Assembly (NCBI RefSeq): GCF_900108095.1
Contig: NZ_FNWL01000003.1
Coordinates: 1 to 50,440 of the forward strand
Length of the DNA: 50,440 nt
Origin: Natronorubrum sediminis
GTDB lineage: Archaea; Halobacteriota; Halobacteria; Halobacteriales; Natrialbaceae
Reading direction: 5' to 3'
Program-made: the position numbers and the translations under genes
Shown: one piece after another, positions 1-50,440 of the stretch
Layout of the letters: each line of letters starts with the position of its first letter
How positions within the stretch are numbered: the stretch's first letter is position 1
The notes under the pieces: generated by a model
What the model saw: only the letters and a program-made list of their open reading frames with translations
Database searches by the model: none
What the model was told of the DNA's origin: nothing

Positions 1-12
1 GGATCACTCCGG

Positions 13-33
13 TTCGAAGGGGTTATGTACCCC
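13..33 (+). promoter_or_regulatory. rRNA operon promoter
   Basis: The stretch TTCGA, four G, TTATGTACCCC resembles the repeated promoters of haloarchaeal rRNA operons, in which a TTCGA element precedes a TTATGTA-type TATA box. The box lies at about 23-29, so transcription would start near 50, ahead of the 16S processing stem at 106. Further tandem promoters, common in this position, would lie outside the window. Assignment rests on remembered similarity. Confidence 0.6.
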
Positions 34-105
34 GGATGGCTTAGGAGTAGATCCGAAGGAAATGAGAATCCTACCCCTGCGGTCCGCCGTATAGATGGGA
101 TTTGA

Positions 106-139
106 TGTTAGCCTTGGTAGTTCGGTGTCGCTTGATCGG
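106..139 (+). other. 5' half of 16S processing stem (bulge-helix-bulge)
   Basis: Bases 106-123 are perfectly complementary to 1828-1845. They are followed by GGTG (124-127), which pairs with CACC at 1821-1824, a 3-nt bulge (128-130), and 131-139, which pairs with 1812-1820. A 4-bp helix flanked by a 3-nt bulge on each strand is the canonical archaeal bulge-helix-bulge site cut by the tRNA-splicing endonuclease EndA. Cutting here would release pre-16S rRNA. Confidence 0.9.
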
Positions 140-252
140 TCGGCGATCTGGGGGACATCGAACGTGGACCCATGTGTGAGTGTGTATCTTGGATACGACA
201 TTCACCGCCAAATTTAGCCCTCCCAGCTCATTGGGGCTGGGAGTTAGATAGC

Positions 253-1725
<1,473 letters not shown>

Positions 1726-1811
1726 ACAGACCGGGACTGGGGCGTCGCCCCAGCCCAGAAGCCGTGACGGTTTTCCGTCACGCAGTTCACGTTCGATCGC
1801 CCACCGTTAGG

Positions 1812-1845
1812 CCGATCGAGCACCTCAGAACTACCAAGGCTAACA
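1812..1845 (+). other. 3' half of 16S processing stem (bulge-helix-bulge)
   Basis: Partner of 106-139. Bases 1812-1820 pair with 131-139 (one G-U), CACC 1821-1824 pairs with 124-127, the TCA at 1825-1827 is the second 3-nt bulge, and 1828-1845 pairs perfectly with 106-123. Together the two halves give a textbook EndA substrate enclosing the 16S rRNA. Confidence 0.9.
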
Positions 1846-1878
1846 CTCACCTCGTGTCCACCATCGAGTGGTGGACGT

Positions 1879-1950
1879 GGGCCCATAGCTCAGTGGTAGA
1901 GTGCCTCCTTTGCAAGGAGGATGCCCAGGGTTCGAATCCCTGTGGGTCCA
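1879..1950 (+). tRNA. tRNA-Ala (TGC)
   Basis: Cloverleaf tRNA of 72 nt in the 16S-23S spacer, the usual place for tRNA-Ala in haloarchaeal operons. The acceptor GGGCCCA pairs with TGGGTCC (one G-U), the discriminator is A, the anticodon stem CTCCT/AGGAG closes the loop TTTGCAA giving anticodon TGC, and the T-loop is GGTTCGAATCC. CCA is not continued as CCA after the discriminator, so it is added after transcription. Confidence 0.98.
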
Positions 1951-2097
1951 TGACTCGGAGGAAATCACGGATCGTGTCCCTTAAGTGGGAGACGACCCGA
2001 GGATTGAATCCGAAGCAGAACCGATGCACCAGCCCGCGCAAGTGTGGCTGGGAAGGGTCAATGCAGGCCGGCCGTCTACCGGCGTGCAGATGAGACT

Positions 2098-2135
2098 GTG
2101 TGTACGTGTAGTCCAGGCGTCCACTGGACCCGTTC
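2098..2135 (+). other. 5' half of 23S processing stem
   Basis: Bases 2098-2116 pair with 5151-5169 with one mismatch. GCGTC (2117-2121) can pair with GACGC (5143-5147), and the sequence ending CGTTC pairs with 5132-5141. The unpaired CAC on this strand and AAA on the other flank the short central helix, so the stem looks like a bulge-helix-bulge site for EndA around pre-23S rRNA. The exact register is less clean than at 16S. Confidence 0.8.
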
Positions 2136-2183
2136 CCGGGTCACTTAACGATTACATCTTTGATGTAATCCCGATCCGATGAA

Positions 2184-5099
<2,916 letters not shown>

Positions 5100-5130
5100 C
5101 ATACATTATCGCATTGGATCCGTGACGCGG

Positions 5131-5170
5131 AGAACGGGTCCGGACGCAAACTGGACTACACATACACACG
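5131..5170 (+). other. 3' half of 23S processing stem
   Basis: Complement of 2098-2135: 5132-5141 pairs with the distal arm, GACGC (5143-5147) with 2117-2121, AAA is a 3-nt bulge and 5151-5169 forms the outer helix. It separates 23S from 5S and would be cut during pre-rRNA maturation. Confidence 0.8.
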
Positions 5171-5221
5171 GTCAGAGGCCACCGATTACGGTTTAGCGAC
5201 GGTTCGAGTCCGTTGATCGGC

Positions 5222-5343
5222 ATTACGGCGGCCAGAGCGACGAGGTGCCTCCCGTACCCATCCCGAACACGGAAGATAAGCTCGTCTGCGTATCGGCACG
5301 TACTGGAGTGCGCGAGCCTCTGGGATCCCCGATTCGCCGCCTT
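5222..5343 (+). rRNA. rrf: 5S ribosomal RNA
   Basis: About 122 nt. It contains the strongly conserved haloarchaeal 5S core GTACCCATCCCGAACACGG and the segment ACTGGAGTGCGCGAGCCTC. The 5' GGCGG pairs with the 3' CCGCC to close helix I. It is the last rRNA of the operon, about 120 bases after 23S. Confidence 0.97.
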
Positions 5344-5355
5344 CACTCATACTCT

Positions 5356-5377
5356 TTCAATCCCTCACGGGATTGAA
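5356..5377. repeat. 9-bp perfect hairpin after 5S
   Basis: TTCAATCCC, loop TCAC, GGGATTGAA form a perfect 9-bp stem between the 5S 3' end and the main terminator. It could be an RNA processing or first termination hairpin. It is not followed by a T-run. Confidence 0.7.
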
Positions 5378-5386
5378 CTCATAACA

Positions 5387-5424
5387 AACCCACAGAGCAA
5401 CAGCAATCGCTCTGTGGGTTTTTT
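5387..5424 (+). terminator. rRNA operon terminator (hairpin plus T-run)
   Basis: AACCCACAGAGC (5387-5398) is perfectly complementary to GCTCTGTGGGTT (5409-5420). The loop is 10 nt and the run of T continues to 5424. The shape is that of a bacterial intrinsic terminator. In archaea the T-run alone is usually what matters, so the long stem is noteworthy. It lies 40-80 bases after 5S and before the separate promoter of tRNA-Cys. Confidence 0.85.
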
Positions 5425-5472
5425 GCGTATAGCCAATACAGGTAGATAGCAACGGCTGTACTGTACCGCTAT

Positions 5473-5480
5473 GCTTAAAC
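5473..5480 (+). promoter_or_regulatory. TATA box of tRNA-Cys
   Basis: GCTTAAAC is centred about 28 bases before the first base of tRNA-Cys, the expected spacing for an archaeal TATA box with a start at or just before the tRNA. This suggests tRNA-Cys is transcribed independently of the rRNA operon. Confidence 0.6.
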
Positions 5481-5504
5481 GAACGGGGTGATAAGACGAG
5501 ATTG

Positions 5505-5581
5505 CGCCAAGGTGGCAGAGTCCGGCCGAACGCAGCGGCCTGCAGAGCCGCCCACCGCCGGTTCAAATCCGGCCCTTGGCT
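5505..5581 (+). tRNA. tRNA-Cys (GCA)
   Basis: Cloverleaf of 77 nt. The acceptor GCCAAGG pairs with CCTTGGC, the anticodon stem GCGGC/GCCGC encloses the loop CTGCAGA giving anticodon GCA, and the T-arm is CCGGTTCAAATCCGG. The discriminator is T (U73), the identity base for tRNA-Cys. A tRNA-Cys just after the rRNA operon is common in haloarchaea. Confidence 0.97.
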
Positions 5582-5682
5582 TAAATTCTCGTAACTTTTT
5601 GTGGGATATCAGCACGTAACCGACGTTAGAGTCACAAACTTACTCTCAGCCCAATTGAATCAGGGGGTGAATTCTCTGATAG

Positions 5683-6479
5683 CTAGCTTGGGGCTGCTTC
5701 AACGAGTCGGTCAATGCCCTCGAACATCTCGTCAATGGAACCGAGTGCAATCGTATAGGGGCCATCGTACCCGTGTTCTTCGAGTTGTGAGAAGAGTGAC
5801 TCAAAGTCGATCGTCCCGTGTCCAGGCATAAGGTGTTCTTCTTTGATGCCTCTGTTGTCGTTGAGTCGGACCTCGCAACAACGTTCGAGATCTAATTCAG
5901 AGATGAAGGCGTTGATACCGGCGTCTGCGAGGTGTGCATGTGCAGGATTAAACGCCCACTTGAGATTTGGCGAGTCCAACTCGTCAAAATACCGTTGGCA
6001 GTCTGTAAGGGTTGAGCAAAGGTAGTGGACCTCTGCGTCATCTGGTTCTGGATTCATATTTTCGAGCAAGAGATCGACGTCCTGCGTCTCTGCGTACGAT
6101 AAGAAACGATCGAGCCGATCAATGCTCACCTCCCGTCGTATCTCCTCGTCGGTTGTAAAGTGATATCCCGCGTGGACGATGATGCGGTCGGCTGACATGG
6201 CTGCGGCGATATCGACGTATCTTCGAAGGTACTCGTCCACAGCGTCACTCGTAAGGGGTGAGTTTTCGGCGGTATTCACGGCCGAGAGGGTATATGCAGT
6301 CCGAGACTAATTCCGTGTTCATCACAGGCCGATCGCACATCCTCGTATTCGACATCATCCAATGACTCGTTATCCAAACAGACATCGACATACTGTACGT
6401 CGTTCTCTGCTGCCCACAAAACGGCTTCAGACGGTGGGAAGCGTGTGCCGTGATCCATCCCGAATTGATTTCGATTCAT
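5683..6479 (-). pseudogene. frameshifted sugar-phosphate isomerase/epimerase-like TIM barrel
   Basis: Two reading frames on the minus strand join into one TIM-barrel protein of the xylose-isomerase-like (AP endonuclease family 2) type. The N-terminal 67 codons (6479-6276) end in a stop, while the remainder (198 codons from a GTG at 6279) continues in another frame. Removing one AT from the duplicated ATAT at 6291-6295 restores HTLSAVNTAEN in a single frame of about 264 codons. The usual metal-binding FDPxHA appears as FNPAHA, and the Glu expected on the last strand is missing (YTIALGS), so the catalytic site is also degenerate. The gene is richer in AT than most of the window and points away from the EboB-like gene at 6800. 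It may be a real pseudogene, a sequencing error or a recoded gene. Confidence 0.75.
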
Positions 6480-6799
6480 TCGTGGTCGTCACCTACCGAC
6501 TGGGTTTCGAGGCGCTACTATATCAATACTGACAAGAAATCAGTAGTGTCATCCTCTCGAGATTATGTGATTCGTAGCGAGTGTTTCCCCTCCGATGTCG
6601 CTTGCCAGTTCTAACGCACAGAGACGAGCGCAGTAGTCGAGGCTACACGGTCGTCGGTACGGCCCTCGAGTGTGCGCCCGGATACAACCGTTGCGCCGAT
6701 GGAATTGTCTGCCCTCCTTCGCGTTATTGAATATGCGGGGGTATGTTTACTGCTACCGTCTAACAATGCTTATGTCGTCACTCGCTGAACTCATGGCAG
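6480..6799. other. intergenic region between divergent genes
   Basis: This 320-base spacer separates the broken TIM-barrel gene (minus) and the EboB-like gene (plus), so it should hold both promoters. I see no convincing gene. Only short, low-quality open frames cross it. Confidence 0.6.
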
Positions 6800-7831
6800 A
6801 TGTCGTCAGACTACCCAACCCGAAAATCGGTGGGCTTGTTTCGAAACGAAGACGTGGGGTTCCAACAGAACATGCCGCCGGATTCCACGCGTATTCCGTG
6901 GATCGATAGCCATTCTCATGCCCACACTGGATCGTGGAACGACCGTCACGAGTTTGATTTGTCTGGAGGACTCGCCGTTGTCATGGTTGCAAGTAGTGCA
7001 TCGCGTGCACCGTATCGACCGATGACTGCTGAGGATATGCAGTCTCAGTGGGACGTTGCTATCAAGCGTTGTCACGCAATCTCGCGCAGTCACTTTTTTG
7101 AGCCGTACGTCGCGCTCGCGGTTCATACGACGAGAACACGAACGGAGAATTGGAAAACACTCGTTGAGAAGCTACCTGCATACGCCGAACTGGATGAGGT
7201 TATCGCAATCGGTGAGACCGGCATCTCGTTGAATACTGCGCAGGTGGCTGATCCGTGGCCACTCGAAACGCAGAAAGAAGTTGTCGCTAAACAGATGGCT
7301 GTTGCTCGAGACGCTAACGTCCCCTTCATCTGCCACACGCCAAAATCGATGAAATCGACTGGCGATCGGTGGGTACGAGGAAAAACAGAGAGTGGTCACA
7401 ACCTCCCTCCTTCTGATCAATTGTCCACAGAGGATTCGTTAGATCCAGAATCAGCGAAGATAGATGCGACCAAAATCGACGTCCAACTCGCAAACGAGGC
7501 AAACCTACCGGAGAGCCGGCTCGTAATCGATCATGCGAACGAGGAAACCGCTTCTTATGTGTTAGAAAATACAGATTGTTACGTCGGCTTTTCGATGTAT
7601 GGTCATCCATCGCATCCGCCTATCGAAACTGTCGCGGACACGATCGAAGAGTATGGCTCAGATCGAGTCGTGATTAATACTGACATGAGCGGCTCTGCCG
7701 AACAGCGACCGTGTGCTCTCAAAGAAGTGATTCTCGATCTACTTCGACTCGACGTCTCCCCGTCGGACGTTCGAGCAGCAGTGTACGAAAACCCACGTGA
7801 CATTTTGGGTCTCACCCACCTGCCCGAGTAA
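6800..7831 (+). CDS. TatD-family metal-dependent hydrolase, EboB-like
   Basis: 343-residue amidohydrolase-fold protein related to TatD and to EboB. Metal-site motifs are intact: HSH in IDSHSHAH (about residues 36-43), Glu in GETG, His in ICHTPKS, His in VIDHANEE and Asp in VINTD near the C-terminus. It carries an extra Ser/Asp-rich segment (about 193-232) between the last two helical parts compared with the EboB-like protein at 38716. The chosen ATG may be too early. Residue 25 (position 6872) is another Met much nearer the first strand. The substrate is unknown. It is divergent from a frameshifted isomerase-like gene, so the pair looks like an incomplete ebo-type locus. GC content is visibly lower than in the main chromosome-like part of the window, suggesting transfer. 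Confidence 0.8.
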   Translation: MSSDYPTRKSVGLFRNEDVGFQQNMPPDSTRIPWIDSHSHAHTGSWNDRHEFDLSGGLAVVMVASSASRAPYRPMTAEDMQSQWDVAIKRCHAISRSHFFEPYVALAVHTTRTRTENWKTLVEKLPAYAELDEVIAIGETGISLNTAQVADPWPLETQKEVVAKQMAVARDANVPFICHTPKSMKSTGDRWVRGKTESGHNLPPSDQLSTEDSLDPESAKIDATKIDVQLANEANLPESRLVIDHANEETASYVLENTDCYVGFSMYGHPSHPPIETVADTIEEYGSDRVVINTDMSGSAEQRPCALKEVILDLLRLDVSPSDVRAAVYENPRDILGLTHLPE

Positions 7832-7950
7832 ATGTGACTAACTAACTGCGTGTCTGTGCACACCTACGCCGATTATTTCGGATTACCGTGCACTAACTTG
7901 AGTAGTATTAGACCGTCGAATTCATTAGTATCAACCCTAATTGTCGTGAA

Positions 7951-8031
7951 CTACTCTGAGGCGTGCTTGCTCACTTCGTTGTGCAGGCTTCGACTCATCT
8001 CTTCAAATTCTACGGTTCCGAGTCCATCGGC
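7951..8031 (-). other. possible C-terminal gene remnant next to tRNA-Lys
   Basis: Downstream of tRNA-Lys on the same strand is a 26-codon frame ending in a stop and reading like protein sequence (segment EFEEMSRSLHNEVSKHASE). It is preceded at once by a stop codon and has no good start. It may be the tail of a gene lost next to the tRNA. The rest of 7832-8055 shows nothing recognisable. Confidence 0.2.
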
Positions 8032-8055
8032 TCACGAATCATTCGTCGTTAGAAG

Positions 8056-8129
<74 letters not shown>

Positions 8130-8155
8130 TTCGTATGCTACTTCCGTCGAGTGAT

Positions 8156-8163
8156 GGTTAAAC
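8156..8163 (-). promoter_or_regulatory. TATA box of tRNA-Lys
   Basis: Read on the minus strand, GTTTAACC is centred about 30 bases before the 5' end of tRNA-Lys, matching the archaeal promoter arrangement. Confidence 0.6.
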
Positions 8164-8245
8164 GTTTCTTTCTTCGTCAGTCAGTGGCTACTGGGAGGGG
8201 AAGAAGCGTCGTCGAGTCGTAATCCGGAGACCACTTCGGTACTAC

Positions 8246-8941
8246 TTACTCGAAGTACTGCTCGAGTGCGTCGGTGACGATCTCTCCGGGATTGGTCCCG
8301 TCGATCGAGGCGCGGCGGCGGAGATCGCGATAGGTTGTCGGAGAGAGTGTTATTTCGAGTTGTCCCAGTGTGACGTTGTGGTCGGCGAGGGCGTGTTCGA
8401 TAGGGGTGCCGTCGTTGACGGCGCTTGCGACCGCCCGGACGTCGCGGACGGTGAGGTTCCCATCGAGTGTGGCCCACGCGAGGAGATGTCTCGCTTCGCC
8501 ACCGACGCGGGCGATGTGTTTTGCAGCAGTGGGTGCAATTCCGCCGAGTGCGACCTGTTTGCGGACTGCTCGAGGAAGGTCGTGAACGCGGGCCCATTTT
8601 CGGATGAAGGAGATCGTGGCTTCGCCGTCGGTACGTTCGGCTGCTGCTTTGTACGATCCTTCACCGCGGACGAGAGCGGCACATGCGGCGGCGCCGCGGA
8701 GCATGTAGAGGTGGTCGTCGTTCGTCGAGCCACTCGCGAATTCGCGGACGGTTTCGGCGGCATCGGCGAGGCTGTCTGGATTATCTGGGTCAAATTGGAC
8801 CGCGTCACGGGCTCGTGAACCGGTGACTGATTCGTCTCCACGAATAACTGGCTCACCGACGGGTGATTCACGATCCGTTGGAACTGAGCGCCTTCGGTCG
8901 CGCCTGGTTCGTGAGCGATCGCTGGCCCGATTGTCAGTCAT
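8246..8941 (-). CDS. conserved haloarchaeal protein (DUF7119-like)
   Basis: 231 residues. It has a basic, disordered N-terminus (about 1-45) followed by a conserved helical region with segments such as YMLRGAAACAALVRGEG, GSYKAAAERT and GGIAPTAAKHIARV, then a C-terminal part (LSPTTYRDLRRRAS, GTNPGEIVTDAL) that resembles a ribbon-helix-helix or antitoxin-like DNA-binding tail. From memory the family is DUF7119, common in haloarchaea and of unknown role. The helical core recalls ParB-type helix-turn-helix proteins, so a nucleic-acid-binding role is plausible but inferred. The gene follows the small gene at 8993-9139 on the same strand. Confidence 0.75.
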   Translation of the reverse strand: MTDNRASDRSRTRRDRRRSVPTDRESPVGEPVIRGDESVTGSRARDAVQFDPDNPDSLADAAETVREFASGSTNDDHLYMLRGAAACAALVRGEGSYKAAAERTDGEATISFIRKWARVHDLPRAVRKQVALGGIAPTAAKHIARVGGEARHLLAWATLDGNLTVRDVRAVASAVNDGTPIEHALADHNVTLGQLEITLSPTTYRDLRRRASIDGTNPGEIVTDALEQYFE

Positions 8942-8992
8942 AACGTTGTTAGCCCTCTCACCGTAATAAATGGCGATGCTGCCGTTGAGGGC

Positions 8993-9139
8993 TCACTCAT
9001 TGCGCTTTTCGGCGAGGTGTTCCCAGATTTCTGTGCAACCAGCACCCTCTTCGATGTCGTCGAGATGCGCGTCGTCACGGTTAGTTGAGTCTTCCTCAGA
9101 GTCGAGTGGCTCGGGGTTGCAGTTGCCCACATCAGTCAT
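8993..9139 (-). CDS. 48-residue conserved haloarchaeal small protein
   Basis: A short frame that begins MTDVGNCNPE and ends GCTEIWEHLAEKRNE. It is very acidic at the N-terminus and carries the motif EEGAGCTEIWEHL, which I recall from small haloarchaeal proteins of unknown function. A TATA-like box on the minus strand (ACTTATG, 9164-9170) sits about 27 bases before the ATG, so the transcript would be leaderless, which supports a real gene. The two Cys (residues 7 and 35) could bind metal or form a disulfide. It lies 51 bases upstream of the DUF7119-like gene on the same strand. Confidence 0.7.
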   Translation of the reverse strand: MTDVGNCNPEPLDSEEDSTNRDDAHLDDIEEGAGCTEIWEHLAEKRNE

Positions 9140-9648
9140 GGCTACTCTTTCGAACAGGATCGGCATAAGTACCGCTTCGCCCGCAAGCGATACCCGTACT
9201 CGGCTCTATCGGTTAGTTCTGCCGCTATCTTCGACGTAAAAATGTGGGATTTTCAGCGTCGTGTTATCTTGTGAGCTGAGAGGGGGAGGTGTGAACGACG
9301 TGGACGTCACCTGTGGTTGGTCGTGTTCACTCTCGAGAGGTGGTCGTGTGTCGGTTGGTGTATCAGCAGGTGCGTGCGGTCGTGACTGTCGCAGCTGTGT
9401 CTCGATTGGCCTGTTCAGTTGTCGAACTCCGGTAGGGTGTTCGATCGAGCACAATTTAGGGGTAAAAACAACCGGTAAATGGGGCAGTACTCCGGTCGGG
9501 TTTGTAGCCCGGTTGGTCTGAGCATTCGAAGTAGCGCATCAGAGACGGACTCGAGGGTCACCGAATGGGTTCGAAGTGACCGAGCAGAGACGTCGTCCGA
9601 CGGCACCTGGTCGCGGCTGCTAAGTATTCGGACGATGGTTGATAGGGT
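9140..9648. other. 509-base stretch without a convincing gene
   Basis: The left end holds the minus-strand promoter of the 48-residue gene (ACTTATG, 9164-9170). The right end holds a plus-strand TATA-like TAAGTATTC (9621-9629) about 25 bases before the ATG at 9649. Between them only low-quality open frames are seen, including an 82-codon minus-strand frame with Pro/Thr/Arg bias that I do not consider coding. Confidence 0.6.
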
Positions 9649-9957
9649 ATGTCCGATCGACTGATTTCGGTCACTGCACACACGACGCTCGAATACGTCG
9701 AAGCGACGGCGACGGGCCGGGATTTCGAGTGGGAGTCGGTTGCGGTCGTAAACGCGACGACCGATGCGGACGAACCGACGACCGTCCGGTTGCAGTTCGA
9801 ACTCGACAATCTCTCCGAAGAACATCTGCCAAAGCATCTGACCGAGTGCGAACTGACGTCCGATCAAGCGCGGACGCTGGCGGCGGATCTCGAGGCGTAC
9901 GCGGATCGAGTCGAGAGTACAGTAACTGGCGGTGAGGACGGTGGAGACGAGCCGTAG
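9649..9957 (+). CDS. DUF6360-like haloarchaeal protein
   Basis: 102-residue acidic protein with alternating strands followed by a C-terminal helix (LTSDQARTLAADLEAYADRV). It matches my memory of the haloarchaeal DUF6360 family, whose function is unknown. A TATA-like element about 26 bases before the ATG implies a leaderless mRNA. No signal peptide or membrane segment is present, so it should be cytoplasmic. It is followed after 73 bases by the YciF-like gene. Confidence 0.7.
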   Translation: MSDRLISVTAHTTLEYVEATATGRDFEWESVAVVNATTDADEPTTVRLQFELDNLSEEHLPKHLTECELTSDQARTLAADLEAYADRVESTVTGGEDGGDEP

Positions 9958-10030
9958 GCGGCCCTCGTGACCTGCCGTCGCAGGCTCGTGACTTTTTCGC
10001 GCGAGTGGCGAACGATCGGCTGATCCCGCT

Positions 10031-10525
10031 ATGAGCATGGACACGATTCAGGACCTGTTCGAACACGGTCTCGAGGACATCTATCACGCCGAGCATCAGT
10101 TGATGGACACGCTCGAGGACCTCGAGTCGAACACCGAACGCGAGGAGATTTCACGGGCGTTCGCCGAACATCGCGAGGAGACTGAAACTCAGATCGAACG
10201 CTTAGAGGAAGTCTTCGACCTGTTCGGCGAGCCACCTGAGAAAGAAGAGTGTGAAGGAATCGAGGGACTCATCCAGGAGTACGAAGAGTTTGCGGCCGAG
10301 TCGCCCTCCCAGGAGGTCCTCGATTACCACAATATGGCGGCCGCGGAAAAGACGGAACACTACGAAATTGCGGCCTACGGCAACCTGATTCCACTCGCAG
10401 ATCAACTCGGGCTAGACGAGGGGGCGGACCTGCTCGAGGAGAATCTTCGGGAAGAACAGGACGCCCTCGAGGAACTCAAGCGGCTGACGGAGCAATTCGA
10501 TACCGACGCGATTCCGGCGCAGTGA
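10031..10525 (+). CDS. YciF/DUF892-type ferritin-like protein
   Basis: 164 residues, almost all helical. It begins with the family signature TIQDLFEHGLEDIYHAEHQL, and regularly spaced Glu/His residues in the four helices (EHQLMDTL, FAEHREETETQ, EKTEHYEIAAYGNL, LREEQDALEEL) form the predicted di-iron site of the DUF892/YciF ferritin-like family. The family is linked to stress responses; iron oxidation or storage is inferred from fold. The length is typical. It stands alone on the plus strand. Confidence 0.9.
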   Translation: MSMDTIQDLFEHGLEDIYHAEHQLMDTLEDLESNTEREEISRAFAEHREETETQIERLEEVFDLFGEPPEKEECEGIEGLIQEYEEFAAESPSQEVLDYHNMAAAEKTEHYEIAAYGNLIPLADQLGLDEGADLLEENLREEQDALEELKRLTEQFDTDAIPAQ

Positions 10526-10626
10526 AGATCGGTAGTGCTGGTGGTATCAAGTGGATGACCGTTTCCTCGCCCGACATCGCGTTGGCCAGCGCTACTTCTT
10601 TGAGCACGCCGTGAGTACGTACACCC

Positions 10627-11115
10627 GTGACACGGCCGGCTTCCTGGGTGAACGCGGACGAAGGCTTCTCCATTCGACCCGCTGAGCGTGCGGATTTACT
10701 CGCGATCGCTCGTATCGAGAACGAATCGTTCGCCCAGCCGTGGCCCTACGAAGCGTTCGAACGGTTTCTGGGTTCTCCCGGATTTCTCGTGGCGCTCGAG
10801 GGTGGGGCCGTCGCCGGCTACATCGTTGCCGACCTCACCGATGGGTTCGGCCGCCAACTCGGCCACGTAAAGGATATCGCCGTCCACCCCGACAATCGGA
10901 AGACGGGTGTCGGGTCGGCACTACTCTCTCGAGCGCTCGCGGTCCTTGCCGCGCGGGGAGCCGATTCGGTCAAACTCGAGGTGCGGCGGTCGAACGAGCG
11001 GGCAAAACGCCTGTACCGACAGTTCGGCTTTGAGGCGTTGCGAACGGTGCCCGAGTACTATCAGGACGGAGAGGATGCGATCGTGATGATTCACAAACTT
11101 GGAAACGGTCGCTGA
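10627..11115 (+). CDS. rimI: ribosomal-protein-S18-alanine N-acetyltransferase-like GNAT protein
   Basis: 162-residue GNAT acetyltransferase of the RimI / archaeal N-terminal acetyltransferase (Ard1-like) type. The acetyl-CoA motif A is VHPDNRKTGVGSALLSRAL (about residues 88-106, R/Q-x-x-G-x-G/A type) and the family's LEVRRSNERAKRLYRQFGF follows. In archaea such enzymes acetylate protein N-termini rather than only S18. The start is a GTG at 10627. The acidic N-terminal ASWVNADEGFSIRPAERAD precedes the first strand, so the start fits. Confidence 0.88.
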   Translation: MTRPASWVNADEGFSIRPAERADLLAIARIENESFAQPWPYEAFERFLGSPGFLVALEGGAVAGYIVADLTDGFGRQLGHVKDIAVHPDNRKTGVGSALLSRALAVLAARGADSVKLEVRRSNERAKRLYRQFGFEALRTVPEYYQDGEDAIVMIHKLGNGR

Positions 11116-11189
11116 ATCGATCACTTCGACCCGTTTCGCCGCGGCGGTTGGACGTGGACGTTTTACCGACGGCGTTCGTACGGACCGGT

Positions 11190-11645
11190 ATGGGATATGC
11201 GTGTCCGGTTTGTGAAGCGGAACAAGCAGACGCGGTCCACCTCGCAAATCATCTCGCGATTACGGCTTCACTCGGTCGCGAGGACCACCGCGGGTGGCTC
11301 GAGGAGTACGCGCCGGAGTGGAGTGAGTGTTCACCCGAGGAGTTAGGCGAACGCGTCGCGCCTCACGCCGAGGAAATCGAGACGCCAGAGTTCGAGGGGA
11401 CGAGCCACGGCCACGACCACGGTCGTCCGGGTGGTCTCGAACAGGGACTCGCTCAGCAAAGTCGCCAGCCCGGGCGCGGATCGCTGTCGGCCGCGGCCGA
11501 AAGTGCATTGCAGGAAGCTCAAGAGATGACACGACAGATGCACGACGAGGACGACTCTGCGGAGAGCGACTCCGAGGCGGTCGCCGACGAGGAGACGACC
11601 CAGACGGACGACGGGAGGGCCGAGCACGGAAACGAAAACGCGTAA
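11190..11645 (+). CDS. DUF5810 protein with N-terminal zinc-knuckle-like motif
   Basis: 151 residues from the ATG at 11190, preferred over an upstream in-frame start because MGYACPVCEAEQAD is the conserved beginning I know for this haloarchaeal family. CPVC near the N-terminus followed by a paired His (HLANHLAI) suggests a C2H2-type zinc site. The second half is a disordered, acidic, Gln/His-rich tail. Function unknown. It is followed 25 bases later by a DUF5809 gene, a pairing that is conserved in my memory of haloarchaeal genomes. Confidence 0.85.
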   Translation: MGYACPVCEAEQADAVHLANHLAITASLGREDHRGWLEEYAPEWSECSPEELGERVAPHAEEIETPEFEGTSHGHDHGRPGGLEQGLAQQSRQPGRGSLSAAAESALQEAQEMTRQMHDEDDSAESDSEAVADEETTQTDDGRAEHGNENA

Positions 11646-11670
11646 CTGTCTTTCTCTCGTTTGCTCCGAT

Positions 11671-12081
11671 ATGCACACGGTGGGAACGTTCACCTTCGAG
11701 ACGGCTGCAGACGCACGCGAACGCTACGACGAGGTCGGTCCGGCAGCGCAGACCGTCGTCAGGGAGGTTGCAAAGTCGATGTCGTTCGACCGTGAGGAGT
11801 ACGACGAGCGAGTCACGGGCGATGTCGTCGAGACGACTCGAGATGCGCTGTTCGCGAGTTTGCTCACGGCCCACGTCGGAACGAAAGCGGAGTTCGAGGA
11901 GTGGCGCGCATCCTACGACGGTGAGGTAACCGTCGCCGGCCACGAGGCGGTCGACAACGTCGTCTGGCACGTTGGGCCCGAGGACGAGGCCGTCGCCGCG
12001 ACCTTCCAGAACGAAGAAGAGGCGGCGATTGCGACGCTTCGACGACAGGCGTTCGGTCGCTTGTACCGAGAACTCGTCTGA
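11671..12081 (+). CDS. DUF5809 family protein
   Basis: 136-residue soluble helical protein. Conserved stretches such as YDEVGPAAQTVVREVAKSM, FDREEYDERVTGDVVETTRD and ATLRRQAFGRLYREL match the haloarchaeal DUF5809 family. Function unknown. It probably shares a transcript with the preceding DUF5810 gene. No membrane segment, Cys cluster or nucleotide-binding motif is visible. Confidence 0.85.
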   Translation: MHTVGTFTFETAADARERYDEVGPAAQTVVREVAKSMSFDREEYDERVTGDVVETTRDALFASLLTAHVGTKAEFEEWRASYDGEVTVAGHEAVDNVVWHVGPEDEAVAATFQNEEEAAIATLRRQAFGRLYRELV

Positions 12082-12209
12082 GCGGGTGAGTAGGCTGTCG
12101 AGTGGGCGAGCACTGTTTTACCTCGAAGCGCGTGTGAGTGAAACGTCGGATTCGATTCTCGACGAAGAAACGGCACCTATTACCAACTCGAGGCCGAGAC
12201 GTTCGTCCG

Positions 12210-12809
12210 ATGACAACACCCGAGGAGTGGGAGCGCCTCGAGACGGTGACGGAGTACGAAACCGGCTGGTACGACGGTGGCTACGACCGCCTCGAGCAGC
12301 CAGACGGCACCGAGAAACGATACTACTGGGCGGATCTGCCGCCGGCGGTCGTCGTCGTGGCTCGCGTCGACGGTGACCTCGTGGCGTCCGTCGAGGGGAG
12401 TGACGCGGCAGACGGCGATCACCTGCTGTTCGTCGAGCAGTATCGGCCGGCGATTCGCGAAACGCACCTCGAGTTGCCCGCCGGAATCGTCGAAGATGGC
12501 GAGTCCTACACGCGCGCCGCAGAGCGAGAACTCGAGGAGGAGACGGGATTCGTCCCCTCGAGTACAGCCCTCGTTCAGGAGTTCGCCGTCGCGACGGGCG
12601 TGCTTCGCCACGATCGGGGAATCGTCTTCGCGGAGGGACTCGAGACGGGCGAGCGAGCGCTCGATACGAACGAGTTCCTCGAGGTGCGGACGGTTCCGGT
12701 CGACGAGGCGCTCGAACGTGCACGCGAGCACCCGGCGAACGATTCGACGATCACGGCGTTGTTGTTGGCGTTCGAAGACGGATTACTCTCGAGGTCCAAC
12801 ACTCTCTGA
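12210..12809 (+). CDS. Nudix hydrolase, ADP-ribose pyrophosphatase-like
   Basis: 199 residues from the ATG at 12210; upstream in-frame codons read as low-quality basic sequence. It contains a full Nudix box (GIVEDGE...RELEEETGF, about residues 92-115) preceded by LELPAG, the ADP-ribose/NDP-sugar type arrangement, and VEQYRPA on the strand before it, as in ADP-ribose pyrophosphatases. The likely reaction is metal-dependent cleavage of a nucleoside diphosphate linked to X, with ADP-ribose as the best guess. Confidence 0.88.
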   Translation: MTTPEEWERLETVTEYETGWYDGGYDRLEQPDGTEKRYYWADLPPAVVVVARVDGDLVASVEGSDAADGDHLLFVEQYRPAIRETHLELPAGIVEDGESYTRAAERELEEETGFVPSSTALVQEFAVATGVLRHDRGIVFAEGLETGERALDTNEFLEVRTVPVDEALERAREHPANDSTITALLLAFEDGLLSRSNTL

Positions 12810-12968
12810 CTGACATGTAAGTATGGAGAGTATACGTGTTGTGTGCTGAAGAATGAGACGTCTCTTCTCGAAGTGAGTTGGTAGTGTCTGGTCAAAATCG
12901 GTGCAGGGGTTGGTGATCACTTCGTTCTCCCTTGGACGGACTCTCGCTCAGCTAATCTGACCCATATG

Positions 12969-12976
12969 TATAAATA
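12969..12976 (+). promoter_or_regulatory. TATA box of the 7TM gene
   Basis: TATAAATA is a near-perfect archaeal TATA box, 62 bases before the next start codon. Transcription would begin near 13000, leaving a leader of about 40 nt with a G-rich stretch (GGGGG about 10 nt before the ATG) as possible ribosome binding site. Confidence 0.6.
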
Positions 12977-13037
12977 AACATGAATAATCACTCGGCCGAA
13001 ACAATAATCGTCTGCCAACGGTTAGGGGGTCGTAGGA

Positions 13038-13760
13038 ATGGACGTCTTTCAGGCGATTCCGTGGATATTAGCTCTCGGAGGGGTTCTTGCAACACTTCTC
13101 GTCTATCCATACGTTGGAACTGCGATCTCGTATCGTCGGAGCGACAACGGACTCGCATTTATTCTCCTCGTCATTGGCATCGGTGTTTGGAATGGAATGT
13201 TCGCAGCGCAGTTGTTGGACCCGGACCCGGTCGTGAAGAACTTCTTCTTCTCGCTGAGTGCGGTCGGTGCGACGTTAGCCGCCCTAGGGTGGTTCCTGTT
13301 TGCGGCTACTGCGAGTAGTACCACGAGGATCCCACGCAGAAAGTCGGTCTACGGCAGCGCTGCACTTCTCGTTGGGGTCGATATCGCGATGATCATCACG
13401 GCACCCGCGCACAACTTCTACTGGTCGGTCCTGGCCGAACCCGGGACGTTTTCGGAGTTCACGGCGGTCGCGCCGTCGTTCGGATACTGGCTGCACACGC
13501 AGTTACACGTCGCACTGTTTGGTGCCGGTACGGTCTTGTTCGCGTTGGCGTGGGAAGACGGGGTCACGGTCCGATTCACGCGGCGGTACACGGTCGCGGG
13601 CCTCGTCACGATCACCGCCGTGATCGTGAGCAATGCGGTTTTCGTCGGTGGCGTATCCTTCGCCCCACTCGCCGCCGTCGGGCTCATGACCATCGGGTGG
13701 TTGCAAGCAGACGACGGACGCACGATCAATCGGGTGCAACCGTATCTCCCATCGACCTGA
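13038..13760 (+). CDS. stand-alone 7TM sensor-type membrane protein
   Basis: 240 residues with about seven hydrophobic segments filling the chain, Trp-rich and with an NFYWSV motif after the fourth segment. The pattern recalls the N-terminal 7TM region of histidine kinases, in which a similar HxxFW element occurs. Here the protein stops about 20 residues after the last helix, with no HisKA, PAS or ATPase domain and no kinase frame following. It may be a free receptor domain that pairs with another protein, or a conserved membrane protein of its own. A strong TATA box lies upstream. Confidence 0.65.
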   Translation: MDVFQAIPWILALGGVLATLLVYPYVGTAISYRRSDNGLAFILLVIGIGVWNGMFAAQLLDPDPVVKNFFFSLSAVGATLAALGWFLFAATASSTTRIPRRKSVYGSAALLVGVDIAMIITAPAHNFYWSVLAEPGTFSEFTAVAPSFGYWLHTQLHVALFGAGTVLFALAWEDGVTVRFTRRYTVAGLVTITAVIVSNAVFVGGVSFAPLAAVGLMTIGWLQADDGRTINRVQPYLPST

Positions 13761-13864
13761 ACGCCCGTTCTCACGCGGTGGTGGCTCGACCGTTTCTCCT
13801 CGAGTGACTCGGTTGTCGACGCGAACCATGGGCTTATTCCGTCGGACTCCCAATTCGTGAGCAA

Positions 13865-14230
13865 ATGGACGGTGAAATCACCACCGACGAGGTCAACGAA
13901 CTCCTCGAGGACGACGAAGACATCTGTATCGTCGACATTCGAAGTCCACAGGAGTTCACGCACAGTCACATCCCGGACAGCGAGAACGTCCCGTTTCACG
14001 AACTCTCGAGTCGCGTCGAGGAACTCGCGGACGAAGACCACATCGTGACCGTCTGTCCACACGGCAAAGCCAGCGTGCAGGCGGCGAAACTCATCGGCAC
14101 CTACGAGGGGACGGCCGACGCGCGTATCGAGAGTATGGAAGGCGGACTCGAGAAGTACGGGATGAAGTTCGGACTCGTTCGCGACCGGGACGACGAAGAC
14201 GAGGCGGAACAGCCCGAATCGCCGTTCTAA
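13865..14230 (+). CDS. single-domain rhodanese-like protein
   Basis: 121 residues. It has the rhodanese CH2A-like IVDIRSPQEFTHSHIPDSEN (about 22-41) and an active-site loop CPHGKAS with the persulfide-forming Cys64. The loop length of six residues after Cys is typical of sulfurtransferases. The C-terminal tail is short and acidic. Predicted to carry sulfane sulfur in the cytoplasm. The partner is unknown, and neighbours give no clue. Confidence 0.92.
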   Translation: MDGEITTDEVNELLEDDEDICIVDIRSPQEFTHSHIPDSENVPFHELSSRVEELADEDHIVTVCPHGKASVQAAKLIGTYEGTADARIESMEGGLEKYGMKFGLVRDRDDEDEAEQPESPF

Positions 14231-14384
14231 CGCCTCCGTATCGCTCAGACGAGGCTCAGAACCTGTGTGGCGTGTCGAAGTGAAGTGCTAGTGGCGTCGC
14301 TCGCGAGTGTGGAAAATCGGGAATTGTTGAGAAGCGATACGGAGACGGCCGTGGTTCGGAAGTCGTCTCAGATCATCGCGGGTA

Positions 14385-14678
14385 TCAAGCGACGTTGAAG
14401 CCGCGGTCCCGAAGGAACTCCTCGATGCGGCCGGTGTGATTACCCTGGAGTTCGATCTGGCCGTCCTCGACAGTCCCACCACAAGCGAATTTGGACTTGA
14501 GGTCCGACGAGAGACTGTCTAAGTCGACGTCCTTCGGATCGAATCCTTCGACGATCGTTACCTCTTTACCGTATCTGCGCTCGTCAATGCGGATGTTGAG
14601 TTGCTGTTGTCCCTTGGCTACGTCCTCACAGACGCAGAGTTCCTCGGGCAGCCCGCACGTCGAGCAGACTTCCGACAT
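14385..14678 (-). CDS. translation initiation factor aIF1 (SUI1 family)
   Basis: 97 residues. It has an N-terminal Cys cluster ([13 protein letters not shown], residues 5-17) that looks like a zinc knuckle, followed by the SUI1/eIF1 domain with [20 protein letters not shown] and [18 protein letters not shown]. aIF1 binds the 30S P-site region and controls start codon selection. Length and order match archaeal homologues. It is transcribed alone, and 96 bases separate it from the transglutaminase operon, whose last gene ends downstream of a convergent spacer. Confidence 0.95.
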
Positions 14679-14774
14679 TACGTTCCATGATACGAAACGG
14701 CCATATTAAACACTATCGGGACCCACATGCCCTCGCGTGGTTCTTTTTGAGTGTCCGCCCCGTTTTTCCGGGAG

Positions 14775-17117
14775 TTATCTACCCGGAAGGCGTTCGCGAG
14801 CCAGTTCGTCGACGGTTTCGATCGTCTCGTCGGCTTCGGCCCGACTGATTCCGCCGCCGTACACTGCCCGTTCGTATCGCTCGAGGACGATCTCACATCG
14901 CGAATCGAGCGTCTGATCGGAAGCCGTGCCGGGGGACTCGAGGGATCGGATGTACGTTCGGGCCGACTCCGACGGCTTCCGTGGGCGGTATTCGCGTGCG
15001 AGGAGTTCTTCGAGTCGTCTGAACGCTCGTTGCGCGTCTTCGTCGGGGTCGTCTCGCCGTCGCTGCCAGTAGAGACCGAGCGTCCGGCCGAGACGCGTGG
15101 TGGCGTCGACTCGATACGCACTCGCGAGCACGCCGACGAGCGCGACGAGTGCGACTGCAACGGTCTCTCGAGAGATGGCGAGCAGCGAGACGACGGTCTG
15201 GAGAATGCTCTCGTCATCGCCGTCGCTCGAGTCGCCCTCTTCGCTCGGTTCGGAGATGGTGTCGTCGTCGGTCTGATCCGAATCGGACTCGTTCTCGTCG
15301 GGATCCGTTTCGTTGGCCGCTGGGTCGTCGTCGGATCCGGGATCAGTCTCGTTCCAATCGTCTCCATCGTCGCTGCCGTCATCGTCACCGTGATCTGGTT
15401 CGCTCGAGTCGTCGCCCGACTCCTCGTCATCGTCGGTGATCGGTTCGTCCTCGCTCGAGTCGGTGTCGACGCCGCTGGCGCCGTCGGATCGGGCCTGTTC
15501 GACGCTGTCAGTGTGTTCGTCCGCACGGTCTTCCGGTGGCGTTGGCTCGAATGCGACCCAGCCGTGCTCCGGGAAGTAGACCTCGACCCAGGCGTGTGCG
15601 TCCGTGCCGCGGACGACGTGTTCGTCGTCGTCGACTTCCTGCCCGCTCGTGTAGCCGGTGACGTAGCGCGTCGGCACGTCTTCGGCGCGCAGCAGTTGGG
15701 TCATCGTCGTCGCGAAGTAGACGCAGTAGCCTTCGTTCATCTCGAAGAGGAACGCTTCGGCGACGTTACCGCTGGGTTGGTCGACGTCGAGGGAGTACTC
15801 GTTCGAGGTTCGCAGGTACTCCTCGATGGCGACCGCCTTCTCGTAGGGAGTATCGGCGTCTTCGGTGAGTTCGGCTGCCCGGTCTTCAAATTCGCTCGAG
15901 GTGCCTTCAGGGGTCTGGACGTAGTCGCTTTCGGCGATTTCGTCGGGGTAGTCGGTCCCCGCATTCTCGAGTTCGCTCGCGTCCGGATCGACGATGGCGC
16001 TCTCGACGGCGTAGCTATCGCCCTCGAGGACGCCCGAGGTCGGATGCACGTGCCCGTGTGAACTGACTTCCGCGTGATCTGCGAGGTCGCCGTCGAGGGA
16101 GAGCGGTTGGCCTGCGGCCGGCATGACGCCGAGGTCCGTTTCGGCGGTGACGACCTGCTCAACCTCGTCGTACTCGCCGGGTGGTTCCTCGAGCAGGGAT
16201 TCGTCGTACTCGCTGCTCTCGCCGGTTCTGACCCACTCGTCGCCCGTGAAGCGATCGTAGACGCCGGTTCGCCAGTAGGCTGGTTCCTCGGACTCGACGG
16301 TGAAGCGGACTTCCGGCGAGAGGTCGACCGCGCCGCTGATTCCGGAGCGATCTGAGGAGTAGTCGATCGTTCCCTCGAGCGAGCCGTCCTCGCCGCTTCC
16401 GGGGTGAGCTGGGCCGCTCGGACCGCCGGGAACGAACGAGACCGACAGCGAGAGAACCATGATCAGTGTGAAACTGATCGCCAGCAAATCGGCCTGCGCG
16501 ATCGAACCGTCGCGGCGCTCGAGTTCGCCGAACGCGAGTGCGCCGAGTGCGCCGCTCGTGCCGAGGACGGTCACGACCGTTCCCGCGTCGCCGGTGAGCA
16601 CCAGGAAGAAGAGCGCGAAGCCCCCGGGGAGCACGGCGAGTCCGTAGCGCCCGCGCACGGCGAGATACCACGAGAGGAAGATCGGAGCGGGGGCGAACGC
16701 GAGCGTCCAGACGCCCGCCTCGACCATTCGGAGCAACGGCAATCCGGTGGCGAGCGCGATCGTATCCGCGACGATCGCATCCTGTGCCGAGAACACGATA
16801 GCGACGCCGACGCCGCTGACCTCGAGGTAGTACGCGAAGCCGAGCGCGCCGGCGAGGAGTGCGCCCACGACGGCCGTTCGCGGGCGGATCGTCCACGCGA
16901 GTACCGTCGCGCCGACGAGGACGGCTCCGACGAGGAGGTCGAGCGATCGCGTGCCGCCGACGACCAGGGTCACGTCCCGGAGGACGCTCACGTACGACGC
17001 TGTCAACACCAGGACGCATCCCAGCGCGAGCAGCCGGAACGTCCCGGGGCCGAACGCGCCGGTCGCGTCGAGTCCGAGCGTCCGGTTGCCCGCGTGCGAG
17101 GGCGAATCCGTGCTCAT
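14775..17117 (-). CDS. TgpA-like membrane transglutaminase with DUF4129
   Basis: 780 residues. The N-terminal ~240 contain about six to seven transmembrane helices (TgpA/DUF3488 type), followed by an extracellular part and a transglutaminase-like core with Cys465 (EGYCVYFAT) and His508 (GTDAHAWVEVY). The third residue of the triad is usually Asp in DPTP, here written FEPTPP. A long acidic Ser/Asp linker, one more membrane helix (about 645-680) and a C-terminal DUF4129-like domain follow. It is the last gene of a three-gene operon with overlapping ATGA junctions (MoxR, DUF58, transglutaminase), a set found in many bacteria and archaea and thought to act on surface or exported proteins. Confidence 0.93.
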   Translation of the reverse strand: MSTDSPSHAGNRTLGLDATGAFGPGTFRLLALGCVLVLTASYVSVLRDVTLVVGGTRSLDLLVGAVLVGATVLAWTIRPRTAVVGALLAGALGFAYYLEVSGVGVAIVFSAQDAIVADTIALATGLPLLRMVEAGVWTLAFAPAPIFLSWYLAVRGRYGLAVLPGGFALFFLVLTGDAGTVVTVLGTSGALGALAFGELERRDGSIAQADLLAISFTLIMVLSLSVSFVPGGPSGPAHPGSGEDGSLEGTIDYSSDRSGISGAVDLSPEVRFTVESEEPAYWRTGVYDRFTGDEWVRTGESSEYDESLLEEPPGEYDEVEQVVTAETDLGVMPAAGQPLSLDGDLADHAEVSSHGHVHPTSGVLEGDSYAVESAIVDPDASELENAGTDYPDEIAESDYVQTPEGTSSEFEDRAAELTEDADTPYEKAVAIEEYLRTSNEYSLDVDQPSGNVAEAFLFEMNEGYCVYFATTMTQLLRAEDVPTRYVTGYTSGQEVDDDEHVVRGTDAHAWVEVYFPEHGWVAFEPTPPEDRADEHTDSVEQARSDGASGVDTDSSEDEPITDDDEESGDDSSEPDHGDDDGSDDGDDWNETDPGSDDDPAANETDPDENESDSDQTDDDTISEPSEEGDSSDGDDESILQTVVSLLAISRETVAVALVALVGVLASAYRVDATTRLGRTLGLYWQRRRDDPDEDAQRAFRRLEELLAREYRPRKPSESARTYIRSLESPGTASDQTLDSRCEIVLERYERAVYGGGISRAEADETIETVDELARERLPGR

Positions 17118-18232
17118 GGTGTCCCCTCCGAACGACCGTCGTCGGTGTCGACGCCGATGTCGACTCGCTCGCCCCCTGGATGGTCTCGGGTGTCGCCGCC
17201 GTGGCTGCCGGCGATGAGGTCCACGAACTGAATCGTTCGATCCTCGGTGGCGACGACCGTGCCGTCGCCGCCCGAGCGAATGTGGATGTCGGCTTCCCGT
17301 CGATGGTCGTCGTCGATCGATCCCGGCTCGAGGAGGGCGAACGCCGTCAACAGCTCGCGTTGGTGAGACGCGCTCGACCCCGGTTCGTACGAGCTGTCTG
17401 GAACCGTAACCCCGACGTGCCTATTCTCCTCGATGACGTGCATCGCGAGGCTCGCGAGCGCCGTCGCGAGCGTGTCGTCGGAACCGGGCTCACACTCAGC
17501 GGCGATGGTGATCGCTCCGTTTGCCTCACCCGTAGCGTACTCCGTGACGACGAGGTCGTCGCCGGGACGTTTCGCGGCGGATTTCCAGTGGACGTCCCGG
17601 AGCGAATCGCCGCGTTGGTACTCCCGGAGGTGGTCGAACTCCGCTCGGTCGGTGTACTCTCGCTCGACGACCCCCGCGAGCGCGTCGCCGGTTCCACGGC
17701 GAAGTTCGTGGACGCGGGGATAGACGAGCGTCTTCCCCGTCTTGCCGACCGTGAACTGCCGTCTGAACAGGCCGAATACGTCGGTGATGACCACCTCGAG
17801 CGGGCCGAGCGTGGCCTCACCTCGATCCGTGAATCGGACCTCGTAGCAAAATCTGTCGGTGCCTTCGAGCGTCGTCGTCGCCGCGGTGGGAGTGCCGTCC
17901 TCGAGGTCGACCTCGAGCGAACCGGTCTCGGCACCGTCGGTGGCGACGACTCGCTCGCCGAGTACGTCGCGGACGGTCGCCGAGATGGCCCGCTCGGTCT
18001 CGAGTTCGATCTCGACGGTCTGCTCGTCGTCGACGAATCCGTTGGAAATCGGTGCGCGCGTAACGTCGGGCGGCGAGGTCCGCACGACGGTCACTGCGGC
18101 GATCACGAGGACGACGAGCAGCGGCGTAACGATGGCGTTCAGAGCTCGCGGGCCGTAGTGCCAGGACAGACCGAACGCGACGACGAGGACGGCGAGTGCG
18201 CTCCAGGCGCGGATTGTCGGTCGCATTGTCAC
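17114..18232 (-). CDS. DUF58 domain protein
   Basis: 372 residues. Two N-terminal membrane helices (about 8-50) are followed by the DUF58 region with its signature REYQRGDSLRDVHWKSAAKR (about 210-229) and a C-terminal von Willebrand A-like part. The start overlaps the stop of the MoxR gene, and its stop overlaps the start of the transglutaminase gene. DUF58 proteins are the usual partners of MoxR AAA ATPases. The role is inferred to be assembly or activation of the membrane transglutaminase. Confidence 0.93.
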   Translation of the reverse strand: MTMRPTIRAWSALAVLVVAFGLSWHYGPRALNAIVTPLLVVLVIAAVTVVRTSPPDVTRAPISNGFVDDEQTVEIELETERAISATVRDVLGERVVATDGAETGSLEVDLEDGTPTAATTTLEGTDRFCYEVRFTDRGEATLGPLEVVITDVFGLFRRQFTVGKTGKTLVYPRVHELRRGTGDALAGVVEREYTDRAEFDHLREYQRGDSLRDVHWKSAAKRPGDDLVVTEYATGEANGAITIAAECEPGSDDTLATALASLAMHVIEENRHVGVTVPDSSYEPGSSASHQRELLTAFALLEPGSIDDDHRREADIHIRSGGDGTVVATEDRTIQFVDLIAGSHGGDTRDHPGGERVDIGVDTDDGRSEGTP

Positions 18233-19203
18233 TCGACCGGAACGTCCTCGAGTGCCGCGTCGACGACAGACTCGCCGTCGTGATCGCGCCCGTTCGTTTT
18301 GATTCGATGCGGGAGGACGACCGGCGCTTCGTACTGGAGGTCGTCCGGAACGACGTAGTCCCGGCCGTTCACGGCGGCTCGAGCCTGTCCGGCGCGGAGG
18401 AGTGAGATCGTGGCGCGCGGACTGACGCCGATGTGTGCGTGTTCGCGGGTGTAGTTCGCCAGTCGCGTCGCGTACGCTCGAACGGGCTCTTCGACGCGCG
18501 TCCGCGCGACGGTCTCGCGAGCGGCGACGAGCGTCTCGAGGTCGGTCACCGCCTCGAGGTCGTCGATGGGGTGGTTGCCGACCGTGCGGCCGAGCAGTTC
18601 GGTTTCCGCCTCGGGGTCGGGGTAGCCTAATCGAAGTTTCTTCGTGAACCGATCGACTTCGGCGAACGGCAGGTCGTACGTGCGATTGGGCTCGACGGCG
18701 TTCTGGGTCGCGATAACGGTGAATGGCTCGGGGAGTCCGCGCGTCTCGCCGTCGACGGTGACCTGGGTTTCCTCCATTGCCTCGAGCAGCGCCGACTGGG
18801 TCTTCGGCGGGGCGCGGTTGATCTCGTCGCCGAGGACGATATTCCCGAAGACGGGGCCGGGCTGGAACTCGAACTCTCGGGTCTTCTGATTGAAGACGTT
18901 GACGCCGGTCACGTCGGCGGGAAGGAGGTCGGGCGTGAACTGAATTCGGCGGAACGTACAGTCGACGGAGGTCGCGATCGAGCGGGCGAGCATCGTTTTG
19001 CCGACGCCGGGCACGTCGTCCAGCAGGACGTGTCCGCGTGCGAGCATCGTCGTCACGACGTGTTCGATTGCCTCTTCGTGGCCGACAATCACGTCGCTGA
19101 CGTTCGACTCGATGTCCGCACAGAGGTCGGCGACTGCCTCAACCTCGAGCGTCTCGGTACTCGTCGATTGTTCGATCTGTGGTGGCGGGCTGGCGTCAGT
19201 CAT
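18229..19203 (-). CDS. MoxR-family AAA ATPase
   Basis: 324 residues. Walker A is DVPGVGKT (63-70), Walker B NIVLGDEIN (about 121-129), followed by RAPPKTQSALLEAMEE, sensor 1 (FTVIATQN) and the C-terminal lid domain with GVSPRATISLLRAGQARA. All are hallmarks of the MRP subgroup of MoxR ATPases, chaperone-like enzymes that act with a DUF58 partner. It is the first gene of the operon and overlaps the next by 4 bases. Confidence 0.95.
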   Translation of the reverse strand: MTDASPPPQIEQSTSTETLEVEAVADLCADIESNVSDVIVGHEEAIEHVVTTMLARGHVLLDDVPGVGKTMLARSIATSVDCTFRRIQFTPDLLPADVTGVNVFNQKTREFEFQPGPVFGNIVLGDEINRAPPKTQSALLEAMEETQVTVDGETRGLPEPFTVIATQNAVEPNRTYDLPFAEVDRFTKKLRLGYPDPEAETELLGRTVGNHPIDDLEAVTDLETLVAARETVARTRVEEPVRAYATRLANYTREHAHIGVSPRATISLLRAGQARAAVNGRDYVVPDDLQYEAPVVLPHRIKTNGRDHDGESVVDAALEDVPVE

Positions 19204-19397
19204 CGTTGGCGCAGATAGAAACGGGGACCCTCTCTCCTCTCATCAATACGTCATTTGGTGTTCCGAGACATATGCTTTGCGTCGGTTTGACCGTGTCTCT
19301 CGGCGGAGACGGGGCTAGCGCTCGCGAGCGCGTGAAAATGTGGTTGCGGTGCTACGCACCTGACACTCAGAGAACGATACCACTACCAAGTCTCCTC

Positions 19398-19592
19398 TTA
19401 CAGACGTTCGACGTTCGTCGCTCGCGGGCCTTTCTCGGCCTCGACGATTTCGAACTCGAGTTCCTGACCCTCTTCGAGGTCAGGTCCGCCGATGTCTTCC
19501 ATGTGGAAGAACACGTCTTCGTCTGCGTCGTCAGTTTCGATGAATCCGTAGCCGCCGGTGTCGTTGAAGAAGTCGACCGTACCTTTCGCCAT
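19398..19592 (-). CDS. cspA: cold-shock domain protein
   Basis: 64-residue single cold-shock domain (OB fold) with the RNA-binding motifs GGYGFI (RNP1) and DVFFH (RNP2). It is acidic as expected for haloarchaea. It would bind single-stranded RNA or DNA and act as an RNA chaperone. The promoter at 19614-19626 gives a leaderless transcript. The gene is monocistronic. Confidence 0.97.
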   Translation of the reverse strand: MAKGTVDFFNDTGGYGFIETDDADEDVFFHMEDIGGPDLEEGQELEFEIVEAEKGPRATNVERL

Positions 19593-19613
19593 TGCACGTG
19601 GGTGTACTCACGA

Positions 19614-19626
19614 AGGAAATATAAGT
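19614..19626 (-). promoter_or_regulatory. promoter of the cold-shock gene
   Basis: On the minus strand AACTTATATTTCC is a strong TATA element centred about 28 bases before the ATG of the cold-shock gene, so transcription should begin within a few bases of the start codon. Confidence 0.7.
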
Positions 19627-19688
19627 TTTCGGGGGTAGCCCCCGTCCACGTCCGAAATGAGTCGGGAGAACGCCGTTCCGTCCGACGA

Positions 19689-19997
19689 TTACCAGGGCTT
19701 ACACGCCGGACAGACGAACTCGCCATCGACGCGCCAGGCCCGTTCCGTCGTCGCCTCACAGTAACCACAGGTGTACGACCCCCAGGCGAACGTCGTCCGT
19801 GGCGCTTCGACGGTATGCTGTGGTTCTTCGATGGTATCAGGCTCGAGTTCGTCATCGGTTTGATCAACTGCTCGAGCGGAGACGTCGCTGGATTCGCTGG
19901 ATTCGTCGGACTCACCGCTCGTGTCAGACTCGTCGGCCTCGGTGTCGGCGTCAGAACCGGGCGAACTGAAATCCGAAAGCGTCGCGTCGTCGGTCAC
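19689..19997 (-). CDS. zinc-ribbon protein of the DUF7573 type
   Basis: 102 residues from a GTG at 19997 (VTDDATLSDF), preferred because codons upstream do not look like protein of this family. A long acidic Ser/Asp-rich region is followed by a C-terminal single zinc ribbon: YTCGYCEATTERAW and EFVCPACKPW supply four Cys in two CxxC pairs. It matches what I recall as DUF7573. The function is unknown; zinc binding is seen from motif only. Confidence 0.8.
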   Translation of the reverse strand: MTDDATLSDFSSPGSDADTEADESDTSGESDESSESSDVSARAVDQTDDELEPDTIEEPQHTVEAPRTTFAWGSYTCGYCEATTERAWRVDGEFVCPACKPW

Positions 19998-20119
19998 AGC
20001 CTGACGTACGGAGACGACCGGCTTAGGTTCTGTGCCCGATAGCTCGCCCGCCCCGCCGATTCGCCGAAACACGACGATGGACCGGCACCGCCAAGTATGA
20101 TCGGTGACAACCCCTCCGT

Positions 20120-20320
20120 ATGGATACTGTGACACCGATGAACGTGATCGTCGACAACATCGTCGAGATGAACGAATACTTCGCCGACGTCGCGATGGGC
20201 GAAGGAATCGCTCCGCTGCTCGTCCTGGTTGGGACGCTCCTAATCATCATCTCGCTCGGTGTCTTCGGCATCCTCACGCTCGGTGCGATCGGCAGCCTCT
20301 TCTCGTCGTCCTCGAGTTAA
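20120..20320 (+). CDS. 66-residue single-pass membrane protein
   Basis: Small protein with an amphipathic N-terminal half and one or two tightly packed hydrophobic helices (IAPLLVLVGTLLIIISLGVF and GILTLGAIGSLF), ending in Ser repeats. Similar short membrane proteins are conserved in haloarchaea in my memory, with no known role. It is convergent with the Mer-like gene, which ends 31 bases later. Confidence 0.65.
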   Translation: MDTVTPMNVIVDNIVEMNEYFADVAMGEGIAPLLVLVGTLLIIISLGVFGILTLGAIGSLFSSSSS

Positions 20321-20351
20321 TCGGGTTTCGGCTTCGACGGCCCGTACAGCG

Positions 20352-21530
20352 TTATCTATCCGCCGTCGCGATGGACAGCGCCTCGCTCGCACGCTCGATT
20401 GCGTCCTCGAGGTCCGGGCCCAGCGGTGAGCCGACGACGATACCGTCGACGTGCTCGAGGGCGGCCTCGAATCGGTCTGCGACGGTGTCGGTCGTTCCAG
20501 CGATACAGAACGCGTCGATCATTTCCGGGGTAACGTGACCGAACGCTTCGGTCAATTCGCCCCGCTCTAAGGCGTCGCTCACTGCCCCTGCCGCCTCGCG
20601 GTCGATGCTGTGGCGCTCGAGAACTGGTTCGGCCGCGCCGCCGACGATGAACGCGACTGGCGGCCGTGCGGCCTCCCGCGCCGCGTCTTCGTCGCCGGCG
20701 ACGCTCACGCTGGCGAACGCGAGCGACTCGAAGGGACCATACTCGTCCGGTCGCTCGTCCAGGCCTTGCTCGAGTTGGCCCGCTGCCCACTCGAGATCTC
20801 GGGGATGGGCGGCGTTGATCAACACGCCGTCGGCGTGTTTTGCGCTCATCCGAAGCATGTGTGGGCCCTGTGCGCCAACGTACGTCGGAATCTTCTCAGA
20901 GGGTGGCTCGAGGTTCAGCGATGCGTCTCTGGCCGTCACGACGCCCTCGCGCGTCACCGTCTGACCGTCCCAGAGATCCGCGGCGAGTGTGAACGTCTCG
21001 AGGACCCGCCGAAGCGGCTTTTCCCGCTCGATGCCGAGATTCGCCAGCGTGGAGCGGTCGCCGGCCCCGACGCCGAAGACGGCCCGTCCGTCGCTGATCT
21101 CGTCGATCGTTGCCGTCTGCGCGGCGAGTTTCACCGGATGCGTCTCGTAAGGGTTGACGACGCCCGGCCCGAGTCGAATGTCGTCGGTCGCCTCGGCCAT
21201 CTGCGAGAGCGTCACGAACGGGTCCCGATTGAAGTAGTGACTGCTCGCCAGCGCCACGTCGAAGCCCTCGTCTTCAGCGAGGGAAGCCAGCGAGGCGACC
21301 TCTTCTGGCGGATGCTCCGGCGTAAGTTCGATCCCCCACGTCACGGCGTTTGCGTCGTTCGCGTCCGTTGCGTCCGTTGCGTCCGTCGTGTCGTCGGTAT
21401 CGTTCGTGTCGTTCACGTTGTTGGTGTCGTTCGTGTCGTTCACGTTGTTGGTGTCGTTCGTGTCGTTCACGTTGTTGGTGTCGTTCGTGTCGTCCGTCGC
21501 CCGCGTTTCAGTCGGTGTCTCAGCCGTCAT
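20352..21530 (-). CDS. mer: F420-dependent methylenetetrahydromethanopterin reductase-like (luciferase family) protein
   Basis: 392 residues. A Thr/Asn/Asp-rich N-terminal tail (about 1-62) encoded by tandem repeats is followed by a bacterial-luciferase-like TIM barrel with WGIELTPEHPPEEVASLA, ASSHYFNRDPFVTLSQMA and RLGPGVVNPYETHPVKLAAQ, the pattern of Mer. In halophiles, which are not methanogens, Mer-like enzymes are thought to serve folate-type C1 metabolism. The cofactor F420 is supported by context: the gene overlaps cofE by 4 bases in the same direction. The repetitive tail is not part of the normal family and may vary in length between strains. Confidence 0.85.
   Translation of the reverse strand: MTAETPTETRATDDTNDTNNVNDTNDTNNVNDTNDTNNVNDTNDTDDTTDATDATDANDANAVTWGIELTPEHPPEEVASLASLAEDEGFDVALASSHYFNRDPFVTLSQMAEATDDIRLGPGVVNPYETHPVKLAAQTATIDEISDGRAVFGVGAGDRSTLANLGIEREKPLRRVLETFTLAADLWDGQTVTREGVVTARDASLNLEPPSEKIPTYVGAQGPHMLRMSAKHADGVLINAAHPRDLEWAAGQLEQGLDERPDEYGPFESLAFASVSVAGDEDAAREAARPPVAFIVGGAAEPVLERHSIDREAAGAVSDALERGELTEAFGHVTPEMIDAFCIAGTTDTVADRFEAALEHVDGIVVGSPLGPDLEDAIERASEALSIATADR
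21401..21493. repeat. three perfect 27-bp tandem repeats in the mer-like gene
   Basis: Three identical 27-bp copies start at 21401, 21428 and 21455, and a partial fourth copy runs to 21493. They encode the 9-residue unit NVNDTNDTN on the minus strand. Before them (about 21352-21386) is a shorter 9-bp-type repeat encoding TDA/NDA triplets. Because 27 is divisible by three, changes in copy number would keep the frame. Confidence 0.95.
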
Positions 21531-22297
21531 TTGTCGAACCTCCAGTTTCGGAGTGCGTCCCGAACGAGGTCGTCTTCGACCGCTCTAAACAGTTCGTCGC
21601 TGCCCTCGAGGTCGCCGAACTTCCAGTCGCGGACGACGACGGCGGGCGTGCCGCCGGCCCCTTCACCGGTCACGAGATTCGCGGCCGAGGCGAGTTCGTC
21701 GACGACGGACTGGACCGTCACGCCGAGTTCGTGGCCGTCGCGGTCGAGTTCGCCGCGCCAGTCTCGACTCGCGGACATGCCGGCCCACCCGATCGCGACG
21801 CCGCGCTGGCCGTGTCGGAACGGGCGACCGCACGTATCCGTGACGATCACGGCGACGTCCTCGAGTCCGCGTTTCTCGAGGCCCGCCCGAATCCGCTCGG
21901 CGCTCTCACTCGGCTTCTTGGGCAACAGGAGGAGGTCGTGATCCGGCACGTTCGATTGGTCGATCCCCGCGTTCGGGCAGATGTGGCCAAAGCGCGTCTC
22001 GGTCAACAAGAACGGTGCTTCGATCAGCACCTCCGAACTCTCGTCGAGAATCGCCTGCGCGAATCGCGGATCCTTCTTCTCGCCCGTCACCGCCTCGAGT
22101 CGCTCGGCGATCTCGCGCGCCCGGCCGCTGACGGGGTAGTCTGCGAAGTCCGCCGTTCGCCCCTCGGCTTTCGAGACGATCGTGCTCGCGACGGTGAGCA
22201 CGTCGCCGGGCTCGAGGCTCGCCCGATCCGCGACGAGTTCGGCGATATCGTCACCGGGACGGACCTCGGGCAGGTCCATCACTGGGGTGCATTCCAT
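21527..22297 (-). CDS. cofE: coenzyme F420-0:L-glutamate ligase
   Basis: 256 residues. It adds glutamates to F420-0 with GTP. The family signatures are present: PGDVLTVASTIVSKAEGR near residue 30-48, and the highly conserved DTCGRPFRHGQRGVAIGWAG (about 153-172). The length is normal for archaeal CofE. The start is an ATG coding for MECTPVMDLPEVRPGDD. It is translationally coupled (ATGA) to the downstream F420-dependent mer-like gene, so cofactor synthesis and use appear together. Confidence 0.95.
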   Translation of the reverse strand: MECTPVMDLPEVRPGDDIAELVADRASLEPGDVLTVASTIVSKAEGRTADFADYPVSGRAREIAERLEAVTGEKKDPRFAQAILDESSEVLIEAPFLLTETRFGHICPNAGIDQSNVPDHDLLLLPKKPSESAERIRAGLEKRGLEDVAVIVTDTCGRPFRHGQRGVAIGWAGMSASRDWRGELDRDGHELGVTVQSVVDELASAANLVTGEGAGGTPAVVVRDWKFGDLEGSDELFRAVEDDLVRDALRNWRFDK

Positions 22298-22417
22298 ACC
22301 GGTGTGAGGGCTAGCGTCGTCAAAAGCGCACCGTCACCGGATAATCGAGCCAGTGTCGGGAACTATCGAACGAGCGGTGCTGTCGACCGGCAGTCGAGAC
22401 CCCGAAACAGCCGCCAC

Positions 22418-22507
22418 TCAGGAAGCTGATTCGCCCTCGAGTTCGACGTCGAACCCGGGCCCGTAGAGCGGGCTGTCGGTGGTGTAGGTGGAGAAGTCAG
22501 TGTTCAT
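22418..22507 (-). CDS. 29-residue frame coupled to hyuB
   Basis: An ATG at 22507 lies 3 bases after the hyuB stop, opening a 29-codon frame with a well-formed sequence (starts MNTDFSTYTTDSPLYGPG, ends ELEGESAS). The spacing suggests translational coupling to hyuB. I do not recognise the product. It could be a true microprotein, a subunit tail detached from HyuB, or chance. Confidence 0.4.
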   Translation of the reverse strand: MNTDFSTYTTDSPLYGPGFDVELEGESAS

Positions 22508-22510
22508 CGA

Positions 22511-24187
22511 TCAGCCACTCCTCTCCGCTTCCTCGTCCGAGTCGGTTCGCTTCCCGGCCGAGCGGTCGTCCTCGAGCGCCGCCTCGTCGCGCTCGCTCGG
22601 ATCGCCGTGCCCGCCGCCGCCGGGCGTCCTGACGGAGACCGTCGTCCCCGATTCCACGTCGACGGTCGTCTTCGCGGGCACCGACTCGCCGTCGATCAGG
22701 TTCTCGCCGGTGGCACCGTTCTCGCCGCCGGCGACTCCCTTCGGCGCGTGTCGTCGCCGTTCGGTCAGCAGCGACACCGTTGCGTCCGCCTCGACGGTGA
22801 CGGTTCGCTCGAGTCCCAGCCCGCCCCGGAATTGCCCGTCTCCGCCGCTGTTCGGACGCAACGCGTAGCGTTCGACCCGGAGCGGGTACTCGATCTCGAG
22901 GGACTCGATGGGCGTGTTCAGCGTGTTCGTCATTCCCACCTGCACGCCGTCCATCCCGTCGCGGCCCGCTCGAGCGCCGAAGCCGCCGCCGATAGTCTCG
23001 TAGTAGGTGAACGAGCCGTCGCGCGCGCCGATGGTCAGGTTGTTCATCGTCCCCTGGCCCTGAGCGGGCACGCGCTCCGGGGCGGCCTCCGCGAGCGCGG
23101 TGAAGACGACGTCCGTGACGCGCTGGCTGGTCTCGACGTTGCCGCCGACCACGGCAGCAGGGGGGTTCGGATTCAACAGCGAACCCTCGGGCGCGTGAAC
23201 GCTCACCGGTTCGTAGCAGCCGTGGTTCGGCGGAATCTCGGGATCGGTGAGACAGCGCACGACGAAGTAAACCGCGCTCTTCGCGACCGCGATGGGCGCG
23301 TTGAGGTTCCCCTCGAGCTGTCCCGCAGTTCCCATAAAGTCGACGTCGACCGCGTCGCCGTCGACCGTCACCGAGACGCGGATTTCGATGTCCTCGTCGG
23401 TGATGCCGTCGCCCTCGAGGAGATCGGTCGCCTCGTAGGTGCCGTCGGGGAGGGCCCTGATCTCCTCGGCGATCCGTTCGCGCGAGTAGTCGATGACGGC
23501 GTCGAACCCCGACACCACCGTCTCCCGTCCGTGCTCTTCGAAGAGCGCGGCGAGCCGTTCCTCGGCGCGTTCGTTCGCCGCCAGTTGCGCGCGGAGGTCG
23601 GCTCGCCGCTCGCTCGGATTACGGACGTTCGCGAGGATCAGCGACTGGACGTCCTCGCGGCGCTTGCCGCCCTCGACGAGTCGAGTTGGCGGGAGCCGCA
23701 GGCCCTCCTGGTAGATCTCCTGTGCCCCGGCGGGCATGCTGCCGGGGGTCATCCCGCCGACATCGGCGTGGTGGGCGCGCGAGACGGCGAAGCCGACGAT
23801 TTCGGGGCTGTTTGCTCCGTCTGTTCCGGGTGCGATCGGCGACACCATCGTCACGTCCGGCAGGTGCGTTCCGCCCGTAAACGGGTCGTTGAGCACGAAG
23901 ACGTCACCCGGTTTCGGATCGTCCTCGAGCACCGCGTCGACGGCCGCGGGCATCGCGCCCAGGTGGACCGGGATGTGCTCGGCCTGGGCGATCATCCGCC
24001 CCTCGGCGTCGAACAACGCGGTCGAACAGTCCCGGCGCTCCTTGATGTTCGGCGAGTACGCGCCGCGGATCAGCGTCTGGCCCATCTCTTCGGCGACGCT
24101 CTCGAGTTGGTTGCGCAGCACCTCGAGGGTCACCGGATCGATACTGTCGTCTGAATCGTGTCCGCCACTCGTCTCTCTCGTCATCAC
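22511..24187 (-). CDS. hyuB: hydantoinase/oxoprolinase subunit B
   Basis: 558 residues of the HyuB family (ATP-dependent N-methylhydantoinase, 5-oxoprolinase or acetone-carboxylase-type beta subunit). Markers include DPVTLEVLRNQLESVAEEMG at the start, FVLNDPFTGGTHLPDVT, SRAHHADVGGMTPGSMPA and a C-terminal GGDGQFRGGLGLERTV. It overlaps hyuA by 4 bases. The substrate cannot be told from sequence alone. Cytoplasmic. Confidence 0.93.
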   Translation of the reverse strand: MMTRETSGGHDSDDSIDPVTLEVLRNQLESVAEEMGQTLIRGAYSPNIKERRDCSTALFDAEGRMIAQAEHIPVHLGAMPAAVDAVLEDDPKPGDVFVLNDPFTGGTHLPDVTMVSPIAPGTDGANSPEIVGFAVSRAHHADVGGMTPGSMPAGAQEIYQEGLRLPPTRLVEGGKRREDVQSLILANVRNPSERRADLRAQLAANERAEERLAALFEEHGRETVVSGFDAVIDYSRERIAEEIRALPDGTYEATDLLEGDGITDEDIEIRVSVTVDGDAVDVDFMGTAGQLEGNLNAPIAVAKSAVYFVVRCLTDPEIPPNHGCYEPVSVHAPEGSLLNPNPPAAVVGGNVETSQRVTDVVFTALAEAAPERVPAQGQGTMNNLTIGARDGSFTYYETIGGGFGARAGRDGMDGVQVGMTNTLNTPIESLEIEYPLRVERYALRPNSGGDGQFRGGLGLERTVTVEADATVSLLTERRRHAPKGVAGGENGATGENLIDGESVPAKTTVDVESGTTVSVRTPGGGGHGDPSERDEAALEDDRSAGKRTDSDEEAERSG

Positions 24188-26241
24188 TCGCTCACCTCCG
24201 TCTCGGCCGCCGCTCGACGCATCACCAGCGTGCCGTCCGCGAGGATCTCACCGCCCCAGTTCGGCGGGACGACGGTCGTGCTCTCGGCCTGCTCGAGGAT
24301 CGCCGGTCCCGAAATCGATGTGCCGGACGCGAGTCGATCCCGGTCGTAGACGGTCGTCTCCCGGGGCTCGACGCCGGTTCCGGGGAAGTGCGCGTTCCGG
24401 GTTCCGAGATGCGCGTCTCCCGTTCCCTCGTGGCGGACGGTCGGCTCCGTCCCCGGAACCGTCGCGGTCGCGCGGAGGGTGACGACCTCGAGCGATTCGT
24501 CCATCGCGTAGCCGTAGGCTCGTTCGTGGGCCGCGTGGAAGCGCTCGGCCACGACATTTGCGTCGAACGACTCGTCGACGGGAACGGTCAACTCGAAACT
24601 CTGTCCCGCGTAGCGGCAGTCGGCGGCGCGTTCGACCCGCGCGGCGTCTCGATCCGACGCGTCCGCAAGCACGTCCGCGACGAGGTCGTCGTAGACGGAC
24701 TCGAGATCGGCCGGTTCCGCTCGATCCAGGCCGACGCCGACCGTCCGAACGGCGTCGTAGCTCTCGTCGGCCGCGAGGAGGCCGAACGCGGAGAGAACGC
24801 CACTCGGCCGCGGGACGACCACGCGATCGACCTCGAGCGACTCGGCCAGCGCGGCGGCGTGCATCGGCCCCGCGCCGCCGAAGGCGACGACGGCGAACTC
24901 GCGGGGGTCGTGGCCTCGCTCGACCGTCACCGCGCGAACCGTCCGGGTCATCGTCGCGTTCGCGACGCGGTAGACGCCCCGCGCGGCCTCGAGCGCGCTC
25001 TCGAGACTCGCTTCATCTGCGAGTCGCTCGAGAGCGTCGTGAGCGGCTTCGACGTCGAGGGTCATCTCGCCGCCGAGTTCGGTCTCGGGACCGATGTAGC
25101 CGAGGACGACGGCGGCGTCGGTGACCGTCGGCTCGGTGCCGCCGCGGCCGTAGCAGGCGGGGCCGGGCTCTGCACCTGCCGAGCGCGGGCCGACCCGGAG
25201 CGCACCCCCCGAATCAACCCACGCGATGGAGCCGCCGCCCGCGCCGACGGTGTTCACGTCGACCATCGGCGTTCGGATCGGGAGCCCGGCGATCTCGGCG
25301 TCGGTCGTCCGCTCGGCCTGACCGTCCCGAACGAGGCTCACGTCGCTCGAGGTGCCGCCCATGTCGAAGGTGACCAGTCCCTCGACGTTGTTGTCGTCGA
25401 CGGTCGCCGCGGCGCCGACGACACCCGCAGCGGGACCCGAAAGCGTCGTCGTCACGGCGTGTTTGCGAACCGTCTCGGGATCGGCGATACCGCCGTTGGC
25501 CTGCATGATCTGCGGTGCGGGGATTCCGGCGTCCTCGCTCTCCTCGACCAGCCGACCGACGTAGCGGTCGATCGCTGGCCGAACGTAGGCGTCGACGGTC
25601 GTCGTCGACGTCCGCTCGAACTCCCGGAACTCCGCGAGCACTTCGTGAGAGGCCGAAACCGGGACTGTGAGTTCCTCGCGCAGGATCTCGGTGACGAGTC
25701 GTTCGTTCTCCGAGTCGGCGTAGGCGTGCAGCAGACAGACGGCGACGGCTTCGACGTCCGCTTCGTGCAGGGTCGCCGCGAGATCCCGAATCTCGTCGGG
25801 ATCGACCGGTTGCTCGACGCCCTCGGTCGTCGTTCGCTCTGTGACCTCGTATCGTCGCTGGCGCGGAACGAGTGGATCCGGCTTCTCGGCCTCGAGGTCG
25901 TACAGCTCCGGTCGGTTCTGGCGGCCGATCTCGAGGACGTCGCGAAAGCCCTCGGTCGTGACGAGCGCGGTTTTCGCGCCGCCGCGCTCGAGGAGGGCGT
26001 TGACCGAGACGGTCATCGCGTGGGCGAACCCGTCGATTTCGCTGGGGTCGACGCTCGCCCGCTCGCAGGCCTTTCGGACGCCCTCGAGGACGCCGAGCTG
26101 TTGGGGATCGGTCGTCGGCACCTTCGCGGTGACGAGGCGGTCGTCGACGGTGAGTGCGACGTCGGTGAACGTGCCGCCGACGTCGACGCCGATCCGAGCG
26201 TCCGTTCCGGACCCAGTAGCCGTTCGTTCGGGAGTTCCCAT
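24184..26241 (-). CDS. hyuA: hydantoinase/oxoprolinase subunit A
   Basis: 685 residues of the HyuA family, with an actin-like ATPase fold. Phosphate-binding motifs are IGVDVGGTFTDVAL near residue 17-30 and VTFDMGGTSSDVSLV in the middle, with the GGAGPMHAAALAE stretch afterwards. It is the ATP-hydrolysing subunit that acts with HyuB in opening a cyclic amide such as hydantoin or 5-oxoproline. First gene of the pair, with its own start; coding overlaps hyuB by ATGA. Confidence 0.93.
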   Translation of the reverse strand: MGTPERTATGSGTDARIGVDVGGTFTDVALTVDDRLVTAKVPTTDPQQLGVLEGVRKACERASVDPSEIDGFAHAMTVSVNALLERGGAKTALVTTEGFRDVLEIGRQNRPELYDLEAEKPDPLVPRQRRYEVTERTTTEGVEQPVDPDEIRDLAATLHEADVEAVAVCLLHAYADSENERLVTEILREELTVPVSASHEVLAEFREFERTSTTTVDAYVRPAIDRYVGRLVEESEDAGIPAPQIMQANGGIADPETVRKHAVTTTLSGPAAGVVGAAATVDDNNVEGLVTFDMGGTSSDVSLVRDGQAERTTDAEIAGLPIRTPMVDVNTVGAGGGSIAWVDSGGALRVGPRSAGAEPGPACYGRGGTEPTVTDAAVVLGYIGPETELGGEMTLDVEAAHDALERLADEASLESALEAARGVYRVANATMTRTVRAVTVERGHDPREFAVVAFGGAGPMHAAALAESLEVDRVVVPRPSGVLSAFGLLAADESYDAVRTVGVGLDRAEPADLESVYDDLVADVLADASDRDAARVERAADCRYAGQSFELTVPVDESFDANVVAERFHAAHERAYGYAMDESLEVVTLRATATVPGTEPTVRHEGTGDAHLGTRNAHFPGTGVEPRETTVYDRDRLASGTSISGPAILEQAESTTVVPPNWGGEILADGTLVMRRAAAETEVSE

Positions 26242-26409
26242 CGATAGTCTCGGATTGTGCTGTCGACGATTTATAGTTCGTCCACTGCTCGCGACCGAGA
26301 GTCTCAGTCGTGTCTCTGAGACGGATTGCTGTAACGATTTACCGGCCCGACCGCAGGACGGCTCACGGTCGGGACGGAAGTGACTTACAGTAAACCGTCT
26401 GGGGCCGCC

Positions 26410-26970
26410 CTATCCAGTTCGGTGCTCGACCGAGAGGGTTCTGTCGTCGACGGTGGCGACGAACATCGTCTCGAACGTCGTGGGTGCAGCGCCGGTGGCG
26501 CTCCCCGGGTTGAGCAGCCGGATGTGACTGGCGAATTGGTCATCGTCATCGCCGTCGGCTCGGAGGTGGTCGTCGAACGTGACGGTCGTATCGACCACCT
26601 GGTGGGTGTGGCCGGCGACGGCGACGAGCGTCGTCTCGGCGTCTGCGCCCGCTTCCTCGCGGACGGTCTCGAGGACTCGGTCGCGCCAACTGCCCGACGA
26701 GCCGTCGCCGTGAGTGACGACGAACGTCACGCCGTCGACCTCGAGGGTGGCCGTCCGCGCCACGTCGAGCGTCGCCGGATCCACGTTGCCAAGAACGGCG
26801 GTCAGTTCGCCGTCCGTCAGGTCGACGATCTGGTCGTACGCCCCGATCGATTCGAAATCGCCGGCGTGGATGGTGTGGTCGGCCCGCTCGATCTCGGCGA
26901 CGACCCACTCGGGAATGTTGGACTCTCGAGTGGGCACGTGCGTGTCGGAGATGATCGCGATGCGGGTCAT
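26410..26970 (-). CDS. YfcE/MJ0936-type metallophosphoesterase
   Basis: 186 residues. It has the calcineurin-like motif order IISDTHVP (D-x-H), HAGDFES (GD), VLGNVDP (GN-x-D), VVTHGDG (TH) and AGHTHQVVD (GH-x-H). These define the small MJ0936/YfcE class of metal-dependent phosphodiesterases. The substrate is undetermined. It is encoded alone between hyuA and the Nudix-eIF2B fusion. Confidence 0.92.
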   Translation of the reverse strand: MTRIAIISDTHVPTRESNIPEWVVAEIERADHTIHAGDFESIGAYDQIVDLTDGELTAVLGNVDPATLDVARTATLEVDGVTFVVTHGDGSSGSWRDRVLETVREEAGADAETTLVAVAGHTHQVVDTTVTFDDHLRADGDDDDQFASHIRLLNPGSATGAAPTTFETMFVATVDDRTLSVEHRTG

Positions 26971-27202
26971 AGCGTCCGTTTGCCGGCCAGTCTCGAAAAC
27001 TTTCGCCTCTCCCCAAACCGTTCGTCGTCGACGCTAGAACGCGGTCGTCAGCGGACGGTCTCCGGTCGCCCGTCTCGTTCACTCGAGGTCGTGCCAAGGG
27101 CCACTGCCTTCCTCGAGAGGCACGTTCGGCCGCGAGGACAGCCGATCGGGACGGCGAGTCGCTGTCGAAAGCGACACCACTCCGGCCCCCGTCGGGACGG
27201 GT

Positions 27203-28552
27203 ATGTGCGCCGACGCTTCCGATGGAACGCACGTCGTCACCGCCTTCCTCAGACACCGGGGCGACGTCCTCCTCTTGCGCCGCAGCGACGCCGTCGGCAC
27301 CTATCAGGGGCGATGGGGCGGCGTCTCCGGCTTCGCGGAGGGCGACCCCGACGAGCAGGTTCGGACGGAGATTCGCGAGGAAACGGGCCTCGAGCCCGGC
27401 GATTCCGTCTCGTTCGTCCGGTCGGGCCGGCCGGTCACGGTCGACGATCCGGACCTCGGACGCGAGTGGATCGTCCACCCGTACCTGTTCGACGCCGCCC
27501 ACCGCGAGGTCGACCTGAGCGAGGAACACGACGCCTTCGAGTGGGTGTCGCCGACCGAACTGCTCGGTGGGTTCGAGGAAACCGAATCGGACGAAGACGC
27601 CCTCGAGACGGTCCCAGAACTCTGGAGCGCCTACGAGCGCGTCGCACCGACGGTGCGTTCGATCGCGGCCGACGACGAACACGGCGCGGCGGCTCTCTCC
27701 GTCCGTGCGCTCGAGGTAGTACGCGACCGTGCGGGGCTACTCGTTGCAGAACGAGCCGAATACGGAGACGATCCTGAGGGAGAGTGGGACGAACTCGCCG
27801 CACTCGCCGGACGACTACTCGAGGCCCGGCCAGCGATGGCCGTCCTCAGAAACCGAGTGAACCGGGCGATGGCCGACGCTGGCGAGCACGCTGCGGACGA
27901 CGCGATCGGGGCACCGGAGGTCCTCGATGCCGCGAGTGCGGGACTCGATCGCGCAATTTTGGCCGACTCGGACGCCGCGGCGGCCGCAGCTGACCGACTC
28001 GAGGGAACCATTCTCACCCTCTCGCGCTCGGGAACCGTCCTCGAGGCGCTCCGCGAGGGAGAGCCGTCGCGACTCTTCGTCGCGGAATCACGACCGGAGC
28101 GAGAAGGCGTTACCGTCGCCGAGGAACTGGCTGGTGACGAGAGCCTCGAGTGTCCGATCACGGTTCATACCGACGCCGCAGCGGCCCACCTGCTCTCCAG
28201 GGAGGCCATCGATCGAGTAGTCGTCGGTGCGGATACGATCCGCCACGACGGCTCCGTGGTGAACAAGACGGGAACGCGGGGAGTCGCGCTCGCCGCAACG
28301 CGCGAGGGCATCCCCGTCTCGGTCGTCGCCGCGACGGACAAGGTGTCGACGCGCGAGGAGGTCAACCTCGAGTCAGGCGATCGGTCGGCAGTCTACGACG
28401 GCGAGGCGTCACTCGACGTAGCGAATCCGACGTTCGACGTGACGCCCGCCGACTGCGTCGAGGAGTACGTAACCGAACGCGGCGCACTCGAGGACGAGGA
28501 CGTCGGCGACGTCGTGGCACAACTGCGCGAACTCGAGGACTGGCGCGAGTGA
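27203..28552 (+). CDS. Nudix / eIF2B-like fusion protein
   Basis: 449 residues. The N-terminal ~140 are a Nudix domain (GFAEGDPDEQVR, then TEIREETGL) with Thr in place of the usual Arg at the start of the REUxEExGU core. The C-terminal ~300 are an eIF2B-alpha/MtnA/ribose-1,5-bisphosphate-isomerase-like domain with ARPAMAVLRNRVN, VVVGADTIRHDGSVVNKTGT and GIPVSVVAATDKVS. The Asp of VVVGAD is kept, but the catalytic Cys found in the isomerases is not seen at the expected TLSRSGTV segment. It may therefore be a regulatory or binding protein rather than an isomerase. I recall similar fusions in haloarchaea, none with a known role. Confidence 0.85.
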   Translation: MCADASDGTHVVTAFLRHRGDVLLLRRSDAVGTYQGRWGGVSGFAEGDPDEQVRTEIREETGLEPGDSVSFVRSGRPVTVDDPDLGREWIVHPYLFDAAHREVDLSEEHDAFEWVSPTELLGGFEETESDEDALETVPELWSAYERVAPTVRSIAADDEHGAAALSVRALEVVRDRAGLLVAERAEYGDDPEGEWDELAALAGRLLEARPAMAVLRNRVNRAMADAGEHAADDAIGAPEVLDAASAGLDRAILADSDAAAAAADRLEGTILTLSRSGTVLEALREGEPSRLFVAESRPEREGVTVAEELAGDESLECPITVHTDAAAAHLLSREAIDRVVVGADTIRHDGSVVNKTGTRGVALAATREGIPVSVVAATDKVSTREEVNLESGDRSAVYDGEASLDVANPTFDVTPADCVEEYVTERGALEDEDVGDVVAQLRELEDWRE

Positions 28553-28777
28553 TTCGAGAAGCGATAGACGGAAACGACTCGAGTGCGGAGTGAGAGTGGC
28601 GGCAGTGACGAAGTGTTACCCCCACCGAGCCCCGTGTGACGAGGGTTTTTCCTGAGCCGCCACTTCCAATCTGTGGAGTGACAACTATGTCGTGACAACT
28701 ACCACCAGCGGTGTCCGACTCTCCACCAATGGCGATTCGCCGAGTGCGTTCTCGATGACGGTCGACACCCGCCTGAA

Positions 28778-29011
28778 CTACTGGCCTGAATCCGTTTCTC
28801 CGCTGTCGTTCGTTCCGGTGTCCTCCGCGTCCTCCATTACGACCGCGTCGGAGCTCATAATCTGGAGCGTCTCGTTTCCGCACGTACACTTGGGACCGTG
28901 TCCAGTTCCTATCGGTTGAATCTCTCCGTCGGGACCGAGACGAACCGCGTGTGCTGTCCCACAACTCTCGCATACCGCTGCTGCCCGTTGCGTCTCGTCG
29001 CGCTCGGTCAT
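28778..29011 (-). CDS. small Cys-motif (zinc-ribbon-like) haloarchaeal protein
   Basis: 77 residues from the ATG at 29011, chosen because MTERDETQRAAAVCESCG has the usual acidic haloarchaeal start, while the longer frame upstream does not. Cys pairs CESCG and KCTCGN suggest one zinc site. The C-terminal tail is acidic. Function unknown. A run of AT-rich sequence upstream (29012-29060) is likely its promoter region. Confidence 0.7.
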   Translation of the reverse strand: MTERDETQRAAAVCESCGTAHAVRLGPDGEIQPIGTGHGPKCTCGNETLQIMSSDAVVMEDAEDTGTNDSGETDSGQ

Positions 29012-29181
29012 TTCGTCAACTATGCGTTGGTATAAGTTAACACTTCTCTCATAGGGCTGCGATGGTCGCGAAACGATTAGTTGGCGCGTCTGCCACGTTT
29101 CGAGGGCGGATACTCTCAAAGTAGATTGTCGGATACAGTGGTCGGGAAAGATTCAACCCGAATTCGTTCGTACCGTCAGCT

Positions 29182-30111
29182 ATGCACTTCGATCTCGAGC
29201 AACTGGGCGTTCACGACTCGGTCGCGTCGGTGTTCCCGCCGGAGGAACTGGCCGACTTTCTCGCCGACCTTCCCGTTTCGGTCGACGTCATTGGCGACGA
29301 CGAGATTTCGGACTGCGATGCCGTCGTCACCATCGAGCACCGCGAAGCGTTCCTCGAGTGCGACTGGATTCACTCCATTCAGGCCGGCGTGGATCGGTTC
29401 CCCTTCGACGAGTTCGAAGACCACGATGTGATCCTCACGAACAGTACCGGAATCCACGGCCGCACGGTCGGCGAGACCGTGGCGGGCTACCTGCTCTCGT
29501 TCTCGAGGCGGCTTCACGACCACGTGGCCAACCAGCAAGAGCGCCAGTGGCATCGCCCCGAGTGGGACGAGGCGTTTACGCTCCCCGGAACGACGGCCTG
29601 CGTCGTCGGGACGGGGACGCTCGGTCGCGGCGTCGCAGAGACGCTCGGCTCGCTAGGCGTTCGGGTTACTGGCGTGCGCCGTTCCGAGGAACCGGTTCCC
29701 GGCTTCGAGGACGTCTACGCGAACGAGGACCTCCACACCGCCATCGGGGACGCCGATTTCGTCGTCGTCACCGTTCCCTTGACCGACGAGACTTACCACC
29801 TCTTCGACGCCGACGCGTTCGAGACCATGCGCGAAGACGCCTCCTTCGTCAACGTCGCCCGCGGCTCGGTCGTCGACCAGCCTGCGTTGATCGACGCCCT
29901 CGAGTCGGGAGCGATCCGGGGTGCTGCGCTCGACGTCTTCGAAGACGAACCACTTCCCGAGGAGTCGCCGCTGTGGGAGATGGACGAGGTCATCGTCACG
30001 CCCCACAGTGCGGCCCTCACGCGAGACTACTTCCGCGACGTCGGCGAACTCGTCGAGACGAACGTCGGGAGACTCGAGGCCGACGAGGCGTTCACGAATC
30101 GAGTCGTCTGA
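29182..30111 (+). CDS. D-2-hydroxyacid dehydrogenase
   Basis: 309 residues of the SerA/GhrA/formate-dehydrogenase-like superfamily. The Rossmann motif is VVGTGTLGRG (about 141-150), the catalytic Arg227 in NVARGS, Glu256 in DVFEDEP and His275 in TPHSA. It would reduce a 2-keto acid or oxidise the D-hydroxyacid with NAD(P). The specificity (glyoxylate, hydroxypyruvate or phosphoglycerate-like) cannot be set; there is no ACT domain, so it is not a full-length SerA. Confidence 0.92.
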   Translation: MHFDLEQLGVHDSVASVFPPEELADFLADLPVSVDVIGDDEISDCDAVVTIEHREAFLECDWIHSIQAGVDRFPFDEFEDHDVILTNSTGIHGRTVGETVAGYLLSFSRRLHDHVANQQERQWHRPEWDEAFTLPGTTACVVGTGTLGRGVAETLGSLGVRVTGVRRSEEPVPGFEDVYANEDLHTAIGDADFVVVTVPLTDETYHLFDADAFETMREDASFVNVARGSVVDQPALIDALESGAIRGAALDVFEDEPLPEESPLWEMDEVIVTPHSAALTRDYFRDVGELVETNVGRLEADEAFTNRVV

Positions 30112-30186
30112 GCCGACGGTGGGTTACGTGCATCTCACTCGGAACACGGCCGAGTTACAGCACACAGGTTTGCAGGGTTTTCCGAG

Positions 30187-31422
30187 TCACAGCCTCCCGT
30201 CGTCGTCCGAGCGCGTGAGTCGTCGGTAGGCGGCGGTACCGGCGAGGCCGAGGGCCGCGAGCGCGCCCGTTCCGGCCAGCAGTGGCGTCCGATTCTCTCG
30301 GACCGTCGCTCCGAACGCGTCGTCCGTTTCTGCGGACGTTTCGTCGTCGCGTTCGTCCTCGGGACCGGGTCCGTCTTCGTCGTCACCAGCTTCGCCCTCG
30401 CTGTCAGCGCCGCCGGTCTCGCCCTCCCACACGTCGAGGTCGATCAGCGCCTCGCGGAGCGTCACGATCTCGAGATCGCGATCTTTCGCGGCCTGAATCG
30501 CGAAGCGGACGCGTTCGGGTGTCGTCTCGTCGAACTGGCTGTGGCCGACGACGATTCCAAGGGCGTCGCTGTCGGCGACGTCGTTGTAGTAGGCTTCGAT
30601 ATCCAGCTCACTCGCCGACTCCCCGTCGATACTCGAGCGCCCGAGTTCGTACGGGTCGATGTCCTCGAGGGCGTTCAGAGCGCTGTCGTCGCCGTTGGGA
30701 AACGCGCCGTAGTGGTCCCGAACGAGGTCGCCGGCGAGGCCCTCGCTGCGCCCGAAGGGGGCGACGAACGCGTCGACCTCGACGCCAAGCTCCTCGAGCG
30801 TCTCCTTCGAACCGACGACCTCCTCGTGGATTCGGTCGTCGTCGAATCTGGCGAACGCCGTCTCGGCCTCGAACGACTCGCCGACGGGTTCTGCGAGCTC
30901 GAGGTAGATTCCGTCCTCGTCCTCTCCGCCGCCAGCGACGGCGTTCTCGACGGTTCGGTCGCCGTCGCTGACGACGATTTCGTCGTCAGTGTAATCGCCG
31001 AGAAAGCTGCCGTCGAGAGCGAGCCGTTCGTCCTCGGGTTCGGCGGGTTCGGTCAGGTAGAGGTTCCCGACGGCGACGTGACTCGTAGAGTGGGACATGA
31101 TCTCCCAGCCTTCGTCTTCCATCTCGCGTAGGTGCTCCGGAAGCAGTCCCCAGGAGGTGTCGATATGGTCGGGAACGGCGGCACAGCAGGCGGGGACGCC
31201 CTCTTCCTGATGAACCGGGAACGTGTCGGTCCAATCCTCGCGCCAGCTATCGTCGTAGATGAACACGACCTGGCCGTTCGTGCCCGATTCCACGGACCCG
31301 ACGACTGCACCGGTTCCGACACCACTCCCTACCCCGGTGAGTGCGAACGTCCCTGCCGCCCCGAGCCGACAGAGATCCCGCCGCCCCATTCCGTCAATCG
31401 ATTTCGACGAGCTGTCGTCCAT
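30187..31422 (-). CDS. Tat-exported polysaccharide deacetylase, C-terminally anchored
   Basis: 411 residues. It starts with a twin-arginine signal (GRRDLCRLG, residues 13-21, then a hydrophobic stretch). The NodB-like fold shows IYDDSWRED (metal Asp pair), MSHSTSHVAVG (HxxxH) and FVAPFGRSEG. An acidic region follows, then a single membrane helix near the C-terminus (LLAGTGALAALGLAGTAAY) and a basic tail, which would anchor the enzyme outside the cell. An inserted segment of about 80 residues (roughly 130-210) interrupts the fold. Likely action: removing acetyl groups from a surface glycan. Confidence 0.88.
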   Translation of the reverse strand: MDDSSSKSIDGMGRRDLCRLGAAGTFALTGVGSGVGTGAVVGSVESGTNGQVVFIYDDSWREDWTDTFPVHQEEGVPACCAAVPDHIDTSWGLLPEHLREMEDEGWEIMSHSTSHVAVGNLYLTEPAEPEDERLALDGSFLGDYTDDEIVVSDGDRTVENAVAGGGEDEDGIYLELAEPVGESFEAETAFARFDDDRIHEEVVGSKETLEELGVEVDAFVAPFGRSEGLAGDLVRDHYGAFPNGDDSALNALEDIDPYELGRSSIDGESASELDIEAYYNDVADSDALGIVVGHSQFDETTPERVRFAIQAAKDRDLEIVTLREALIDLDVWEGETGGADSEGEAGDDEDGPGPEDERDDETSAETDDAFGATVRENRTPLLAGTGALAALGLAGTAAYRRLTRSDDDGRL

Positions 31423-31794
31423 ACTCTCGCCACCGTCCTGTCTCCCCCTTATTATCTCGCGATTAAGCGAATTTATGCGCAGACGTACTGTTCAGCTTCG
31501 GGACTCGAGGCTGAAATCGACAGCATTGACGGATGACCTAACGACCGACGCAGTGGCCGGGAACGCGGCTCGAGCAACGCGAGAGCCGCGTTCCCCGGGG
31601 AAGGGCAGGCTGAACCACACAACCCGACCGCGAGCGCACGCAGTGAGCGAGCGGGCCGACGACTGATGCGAAGGGTCACGACGTGACCCGGAGCGGAAGG
31701 AGGAGTGCTTTTGATCGAAATTTTACCGAGAGCCGACGCGCTGTGCGGCAGCGTAGCTGCCGTCAGCGCGAAACAAACGCAGAGTAAAATTTCG
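31423..31794. other. 372-base spacer with haloarchaeal-type intergenic repeat
   Basis: It holds no convincing gene. The part from about 31600 to 31720 contains repeated GCGAGCG / GTGAGCGAGCGGG and the short palindrome GGGTCACGACGTGACCC (31674-31690), which is the style of repeat often found at gene ends in haloarchaeal genomes. The right part carries a nested inverted repeat described separately. Confidence 0.6.
31716..31794. repeat. nested inverted repeat downstream of engB
   Basis: CGAAATTTTAC (31716-31726) and GTAAAATTTCG (31784-31794) are perfect inverted copies. Between them is a second hairpin: CGCGCTG (31737) and CAGCGCG (31764), with CGGCAGC (31746) pairing to GCTGCCG (31756), spanning 31737-31770 around a 3-nt loop GTA. 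It ends where engB's stop codon begins. It may terminate engB transcripts (T-rich run on the minus strand) or be a mobile-repeat remnant. Confidence 0.85.
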
Positions 31795-32412
31795 TTAGAA
31801 AAATTTGAACAGGTCGTCGCGCTGTTGTTCGTGGAGGTGTCCGCGGACGGCCTCGTTCAGGGGATCGATCTGGCCTCGCTTGGCGGTGATGGGGGCAATG
31901 GTCTCTTGCCACTGTTTCCACGGCGGGAGGAGGCCGAGGCGGTCACAGAGATCGTTCAGGCGTTCGTCGCGGTCGTCGACTTTGTCCATCTTGTTGACGG
32001 CGACGACGGTGGGGACGTCCAGTTCGCGCAGGAAGTGGAACATCTCGACGTCGTAGGGAATCTCGTCCGGGCCGGAGTGGCGGTCGATGATGTCGATGAC
32101 GCTCTTGCCGTCGACCACTAATACGGCGACGAGGATGTTGTCGGCGTACTCCTCGAGATAGTGGACGATGTCGGTCTTGATCTGCTCGCGGTGGTCCTCG
32201 TGGACGCCGCTCATGAAGCCAAAGCCGGGCAGGTCGGTGATGACGAAGTCCTCGGCGTTCCAGTCGTAGTGATTCGGCTCGCGGGTAACGCCGGGTTTGC
32301 CGCCGGTGTCGAAGCTGTGGCCGGTCAGTTCCCGCATGAGCGTCGACTTGCCCACGTTGGAGCGACCGACGAGGGCTACTTCGGCCTCGCGGTCGGGTCG
32401 CGTCTCGAACAT
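31795..32412 (-). CDS. engB: EngB/YihA-type GTPase
   Basis: 205 residues of the TrmE-Era-EngA-EngB GTPase class. Motifs: G1 GRSNVGKST (16-24), G2 GVTREP, G3 [11 protein letters not shown]4 NKMDK, G5-like ITAKRG. Bacterial EngB (YsxC) helps to finish the large ribosomal subunit; the archaeal protein is presumed similar but this is inferred. The length is normal. It ends a few bases into the inverted repeat at 31716-31794. Confidence 0.94.
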
Positions 32413-32593
32413 ACACCGCCGTAGGGTCGTGACGGGTTTATACGTGGTGCGTTCGCCTCGCTCGAGGCGTGGCTCCGATGAGATGCGCTATTGACCACCG
32501 TCCCGACCAAGTAGCGTGCTCGAGTCGAGGACGCCGATCTCAGCCTGCAGTAATACACTGGAGTTATCCCACACGAGGTGGTTACACGGACCT

Positions 32594-33886
32594 GTGCGGT
32601 TGGTACAGTTGACGGTTCCGACGGGAAAGCGCCAGACGATCCTCGAGACGCTCGACGGTCGGGAAATCGATTACGTCGTGACGGACGAAGATAGCGACCG
32701 AGAGTACACGGCGGTCGTCTACTTTCCGTTGCCGTCACCGGCGGTCGAACCCGTGCTCGACGACCTCAACGAGGCGGGGATCGACGACGACGCCTACACG
32801 GTCGTCGTCGACGCCGAAACGGTGGTCTCCCGTCGGTTCGAGGAGCTACGCGAGGAGTACGAGAAGGGTGACGTCGGCTCGGATCGCATCTCGAGACAGG
32901 AGTTACAGGCCGAGGCGAACGCGCTGACGCCGACGTTCGGCATCTACGCGACGATGACGATCGTGAGCGCCGTCGTTGCGACGGCCGGATTGTTGCTCGA
33001 CTCGCCCGCCGTGGTCGTCGGTTCGATGGTGATCGCGCCCCTGATCGGGCCGGCCCTGGGTGCGAGCGTCGGTTCGGTGATCGACGACGAAGACCTCTTC
33101 CTCGAGAGCATTCTCTATCAGATCCTGGGTGTCATCCTCGCGATCGCGGCCGCGGCGATCTTCGCGTGGATGGTTCGCGTGACGAACATCGTTCCGCCGG
33201 GACTCGAGATCGCCAACGTCGACGAGATTTCGGAGCGACTCGCGCCGGATCTGCTGTCGCTCGCGGTTGCCCTCGGAGCCGGCGTGGCGGGGATCGTGAG
33301 CATCGCGACGGGGATCTCGGTCGCGCTGGTCGGCGTCATGATCGCGGCGGCGTTGATCCCGCCCGCGGCAGCCGCGGGAATCGCGATGGCCTGGGGCGAA
33401 CCGTCGGCGGCCATCGGCTCGACGGTGCTCGTGTTGGTCAACGTCCTCTCGGTGAATCTCGCGGGGCTCCTTACGCTGTGGTACGTCGGCTATCGTCCAG
33501 AGAACCTCTTCTCGCTCGACGAGACAGAACAGCGCGTGCGCAGGCGAATCGTCGGGCTGGTCGTCATCGTGCTCGTCTTCGCGCTCTTTCTCGGGGCGAT
33601 CACGTACTCCTCGTACACCGCCTCGACGTTCGAGGAGAACGCCCAGACGGAAGCCGAACTGGTGCTCAGCGACGAGGAGTTCGAGGAGTACCAATTGCTC
33701 GAGTCCGAGGTCGTAATGGACGACGACTATCCGTTCATCGGGCCCGAACGGGTGGTCCTCACCGTGGGCGGCCCGCCGGGGGAGTTGCCGCCAGAGCTCG
33801 CCGACGAGTTACACGAGCGGATCGAACAACACACTGACGAAGAGGTGGGCGTCGAGGTTCGAGCCGTTGGTATCGACGAACGGTGA
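32594..33886 (+). CDS. DUF389 / TIGR00341 membrane protein
   Basis: 430 residues from a GTG at 32594 (VRLVQLTVPTGKRQ), which is the conserved start of the family; the longer upstream frame is not needed. The N-terminal ~110 residues are soluble and ACT/ferredoxin-like. They are followed by about seven membrane helices containing VVGSMVIAPLIGPALGASVG and a Pro-rich AAALIPPAAAAGIAMAWG, then a soluble C-terminal part. The function of DUF389 is unknown. The membrane region resembles a compact transporter-like bundle. Confidence 0.88.
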   Translation: MRLVQLTVPTGKRQTILETLDGREIDYVVTDEDSDREYTAVVYFPLPSPAVEPVLDDLNEAGIDDDAYTVVVDAETVVSRRFEELREEYEKGDVGSDRISRQELQAEANALTPTFGIYATMTIVSAVVATAGLLLDSPAVVVGSMVIAPLIGPALGASVGSVIDDEDLFLESILYQILGVILAIAAAAIFAWMVRVTNIVPPGLEIANVDEISERLAPDLLSLAVALGAGVAGIVSIATGISVALVGVMIAAALIPPAAAAGIAMAWGEPSAAIGSTVLVLVNVLSVNLAGLLTLWYVGYRPENLFSLDETEQRVRRRIVGLVVIVLVFALFLGAITYSSYTASTFEENAQTEAELVLSDEEFEEYQLLESEVVMDDDYPFIGPERVVLTVGGPPGELPPELADELHERIEQHTDEEVGVEVRAVGIDER

Positions 33887-33900
33887 GTCTGCTATCGATT

Positions 33901-34197
33901 TTACTGCCGAAATCGGTCGAAGAACGTCCGCTTACTTTCGCTCTCGTCCGCTGGCGTCTCGTCGCTCTCGCTCGAGTCGCCACGTCCGAGTCGGCGGCGG
34001 ATCCACGTTCGTGGCCCGCCGATTCGGTTGAGGAAGTACGTCGGGAAGTACAGCGCAATCGCACCGAGTGCGAAAAAGCCGACGCCGAATAGTGTCCGGC
34101 CGGTTCGGAAGAACTCGAAGCCGACGACGAACATGGGTGCTGCCATCGACATCCCGGCGGCAGTCTGGAGCATCCAGAAGAGACCCGGTCCTTTCAT
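33901..34197 (-). CDS. two-helix membrane protein with acidic/basic tail
   Basis: 98 residues. Two hydrophobic helices (about 6-26 and 34-56), then RIGGPRTWIRRRLGRG and an acidic stretch ending SKRTFFDRFRQ. I do not recognise the family, although short proteins of this shape are common in haloarchaea. It lies between and antiparallel to the DUF389 gene, ending 14 bases after it, with the GTPase gene upstream. Confidence 0.7.
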   Translation of the reverse strand: MKGPGLFWMLQTAAGMSMAAPMFVVGFEFFRTGRTLFGVGFFALGAIALYFPTYFLNRIGGPRTWIRRRLGRGDSSESDETPADESESKRTFFDRFRQ

Positions 34198-34278
34198 CGA
34201 CTGATGATTCGAGGTGGTCGCCAGTAGGGCTGTCGGTTCGCTGTTCGCGGTTCTCGAGTCGACGGTTCGTCGAGACGC

Positions 34279-35274
34279 TTACTCCTCGAACGGCAGTTTC
34301 GGTTCGTGATCGATGGCCTCGACGGCCGCCTCGAGCACGGTTTCGACGTCCTCGCCGGTTTCGACGCTCATCGTGTAGTCGGCGTTCAGCTCGTCTGCGT
34401 GGCGGTCGTCCCAGACCTCCTTCCGGTCGACCTTGTTCGCGATCGTGAGGACGGGAACGTCCTCGAATTGGGTCCCGATGGCGTCGCGAAGCTCGAGTTG
34501 GGAGTTGAGGGGGTAGCCACACTCGGCGCTCGGATCGATCATCACGAGCATGCAGTCGGCGAGGTGTTCGATGGCGCTGACGGCCTGCGATTCGATCTCG
34601 TTTCGCTCTGCTGGCGGCCGGTCGAGCAGGCCGGGTGTGTCGACGATCTGGTAGCGAACGTGTTCGCGTTCGAAGTGACCCAGGCCGATTCCCCTCGTCG
34701 TGAAGGGATAGGACGCCGTCTCGCCGCGGGCGTTCGTGATGTCGTTGACGAACGAGGATTTGCCGACGTTCGGGTAGCCCGCGACAACGATGGTTGGCTC
34801 GTCGGGGTTGATCTCGGGCAGGTCGCGCAGGTCGTTTCGGGACTTGTTGATGTACAGCAATTCGTCGTCGACTTGCTCGACGATGTCGGCGAGGCGGGCG
34901 AAGGCCTGTTTACGGTGTTTGCGGGCCGTGTCGACGTCGGTCTTGCGCAGGCGCGGTTGGTATTCTTCGTGGATCTCTCGAGCCTTTCGACTCGCCCACA
35001 TCACCTCCGAGAGGCTCTGTCGGAGCCTGTCGACGTCGACGATGGCGTCGGCGAGTTCGTAGTAAAACGGGTGGACGTCGTCCTCGTAGGCGAAATCCGG
35101 CCACGCCGTGACGACGTTTTCTAAGTTGTCCGAGACAATGTTCGCCGCAACCTGGAGCATCGACTGCTGGGCCTCGAGGCCCTGTTTGGCGTTCCCCGAC
35201 CGCGCCGCCCGCGAAAATGCTTTGTCGATCAGCTCTTCCGACGTGGGCGTCGTCGGAAGGTCTTCGAAAATCAT
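34279..35274 (-). CDS. NOG1-family GTPase
   Basis: 331 residues. The N-terminal ~160 form the helical NOG1 domain, followed by a GTPase with G1 GYPNVGKSS, G2 TTRGIGLGHF, G3 DTPGLLDRP, G4 NKVDRK and an ADYTMSVETGED-type G5 region. In eukaryotes Nog1 works in maturation of the 60S subunit; archaeal homologues are shorter, like this one. It is one of two ribosome-biogenesis type GTPases in this part of the window (the other is EngB). Confidence 0.94.
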   Translation of the reverse strand: MIFEDLPTTPTSEELIDKAFSRAARSGNAKQGLEAQQSMLQVAANIVSDNLENVVTAWPDFAYEDDVHPFYYELADAIVDVDRLRQSLSEVMWASRKAREIHEEYQPRLRKTDVDTARKHRKQAFARLADIVEQVDDELLYINKSRNDLRDLPEINPDEPTIVVAGYPNVGKSSFVNDITNARGETASYPFTTRGIGLGHFEREHVRYQIVDTPGLLDRPPAERNEIESQAVSAIEHLADCMLVMIDPSAECGYPLNSQLELRDAIGTQFEDVPVLTIANKVDRKEVWDDRHADELNADYTMSVETGEDVETVLEAAVEAIDHEPKLPFEE

Positions 35275-35356
35275 AGCGGTACGTAGGATTCGCGGTCTTA
35301 AAAGGTCGTTCGTTACGAGCGGCGATCTTTTCCTCGCGGAGTCCCTCTATATTGGC

Positions 35357-35767
35357 ATGACGAACTGGCGTGCGGTCATCATCGGCTTCCTCGTCGCGAC
35401 CGTCCTCGGAATCCTCGGGCTGGCGATTCCCGGAGTGGGCCAGCTTGCCGCCGGGTTGGTTGGTGGCTTCGTCGCGGGATACGTCGCCGGCGGCGGCCTC
35501 CTCCGGGGCTTCTGGCACGGCTTGCTCGCGGGCGCACTCGGCGGCCTCGTCGGCGGCCTCCTGATCGCGGTGTTCGTCGGCCTCGCTGGCTGGACGCTCG
35601 GCCCGGCCGGCGGATTGATCTCCGGTGCGGCGGGCATCGGTATCCTCGCCGTCGCAATCTTCGTCTCGTTCGTGATGGCCCTCGAGAGCGCGATCGCCGG
35701 GGCACTCGGCGGACTCCTCAACCCGGATCGGCCTGACTACCGCGGATACAATTCCCCGCGCTACTGA
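35357..35767 (+). CDS. DUF5518-type glycine-rich membrane protein
   Basis: 136 residues from the ATG at 35357, where the sequence MTNWRAVIIGFLVATVLGI begins. It contains four hydrophobic helices with Gly-rich motifs (AGLVGGFVAGYVAGGG, GALGGLVGGLLIAVF) and a short Tyr-rich tail. It matches the haloarchaeal DUF5518 family of unknown function. Longer upstream frames overlap the divergent NOG1 gene and are not needed. Confidence 0.8.
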   Translation: MTNWRAVIIGFLVATVLGILGLAIPGVGQLAAGLVGGFVAGYVAGGGLLRGFWHGLLAGALGGLVGGLLIAVFVGLAGWTLGPAGGLISGAAGIGILAVAIFVSFVMALESAIAGALGGLLNPDRPDYRGYNSPRY

Positions 35768-35829
35768 AAAGCTGGACGAGAACTGGCGGGCGCGAGCCGT
35801 TCTGTTCGATCGATTCTGCCATTACTGAA

Positions 35830-37191
35830 TCACTCGAGTCCGAGCACGCCCTCGAGGAACGGCGTGACGGCCGTCGCGTCGACGGTCTCGTCCTCGAGCG
35901 CCGACGCTGCCGGGCCACCGAGGCCGAAGCAGCCGTATGCGGAGTCGTCGATGCGGCCGTGGGAGCCGCTGACCGTCGTCGGGTCCAGCGAGACCAATCC
36001 GTCGTCGCCGAAAAACAACTCGCAGGGGTCGAAGCCGGGCTTTTTGTGGATGTCCATGTCGGTGGCGTACGGCGGGGCGTCGTCGCGGTCGTCCCACCAA
36101 TAGTACTGGAACCACGCGTTTTCCTTCGCGACGAGGACGAACTCGCCCGCGTTCGGGTGGTCGATCCCGTACTCGGCTTTTCTGTCGTCGGCGAGAATCT
36201 CGTCGATCCCTTCGAGTCCAGCAAGGGCGTCTCGAGCCTCCTCCTGGACACCTTCGTCGGCGTAGACGTGAGCGATCTGGTGGTCGACCATGGCGAAGGC
36301 GTCCGACGCGGGGATGTCGACGTCGCCGTCGTCGGCCGTCTCGAGTAGCCCAGCCTCGCGAAGCGCGCGGTTCGGAAACACCGGCTGGTCGACGCCGTGG
36401 AAGCCGTACTCGCTGACGAGCGTGAGAAGGGTGTCGTCCCAGCGTTCGGTCTCGGCGAGGAAGTCGAGAAACGAGGAGAGGAGGCCGTCGACGGTCTCGA
36501 GTTCGGCCTCGAAGGCGTCGGAGTCGGGACCCTCACTTTGGCCGACGTAATCGAGGTGGGGCACGTACACCCAGAGCAGGTCGGGATCGAAGCGTTCGAT
36601 CGCTTCGCGTGCGGCGGTGAGGATCCACTCGCTGCTCTCGGCACTGGCTCCGGGCCCCCAGTAGCTGTGAAGCGGAAAGTGGCCGTACTCCTCGCGGAGG
36701 TCGTCGTAGAAGCCGTCGGGGTTCGTCCAGCAGTTCATCTCGAGGATGTTGTTGTCCTCGTCCTCGTTGGGCGAGGGGGTGAGCGCGACGTCGGCGCTCG
36801 TGCCGATCAGGTGCTGGAAGTTCAGGACGCCGGTCGTCAGCCCCGCCTCGTCGCTTGCGTACTCCCAGATTCGGTTTCGATCCGCCCGGTCGCGCTCCCA
36901 CAACTCGGCGGCGTCGCGCTCGCGGTCGTACTCGCCACTCGAGACGTCGCCGTGGTCTCGAGGGTGCATCCCGGTTGCGAGCGTCGTCTGTGCGGGGACC
37001 GTGACGGCCGGAAACGGCGGGCGGAGGTTAGTCACCTGATCTGTTGGAAATTGTTCGGCGAGCGTCGGCGTTCGGTCAGTGTCGACGTGGTGGGGCTGCA
37101 GCCCGACGACGTCGAGGACGATGACGCGGTCTGCAGCGATCGATTCGTGTGGAGCGGCTGGCGTCGGTTGGGTTGGGGTGTGTTCGGTCAT
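35830..37191 (-). CDS. eboF: EboF-like phosphodiesterase-superfamily protein
   Basis: 453 residues of the nucleotide pyrophosphatase/phosphodiesterase fold. VIVLDVVGL near residue 23 supplies the first metal Asp, VTVPAQTTLATGMHP holds the expected nucleophile Thr64, and YVPHLDYVGQSEGP and GSHGRID hold later ligands. The usual SDHG metal motif reads SEYGFHG, as I remember it in EboF. Family-specific blocks follow: FPNRALREAGLL, SDAFAMVDHQIAHVYAD, NAWFQYYWWDDRDDAPP, MDIHKKPGFDPCELFF. These mark it as EboF rather than a general phosphodiesterase. It is 42 bases downstream of the inositol-phosphate-synthase gene on the same strand, so the two form an operon. The substrate is unknown. Confidence 0.85.
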   Translation of the reverse strand: MTEHTPTQPTPAAPHESIAADRVIVLDVVGLQPHHVDTDRTPTLAEQFPTDQVTNLRPPFPAVTVPAQTTLATGMHPRDHGDVSSGEYDRERDAAELWERDRADRNRIWEYASDEAGLTTGVLNFQHLIGTSADVALTPSPNEDEDNNILEMNCWTNPDGFYDDLREEYGHFPLHSYWGPGASAESSEWILTAAREAIERFDPDLLWVYVPHLDYVGQSEGPDSDAFEAELETVDGLLSSFLDFLAETERWDDTLLTLVSEYGFHGVDQPVFPNRALREAGLLETADDGDVDIPASDAFAMVDHQIAHVYADEGVQEEARDALAGLEGIDEILADDRKAEYGIDHPNAGEFVLVAKENAWFQYYWWDDRDDAPPYATDMDIHKKPGFDPCELFFGDDGLVSLDPTTVSGSHGRIDDSAYGCFGLGGPAASALEDETVDATAVTPFLEGVLGLE

Positions 37192-37233
37192 TGATCGCGT
37201 CGAAAGACGTGCTTGATCGCGGGAAAGGGTGTA

Positions 37234-38448
37234 TCAACTGTGGCGTTCGGCGTACTCTGTGAGCCCCTCGAGTTGGCGGGAGAAGTCGTGCTCGTCAACG
37301 CCGAGTGGAGCCTTGAAGAACGACGAAAGCTGGGGCTGGAGGCCACCCTCGTCGTGTTCGTCCGCGTGGGCGATCAGCCGAACGAGGTCGAGCACGAGGG
37401 GCGCGGCCAGTGCGGAGTCTGAGCCCTCCCAGGTGAACTGCATCTTCATCTCGGTGTCGAGAAAGCCCTCGAAGTGGATGTAGTCCCAGGCCGTCTTCCA
37501 GTCCGCAAGCGAGGGCGTGTAGTCGATGCGGACTCGATTGTGTCCGATGTCGGGCAGAATGGACTCGAGCAGTTCGCCCTTGCTCGAGAGCTTGCCCGCG
37601 GCGTTCGCGTCGTCCTCGAGCACCAGCCCGTCCTTGTTGCCGAGGATGTTGTGGCCCTCCCAGGCGAGCACCTGCAGGTTCCGACCGGCGAACATCGGCG
37701 CGAGCGCGGATTTCACCAGCGTTTCGCCCGTTTTCGCGTCTCGGCCCATATGCGGGACGTTCTTCTCGACGGCGAGTTCGCGAATCCCGCCCAGCGCGTT
37801 GCCCGTACTCGGCGTGAAGTTGACGAAGGGGTGACCGTCGACGACGGCGGCGTAGGCGTAGAGCACGCTCGCCGGCAGGTCACCGTCGTCTTCCTCGATC
37901 GCTCGCTCGAGGGCCTCTCGGCTGTCGTAGGCGTCGGAATCGTCGAGTTCCGGCTCCGTCGAGGCGACGTTGACCACGACGAGTCGATCGAGGCCGTGAT
38001 CTTCGCGAAACGCCCGGTAGTCGGATCGAATCTGCTCGACGACGGAGCCAACCGTTAGCTCCGGGTCGAGGTGCTGGCTCTCCGCGGAGACGGCGGCCCC
38101 GCAGTTGCGGGCCGTTCCGACCTCGATTCGCTCGTCGATTCGCTCGAGGTCGTCTTCGACGGTCGCGAGCGTCTCACCGTCCGGAACGCCGTTGCGTTCG
38201 GACTGGCGAGTGGCCTGCTCGAGGAGCGATTCGCGTTCGATATCGTGACCGCCGAAGACGAATCCCGAGACGGGGGGAAGCTCGAGTCTCGAGACGGGGG
38301 CCCGTTCCGTGACCATGCCGGTGGTCCCGGTCAGCCCGCGAGCGATCGCTCGCGCACCCACGATGGCCGTCGTCGCGACGTTCCCACGAGCGCCGACGAG
38401 CCAGACGCCGAGTCGCTCGTCACTCTCGTTGGGAGTGGGTGCGCTCAT
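37234..38448 (-). CDS. ino1: myo-inositol-1-phosphate synthase-like protein
   Basis: 404 residues. It has an N-terminal NAD site (VWLVGARGNVATT), the family core FVNFTPSTGNALGGI and GRDAKTGETLVKSALAPMF, and the C-terminal DYIHFEGFLDTEMKMQFTW, SDSALAAPLVLDLVRLIA. The enzyme makes 1L-myo-inositol 1-phosphate from glucose 6-phosphate via NAD redox chemistry. It is the first gene of the minus-strand unit next to EboF and is divergent from EboB, TIM barrel and EboC-like genes. Inositol lipids are not standard for haloarchaea, so a special product is inferred. It appears to take the place of the sugar phosphate cyclase (EboD) of bacterial ebo clusters. Confidence 0.88.
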   Translation of the reverse strand: MSAPTPNESDERLGVWLVGARGNVATTAIVGARAIARGLTGTTGMVTERAPVSRLELPPVSGFVFGGHDIERESLLEQATRQSERNGVPDGETLATVEDDLERIDERIEVGTARNCGAAVSAESQHLDPELTVGSVVEQIRSDYRAFREDHGLDRLVVVNVASTEPELDDSDAYDSREALERAIEEDDGDLPASVLYAYAAVVDGHPFVNFTPSTGNALGGIRELAVEKNVPHMGRDAKTGETLVKSALAPMFAGRNLQVLAWEGHNILGNKDGLVLEDDANAAGKLSSKGELLESILPDIGHNRVRIDYTPSLADWKTAWDYIHFEGFLDTEMKMQFTWEGSDSALAAPLVLDLVRLIAHADEHDEGGLQPQLSSFFKAPLGVDEHDFSRQLEGLTEYAERHS

Positions 38449-38715
38449 CGCAGATCACGTCGGTCCGTTCGGACCGGCCCCGTGGCCGTCGCGTGGTGCA
38501 ACCCCGATTCCCTCTTCGTGCGTTCGGTGCGCAGCATCCTCCGAAAGTCGGGGGCGAGCGGTGTTTGTTATGGCACGCGTAGGACGCGTAATCGACCGTT
38601 GGCCGCTCGAGCAGGTGACTCGAGCGTCGCGCGTCGTCGTTTCATCGGCCGTAATCTGGGCTTTGTGGCTTGAACAGTCCGTTCATCCAAAACGGCCACC
38701 CGACGGAGACGACGT

Positions 38716-39516
38716 ATGCGGATTATCGACCCTCACATGCACATGATTTCGCGCTCCGCGGACGATTACGAGCGAGCGCGACGGGCCGGCATCGAGTGTT
38801 GTATCGAACCGGCGTTCTGGAGCGGACAGGACAAGCACAACGCCGGTTCGTTCTTCGATTACTTCGAGCAGATCATCGAACACGAGACCGACCGCGCGGA
38901 GCGGACGGCCAACGTGGACCACTACGTCACGATCGGTCTCGAGCCCAAGGAGGCCAACTACCGCGAGATGGCCGAGGAGGTCGTAGAGCGCGTCCCGGAG
39001 TACCTGGATCGCGACCCCGTCGTCGGCGTCGGCGAGATCGGCTTCGATCAGGTCACCGACGACGAGGAGTGGGCCTTCCGCGAGCAACTCGAGTTGGCCG
39101 AAGCACGCGAACTCCCCGTCATGATCCACACGCCCCACACCGACAAGCCGGCTGGCACCGAACGGATCGTCGAGATCATCGAGGAGATGGGGCTCACGGA
39201 AGAGCGAATCGTCATCGATCACAACACGGAGAACACGATCGACATCTCGACGCGAACCGACTGTTGGATCGGCTTCACGCTCTACCCCGGAAAGATCGAA
39301 GCCAGCGCGGCGATCGATCTCCTTGAGGAGTACGGCACCGACCGGATGCTGTTCAACAGCGCCGCCGACTGGGACCCCTCGGACCCGCTCGCGGTTCCGA
39401 AGGCGCGAGACGAGATGCTCGATCGGGGCTGGGAGCGCGAGGAGGTCAAGAAGGTCGTCTTCGACAACCCCTACGAGTTCTTCGATCAGTCGCCGAACTT
39501 CGACTACGAGCCCTGA
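38716..39516 (+). CDS. eboB: EboB-like TatD-family hydrolase
   Basis: 266 residues. It has the HMH metal motif at the start (IDPHMHM), then family-specific blocks: ECCIEPAFWSGQDKHNAGSF, VTIGLEPKEANYREMAEEVV, GVGEIGFDQVTDDE, MIHTPHTDKPAGTERI, VIDHNTENTI, GFTLYPGKIEASAAIDLL, NSAADWDPSDPLAVPK. These match EboB of the ebo cluster better than ordinary TatD DNases. GGAG seven bases before the ATG is a likely ribosome binding site. First gene of the plus-strand unit, 267 bases from the divergent ino1-like gene. The substrate is unknown. Confidence 0.88.
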   Translation: MRIIDPHMHMISRSADDYERARRAGIECCIEPAFWSGQDKHNAGSFFDYFEQIIEHETDRAERTANVDHYVTIGLEPKEANYREMAEEVVERVPEYLDRDPVVGVGEIGFDQVTDDEEWAFREQLELAEARELPVMIHTPHTDKPAGTERIVEIIEEMGLTEERIVIDHNTENTIDISTRTDCWIGFTLYPGKIEASAAIDLLEEYGTDRMLFNSAADWDPSDPLAVPKARDEMLDRGWEREEVKKVVFDNPYEFFDQSPNFDYEP

Positions 39517-39519
39517 ACC

Positions 39520-40350
39520 ATGCAGTTTGGCTTCTCCACCAACGCGTTTCGCGAGTACGGCCTCGAGGAGTCGATCGAGGCCATTGCCGACGCGGGCTAC
39601 GACGGCGTCGAACTGCTCTTCGACGAGCCACACCTCTATCCTCCCGACGCGAGCGAGGACGACTACGACGCCGTCCGGCAGGCCCTCGAGGCGAACGATA
39701 TCGCCATCAGCAACGGCAACGCGTTCATGTTGACGGCCATCGAGGACTTTCACCACCCATCCTACGTCGAACCCGACCCCGACTACCGCCGCGAACGAAT
39801 CGACTACACCCTCGCGGCCCTCGAGACCGCGGCCGAACTCGAGATTCCCTACATCTCGATCGAACCCGGCGGGCCGATTCCCGAAGGCAAGTCCCGCGAG
39901 TGGGCGATGGACCAGTTCGTCGACGCCCTCGAGGAGGTGGCTGATCGGGCCGAGGCCGTGGGCGTCGACCTCCTCGTCGAACCCGAACCCGACTTGCTGA
40001 TCGAGACCTCCGGGGAGTTCCTCGACCTGCTCGAGCGCGTCGACTCCGAACGAGTAAAGTGTAACTTCGACGCGGGCCACTTCTACTGCGTCGGCGAGGA
40101 CCCAGCGGAACTGGTCGACCCGCTCTGGGAGTACACCGACCACTATCACCTCGAGGACATCCCCGACGACCGAACCCACGAGCACACCCAACTCGGCGAC
40201 GGCGCGATGGACATCGACGCCTTCCTCGGCGAACTCGAGGGCCGAGGGTACGAGGGCTACGTCACCGTCGAACTCTACCCTTACGAGGAGACGCCGATCC
40301 AGACAGCGAACGAGGCGATGGACTACCTCGAGGAACGCGGGTGGACGTAG
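39520..40350 (+). CDS. sugar-phosphate isomerase/epimerase-type TIM barrel (EboE-like position)
   Basis: 276 residues, 3 bases after the eboB-like gene. AP-endonuclease-2/xylose-isomerase-like TIM barrel, opening with FGFSTNAFREYGLEESIEA. Predicted metal ligands are Glu in LLVEPEPDLLIE, Asp/His in CNFDAGHFYC, His in DHYHLEDIP and Glu in VTVELYPYEET. It would act on a sugar or cyclitol by metal-assisted proton transfer. Bacterial EboE is longer (about 400 residues in my memory), so the name is given by position and fold only. A close paralog lies at 44259-45107. Its TAG stop abuts the next frame. Confidence 0.88.
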   Translation: MQFGFSTNAFREYGLEESIEAIADAGYDGVELLFDEPHLYPPDASEDDYDAVRQALEANDIAISNGNAFMLTAIEDFHHPSYVEPDPDYRRERIDYTLAALETAAELEIPYISIEPGGPIPEGKSREWAMDQFVDALEEVADRAEAVGVDLLVEPEPDLLIETSGEFLDLLERVDSERVKCNFDAGHFYCVGEDPAELVDPLWEYTDHYHLEDIPDDRTHEHTQLGDGAMDIDAFLGELEGRGYEGYVTVELYPYEETPIQTANEAMDYLEERGWT

Positions 40351-40362
40351 GTGGTCGGGGGT

Positions 40363-40370
40363 GAGGAGGG
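40363..40370 (+). promoter_or_regulatory. ribosome binding site for the UbiA gene
   Basis: GAGGAGGG lies 7 bases before the GTG at 40378 and complements the CACCTCC tail of the window's own 16S rRNA. It favours the GTG at 40378 over the GTG at 40351 that directly follows the upstream stop. Confidence 0.65.
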
Positions 40371-40377
40371 CTCTGTC

Positions 40378-41310
40378 GTGATCGCCACCGAGCGAAGGGG
40401 GGTTCGAGACACGCTCGGGACGTACGCCGAACTCGTGCGCGTGCCGAACCTCTTCACCGCGCCACCGGACGTGATCCTCGGCGCGGCGCTCGTCGCGGCC
40501 GCTGGCGCAGGCGGCAACGTCGCCTCGACAGAAATCGTCGGCCTCGCAATCGCCTCGATGTTCCTCTACGCCGGCGGAACGACGCTCAACGACGCGTTCG
40601 ACGCCCCGAAAGACCGACTCGAGCGACCCGAACGCCCGATCCCCTCGGGGCGCGTTTCCCGTCGAACGGCGTTCGCACTCGGTACCTCGCTGCTCGTTTT
40701 CGGGATCGTCGTCGCGTTCGTCGCGACGGGCGTCTCCGGCGGCCTCGTCGCAGGGCTCCTCGCCGCCGCGATCGTCACGTACGACGGTTGGACGAAAGGC
40801 AGCGCCGCCGGATTCCTGACGATGGGCGCGACTCGAGGACTGAACGTCGTCCTGGGAACGACTGCGGGGGCCGTCTCCCTGCTCTCGCTCCCCGCGTCCG
40901 CGCTTCTCGTTTCGCTCGTCGTGGCGGCTTACATCGCCGCCGTCACCGGGATGGCCGCCGGCGAAACCGTTGGCGAGAATCGCGGCGCGGTCGGCCTTGC
41001 GATCGGTGCCGTGCTCGGAAGCGTCCTCGCCGTCGGCGGTTTTCACGTTGTCACCGGGTCGGGAGCGCTCGAGGCGGCGACTGCCCTCGCTTTCGCCGTC
41101 GCCTTCCTGTGGTGGGTCGGACGGCCGTTACGCGCAGCCGTCTCGGATCCGACACCCGCAACCGTCGGTCCGGCGGTCGGTGCCTGCGTCCTCGGTCTCG
41201 TCTTGCTCAACGCCGCGTTCGCGGCTGCGAGTGGCGTCCTGTGGGCGCTCGCGGCTGGCGTATTTTTGGTCCCCGCTCGAGGACTCTCGCAGGTGTTCGA
41301 CGTTACCTGA
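40378..41310 (+). CDS. eboC: EboC-like UbiA-family prenyltransferase
   Basis: 310 residues from the GTG at 40378, chosen for its well-spaced ribosome binding site; a 319-residue form from 40351 is possible. A UbiA polytopic membrane protein with eight to nine helices. The first Mg/prenyl-diphosphate motif is LNDAFDAPKD (NDxxD), followed by ERPERPIPSGRVS, and the second region is YDGWTKG with FLTMGATRGLNVVLG, the MGxxRxLNxxLG form I recall for EboC. It would transfer an isoprenoid chain from a prenyl diphosphate to a polar acceptor. With an inositol-phosphate synthase in the cluster, a cyclitol acceptor is the natural guess. Last gene of the unit. Confidence 0.88.
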   Translation: MIATERRGVRDTLGTYAELVRVPNLFTAPPDVILGAALVAAAGAGGNVASTEIVGLAIASMFLYAGGTTLNDAFDAPKDRLERPERPIPSGRVSRRTAFALGTSLLVFGIVVAFVATGVSGGLVAGLLAAAIVTYDGWTKGSAAGFLTMGATRGLNVVLGTTAGAVSLLSLPASALLVSLVVAAYIAAVTGMAAGETVGENRGAVGLAIGAVLGSVLAVGGFHVVTGSGALEAATALAFAVAFLWWVGRPLRAAVSDPTPATVGPAVGACVLGLVLLNAAFAAASGVLWALAAGVFLVPARGLSQVFDVT

Positions 41311-41450
41311 GTGACGGAACTATCCTACCGAACCAAAAAAGTCGATAGAACTCGGAGATGGCGTTTCGTGAAGCGAGCCATCCCGGGTAAGACGCCCTCG
41401 AGTGAAGGCTGTTCTTGAGAGTGACTTTGGCGACCCGCTTCGCTTGCGTC

Positions 41451-43940
41451 TCAGTAGTCGTCGCCGTTGTCGTCGTCTTCGTCCATCATCCCGTCGCCCG
41501 GGCCGTCTCCGTTCATGCCATCGCCGTCCATGCCGTCTTCGTCCATCCCATTCCCGTTCATCATCTCATCGTCTTCTTCCTCGTCCGGCGCTTCCGCTTC
41601 GGGCTCTTCCCCGTCCATCTCTTCTTCGTCGACGACGAAGGGGTCCTCCGGCTCGGGGACGTCCTCTCCCTCGTCGGCGGGGACGATTTTGTAGATCTCA
41701 CCCGTTTCCTCCTGCGGTCGGAAGTCGGTGTTCGCGAGGACGTAGAGTTCGCCTTCTTCGTCGCGCTCGACGCCGTAGACGTAGCGGTTGATCGACTCGT
41801 CGTCCGCGCCCTCGAACTGGAGTTCCTCGAGTTCCCAGCGCTCGTCGACCTCGACGAGGTCGGTCTCCCCGTCGTCGTCTACATCGTTGTCGTCTTCGTC
41901 AAGTTCGTCATCGTCGTCAGCATCGCCGTTGGTGGCAGGGTCGATCGCCGCGATGATCTCTCCATCCGCTTCGGCGACGCCCTGACTGCTCCAGTTGCCG
42001 AAGACGAACGCGTCCTCGAGTTCGGGGATCGCCTCGCCCGCGTACCGGTGGCCGCCGACGACGACCGAACTGTCGATGAACGCCTCCGAGATGCGAGTGT
42101 GTTGGTACTCCGCGATCGGATCTCGGAGCGGTTCGCCTTCCCGTGCCTCCCCGGCCCCCTCGCCGACCTCGTCGGGGCAGTCTTCCGGGGGCTCGAGGGG
42201 CGAGTCGGTGCTGAAGCAGAAGGATCCTTCCTTTACGTTCCAGCTGTAGTTGCCGCCCTCCTCGACGGCGTAGATCGATTCGACGGCGTGCTGGCCGGCG
42301 TCTGAGACGAACACCTGTCCGTCGTCGTCGATCGACATCCCCCACGGGTTGCGAAAGCCCCAGGCCCAGTACTCGCCTAAGTCCTCCTCGGAGTCGACGA
42401 GCGGGTTATCGTCCGGAATGCCGTACTCGCCGAACTCGGCCTCGGCTTCGCCGTCGTCATCGTCGCCGTTGTCGTCGTCATCGTCGACATCGTTCTCGTC
42501 CTCGAGTTCGTCGTTGTCGTCTGCGTCCTCGTCCTCGCCGTTCGCATCGACATCGATCCGGTGAATGCCGCCGAGGAGATTCTCTCGAGTATCCTGGGCG
42601 TTGCCGCCTTCGTTCTCGTCGTACCAGTCCTCCACGTGGCCGACGCCGATGTCGTGGACGTTGCCGCCGTCGCCGACCGACGTGTAGAGGTAGCCGTCGG
42701 GACCGAAGGCGAGTCGGCCGCCGTTGTGGTTGTCCTGGGGCTGTTGGATCTCCATGACGGTCCGCTCGGAGTCGGGGTCGACGCTGAGTTCGTCGCCGTC
42801 CGACTCGGCCTCGAACTCCGCGAGCACGTCGGTGTGGTCGTATCCCAGTCCCTCGCGTTCGGGGGCGCTGTACCTGACGTAGAACAGGCCGTTGTCCGAA
42901 AAGTCGGGGTGGAACGCGATCCCGAGCAGGCCGCGCTCGTCGTACCCACCGAGTTCGCCGATACCGAGGCTGACCAGTTGATCTTCGATGTCGAGGAAGA
43001 GGTCCATATCGTCGGTCGTCAGCGCGTCCTCGGGGACCTCGTCGTCTACTTCGTCGGGCTCGTCGGGATCTTCCTCCTCGACCTGGATACTCCCGACCAT
43101 CGTCCCCGGATGGACCTCACAGAGGTATCGATCCATCTCCTCGGTCGCCTCGAACTCGAGCGTCTGTGTTTCGCCCGCCTCTCGAATGATCTCCGTTCGC
43201 TCGAGGATCTCGTCCGTCGCGTCGAGAATCACGACGTTGTGGGGCTGGCCGTCGCCGTTCTCCCAGGTGAACTCGTAGGTTTCACCCGCAGTCAACTCGA
43301 GTGTCGGATTCTCCTCCCCGTCGAGTTCGTCGGGCTCCATCCCGAACCAAGCCGAAATGACGCCGTTGAAGACGAATTCCGTCGGTTCGCCGTCGTCGTC
43401 GACCGCATCGTCAACCTCGTCGTCCTCGTCGTCCGTCTCCTGAACGAAACTCTCCGTTTCCTCGTCAGCCGGCTCTTCTTCGACATCGTCTTCGTCGAGG
43501 TCATCCGCTGGCTCGTCATCGTCATCGAGGTCGGGGTCGTCCTCGAGATCGTCTTCGTCGTCGATCTCGTCGACGTCTTCCTCGAGGTTCGTGGCGAACA
43601 CCTGACCCGTCTGCGTGACGATGAAGTGATACACCTCGCCATTTACTTCGACGTAATCGAAATCCGTCGGCGCGGGGATGTTCGCGGCCATCAACTGGAG
43701 ACCGACCGTCTCTCCTTCGGGGAACTCCCCCGCGACGGGAATGTCACCGAACTCGTCGTCGTCCGCTTCCTCGACGTCCTCGTCCGGGTCGTCCTCGTCT
43801 TCTTGTGCCTGCACGCCTGCGACGCCACCGAGTGCCGTCGCAGACCCTGTCGCCGCGAGTGCGCGGAGGACCGTCCGTCGTGATTGTCGCGTGATCCGAC
43901 CGTCGTGAATACCGTCTGCTGGCTTATCTGGATAACTCAT
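41451..43940 (-). CDS. Tat-secreted sugar dehydrogenase with inserted cupredoxin domain
   Basis: 829 residues. A Tat signal (RR at 21-22, then a hydrophobic stretch ending GVQA) precedes a glucose/sorbosone-dehydrogenase-type beta-propeller. The first blade starts at about 70-118 (VTQTGQVFAT), is interrupted by an acidic stretch and a cupredoxin domain (about 187-300), and resumes with LFLDIEDQL near 312. The copper ligands of a type-1 site are His234 (QPHN), Cys274, His277 and Met281 (CEVHPGTM). Propeller motifs follow: GLLGIAFHPDFSDNGLFYV, FGPDGYLYTSVGDGG, WGFRNPWGMS. A Met/Gly/Asp-rich tail ends the chain. Likely a PQQ-using dehydrogenase passing electrons to its own copper centre; PQQ use is inferred from family. 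Confidence 0.87.
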   Translation of the reverse strand: MSYPDKPADGIHDGRITRQSRRTVLRALAATGSATALGGVAGVQAQEDEDDPDEDVEEADDDEFGDIPVAGEFPEGETVGLQLMAANIPAPTDFDYVEVNGEVYHFIVTQTGQVFATNLEEDVDEIDDEDDLEDDPDLDDDDEPADDLDEDDVEEEPADEETESFVQETDDEDDEVDDAVDDDGEPTEFVFNGVISAWFGMEPDELDGEENPTLELTAGETYEFTWENGDGQPHNVVILDATDEILERTEIIREAGETQTLEFEATEEMDRYLCEVHPGTMVGSIQVEEEDPDEPDEVDDEVPEDALTTDDMDLFLDIEDQLVSLGIGELGGYDERGLLGIAFHPDFSDNGLFYVRYSAPEREGLGYDHTDVLAEFEAESDGDELSVDPDSERTVMEIQQPQDNHNGGRLAFGPDGYLYTSVGDGGNVHDIGVGHVEDWYDENEGGNAQDTRENLLGGIHRIDVDANGEDEDADDNDELEDENDVDDDDDNGDDDDGEAEAEFGEYGIPDDNPLVDSEEDLGEYWAWGFRNPWGMSIDDDGQVFVSDAGQHAVESIYAVEEGGNYSWNVKEGSFCFSTDSPLEPPEDCPDEVGEGAGEAREGEPLRDPIAEYQHTRISEAFIDSSVVVGGHRYAGEAIPELEDAFVFGNWSSQGVAEADGEIIAAIDPATNGDADDDDELDEDDNDVDDDGETDLVEVDERWELEELQFEGADDESINRYVYGVERDEEGELYVLANTDFRPQEETGEIYKIVPADEGEDVPEPEDPFVVDEEEMDGEEPEAEAPDEEEDDEMMNGNGMDEDGMDGDGMNGDGPGDGMMDEDDDNGDDY

Positions 43941-44258
43941 TGTGTCTCACGTGAACTGCGTTCCTGTGGTGTGGACGACGTTCGAACGCAGCGGCCTCCG
44001 ACCGCGAGTCTGGCGAACTCGCTGCTGGCAGGAGGACTCAGCGCTCGCTGTGACTCGCCCTACCACGGAAGGGTCGCTCTGCCGAATAAATCGCGCAAAT
44101 CGTTCCACGCACAATCGCGCTCTGGCCGGCCGTTTCACGCGCTAATCTCGAGTTGCCGCTGCTTCTCCGCGCCTCGTCTTCCCGACAGTCCCTCATTCGA
44201 CGGTGTAGGGCTCGAATTCCTGGCCAACGGATTAGTACCTCGTCGGGATAGGCTCGCT
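43941..44258. other. divergent spacer between dehydrogenase and TIM-barrel gene
   Basis: 318 bases with no convincing gene. TTAGTAC near 44232, about 26 bases before the ATG at 44259, is a possible TATA box giving a leaderless transcript for the TIM-barrel gene. A long in-frame extension upstream of 44259 has no family-like sequence and is taken as non-coding. Confidence 0.55.
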
Positions 44259-45107
44259 ATGGTCGACCTCGCTTTCTCCACGAACGCGTACACGCGCCAC
44301 TCGCTGCCGACCGCGATTCGACGCATCGCTGACCACGGCTACGCCGGCGTCGAACTCCTCGGCGACGACCCCCACGCCTACTTCCCCGAATTTACCGAGG
44401 CGGACCGCGAGAATCTTCTCGAGGCACTCGAGGAGACCGACCTCGCCGTCTCGAACGTCAACGCGAACACGGCGATGGGGTACTACGACGACGCCCCACC
44501 CTCGGCGTTTTTCGAACCGAGCATCATCCGTGCGGACGCGGACGCCCGCGAATGGAGAATCGAGTACACGAAGCGAGCGATCGACCTCGCGGACACGGTC
44601 GACGCCCCCGCGGTCTGTCTGGCCACCGGGCGGCCACTCCCCGGAACGATGCCCGAGGAGGCTCGTGCGTACCTCCTCGAGTCGCTCTCGTCGATCCTCG
44701 ATTACGCCGACGCTCGCGGCGTCGCGGTCGGCATCGAGTACGAACCCGAACTCCTGATCGAGAATACGGACGAAGTCCTCGACTTACTCGAGGAAGTCGA
44801 CCGCGAGGGGCTCGGGATCAATCTGGACGTGGGCCACGCGGCAGTTTACGGCGAGGACGTGGCTGAGAGCATTCGCCGCAGCGCCGGTTCGATCACCGGC
44901 ATTCACCTCGAGGACATCGTCGGTGGGCGGCGGGGCAAGCACTACCACCGAATCCCCGGCGAGGGCGACCTCGACTTTCGAGCGATTTTCGACGCGCTCG
45001 ACGACATCGGCTACGACGGCTTTGCCACCCTCGAGTTGTACACCTATCCCGACGAGCCGGATCGCGCGGCTCGAGACGCTTACGAGGCGCTCGAGGCGTA
45101 CGTGTAG
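44259..45107 (+). CDS. sugar-phosphate isomerase/epimerase-type TIM barrel, paralog of 39520
   Basis: 282 residues from the ATG at 44259 (MVDLAFSTNAYTRHS), which aligns with the start of the protein at 39520 (shared FSTNA opening, GYxGVELL, and IAVSN-like strands). Metal-site residues are kept: IEYEPELLIENT, INLDVGHAAVYGED, GIHLEDI, ATLELYTYP. An extra GGRRGKHYHRIPGEGDLDF segment supplies His residues near the active site. It stands alone between two Tat-exported sugar dehydrogenases that are divergent and co-oriented with it, respectively, which suggests a role in handling the oxidised or transported sugar. Confidence 0.88.
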   Translation: MVDLAFSTNAYTRHSLPTAIRRIADHGYAGVELLGDDPHAYFPEFTEADRENLLEALEETDLAVSNVNANTAMGYYDDAPPSAFFEPSIIRADADAREWRIEYTKRAIDLADTVDAPAVCLATGRPLPGTMPEEARAYLLESLSSILDYADARGVAVGIEYEPELLIENTDEVLDLLEEVDREGLGINLDVGHAAVYGEDVAESIRRSAGSITGIHLEDIVGGRRGKHYHRIPGEGDLDFRAIFDALDDIGYDGFATLELYTYPDEPDRAARDAYEALEAYV

Positions 45108-45292
45108 TCGGTAGTCGAAGGGATTTCCAGTCGGATTTGGAGGCCGTCGATGATCCGACCCGGCGAATCGCTGATAATCCAAAACCCACGGGTAATGGTC
45201 CGCTACCCGAACGTTATATCAGAATAATCGTACAAATATTCGCAACGGCCCTGTCTGCCTTTCTCACCCCTCCTTGATAGCGTAGGCAGACG

Positions 45293-47473
45293 ATGACTGA
45301 CAACCAAGAGGCACCTGATTCAGGAGCCGACGACTCCCGACTACCGACCGACGAGGAATCGGTACCCGACGAGGAATCGACAGCCGAGCAGTCGCCCGAC
45401 TCGAGTCCGCCCGGTCCCCACTCGAAGCCATCCAGGCGTCGCTTCATGCAGGCGACGGCAGCCGCGAGCGCCGTCGTCGGGTTTACCGGCGCGGCGAGCG
45501 CGCAGGACGAGGACGAAGACGAAGACGACGACGAGAACGGCGACAACGAATTCGAACTCGGCGGCGCGAGCGACGCGTGGGTCGGCGAAGCACCCGAAGA
45601 CATCGAAGGAGAGGACAACCCGACGCTCGTCCTCGAGGAAGGCGAGAGCTACGAGGTGACGTGGGAAAATCTAGACGGCGTCGAGCACAACTTCGTCATC
45701 ATCGACGAGGAGGGCGACCACATCGTCGAATCCGAACTCATCGGAGAGGAAGGCGAAACGCAAACGGTCGAGTTCGAGGCCGAGGAGGAGATGTCGGAGT
45801 ACTACTGCGAACCCCACCCTCAGACGATGCGAGGAGACATCTCCTTCGACGAGGAGGAAGAAGAGGAGGAAGAAGAAGACGTCCGGTACTTCCCCGAAGG
45901 GCCGACGGTAGGCGTCGATACCGTCGCCGAGGGGATGATCGCGCCGACGGACTTCCACGACCCCGAGGGGTCGGACTATCAGTACGTCTCGGACCAGACC
46001 GGCGAAATCTACCTCATCGGCGACGACGGTATCGAAGACGAGCCATTCCTCGACATCGGCGACGAGATGGTCGCCGTCGGCGAGGAGTTCGCGGGACAGT
46101 ACGCTGATCCCGAGGGCGACTACGACGAACGCGGTCTGCTCGGTCTCGAGTTCCACCCCGAGTACGAGGACAACGGCTTGTTCTACGTCAACTACAGCGC
46201 TCCGCCGGACGACGAGACGCCCGACGACTGGTCACACGTCCAGGTTCTCTCGGAGTTCGAAGCCGAAGACGACGAGAGCGCCGACCTCGACTCCGAACGG
46301 CGCATCATGGAGATTCAACACCCGCAGTTCAATCACGACAGCGGCCCAATGGCCTTCGGCCCCGACGGCTACCTCTACTACCCGATGGGCGACGGCGGCG
46401 GTGGTGACGACGCCGACTACGGCCACGTCGAAGACTGGTACGACGAGAACGAGGGCGGCAACGGACAGGACACGGAGGAGAACCTCCTCGGCGGCATCCT
46501 CCGGATCGACGTCGACGAGCAAGAAGATCAGGACTACGGCGAGTACGGCATTCCGGACGACAACCCGTTCATGGAGGGCGAAGACCTCGAAGGCGAGGGA
46601 CTCGAAGAGTACTACGCGTGGGGGCTACGCAACCCCTTCGGCATCACCTTCAGCGAGGACGACCGCTGTATCGTCGCTGACGCCGGACAACTGCTGTACG
46701 AAGCAGCCTATCAGATCGAATCGGGTGAAAACTACGGCTGGAACGTCAGAGAAGGGTCGCACTGCTTCAGCACTGATTCGCCTGCGACGCCACCCGAGGA
46801 CTGTCCGACCGAGACGCCCGACGACGTTCGCGGCGGCGAACCACTGATCGATCCCGTCGTCGAGTACCCGCAGGTCTACGAAGGCGAGGGGGTCGGCATC
46901 GTCATCATCGGCGGCCACACCTACGAGGACGACACGATCGAGGAACTCGAGGGCAAGTACATCTTCGGCGACTGGACGGTCGACCAGGGCCGCCAGCAGC
47001 CACTGGGTCGCGTCTTCGCCGCCGAACCGGAAGATCTTGACCTCGAGCCGACCGACGACCGAGACGAGTACGGCGGCCGCCCGCAAGAGGAGCTGTGGGA
47101 CATGGAAGAAGTGATGTTCGAGGGTAACGAGGACGGTGAACTCTACCACTTCGTTCGCCAGTTCGGCCGCGGTGCCGACGGCGAGGTGTACATCCTCGCG
47201 AACCAGGTTGGCGTCCCGCAGGGTGACACCGGCGTCGTCCTCGAGATGGTTCCCGAGGGCGAAGGCGAAGAGATCGAAGAACCGGACGACATCGAGGAAC
47301 CCGACGACGAGGAAGAAGACCCTGCGGAAGACGAGGAGGACGCCGAGGACCCTGACGAAGACGAAGACGACGAGGACGAGCATCCAGGGGACGTAGACGA
47401 AGAGCCAGACGACGAAGACGAAAACGGAGAGAACGACGAGAACGACGAAAACGGAACGGACGACGACGAGTAA
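45293..47473 (+). CDS. Tat-secreted sugar dehydrogenase with N-terminal cupredoxin domain
   Basis: 726 residues. Tat signal with SRRRFM (47-52) and a cleavage site near ASAQD (about 70). A cupredoxin domain comes first (about 83-195) with His132 (VEHN), Cys172, His175, Met179 (CEPHPQTM). The sugar-dehydrogenase beta-propeller follows with YVSDQTGEIYLIG, ERGLLGLEFHPEYEDNGLFY, AFGPDGYLYYPMGDGG and WGLRNPFGI, then a long Glu/Asp tail. A paralog of 41451-43940 with the same two domains in different order. TATA-like GTTATATC at 45213 lies about 75 bases before the start. Cell-surface or secreted; sugar oxidation is inferred. Confidence 0.88.
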   Translation: MTDNQEAPDSGADDSRLPTDEESVPDEESTAEQSPDSSPPGPHSKPSRRRFMQATAAASAVVGFTGAASAQDEDEDEDDDENGDNEFELGGASDAWVGEAPEDIEGEDNPTLVLEEGESYEVTWENLDGVEHNFVIIDEEGDHIVESELIGEEGETQTVEFEAEEEMSEYYCEPHPQTMRGDISFDEEEEEEEEEDVRYFPEGPTVGVDTVAEGMIAPTDFHDPEGSDYQYVSDQTGEIYLIGDDGIEDEPFLDIGDEMVAVGEEFAGQYADPEGDYDERGLLGLEFHPEYEDNGLFYVNYSAPPDDETPDDWSHVQVLSEFEAEDDESADLDSERRIMEIQHPQFNHDSGPMAFGPDGYLYYPMGDGGGGDDADYGHVEDWYDENEGGNGQDTEENLLGGILRIDVDEQEDQDYGEYGIPDDNPFMEGEDLEGEGLEEYYAWGLRNPFGITFSEDDRCIVADAGQLLYEAAYQIESGENYGWNVREGSHCFSTDSPATPPEDCPTETPDDVRGGEPLIDPVVEYPQVYEGEGVGIVIIGGHTYEDDTIEELEGKYIFGDWTVDQGRQQPLGRVFAAEPEDLDLEPTDDRDEYGGRPQEELWDMEEVMFEGNEDGELYHFVRQFGRGADGEVYILANQVGVPQGDTGVVLEMVPEGEGEEIEEPDDIEEPDDEEEDPAEDEEDAEDPDEDEDDEDEHPGDVDEEPDDEDENGENDENDENGTDDDE

Positions 47474-47610
47474 TCCACGCTCGAGGGGACGCGACGAACG
47501 CTCGCGTCCGCCGACGATCGCGGCTGGTTCGTCGCGACTCTCTCGCTTTTGATCGGTATAATAAGACAGATACAGAGTCGACTCAGCGCCTTTCCTCCTG
47601 TTTCAGACCA

Positions 47611-47958
47611 TCAGGCTGAGACCATCTCTCGACAGCTTTCTGCACACTCGGGCAGGATCTCTGCACAAGCCTGACAGTGGTCGTGATCGTGTTGGGCACA
47701 CTCTTCGGCGCACTCCTCACAGATGTCGGCACAGAGTTCGCCGAGTTCCCGATGATACCCCGAATTACGGGCCATGAATCGCGCGTGAAGCGAGGCGACG
47801 TCTGCCACGTCCCGACAGAGACGGATACAACGCGCCATTCCCTCTCCCTCGCCCGCACAGGCGTCGGCACACCACTCACAGACCTGTGCAGCCTCGAGGC
47901 AGTTATCGATACACTCCTGCATGTGCTCGTCCGCGTGCTCGAGTTGCTGTAATGCCAT
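47611..47958 (-). CDS. four-helix Cys-rich copper-binding protein (DUF326 type)
   Basis: 115 residues from the ATG at 47958 (MALQQLEHADEHM); a GTG 21 bases earlier is possible but less like family members. Regularly spaced Cys and His along four helices (CIDNCLEAAQVCEWCADACAG, CIRLCRDVAD, CADICEECAEECAQH, CQACAEILPECAESC) match the Csp1/DUF326 four-helix-bundle copper-storage family. No signal peptide is seen, so a cytoplasmic copper store is inferred. Its placement beside two secreted copper-site proteins is suggestive. Confidence 0.88.
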   Translation of the reverse strand: MALQQLEHADEHMQECIDNCLEAAQVCEWCADACAGEGEGMARCIRLCRDVADVASLHARFMARNSGYHRELGELCADICEECAEECAQHDHDHCQACAEILPECAESCREMVSA

Positions 47959-48097
47959 CGTCCGTATCGACTCGAGCACCGGGCATCAAGCTAACACGAG
48001 CGAACGCAAGCAATTGTACTCTCGACACAGTCACGAAATAATTACTTTTCACTCGGTGTTCAAACCTTGCATATGTGTGATAATGTTTAACAACCAT

Positions 48098-48104
48098 TTT
48101 ATGT
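48098..48104 (+). promoter_or_regulatory. TATA box of the membrane protein gene
   Basis: TTTATGT-type element centred about 25-27 bases before the ATG at 48126, indicating a leaderless transcript. Confidence 0.5.
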
Positions 48105-48125
48105 CACAGTAAGGTTCGACCGACA

Positions 48126-48710
48126 ATGGGAACTGAGAACAGTTCACGAGTGTCGATCGTAGCGGGCGCGTTAGCAGGCATAGCGGCGTGGATACTGGGA
48201 TACCTCGTCACCTACGCCGGTGCGATCGGCGAAATCCGGTCGGACGAGCAAGCCGAAGCGCTGGAGCTAGCGGTCGAAGAGTCCGTCGACCTCGAAATGG
48301 TCGGCCTGTTGTTCTACAACGCACACAACGTCGACGCCAACGTACCCCAGTACAGCGTGTTGCAAGCACTCGAAGAGAGTCACAATTTCGTTCTCGCCGA
48401 CGGGGGGAGTACCCTTCTCCTGTACGTCGTTCCGGTGGCTGCCCTAGTCGTTGCCGGCGCGCTGGTTGCCTCGTACACCGCGACAGACCTCGAGGCGTCG
48501 ACCGACGCCGCGCTCGCTGGTGCGGCAATCGTCGTCGGCTACTTTCCGCTCGTCGTCCTCGGGTTGTTCGTTTTCACCGTCGACCCGGGCGAAGGTGCAA
48601 TGCGTCCCGATCCATTGTTCGCAGTCGCAATCGCCGGACTGGTGTATCCCCTCGTATTTGGCTCCCTCGGCGGCGTACTCGCTGGCTTCGCTTCGAATGT
48701 ACTGGAGTAA
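48126..48710 (+). CDS. unrecognised four-helix membrane protein
   Basis: 194 residues. The first helix (VAGALAGIAAWILGYLVTYA) is followed by an acidic outside loop (about 38-90) with FYNAHNVDANVP, then three helices (LLLYVVPVAALVVAGALVASY, AIVVGYFPLVVLGLFVFTV, LFAVAIAGLVYPLVFGSLGG). I recall similar membrane proteins in other haloarchaea but no function. No motif suggests an enzyme or a transporter family. Confidence 0.75.
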   Translation: MGTENSSRVSIVAGALAGIAAWILGYLVTYAGAIGEIRSDEQAEALELAVEESVDLEMVGLLFYNAHNVDANVPQYSVLQALEESHNFVLADGGSTLLLYVVPVAALVVAGALVASYTATDLEASTDAALAGAAIVVGYFPLVVLGLFVFTVDPGEGAMRPDPLFAVAIAGLVYPLVFGSLGGVLAGFASNVLE

Positions 48711-48869
48711 CATCGACATCGGTTGCCGAGAGGATCGCTGCCGTTCACTAGCAGTCAGAAGCCACCGCCAAAACGATCTGTCCGTTGGGACGCGAACGGA
48801 GAGCGATTCCCGGACATCGTTTCGTCGTCCGTGGTCGGCTATCGGAAGGAGGTCGACCGATTCGAACGG

Positions 48870-48933
48870 TCGTCGGGGCGCATCCCCAGGGACTCCTTCC
48901 GTCCTTGGGACCCCCTCGAATGCGCCCCGACGA
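48870..48933. repeat. 14-bp perfect inverted repeat
   Basis: TCGTCGGGGCGCAT (48870-48883) and ATGCGCCCCGACGA (48920-48933) are perfect inverted copies. CCCAGGGA (48886-48893) and TCCTTGGG (48902-48909) add a further imperfect helix inside, so the single strand could fold into a long bent hairpin. Confidence 0.9.
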
Positions 48934-49355
48934 GGCCACCTCGTTCAGCAACTCCCGCGACTGGTACGGCCGTCGACTCGAGTTCGACAGTACCGCTGTG
49001 GGCTCGAGTCATCTCGATCCGCCTCGATTCGACCCTCGAGCAGCCAGGGTCTCGAGTGGAACACACGTTTCGTCGCTTTCGAAGCCATTAGTTGGGCCTC
49101 TTCGAGTCGCCCGCACCCACCGATGGTCGCTGCGAGGCGTTTCCCTCTGCGATCGAGCGTCGAAAATCACGCTTTCAGGCGGAGTCGTTCTCGTGAAATC
49201 CTCGACATAAAAGGCAACGACGTTCGCTGTTGCCACAAGTATAATGATTATCCCAACAGTTGCTAAACTCGCAACTGGGTTATTGTTGTGAGATATGTAA
49301 ACTTTGAACGGTTCCTGGGTTTAATACAGAACTCTCTCGATGACTCTTTCGTCTT

Positions 49356-49389
49356 CGAAGATGGCAACCCGCCACCGAAGACGGTAACC
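49356..49389. repeat. pair of 14-bp direct repeats just before a start codon
   Basis: CGAAGATGGCAACC (49356-49369) and CGAAGACGGTAACC (49376-49389) differ in two bases and are spaced 20 bp start to start, two helical turns. The second copy ends 2 bases before the ATG at 49392. An operator or an RNA-level control element is possible. Confidence 0.7.
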
Positions 49390-49391
49390 AC

Positions 49392-50440
49392 ATGTCACGG
49401 ATAACACGAAACCAGGTATCTGCACTGATCGTTGCTGTCCTTATGGTGTCAGCCGCATTCGCTGGCGGCGCATCGGTTGTCGGGGCAAGCACTCAAGCCG
49501 ACGCTGACGAAGAGGCCGACGAGATTAACGCGCTCATCGGAGATATCAACGAACAACTCGAGAACGTAGACGACGTCGAAACGGTCGACGAAGTCGACGA
49601 TGATACTGCCGACGAGGTCCAAGATGACATCTTCACGCAAGTTGTCGCTGAGATAAACACGCAATCTCAGGACATGCTCGGTGAAGACATCGCAGACGAT
49701 GTCGACACCCCTGAAGAAGCACAAGAAGAAGCTGACGAGATCGAAGACGAGTACGGCATTGCTGCTCAAGAAGCAGTCGACGGACTGAACAACGCCGCGG
49801 ACAGCGTTGAGGAGATCCAGGAGATCGCCGAACAAGTCGAAGACGCGGATGACGACGAAGCAGACGATGACGAGGCAGATGACGACGACGCGGACGATGA
49901 CGAAGCCGACGATGACGAAGCCGACGATGACGACGCGGATGACGACGAAGCAGATGACGACGACGCGGATGACGACGACGCGGACGACGACGAAGCAGAT
50001 GACGACGACGCGGACGACGACGAAGCAGATGACGACGACGAAGCCGGTGACGATGTGGCCGACGATATCAACGCGCTCATCGAAGATATCAACGAACAAC
50101 TCGAGAACGTAGACGACGTCGAAACGGTCGACGAAGTCGACGATGACACTGCCGACGAAGTCCAGGACGACATCTTCACGCAGGTCGTTGACGAGATCAA
50201 CACGCAATCTCAGGAAATGCTCGGTGAAGACATCGCAGACGATGTCGACACCCCTGAAGAAGCACAAGAAGAAGCTGACGAGATCGAAGAAGAATACGGC
50301 GCTGCTGCTCAAGAGGCAGTCGACGGATTGAACAACGCCGCGGACAGCGTTGAGGAGATCCAGGAACTCGCCGAACAAGTCGACGACGAAGCAGACGATG
50401 ACGACGCGGACGACGACGAGGCAGATGACGACGACGCGGA
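49392..50440 (+). CDS. secreted, highly acidic, duplicated-module protein (partial)
   Basis: 349 complete codons with the 3' end beyond the window. A Sec-type signal (residues 1 to about 34, MSRITRNQVSALIVAV..., cleavage near GAS) is followed by module 1 (about 43-150), an (A)DDD(E/D) linker of about 70 residues, module 2 (about 224-330), and the start of another acidic linker. The modules are almost identical, offset 181 residues, with segments INEQLENVDDVETVDEVDDD and QEAVDGLNNAADSVEEIQE, helical with coiled-coil character. No Cys or catalytic motif is visible. Surface or extracellular, possibly binding cations or acting as a spacer. I do not recognise a family. Confidence 0.85.
   Translation, partial: MSRITRNQVSALIVAVLMVSAAFAGGASVVGASTQADADEEADEINALIGDINEQLENVDDVETVDEVDDDTADEVQDDIFTQVVAEINTQSQDMLGEDIADDVDTPEEAQEEADEIEDEYGIAAQEAVDGLNNAADSVEEIQEIAEQVEDADDDEADDDEADDDDADDDEADDDEADDDDADDDEADDDDADDDDADDDEADDDDADDDEADDDDEAGDDVADDINALIEDINEQLENVDDVETVDEVDDDTADEVQDDIFTQVVDEINTQSQEMLGEDIADDVDTPEEAQEEADEIEEEYGAAAQEAVDGLNNAADSVEEIQELAEQVDDEADDDDADDDEADDDDA
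49845..50039 (+). repeat. 15-bp coding repeat of the acidic linker
   Basis: About thirteen degenerate copies of a 15-bp unit of the type GATGACGACGAAGCA encode ADDDE/ADDDD pentads. Another such array begins at about 50385 and continues past the window edge. Confidence 0.9.

Follow-up and report, generated by a model that had tools for sequence, protein, structure and literature searches.

Next to the rRNA operon of the haloarchaeon Natronorubrum sediminis, a hydrolase gene stands divergent from a TIM barrel gene whose reading frame is broken. To which system do these two genes belong, and how did they come to lie there? An earlier note read them as a second ebo-like pair, incomplete and decaying, in a region that was transferred and partly lost. 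The stretch of DNA analysed here (the window, 50,440 nucleotides) lies on contig C3 of the source genome, which is labelled G000. The sister species is labelled G001.

Locus layout and base composition

The window starts with the rRNA operon (16S, tRNA-Ala, 23S, 5S and tRNA-Cys), and its 16S, 23S and 5S RNAs were confirmed with Rfam. The pair sits between this tRNA-Cys and a tRNA-Lys (Table 1). The tRNA-Lys is adjoined by a gene for a DUF7119 protein (window 8249-8941), which is present in 37 of the 38 family genomes searched. The stretch between the tRNAs is low in GC, as had been noticed before. The GC content of 5698-7867 is 0.520, compared with 0.568 for 1-5600, 0.635 for 8246-50440 and 0.622 for the whole window. 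Codon use was compared with a reference of 205 genes from 19 stretches of the source genome. The GC3 values are 0.534 for the hydrolase and 0.581 for the second part of the barrel, and both are at the 0.5th percentile, whereas eboB, C, D, E and F are at the 68th-100th percentile. The comparison with the ebo genes that the earlier note had proposed therefore speaks against ordinary codon use.

Table 1. Features of the locus between tRNA-Cys and tRNA-Lys, in window coordinates.
Feature	Position	Strand	Description
tRNA-Cys at the end of the rRNA operon, bordering the variable interval on the left	5506..5581	+	
TIM barrel, second, larger piece	5683..6279	-	198 aa, about strands 4-8, PF01261; GTG start
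Segment absent from sister G001	5698..7867	.	Left edge inside the barrel coding tail; right edge about 36 bp 3' of the hydrolase stop
TIM barrel, N-terminal piece, xylose-isomerase-like	6276..6479	-	67 aa, roughly beta strands 1-3; terminated at the frame break
Divergent intergenic region between hydrolase and barrel	6480..6799	.	320 bp
TatD/amidohydrolase-superfamily hydrolase	6800..7831	+	343 aa, ORF and predicted metal ligands intact; member of a 5-row clade, not EboB
tRNA-Lys, right border of the variable interval	8055..8129	-	

The hydrolase

The metal-ligand pattern of TatD enzymes is HxH, E, H, H and D. At these positions the hydrolase has SHSHAH, GETG, CHTP, IDHA and NTDM, so that its metal residues are complete, as the first reading had stated. 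It matched PF01026 (TatD_DNase) with an E value of 3.6e-15 and 56.5 bits (cut-off 27). Profile and ligands together identify it as a predicted PF01026 TatD-type metallohydrolase.

The placement of this protein was determined in a tree of 51 rows, composed of 39 long-type TatD proteins and 12 EboB rows, including the window EboB at 38716. L021, L142 and L143, which have internal stops, and places without an assigned locus were left out of the tree. The hydrolase forms a clade with the proteins of G358, G279, G170 and G263 (5 rows, support 100/99), which is sister to 26 long-type TatD rows; the program flagged long branches, that of the window row included, and a long-branch join beside the outgroup. 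A very long branch separates the 39 long-type TatD rows from the 12 EboB rows (EboB clade 100/100). With both proteins in one tree, the hydrolase thus lies outside the EboB clade, and the name EboB-like is valid at the superfamily level only.

The hydrolase deviates at 32 of the 145 positions common to its four clade mates. The same count gives 9/122 for G358, 12/125 for G279 and 2/115 each for G170 and G263. Its branch length is 0.54 compared with 0.23 and 0.31. The rate of change of the intact hydrolase is roughly double that of its relatives.

The barrel and its frame break

The barrel is encoded opposite to the hydrolase by two minus-strand ORFs (6479-6276 and 6279-5683) with one frame break near 6276, and the description of a frameshifted, divergent TIM barrel is correct. 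The stop of the first piece and the GTG start of the second overlap in the four bases GTGA. The second part matched PF01261 (E 4.9e-29; 102.2 bits, cut-off 31.1), a profile that matches the intact relatives along their length. The first piece (67 aa) had no Pfam match; it aligns to the N-termini of the intact relatives with 35-44% identity (tblastn E down to 8e-17). Judged from this alignment, the break would fall after the third predicted strand. In eight relatives, from seven haloarchaeal genomes and from Roseomonas, the barrel is a single uninterrupted ORF. Therefore, the frame break is specific to the window copy.

Of 60 positions that the other seven members conserve, 3 are changed in the second part; intact copies have 0-6 such changes. 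Its branch length is 0.32 compared with 0.40 and 0.44. It is as conserved as the intact relatives and is not eroded. Therefore, the break is recent, or it is an assembly error, or it is tolerated. The claim of decay holds in part: the frame break and the faster hydrolase agree with it, and the conservation of the second part of the barrel does not. The same conservation, together with the overlap of stop and start, would fit a barrel that is no pseudogene. Coupled termination and reinitiation at GTGA would then give a two-chain barrel, or the break would be an assembly error in an intact gene. We regard this as somewhat unlikely, considering that the intact relatives are all single ORFs and that a recent null mutation would give an identical picture.

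Metal-dependent sugar isomerases and epimerases bind their metal with the ligands E, D, H and E. In all eight barrel-family rows the first E is retained, and N, R and A take the place of the D, H and E found in MJ1311 and EboE. The Roseomonas barrel has T, R and A there. With E-N-R-A in place of the four ligands, the family would fall outside the metal-dependent sugar isomerases/epimerases, and it probably acts without the usual divalent-metal site.

Relation to the ebo cluster

PMC5133447 places EboB in a separate cluster close to the TatD family and assigns EboE to the xylose-isomerase-like barrels. Therefore, superfamily likeness alone cannot settle ebo membership. If the pair were an incomplete second ebo pair (EboB and EboE), the remnant of an ebo cluster that had been duplicated or transferred, the PF01026 and PF01261 matches that it has in common with EboB and EboE would be explained, as would the 31% identity of the hydrolase to EboB along part of its length. 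However, the hydrolase groups with the long-type TatD rows, far from EboB. The barrel stands in its own 9-row clade (support 94/96), apart from EboE. Its family has 20-23% full-length identity to the window EboE (25% in the case of the second part of the window barrel) and has lost three of the four metal ligands kept by EboE. No homologue of eboA, eboC, eboD or eboF lies next to the pair, whose neighbours are the rRNA genes, tRNA-Cys, tRNA-Lys and the DUF7119 gene. The ebo cluster of the window is about 28 kb away, and the relatives of the pair are found in CoA-transferase clusters. At the family level a second ebo copy is ruled out by the tree and the ligands, and the reading as a whole is highly improbable.

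Another xylose-isomerase-like barrel, at window 44289-45104, lies near the ebo cluster. It groups with close homologues in relatives, apart from EboE.

The interval between tRNA-Cys and tRNA-Lys

The interval was compared in 17 sequences, the window and 16 loci. Convergent tRNA-Cys and tRNA-Lys were present in 14 of them, and L125, L126 and L134 were dropped. A 9-kb stretch of G009 (L125) was rejected as inter-tRNA cargo, the tRNAs there not being convergent. Eleven of the 14 intervals measure 125-654 bp. The three longer ones belong to the window (2473 bp), G016 (3686 bp) and G028 (4619 bp). Only the window interval holds the pair, and all 13 others are without it, which refutes conservation at this place in the relatives. 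In G028 the interval holds a resolvase-domain protein (L128:2519-3991), and in G016 a TetR regulator and two SDRs (L131:4717-7109). Therefore, it is a variable site. The presence of the pair in one of 14 intervals, the low GC3 and the scattered close relatives bear out the earlier idea that the pair was transferred.

The arms that G001 shares with the window reach to about window 5697 on the left and begin again at about 7868 on the right; at the left edge the homology can be extended to about 5712. The left arm continues past the barrel stop into the last codons with 21 of 30 bases matched (chance about 1e-6 at a fixed register), compared with 5 of the next 30. The barrel tail reads DRLHNAVPG* against DRLVEAAPS* in this comparison, and about nine last codons are apparently kept in G001. 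Therefore, presence of the pair in the common ancestor and later deletion in G001 are favoured by the sequence of the arms. An insertion in G000 that adopted resident codons is less likely.

A tRNA-targeted integrative element was also considered. The window has a single copy of the tRNA-Lys 3' end with no repeat at both borders, and no integrase was recognised among the ORFs of its interval. Inside the interval, partial copies of this 3' end, about 29 bases long, are seen in L119 (G001), L120, L124, L127, L128, L129 and L134, and not in the window. The G001 interval (L119) has two such copies in tandem units of about 120 bp. The partial copies seem to have been left behind by integration or duplication that took place repeatedly.

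Joint distribution of the two families

A search with the barrel profile (E up to 1e-25) found the family in 5 of the 341 sampled genomes of the class, namely G000, G170, G263, G279 and G309. The hydrolase clade occurs in four (G000, G170, G263 and G279), all of them within these five. Its members are 48-57% identical to the window protein, and the remaining long-type matches are 36-47% identical (85 of 341 genomes with any match). Within the family of the source genome, the barrel is present in 2 of 125 genomes. G358, a Haloarculaceae MAG (L074) that was first found by its hydrolase only, also carries the barrel (E 8.9e-89). Both families are carried by the same 3 of 81 genera; the probability that chance gives such an exact match is 1.2e-5 if the genera are independent. 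The barrel is present without a clade hydrolase in G309 (99% complete), and no member of the hydrolase clade was found in G012 (70% complete) and G048 (78% complete), which also have the barrel. G309 has a broken TatD relic with an internal gap and a frame change. Its 43% partial match had made it a candidate for the hydrolase clade, which was rejected as the fragment grouped with the protein of G230 (69%). The overall result indicated that barrel and hydrolase are rare families that travel together.

Could they nevertheless be two unrelated genes that landed side by side in a variable, tRNA-flanked interval? Their co-occurrence would then reflect a common donor lineage and not a function. The different cargo of the interval in G028 and G016 is in line with this, as is the fact that the genes are adjacent in G000 only and far apart in G170 and G263. 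On the other hand, they co-occur in four lineages, with G358 found independently, and in G279 they are at most 5 kb apart, with the hydrolase adjoining a CoA-transferase gene. Chance neighbourhood is therefore considered unlikely.

Gene neighbourhoods in relatives

In G279 the barrel, the hydrolase, a type-III CoA-transferase and an enoyl-CoA hydratase lie inside 8 kb. Genes for an SDR, a thioesterase, a flavin reductase, a hexapeptide protein and an IclR regulator are nearby, followed by TctA and UspA homologues. In G263, G170 and G309 the barrel is near genes for a CoA-transferase, TctC, TctA, TctB, a YdiJ-like FAD/iron-sulphur dehydrogenase, UspA, a hydratase and a 2-hydroxyacid dehydrogenase. 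In G358 it adjoins a hydratase and UspA, the only such partners on that contig, and in G012 a 2-hydroxyacid dehydrogenase. The short stretches of G012 and G048 did not show the full linkage to CoA-transferase, hydratase and Tct genes. On plasmid p1318-3 of Roseomonas marmotae, the CoA transferase, enoyl-CoA hydratase and barrel genes are consecutive and divergent from GntR-TctC-TctB-TctA; the barrel is 44% identical to that of G279. The barrel is thus linked to CoA-transferase, hydratase and Tct genes in G279, G263, G170, G309 and Roseomonas. The hydratases of G263, G170 and Roseomonas share only 28-34% identity with the others. Therefore, the sameness of the module in these three rests on the barrel, the CoA-transferase and Tct. 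A literature search, judged from its result lists, found no description of such a module.

A close CoA-transferase (E up to 1e-112) is present in 9 of the 341 class genomes, compared with five for the barrel, and four of these nine are without the barrel. A perfect co-occurrence of the two was therefore rejected. In G230 a divergent long-type TatD gene (G230:C1:2049993-2052251) adjoins a CoA-transferase gene with 50% identity to that of G279, which is a further link between these two families.

The C1 island and the proposed module

In the source genome an island of about 22.5 kb (C1:1449796-1472355; L201, L202) has been inserted or deleted between two divergent conserved genes. In the sister G001, which lacks the island, its two flanks adjoin each other at a distance of 26 bp. 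It carries a CoA-transferase (C1:1459131-1460303) that is 75% identical to that of G279 and a hydratase (C1:1458275-1459048) that is 59% identical to that of G358 and 70% to that of G279. Only remote paralogues of the two are present in G001 and G005. The island also has genes for an IclR regulator, a LUD-domain/ferredoxin protein, a second CoA-transferase, UspA, TctC, TctB, TctA (81% identical to that of G279), an SDR (53%), a hexapeptide protein, MaoC, an FAA-hydrolase and a DASS-type transporter. The GC3 of IclR, UspA, TctC, TctB, TctA and MaoC is low like that of the pair (2.4th percentile or less), and that of the CoA-transferase ranks at the 7.8th. Measured against the same 205 reference genes, the FAA-hydrolase, second CoA-transferase, hydratase, SDR, hexapeptide and DASS genes do not have such a low GC3. 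An operator common to the island and the 320-bp intergenic region of the pair was sought; the inverted repeats were too weak, and none was convincing.

No single locus in G000 holds all parts of the module, as the CoA-transferase, hydratase and Tct genes are on C1 and the pair is on C3. For the CoA-transferase and the hydratase, G000 is nearest to G279. Its hydrolase falls outside G279 and G358 on a long branch. Therefore, the pair and the C1 island may have separate origins. The different placement of the hydrolase may reflect either faster change or a separate source.

Considering all of these results, the pair is probably a part, now displaced, of a module for organic-acid catabolism that was acquired horizontally, and not a second ebo cluster. 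Besides the TIM barrel and the TatD-type hydrolase, the module would comprise a tripartite tricarboxylate transporter, a type-III CoA-transferase and an enoyl-CoA hydratase/crotonase. At first, an organic acid would be taken up by the Tct transporter. Second, the hydrolase and the barrel would act on it ahead of activation: the hydrolase may open a ring, a lactone or an amide, and the barrel may rearrange or bind the free acid before CoA transfer and hydration. Third, the type-III CoA-transferase would activate the acid to its CoA ester, on which crotonase/hydratase chemistry would follow. In G000 the module would be split, with transporter, CoA-transferase and hydratase on C1 and barrel and hydrolase between tRNA-Cys and tRNA-Lys. 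We infer the substrate and the order of the steps, and likewise that the separated genes still act together. A bolder proposal, which seems quite unlikely, is that the barrel represents an undescribed cross-domain branch of xylose-isomerase-like proteins without the canonical metal site, a dedicated partner of type-III CoA-transferases and crotonases. It would still be made as two GTGA-coupled chains and would work with the fast-evolving hydrolase.

This study corrects a wrong pathway label (ebo). It also points to a rare gene set that haloarchaea have in common with at least one bacterium. In this set a TIM barrel devoid of the usual metal site is accompanied by a CoA-transferase, a hydratase and a transporter for organic acids. 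The module predicts growth on a carboxylic acid. The source genome would be a clear example of one acquired module split over two chromosomal places, with a sister species that is without both parts.

Comparison with known systems

EboB and EboE, as described in PMC5133447 and PMC6282210, are from the same superfamilies as the pair (amidohydrolase/TatD-like and xylose-isomerase-like barrel). The window hydrolase (343 aa), in contrast, is extended at the N-terminus and carries a central insert, both of which are absent from EboB (266 aa). The relatives of the pair adjoin CoA-transferase and Tct genes, whereas EboB and EboE go with eboA/C/D/F.

The long haloarchaeal TatD hydrolases, such as that of G000 at C4:24940-25935, are the sister clade of the window hydrolase, with about 36-43% identity and equal length and ligands. 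However, they adjoin fumarylacetoacetate-hydrolase and amidohydrolase genes and form a clade apart, which has a conserved neighbourhood of its own. Codon use of the C4 copy is ordinary, unlike that of the window hydrolase. Long-type TatD genes (C4:24940-25935 and 15 loci) recur near fumarylacetoacetate-hydrolase-like, amidohydrolase-like, CoA-transferase and DoxX-like genes, with gene names partly assigned by eye. This neighbourhood, found in many haloarchaea, seems to be unnamed.

Among solved structures, the profile of the barrel family matched best to MJ1311 (PDB 3wqo), the L-ribulose-5-phosphate 3-epimerase UlaE, tagatose/allulose 3-epimerases and endonuclease IV, with E values from 9e-18 to 9e-4. 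These have the ligands D, H and E, whereas the barrel family has N, R and A at the aligned positions.

A bacterial counterpart is the p1318-3 operon of Roseomonas marmotae, in which the barrel orthologue, annotated as a sugar phosphate isomerase/epimerase family protein, stands in the same module as in haloarchaea. It differs in being bacterial, in having no TatD gene annotated within the 24.8 kb inspected, and in a CoA-transferase and a hydratase that are 33-39% and 28-34% identical to the archaeal ones.

Follow-up and report, generated by a model that had tools for sequence, protein, structure and literature searches.

Electron-transfer domains fused to enzymes are usually appended at the N- or C-terminus. 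Among the closest described systems, the Asd propellers (2g8s, 3a9g/3a9h, 3das and 7cdy) are six-bladed, carry a catalytic His-Asn-Gly-Gly-Arg motif, an Arg-Asn pair and an Arg-x-Arg pair near the C-terminus, and have no fused copper domain, and HHIP, which has a related propeller, binds hedgehog. The pyranose dehydrogenase of Coprinopsis (CcPDH, AA8-AA12-CBM1) links its propeller to an electron-transfer domain that serves as an internal mediator (PMC6881789); this domain is an N-terminal cytochrome b outside the propeller. Archaeal fusions of a cupredoxin with a propeller of the glucose/sorbosone dehydrogenase (GSDH) family, annotated as PQQ-dependent sugar dehydrogenases in Methanothrix and Methanoperedens, have the cupredoxin at the N-terminus, and in the three-domain nitrite reductase of Hyphomicrobium (2dv6) a cupredoxin is tethered in one chain to an enzyme of another catalytic fold. 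In cyanobacteria, the exported protein ScyE acts downstream of the ebo cluster; in Nostoc this cluster is required to export the scytonemin monomer, whose subsequent oxidation is attributed to periplasmic ScyE (PMC6282210).

We analysed a window of 50,440 nucleotides from the haloarchaeon Natronorubrum sediminis (contig NZ_FNWL01000003.1), which encodes a GSDH-type propeller with a cupredoxin inside its first blade (INS) and a paralogue with the cupredoxin at the N-terminus (NT). INS shares with Asd the six-bladed fold (Z 34-37), the catalytic motif and the Arg-Asn pair, but differs in its blade-1 cupredoxin and in having only Arg719 of the Arg-x-Arg pair. Among solved structures, HHIP (Z ~36) is nearest to the propeller in sequence; its aligned segment lacks the Arg-Asn pair. 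The fused domain of INS is a copper domain rather than a cytochrome b and lies within the propeller, and the fold is more distant from that of the Coprinopsis enzyme (Z ~26). The archaeal fusions, NT included, consist of the same two domains as INS with no insertion, and nitrite reductase 2dv6, which came first among the solved structures matching the copper domain, has its cupredoxin outside any propeller. INS has a gene neighbourhood of a type similar to that of ScyE, but matches the ScyE_fam profile very weakly (E 0.045), and the likeness is one of neighbourhood. A search of the accessible literature found neither a cupredoxin insertion in a propeller nor a copper-linked PQQ sugar dehydrogenase, although such cases may have been described elsewhere. 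The placement of the copper domain in INS is real and unusual, and INS is a variant among copper-tethered GSDH propellers.

The cupredoxin of INS lies within blade 1 of the propeller

INS consists of a Tat signal, blade-1 strands, an acidic linker, the cupredoxin, a second acidic linker and the remaining propeller, and NT of a Tat signal, the cupredoxin, an acidic linker and the propeller (Table 1). Both proteins passed the gathering cut-offs of GSDH (PF07995) and Copper-bind (PF00127), with E-values of 8.5e-27 and 9.3e-07 for INS and 3.1e-19 and 4.9e-08 for NT; the GSDH profile scored 94.7 and 69.9 bits, respectively, against a cut-off of 25. They share 44% identity (BLASTP, E 8e-127) and are the only GSDH-family genes found in the N. 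sediminis genome. The same propeller and copper domain are thus present in both, as an earlier sequence-only reading of this DNA had claimed, and its numbering of the four copper ligands in each protein was exact. No lipobox Cys was seen when the Tat signal region of INS was read directly from the translation.

Table 1. Features of the INS and NT locus, with positions in the window and residues (aa) of the encoded proteins
Feature	Position	Strand	Remark
ebo-like cluster: phosphodiesterase (-), inositol-phosphate-synthase-like (-), TatD (+), xylose-isomerase-like (+), UbiA (+)	35830..41310		
INS, 829-aa GSDH/HHIP-type propeller, Tat-exported (predicted), cupredoxin within blade 1	41451..43940	-	
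INS rest of propeller, aa 312-755, with H405, R530, N531, G549, Q550, H614, R719	41676..43007	-	
INS right acidic linker, aa 290-311	43008..43073	-	59% Asp+Glu
INS inserted cupredoxin, aa 187-289, ligands H234, C274, H277, M281	43074..43382	-	
INS left acidic linker, aa 119-186	43383..43586	-	66% Asp+Glu, low model confidence
INS blade-1 N-terminal strands, aa 74-118, 5' of insert	43587..43721	-	profile match and model strands 10-52
INS Tat signal region, SRRTVLRALAATG..., aa ~18-46	43803..43889	-	translation read directly
XylI2, second xylose-isomerase-like gene of ebo-like cluster	44259..45107	+	
NT, 726-aa paralogue of INS, cupredoxin N-terminal	45293..47473	+	
NT cupredoxin, aa 87-184, ligands H132, C172, H175, M179	45551..45844	+	
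NT propeller, aa 201-655	45893..47257	+	
DUF326, Csp3-type copper-storage homologue, adjoins NT	47611..47979	-	

Profile matches in all ten INS members placed the blade-1 strands at ~74-118, the cupredoxin at ~187-289 and the resumption of the propeller at ~311, and the blade split expected at about residues 119 and 310 was accordingly found at ~118 and ~311. The His/Cys/His/Met copper ligands are intact in 10/10 INS members and in the NT protein of the window. A coding or assembly artefact was rejected for INS, as the presence of the inserted form in ten genomes excludes a sequencing error of this kind. At the C-terminus of INS (41451-41576), a Met/Gly/Asp repeat tail (MDGDGMNGDG-like) was observed in the genome of the window and in one other (G120); the tail could possibly bind Cu(I).

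A structure model of INS (aa 66-762), built from a 100-row alignment, reached a pLDDT of 77.5 and a pTM of 0.76, with values mostly >90 in the cupredoxin and ~50 in the linkers. Strands C (48-52, QVFAT) and D (248-252, DLFLD) of blade 1 flank the cupredoxin (model residues 122-223), so that the insert occupies the C-D hairpin, and the propeller closes around it rather than leaving it outside. Profile matches and the INS model together bore out an N-terminal copper domain in NT and one inside blade 1 in INS, the arrangement originally proposed. VIA-align matched the INS propeller to Asd (Z ~37), HHIP (~36) and sGDH (~32) on both sides of the insert, over model residues ~10-692, and the model is a six-bladed propeller of the Asd/sGDH type (Z 31-37). 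Foldseek matched the copper domain to the three-domain nitrite reductase and to rusticyanin. In general propeller topology the C-D loops point away from the top-face cofactor pocket, so electron transfer to the inserted domain would depend on flexible linkers.

Propeller phylogeny and the origin of the inserted domain

Ten of the 125 family genomes carry the inserted form; they belong to five genera and include Natrialba hulunbeirensis and Halopiger djelfimassiliensis. A propeller tree, calculated with the insert left out by a quick search with one support measure, grouped the INS members in one clade (SH-aLRT 99). The sister of this clade (support 99) is a protein of genome G272 that represents an intermediate form: it has an N-terminal cupredoxin and, at the insertion site, an acidic loop of ~105 residues with no copper domain there. 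Other proteins with an N-terminal cupredoxin fall outside INS plus G272, and the NT protein of the window was placed in a different subclade from that of G272. Because the nearest outside relative of INS is the G272 protein, the propeller tree rejects INS and NT of the window as a direct before/after pair. N-terminal cupredoxin-GSDH fusions are widespread, occurring also in Methanothrix and Methanoperedens, and the blade-1 insert is therefore probably the derived state; an ancestor with both copper domains, of which G272 then lost the inserted one, could also have existed.

Domain relocation, as the sequence-only reading had it, stood in part. The propeller tree and the architectures support a change of copper-domain position in the history of the propeller, but that the same domain moved was not established. 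In a cupredoxin tree of 98 columns and 100 rows, the inserted cupredoxin sat on a long branch (0.48) and grouped weakly with free halocyanins (60/87). A constraint joining it to the G272 domain cost 1.3 log units (p-AU 0.465), whereas joining it to the N-terminal GSDH cupredoxins cost 31.5 log units (p-AU 0.129); since neither grouping was rejected, relocation of the same copper domain is plausible. In the best tree the inserted domain falls apart from the N-terminal ones, so capture and relocation are about equally likely, and we put capture at somewhat under even odds. In that event, a protein with the N-terminal fusion would have taken up a free halocyanin in its acidic loop and later lost its original N-terminal cupredoxin. 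This agrees with the halocyanin grouping and with the tie between the best outside matches of the inserted domain, a free cupredoxin of G345 (62%, 125.9 bits) and an N-terminal GSDH cupredoxin of G398 (125.8 bits). Against capture stand the low support on a long branch with few columns, the small cost of joining INS with the G272 domain and the AU result for the N-terminal domains. The ancestral order in the INS lineage would have been an N-terminal cupredoxin followed by the propeller; the C-D loop of blade 1 may first have become a long acidic stretch, the state seen in G272, and a cupredoxin would then have settled there, with loss of the N-terminal one.

A second insertion was found in G209, from another archaeal family (f8), where the ThuA-GSDH protein L239 (2-2815) carries an intact cupredoxin in the loop directly before the Arg-Asn strand, with Gly-Ser linkers on both sides. 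In its paralogue L302 (1463-5890), 26 kb away, a cupredoxin lies close to the C-terminus, ahead of a dockerin. At the DNA level the two genes are 88% identical in both the cupredoxin (309 bp) and the dockerin (241 bp), against 44-49% protein identity of the propellers. This comparison, made in one genome, suggests that the cupredoxin module was recently copied or moved between L239 and L302, in either direction. The insertion in L239 is in an open frame and its linkers are unlike those of the paralogue; it is known from one genome only, and an assembly chimera was considered. C-terminal cupredoxins on GSDH proteins also occur in G183 and G272. A similar insertion has thus been found twice, in two archaeal families, and the copper domain can therefore change position within this enzyme family. 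Separately, the ThuA-GSDH-malectin protein L265 (12-3935) of G183 was seen to contain two cupredoxins, of which the C-terminal one is intact and the N-terminal one has Ser in place of the copper Cys.

Active site, cofactor and gene neighbourhood

His405, Arg530, Asn531, Gly549 and Gln550 are retained in all INS members; across the aligned set the catalytic His is universal and the Arg-Asn pair nearly so. The C-terminal Arg-x-Arg of Asd (Arg406/Arg408 of sGDH) is not kept: INS has Arg719 alone, and in the clade of the window NT the site is His, where the alignment is offset by one residue. The dehydrogenase residues expected in the propeller were thus recovered for the catalytic His and Arg-Asn, and missing for the Arg-x-Arg pair. 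TIGR03606, which describes a PQQ-dependent dehydrogenase subfamily, gave 59.8 and 56.5 bits, far under its cut-off of 434.55. At the curated cut-off, a search for PqqC had no match in any of the 391 haloarchaeal genomes but recovered the protein from two bacterial genomes in the collection, and PqqE fell below the cut-off in the N. sediminis genome. GSDH-type genes are common among the 391 genomes though PqqC is absent, and any PQQ used by haloarchaea would probably be scavenged. CcPDH binds PQQ without equivalents of Arg408 and Lys377 of sGDH (PMC6881789), so INS could still bind PQQ. Of the AA12 set for PQQ binding in CcPDH (Arg273, His363, Arg430, Asn431, His539, His560 and Arg621), INS has equivalents of His363, Arg430 and Asn431; the others did not align one by one.

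The assignment of both proteins as sugar dehydrogenases with PQQ was therefore not established, and the sugar substrate and PQQ stay unproved, annotation-level attributions for INS and NT. That they are ordinary PQQ-dependent sugar dehydrogenases with a fused copper acceptor is possible but unlikely. Membership of the GSDH family, the closeness of the fold to Asd, the plasmid-borne relatives annotated as PQQ-dependent sugar dehydrogenases and the possibility of scavenging PQQ agree with such a role, but the low subfamily score of INS, the lost Arg-x-Arg and the absence of PqqC from haloarchaea do not.

INS lies between UbiA and XylI2, antisense to both neighbours, in a conserved six-gene cluster that contains UbiA, a TatD-type hydrolase, a xylose-isomerase-like protein and a PF01663 phosphodiesterase, the combination by which we recognised ebo-like clusters. 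The cluster resembles the ebo cluster (PMC5133447). Among the neighbours scanned with Pfam, neither EboA nor EboD (sugar-phosphate-cyclase type) was identified; an inositol-phosphate-synthase-like gene is found there instead. A close TatD homologue was present in 55 of the 391 haloarchaeal genomes, nearly always beside the remaining cluster genes, and 20 of these 55 have a GSDH-type gene no more than ~10 kb from the cluster, a count inflated by shared ancestry. INS interrupts the cluster in six of its ten carriers, and no such cluster was found near INS in the other four within the stretches examined. By analogy with ScyE in Nostoc, INS might be the extracytoplasmic oxidase of an ebo-like pathway, acting on a metabolite that the UbiA/TatD/isomerase/phosphodiesterase cluster handles or exports. 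We regard this role as doubtful: the position of INS in six carriers, the neighbouring GSDH-type genes, the export function of the Nostoc cluster and the very weak ScyE_fam match point towards it, but four INS genomes have no cluster beside INS, many clusters have no GSDH gene within 10 kb, INS is antisense to its neighbours, and the gene content departs from that of ebo as described above. Rather improbable, too, is a broader proposal of a roaming haloarchaeal redox module that occupies N-terminal, C-terminal, blade-1 and mid-propeller positions (two propeller loops, with acidic or Gly-Ser landing tracts) and whose blade-1 form would link a ScyE-like oxidation to an ebo-like export cluster.

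The DUF326 protein beside NT matches Csp3 copper-storage structures (E 8e-19); a Csp3-type gene adjoins NT in two genomes and INS in two others (G116 and G408), all of one genus (g1). Further downstream, an acidic repeat ORF (49392-50438, ADDDEADDDD...) with no Pfam match runs off the end of the window.

Least probable is a non-catalytic binding protein, whose HHIP-like propeller would bind a ligand or surface while the cupredoxin separately transfers electrons or holds copper: no solved structure matches the sequence better than HHIP, part of the residues that bind the PQQ carboxylates are missing and the 391 haloarchaeal genomes lack PqqC, but every INS member retains the catalytic His, Arg-Asn and Gly-Gln, and RNP of INS aligns with HDP in HHIP.

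Proposed function and significance

Taken as a whole, the results are best explained, with a probability of roughly 60%, by exported, copper-tethered relatives of GSDH/HHIP propellers that oxidise a substrate and in which, in the INS lineage, a cupredoxin has settled in the blade-1 loop. INS and NT would both be such proteins, oxidising a small organic substrate at the conserved top-face pocket (His405, Arg530-Asn531 and Gly-Gln) with a quinone-type cofactor, either PQQ scavenged from outside or another. The tethered type-1 copper would receive electrons from the pocket and deliver them to the halocyanin/terminal-oxidase chain; halocyanin has been described as the haloarchaeal one-electron carrier (PMC8305020). 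The putative intramolecular step from propeller to copper is plausible. The long acidic linkers may keep the cupredoxin mobile, in which case its position in the chain would matter little for reaching the active site.

The name "PQQ-dependent sugar dehydrogenase" given to these haloarchaeal proteins is thus an annotation-level one, and their use of PQQ is flagged as questionable; some of the proteins so named are tied to an ebo-like cluster. A copper domain in a blade hairpin, a relative with the same loop expanded and empty, and a second case in another archaeal family together allow the stages by which a domain is inserted to be compared and tested.
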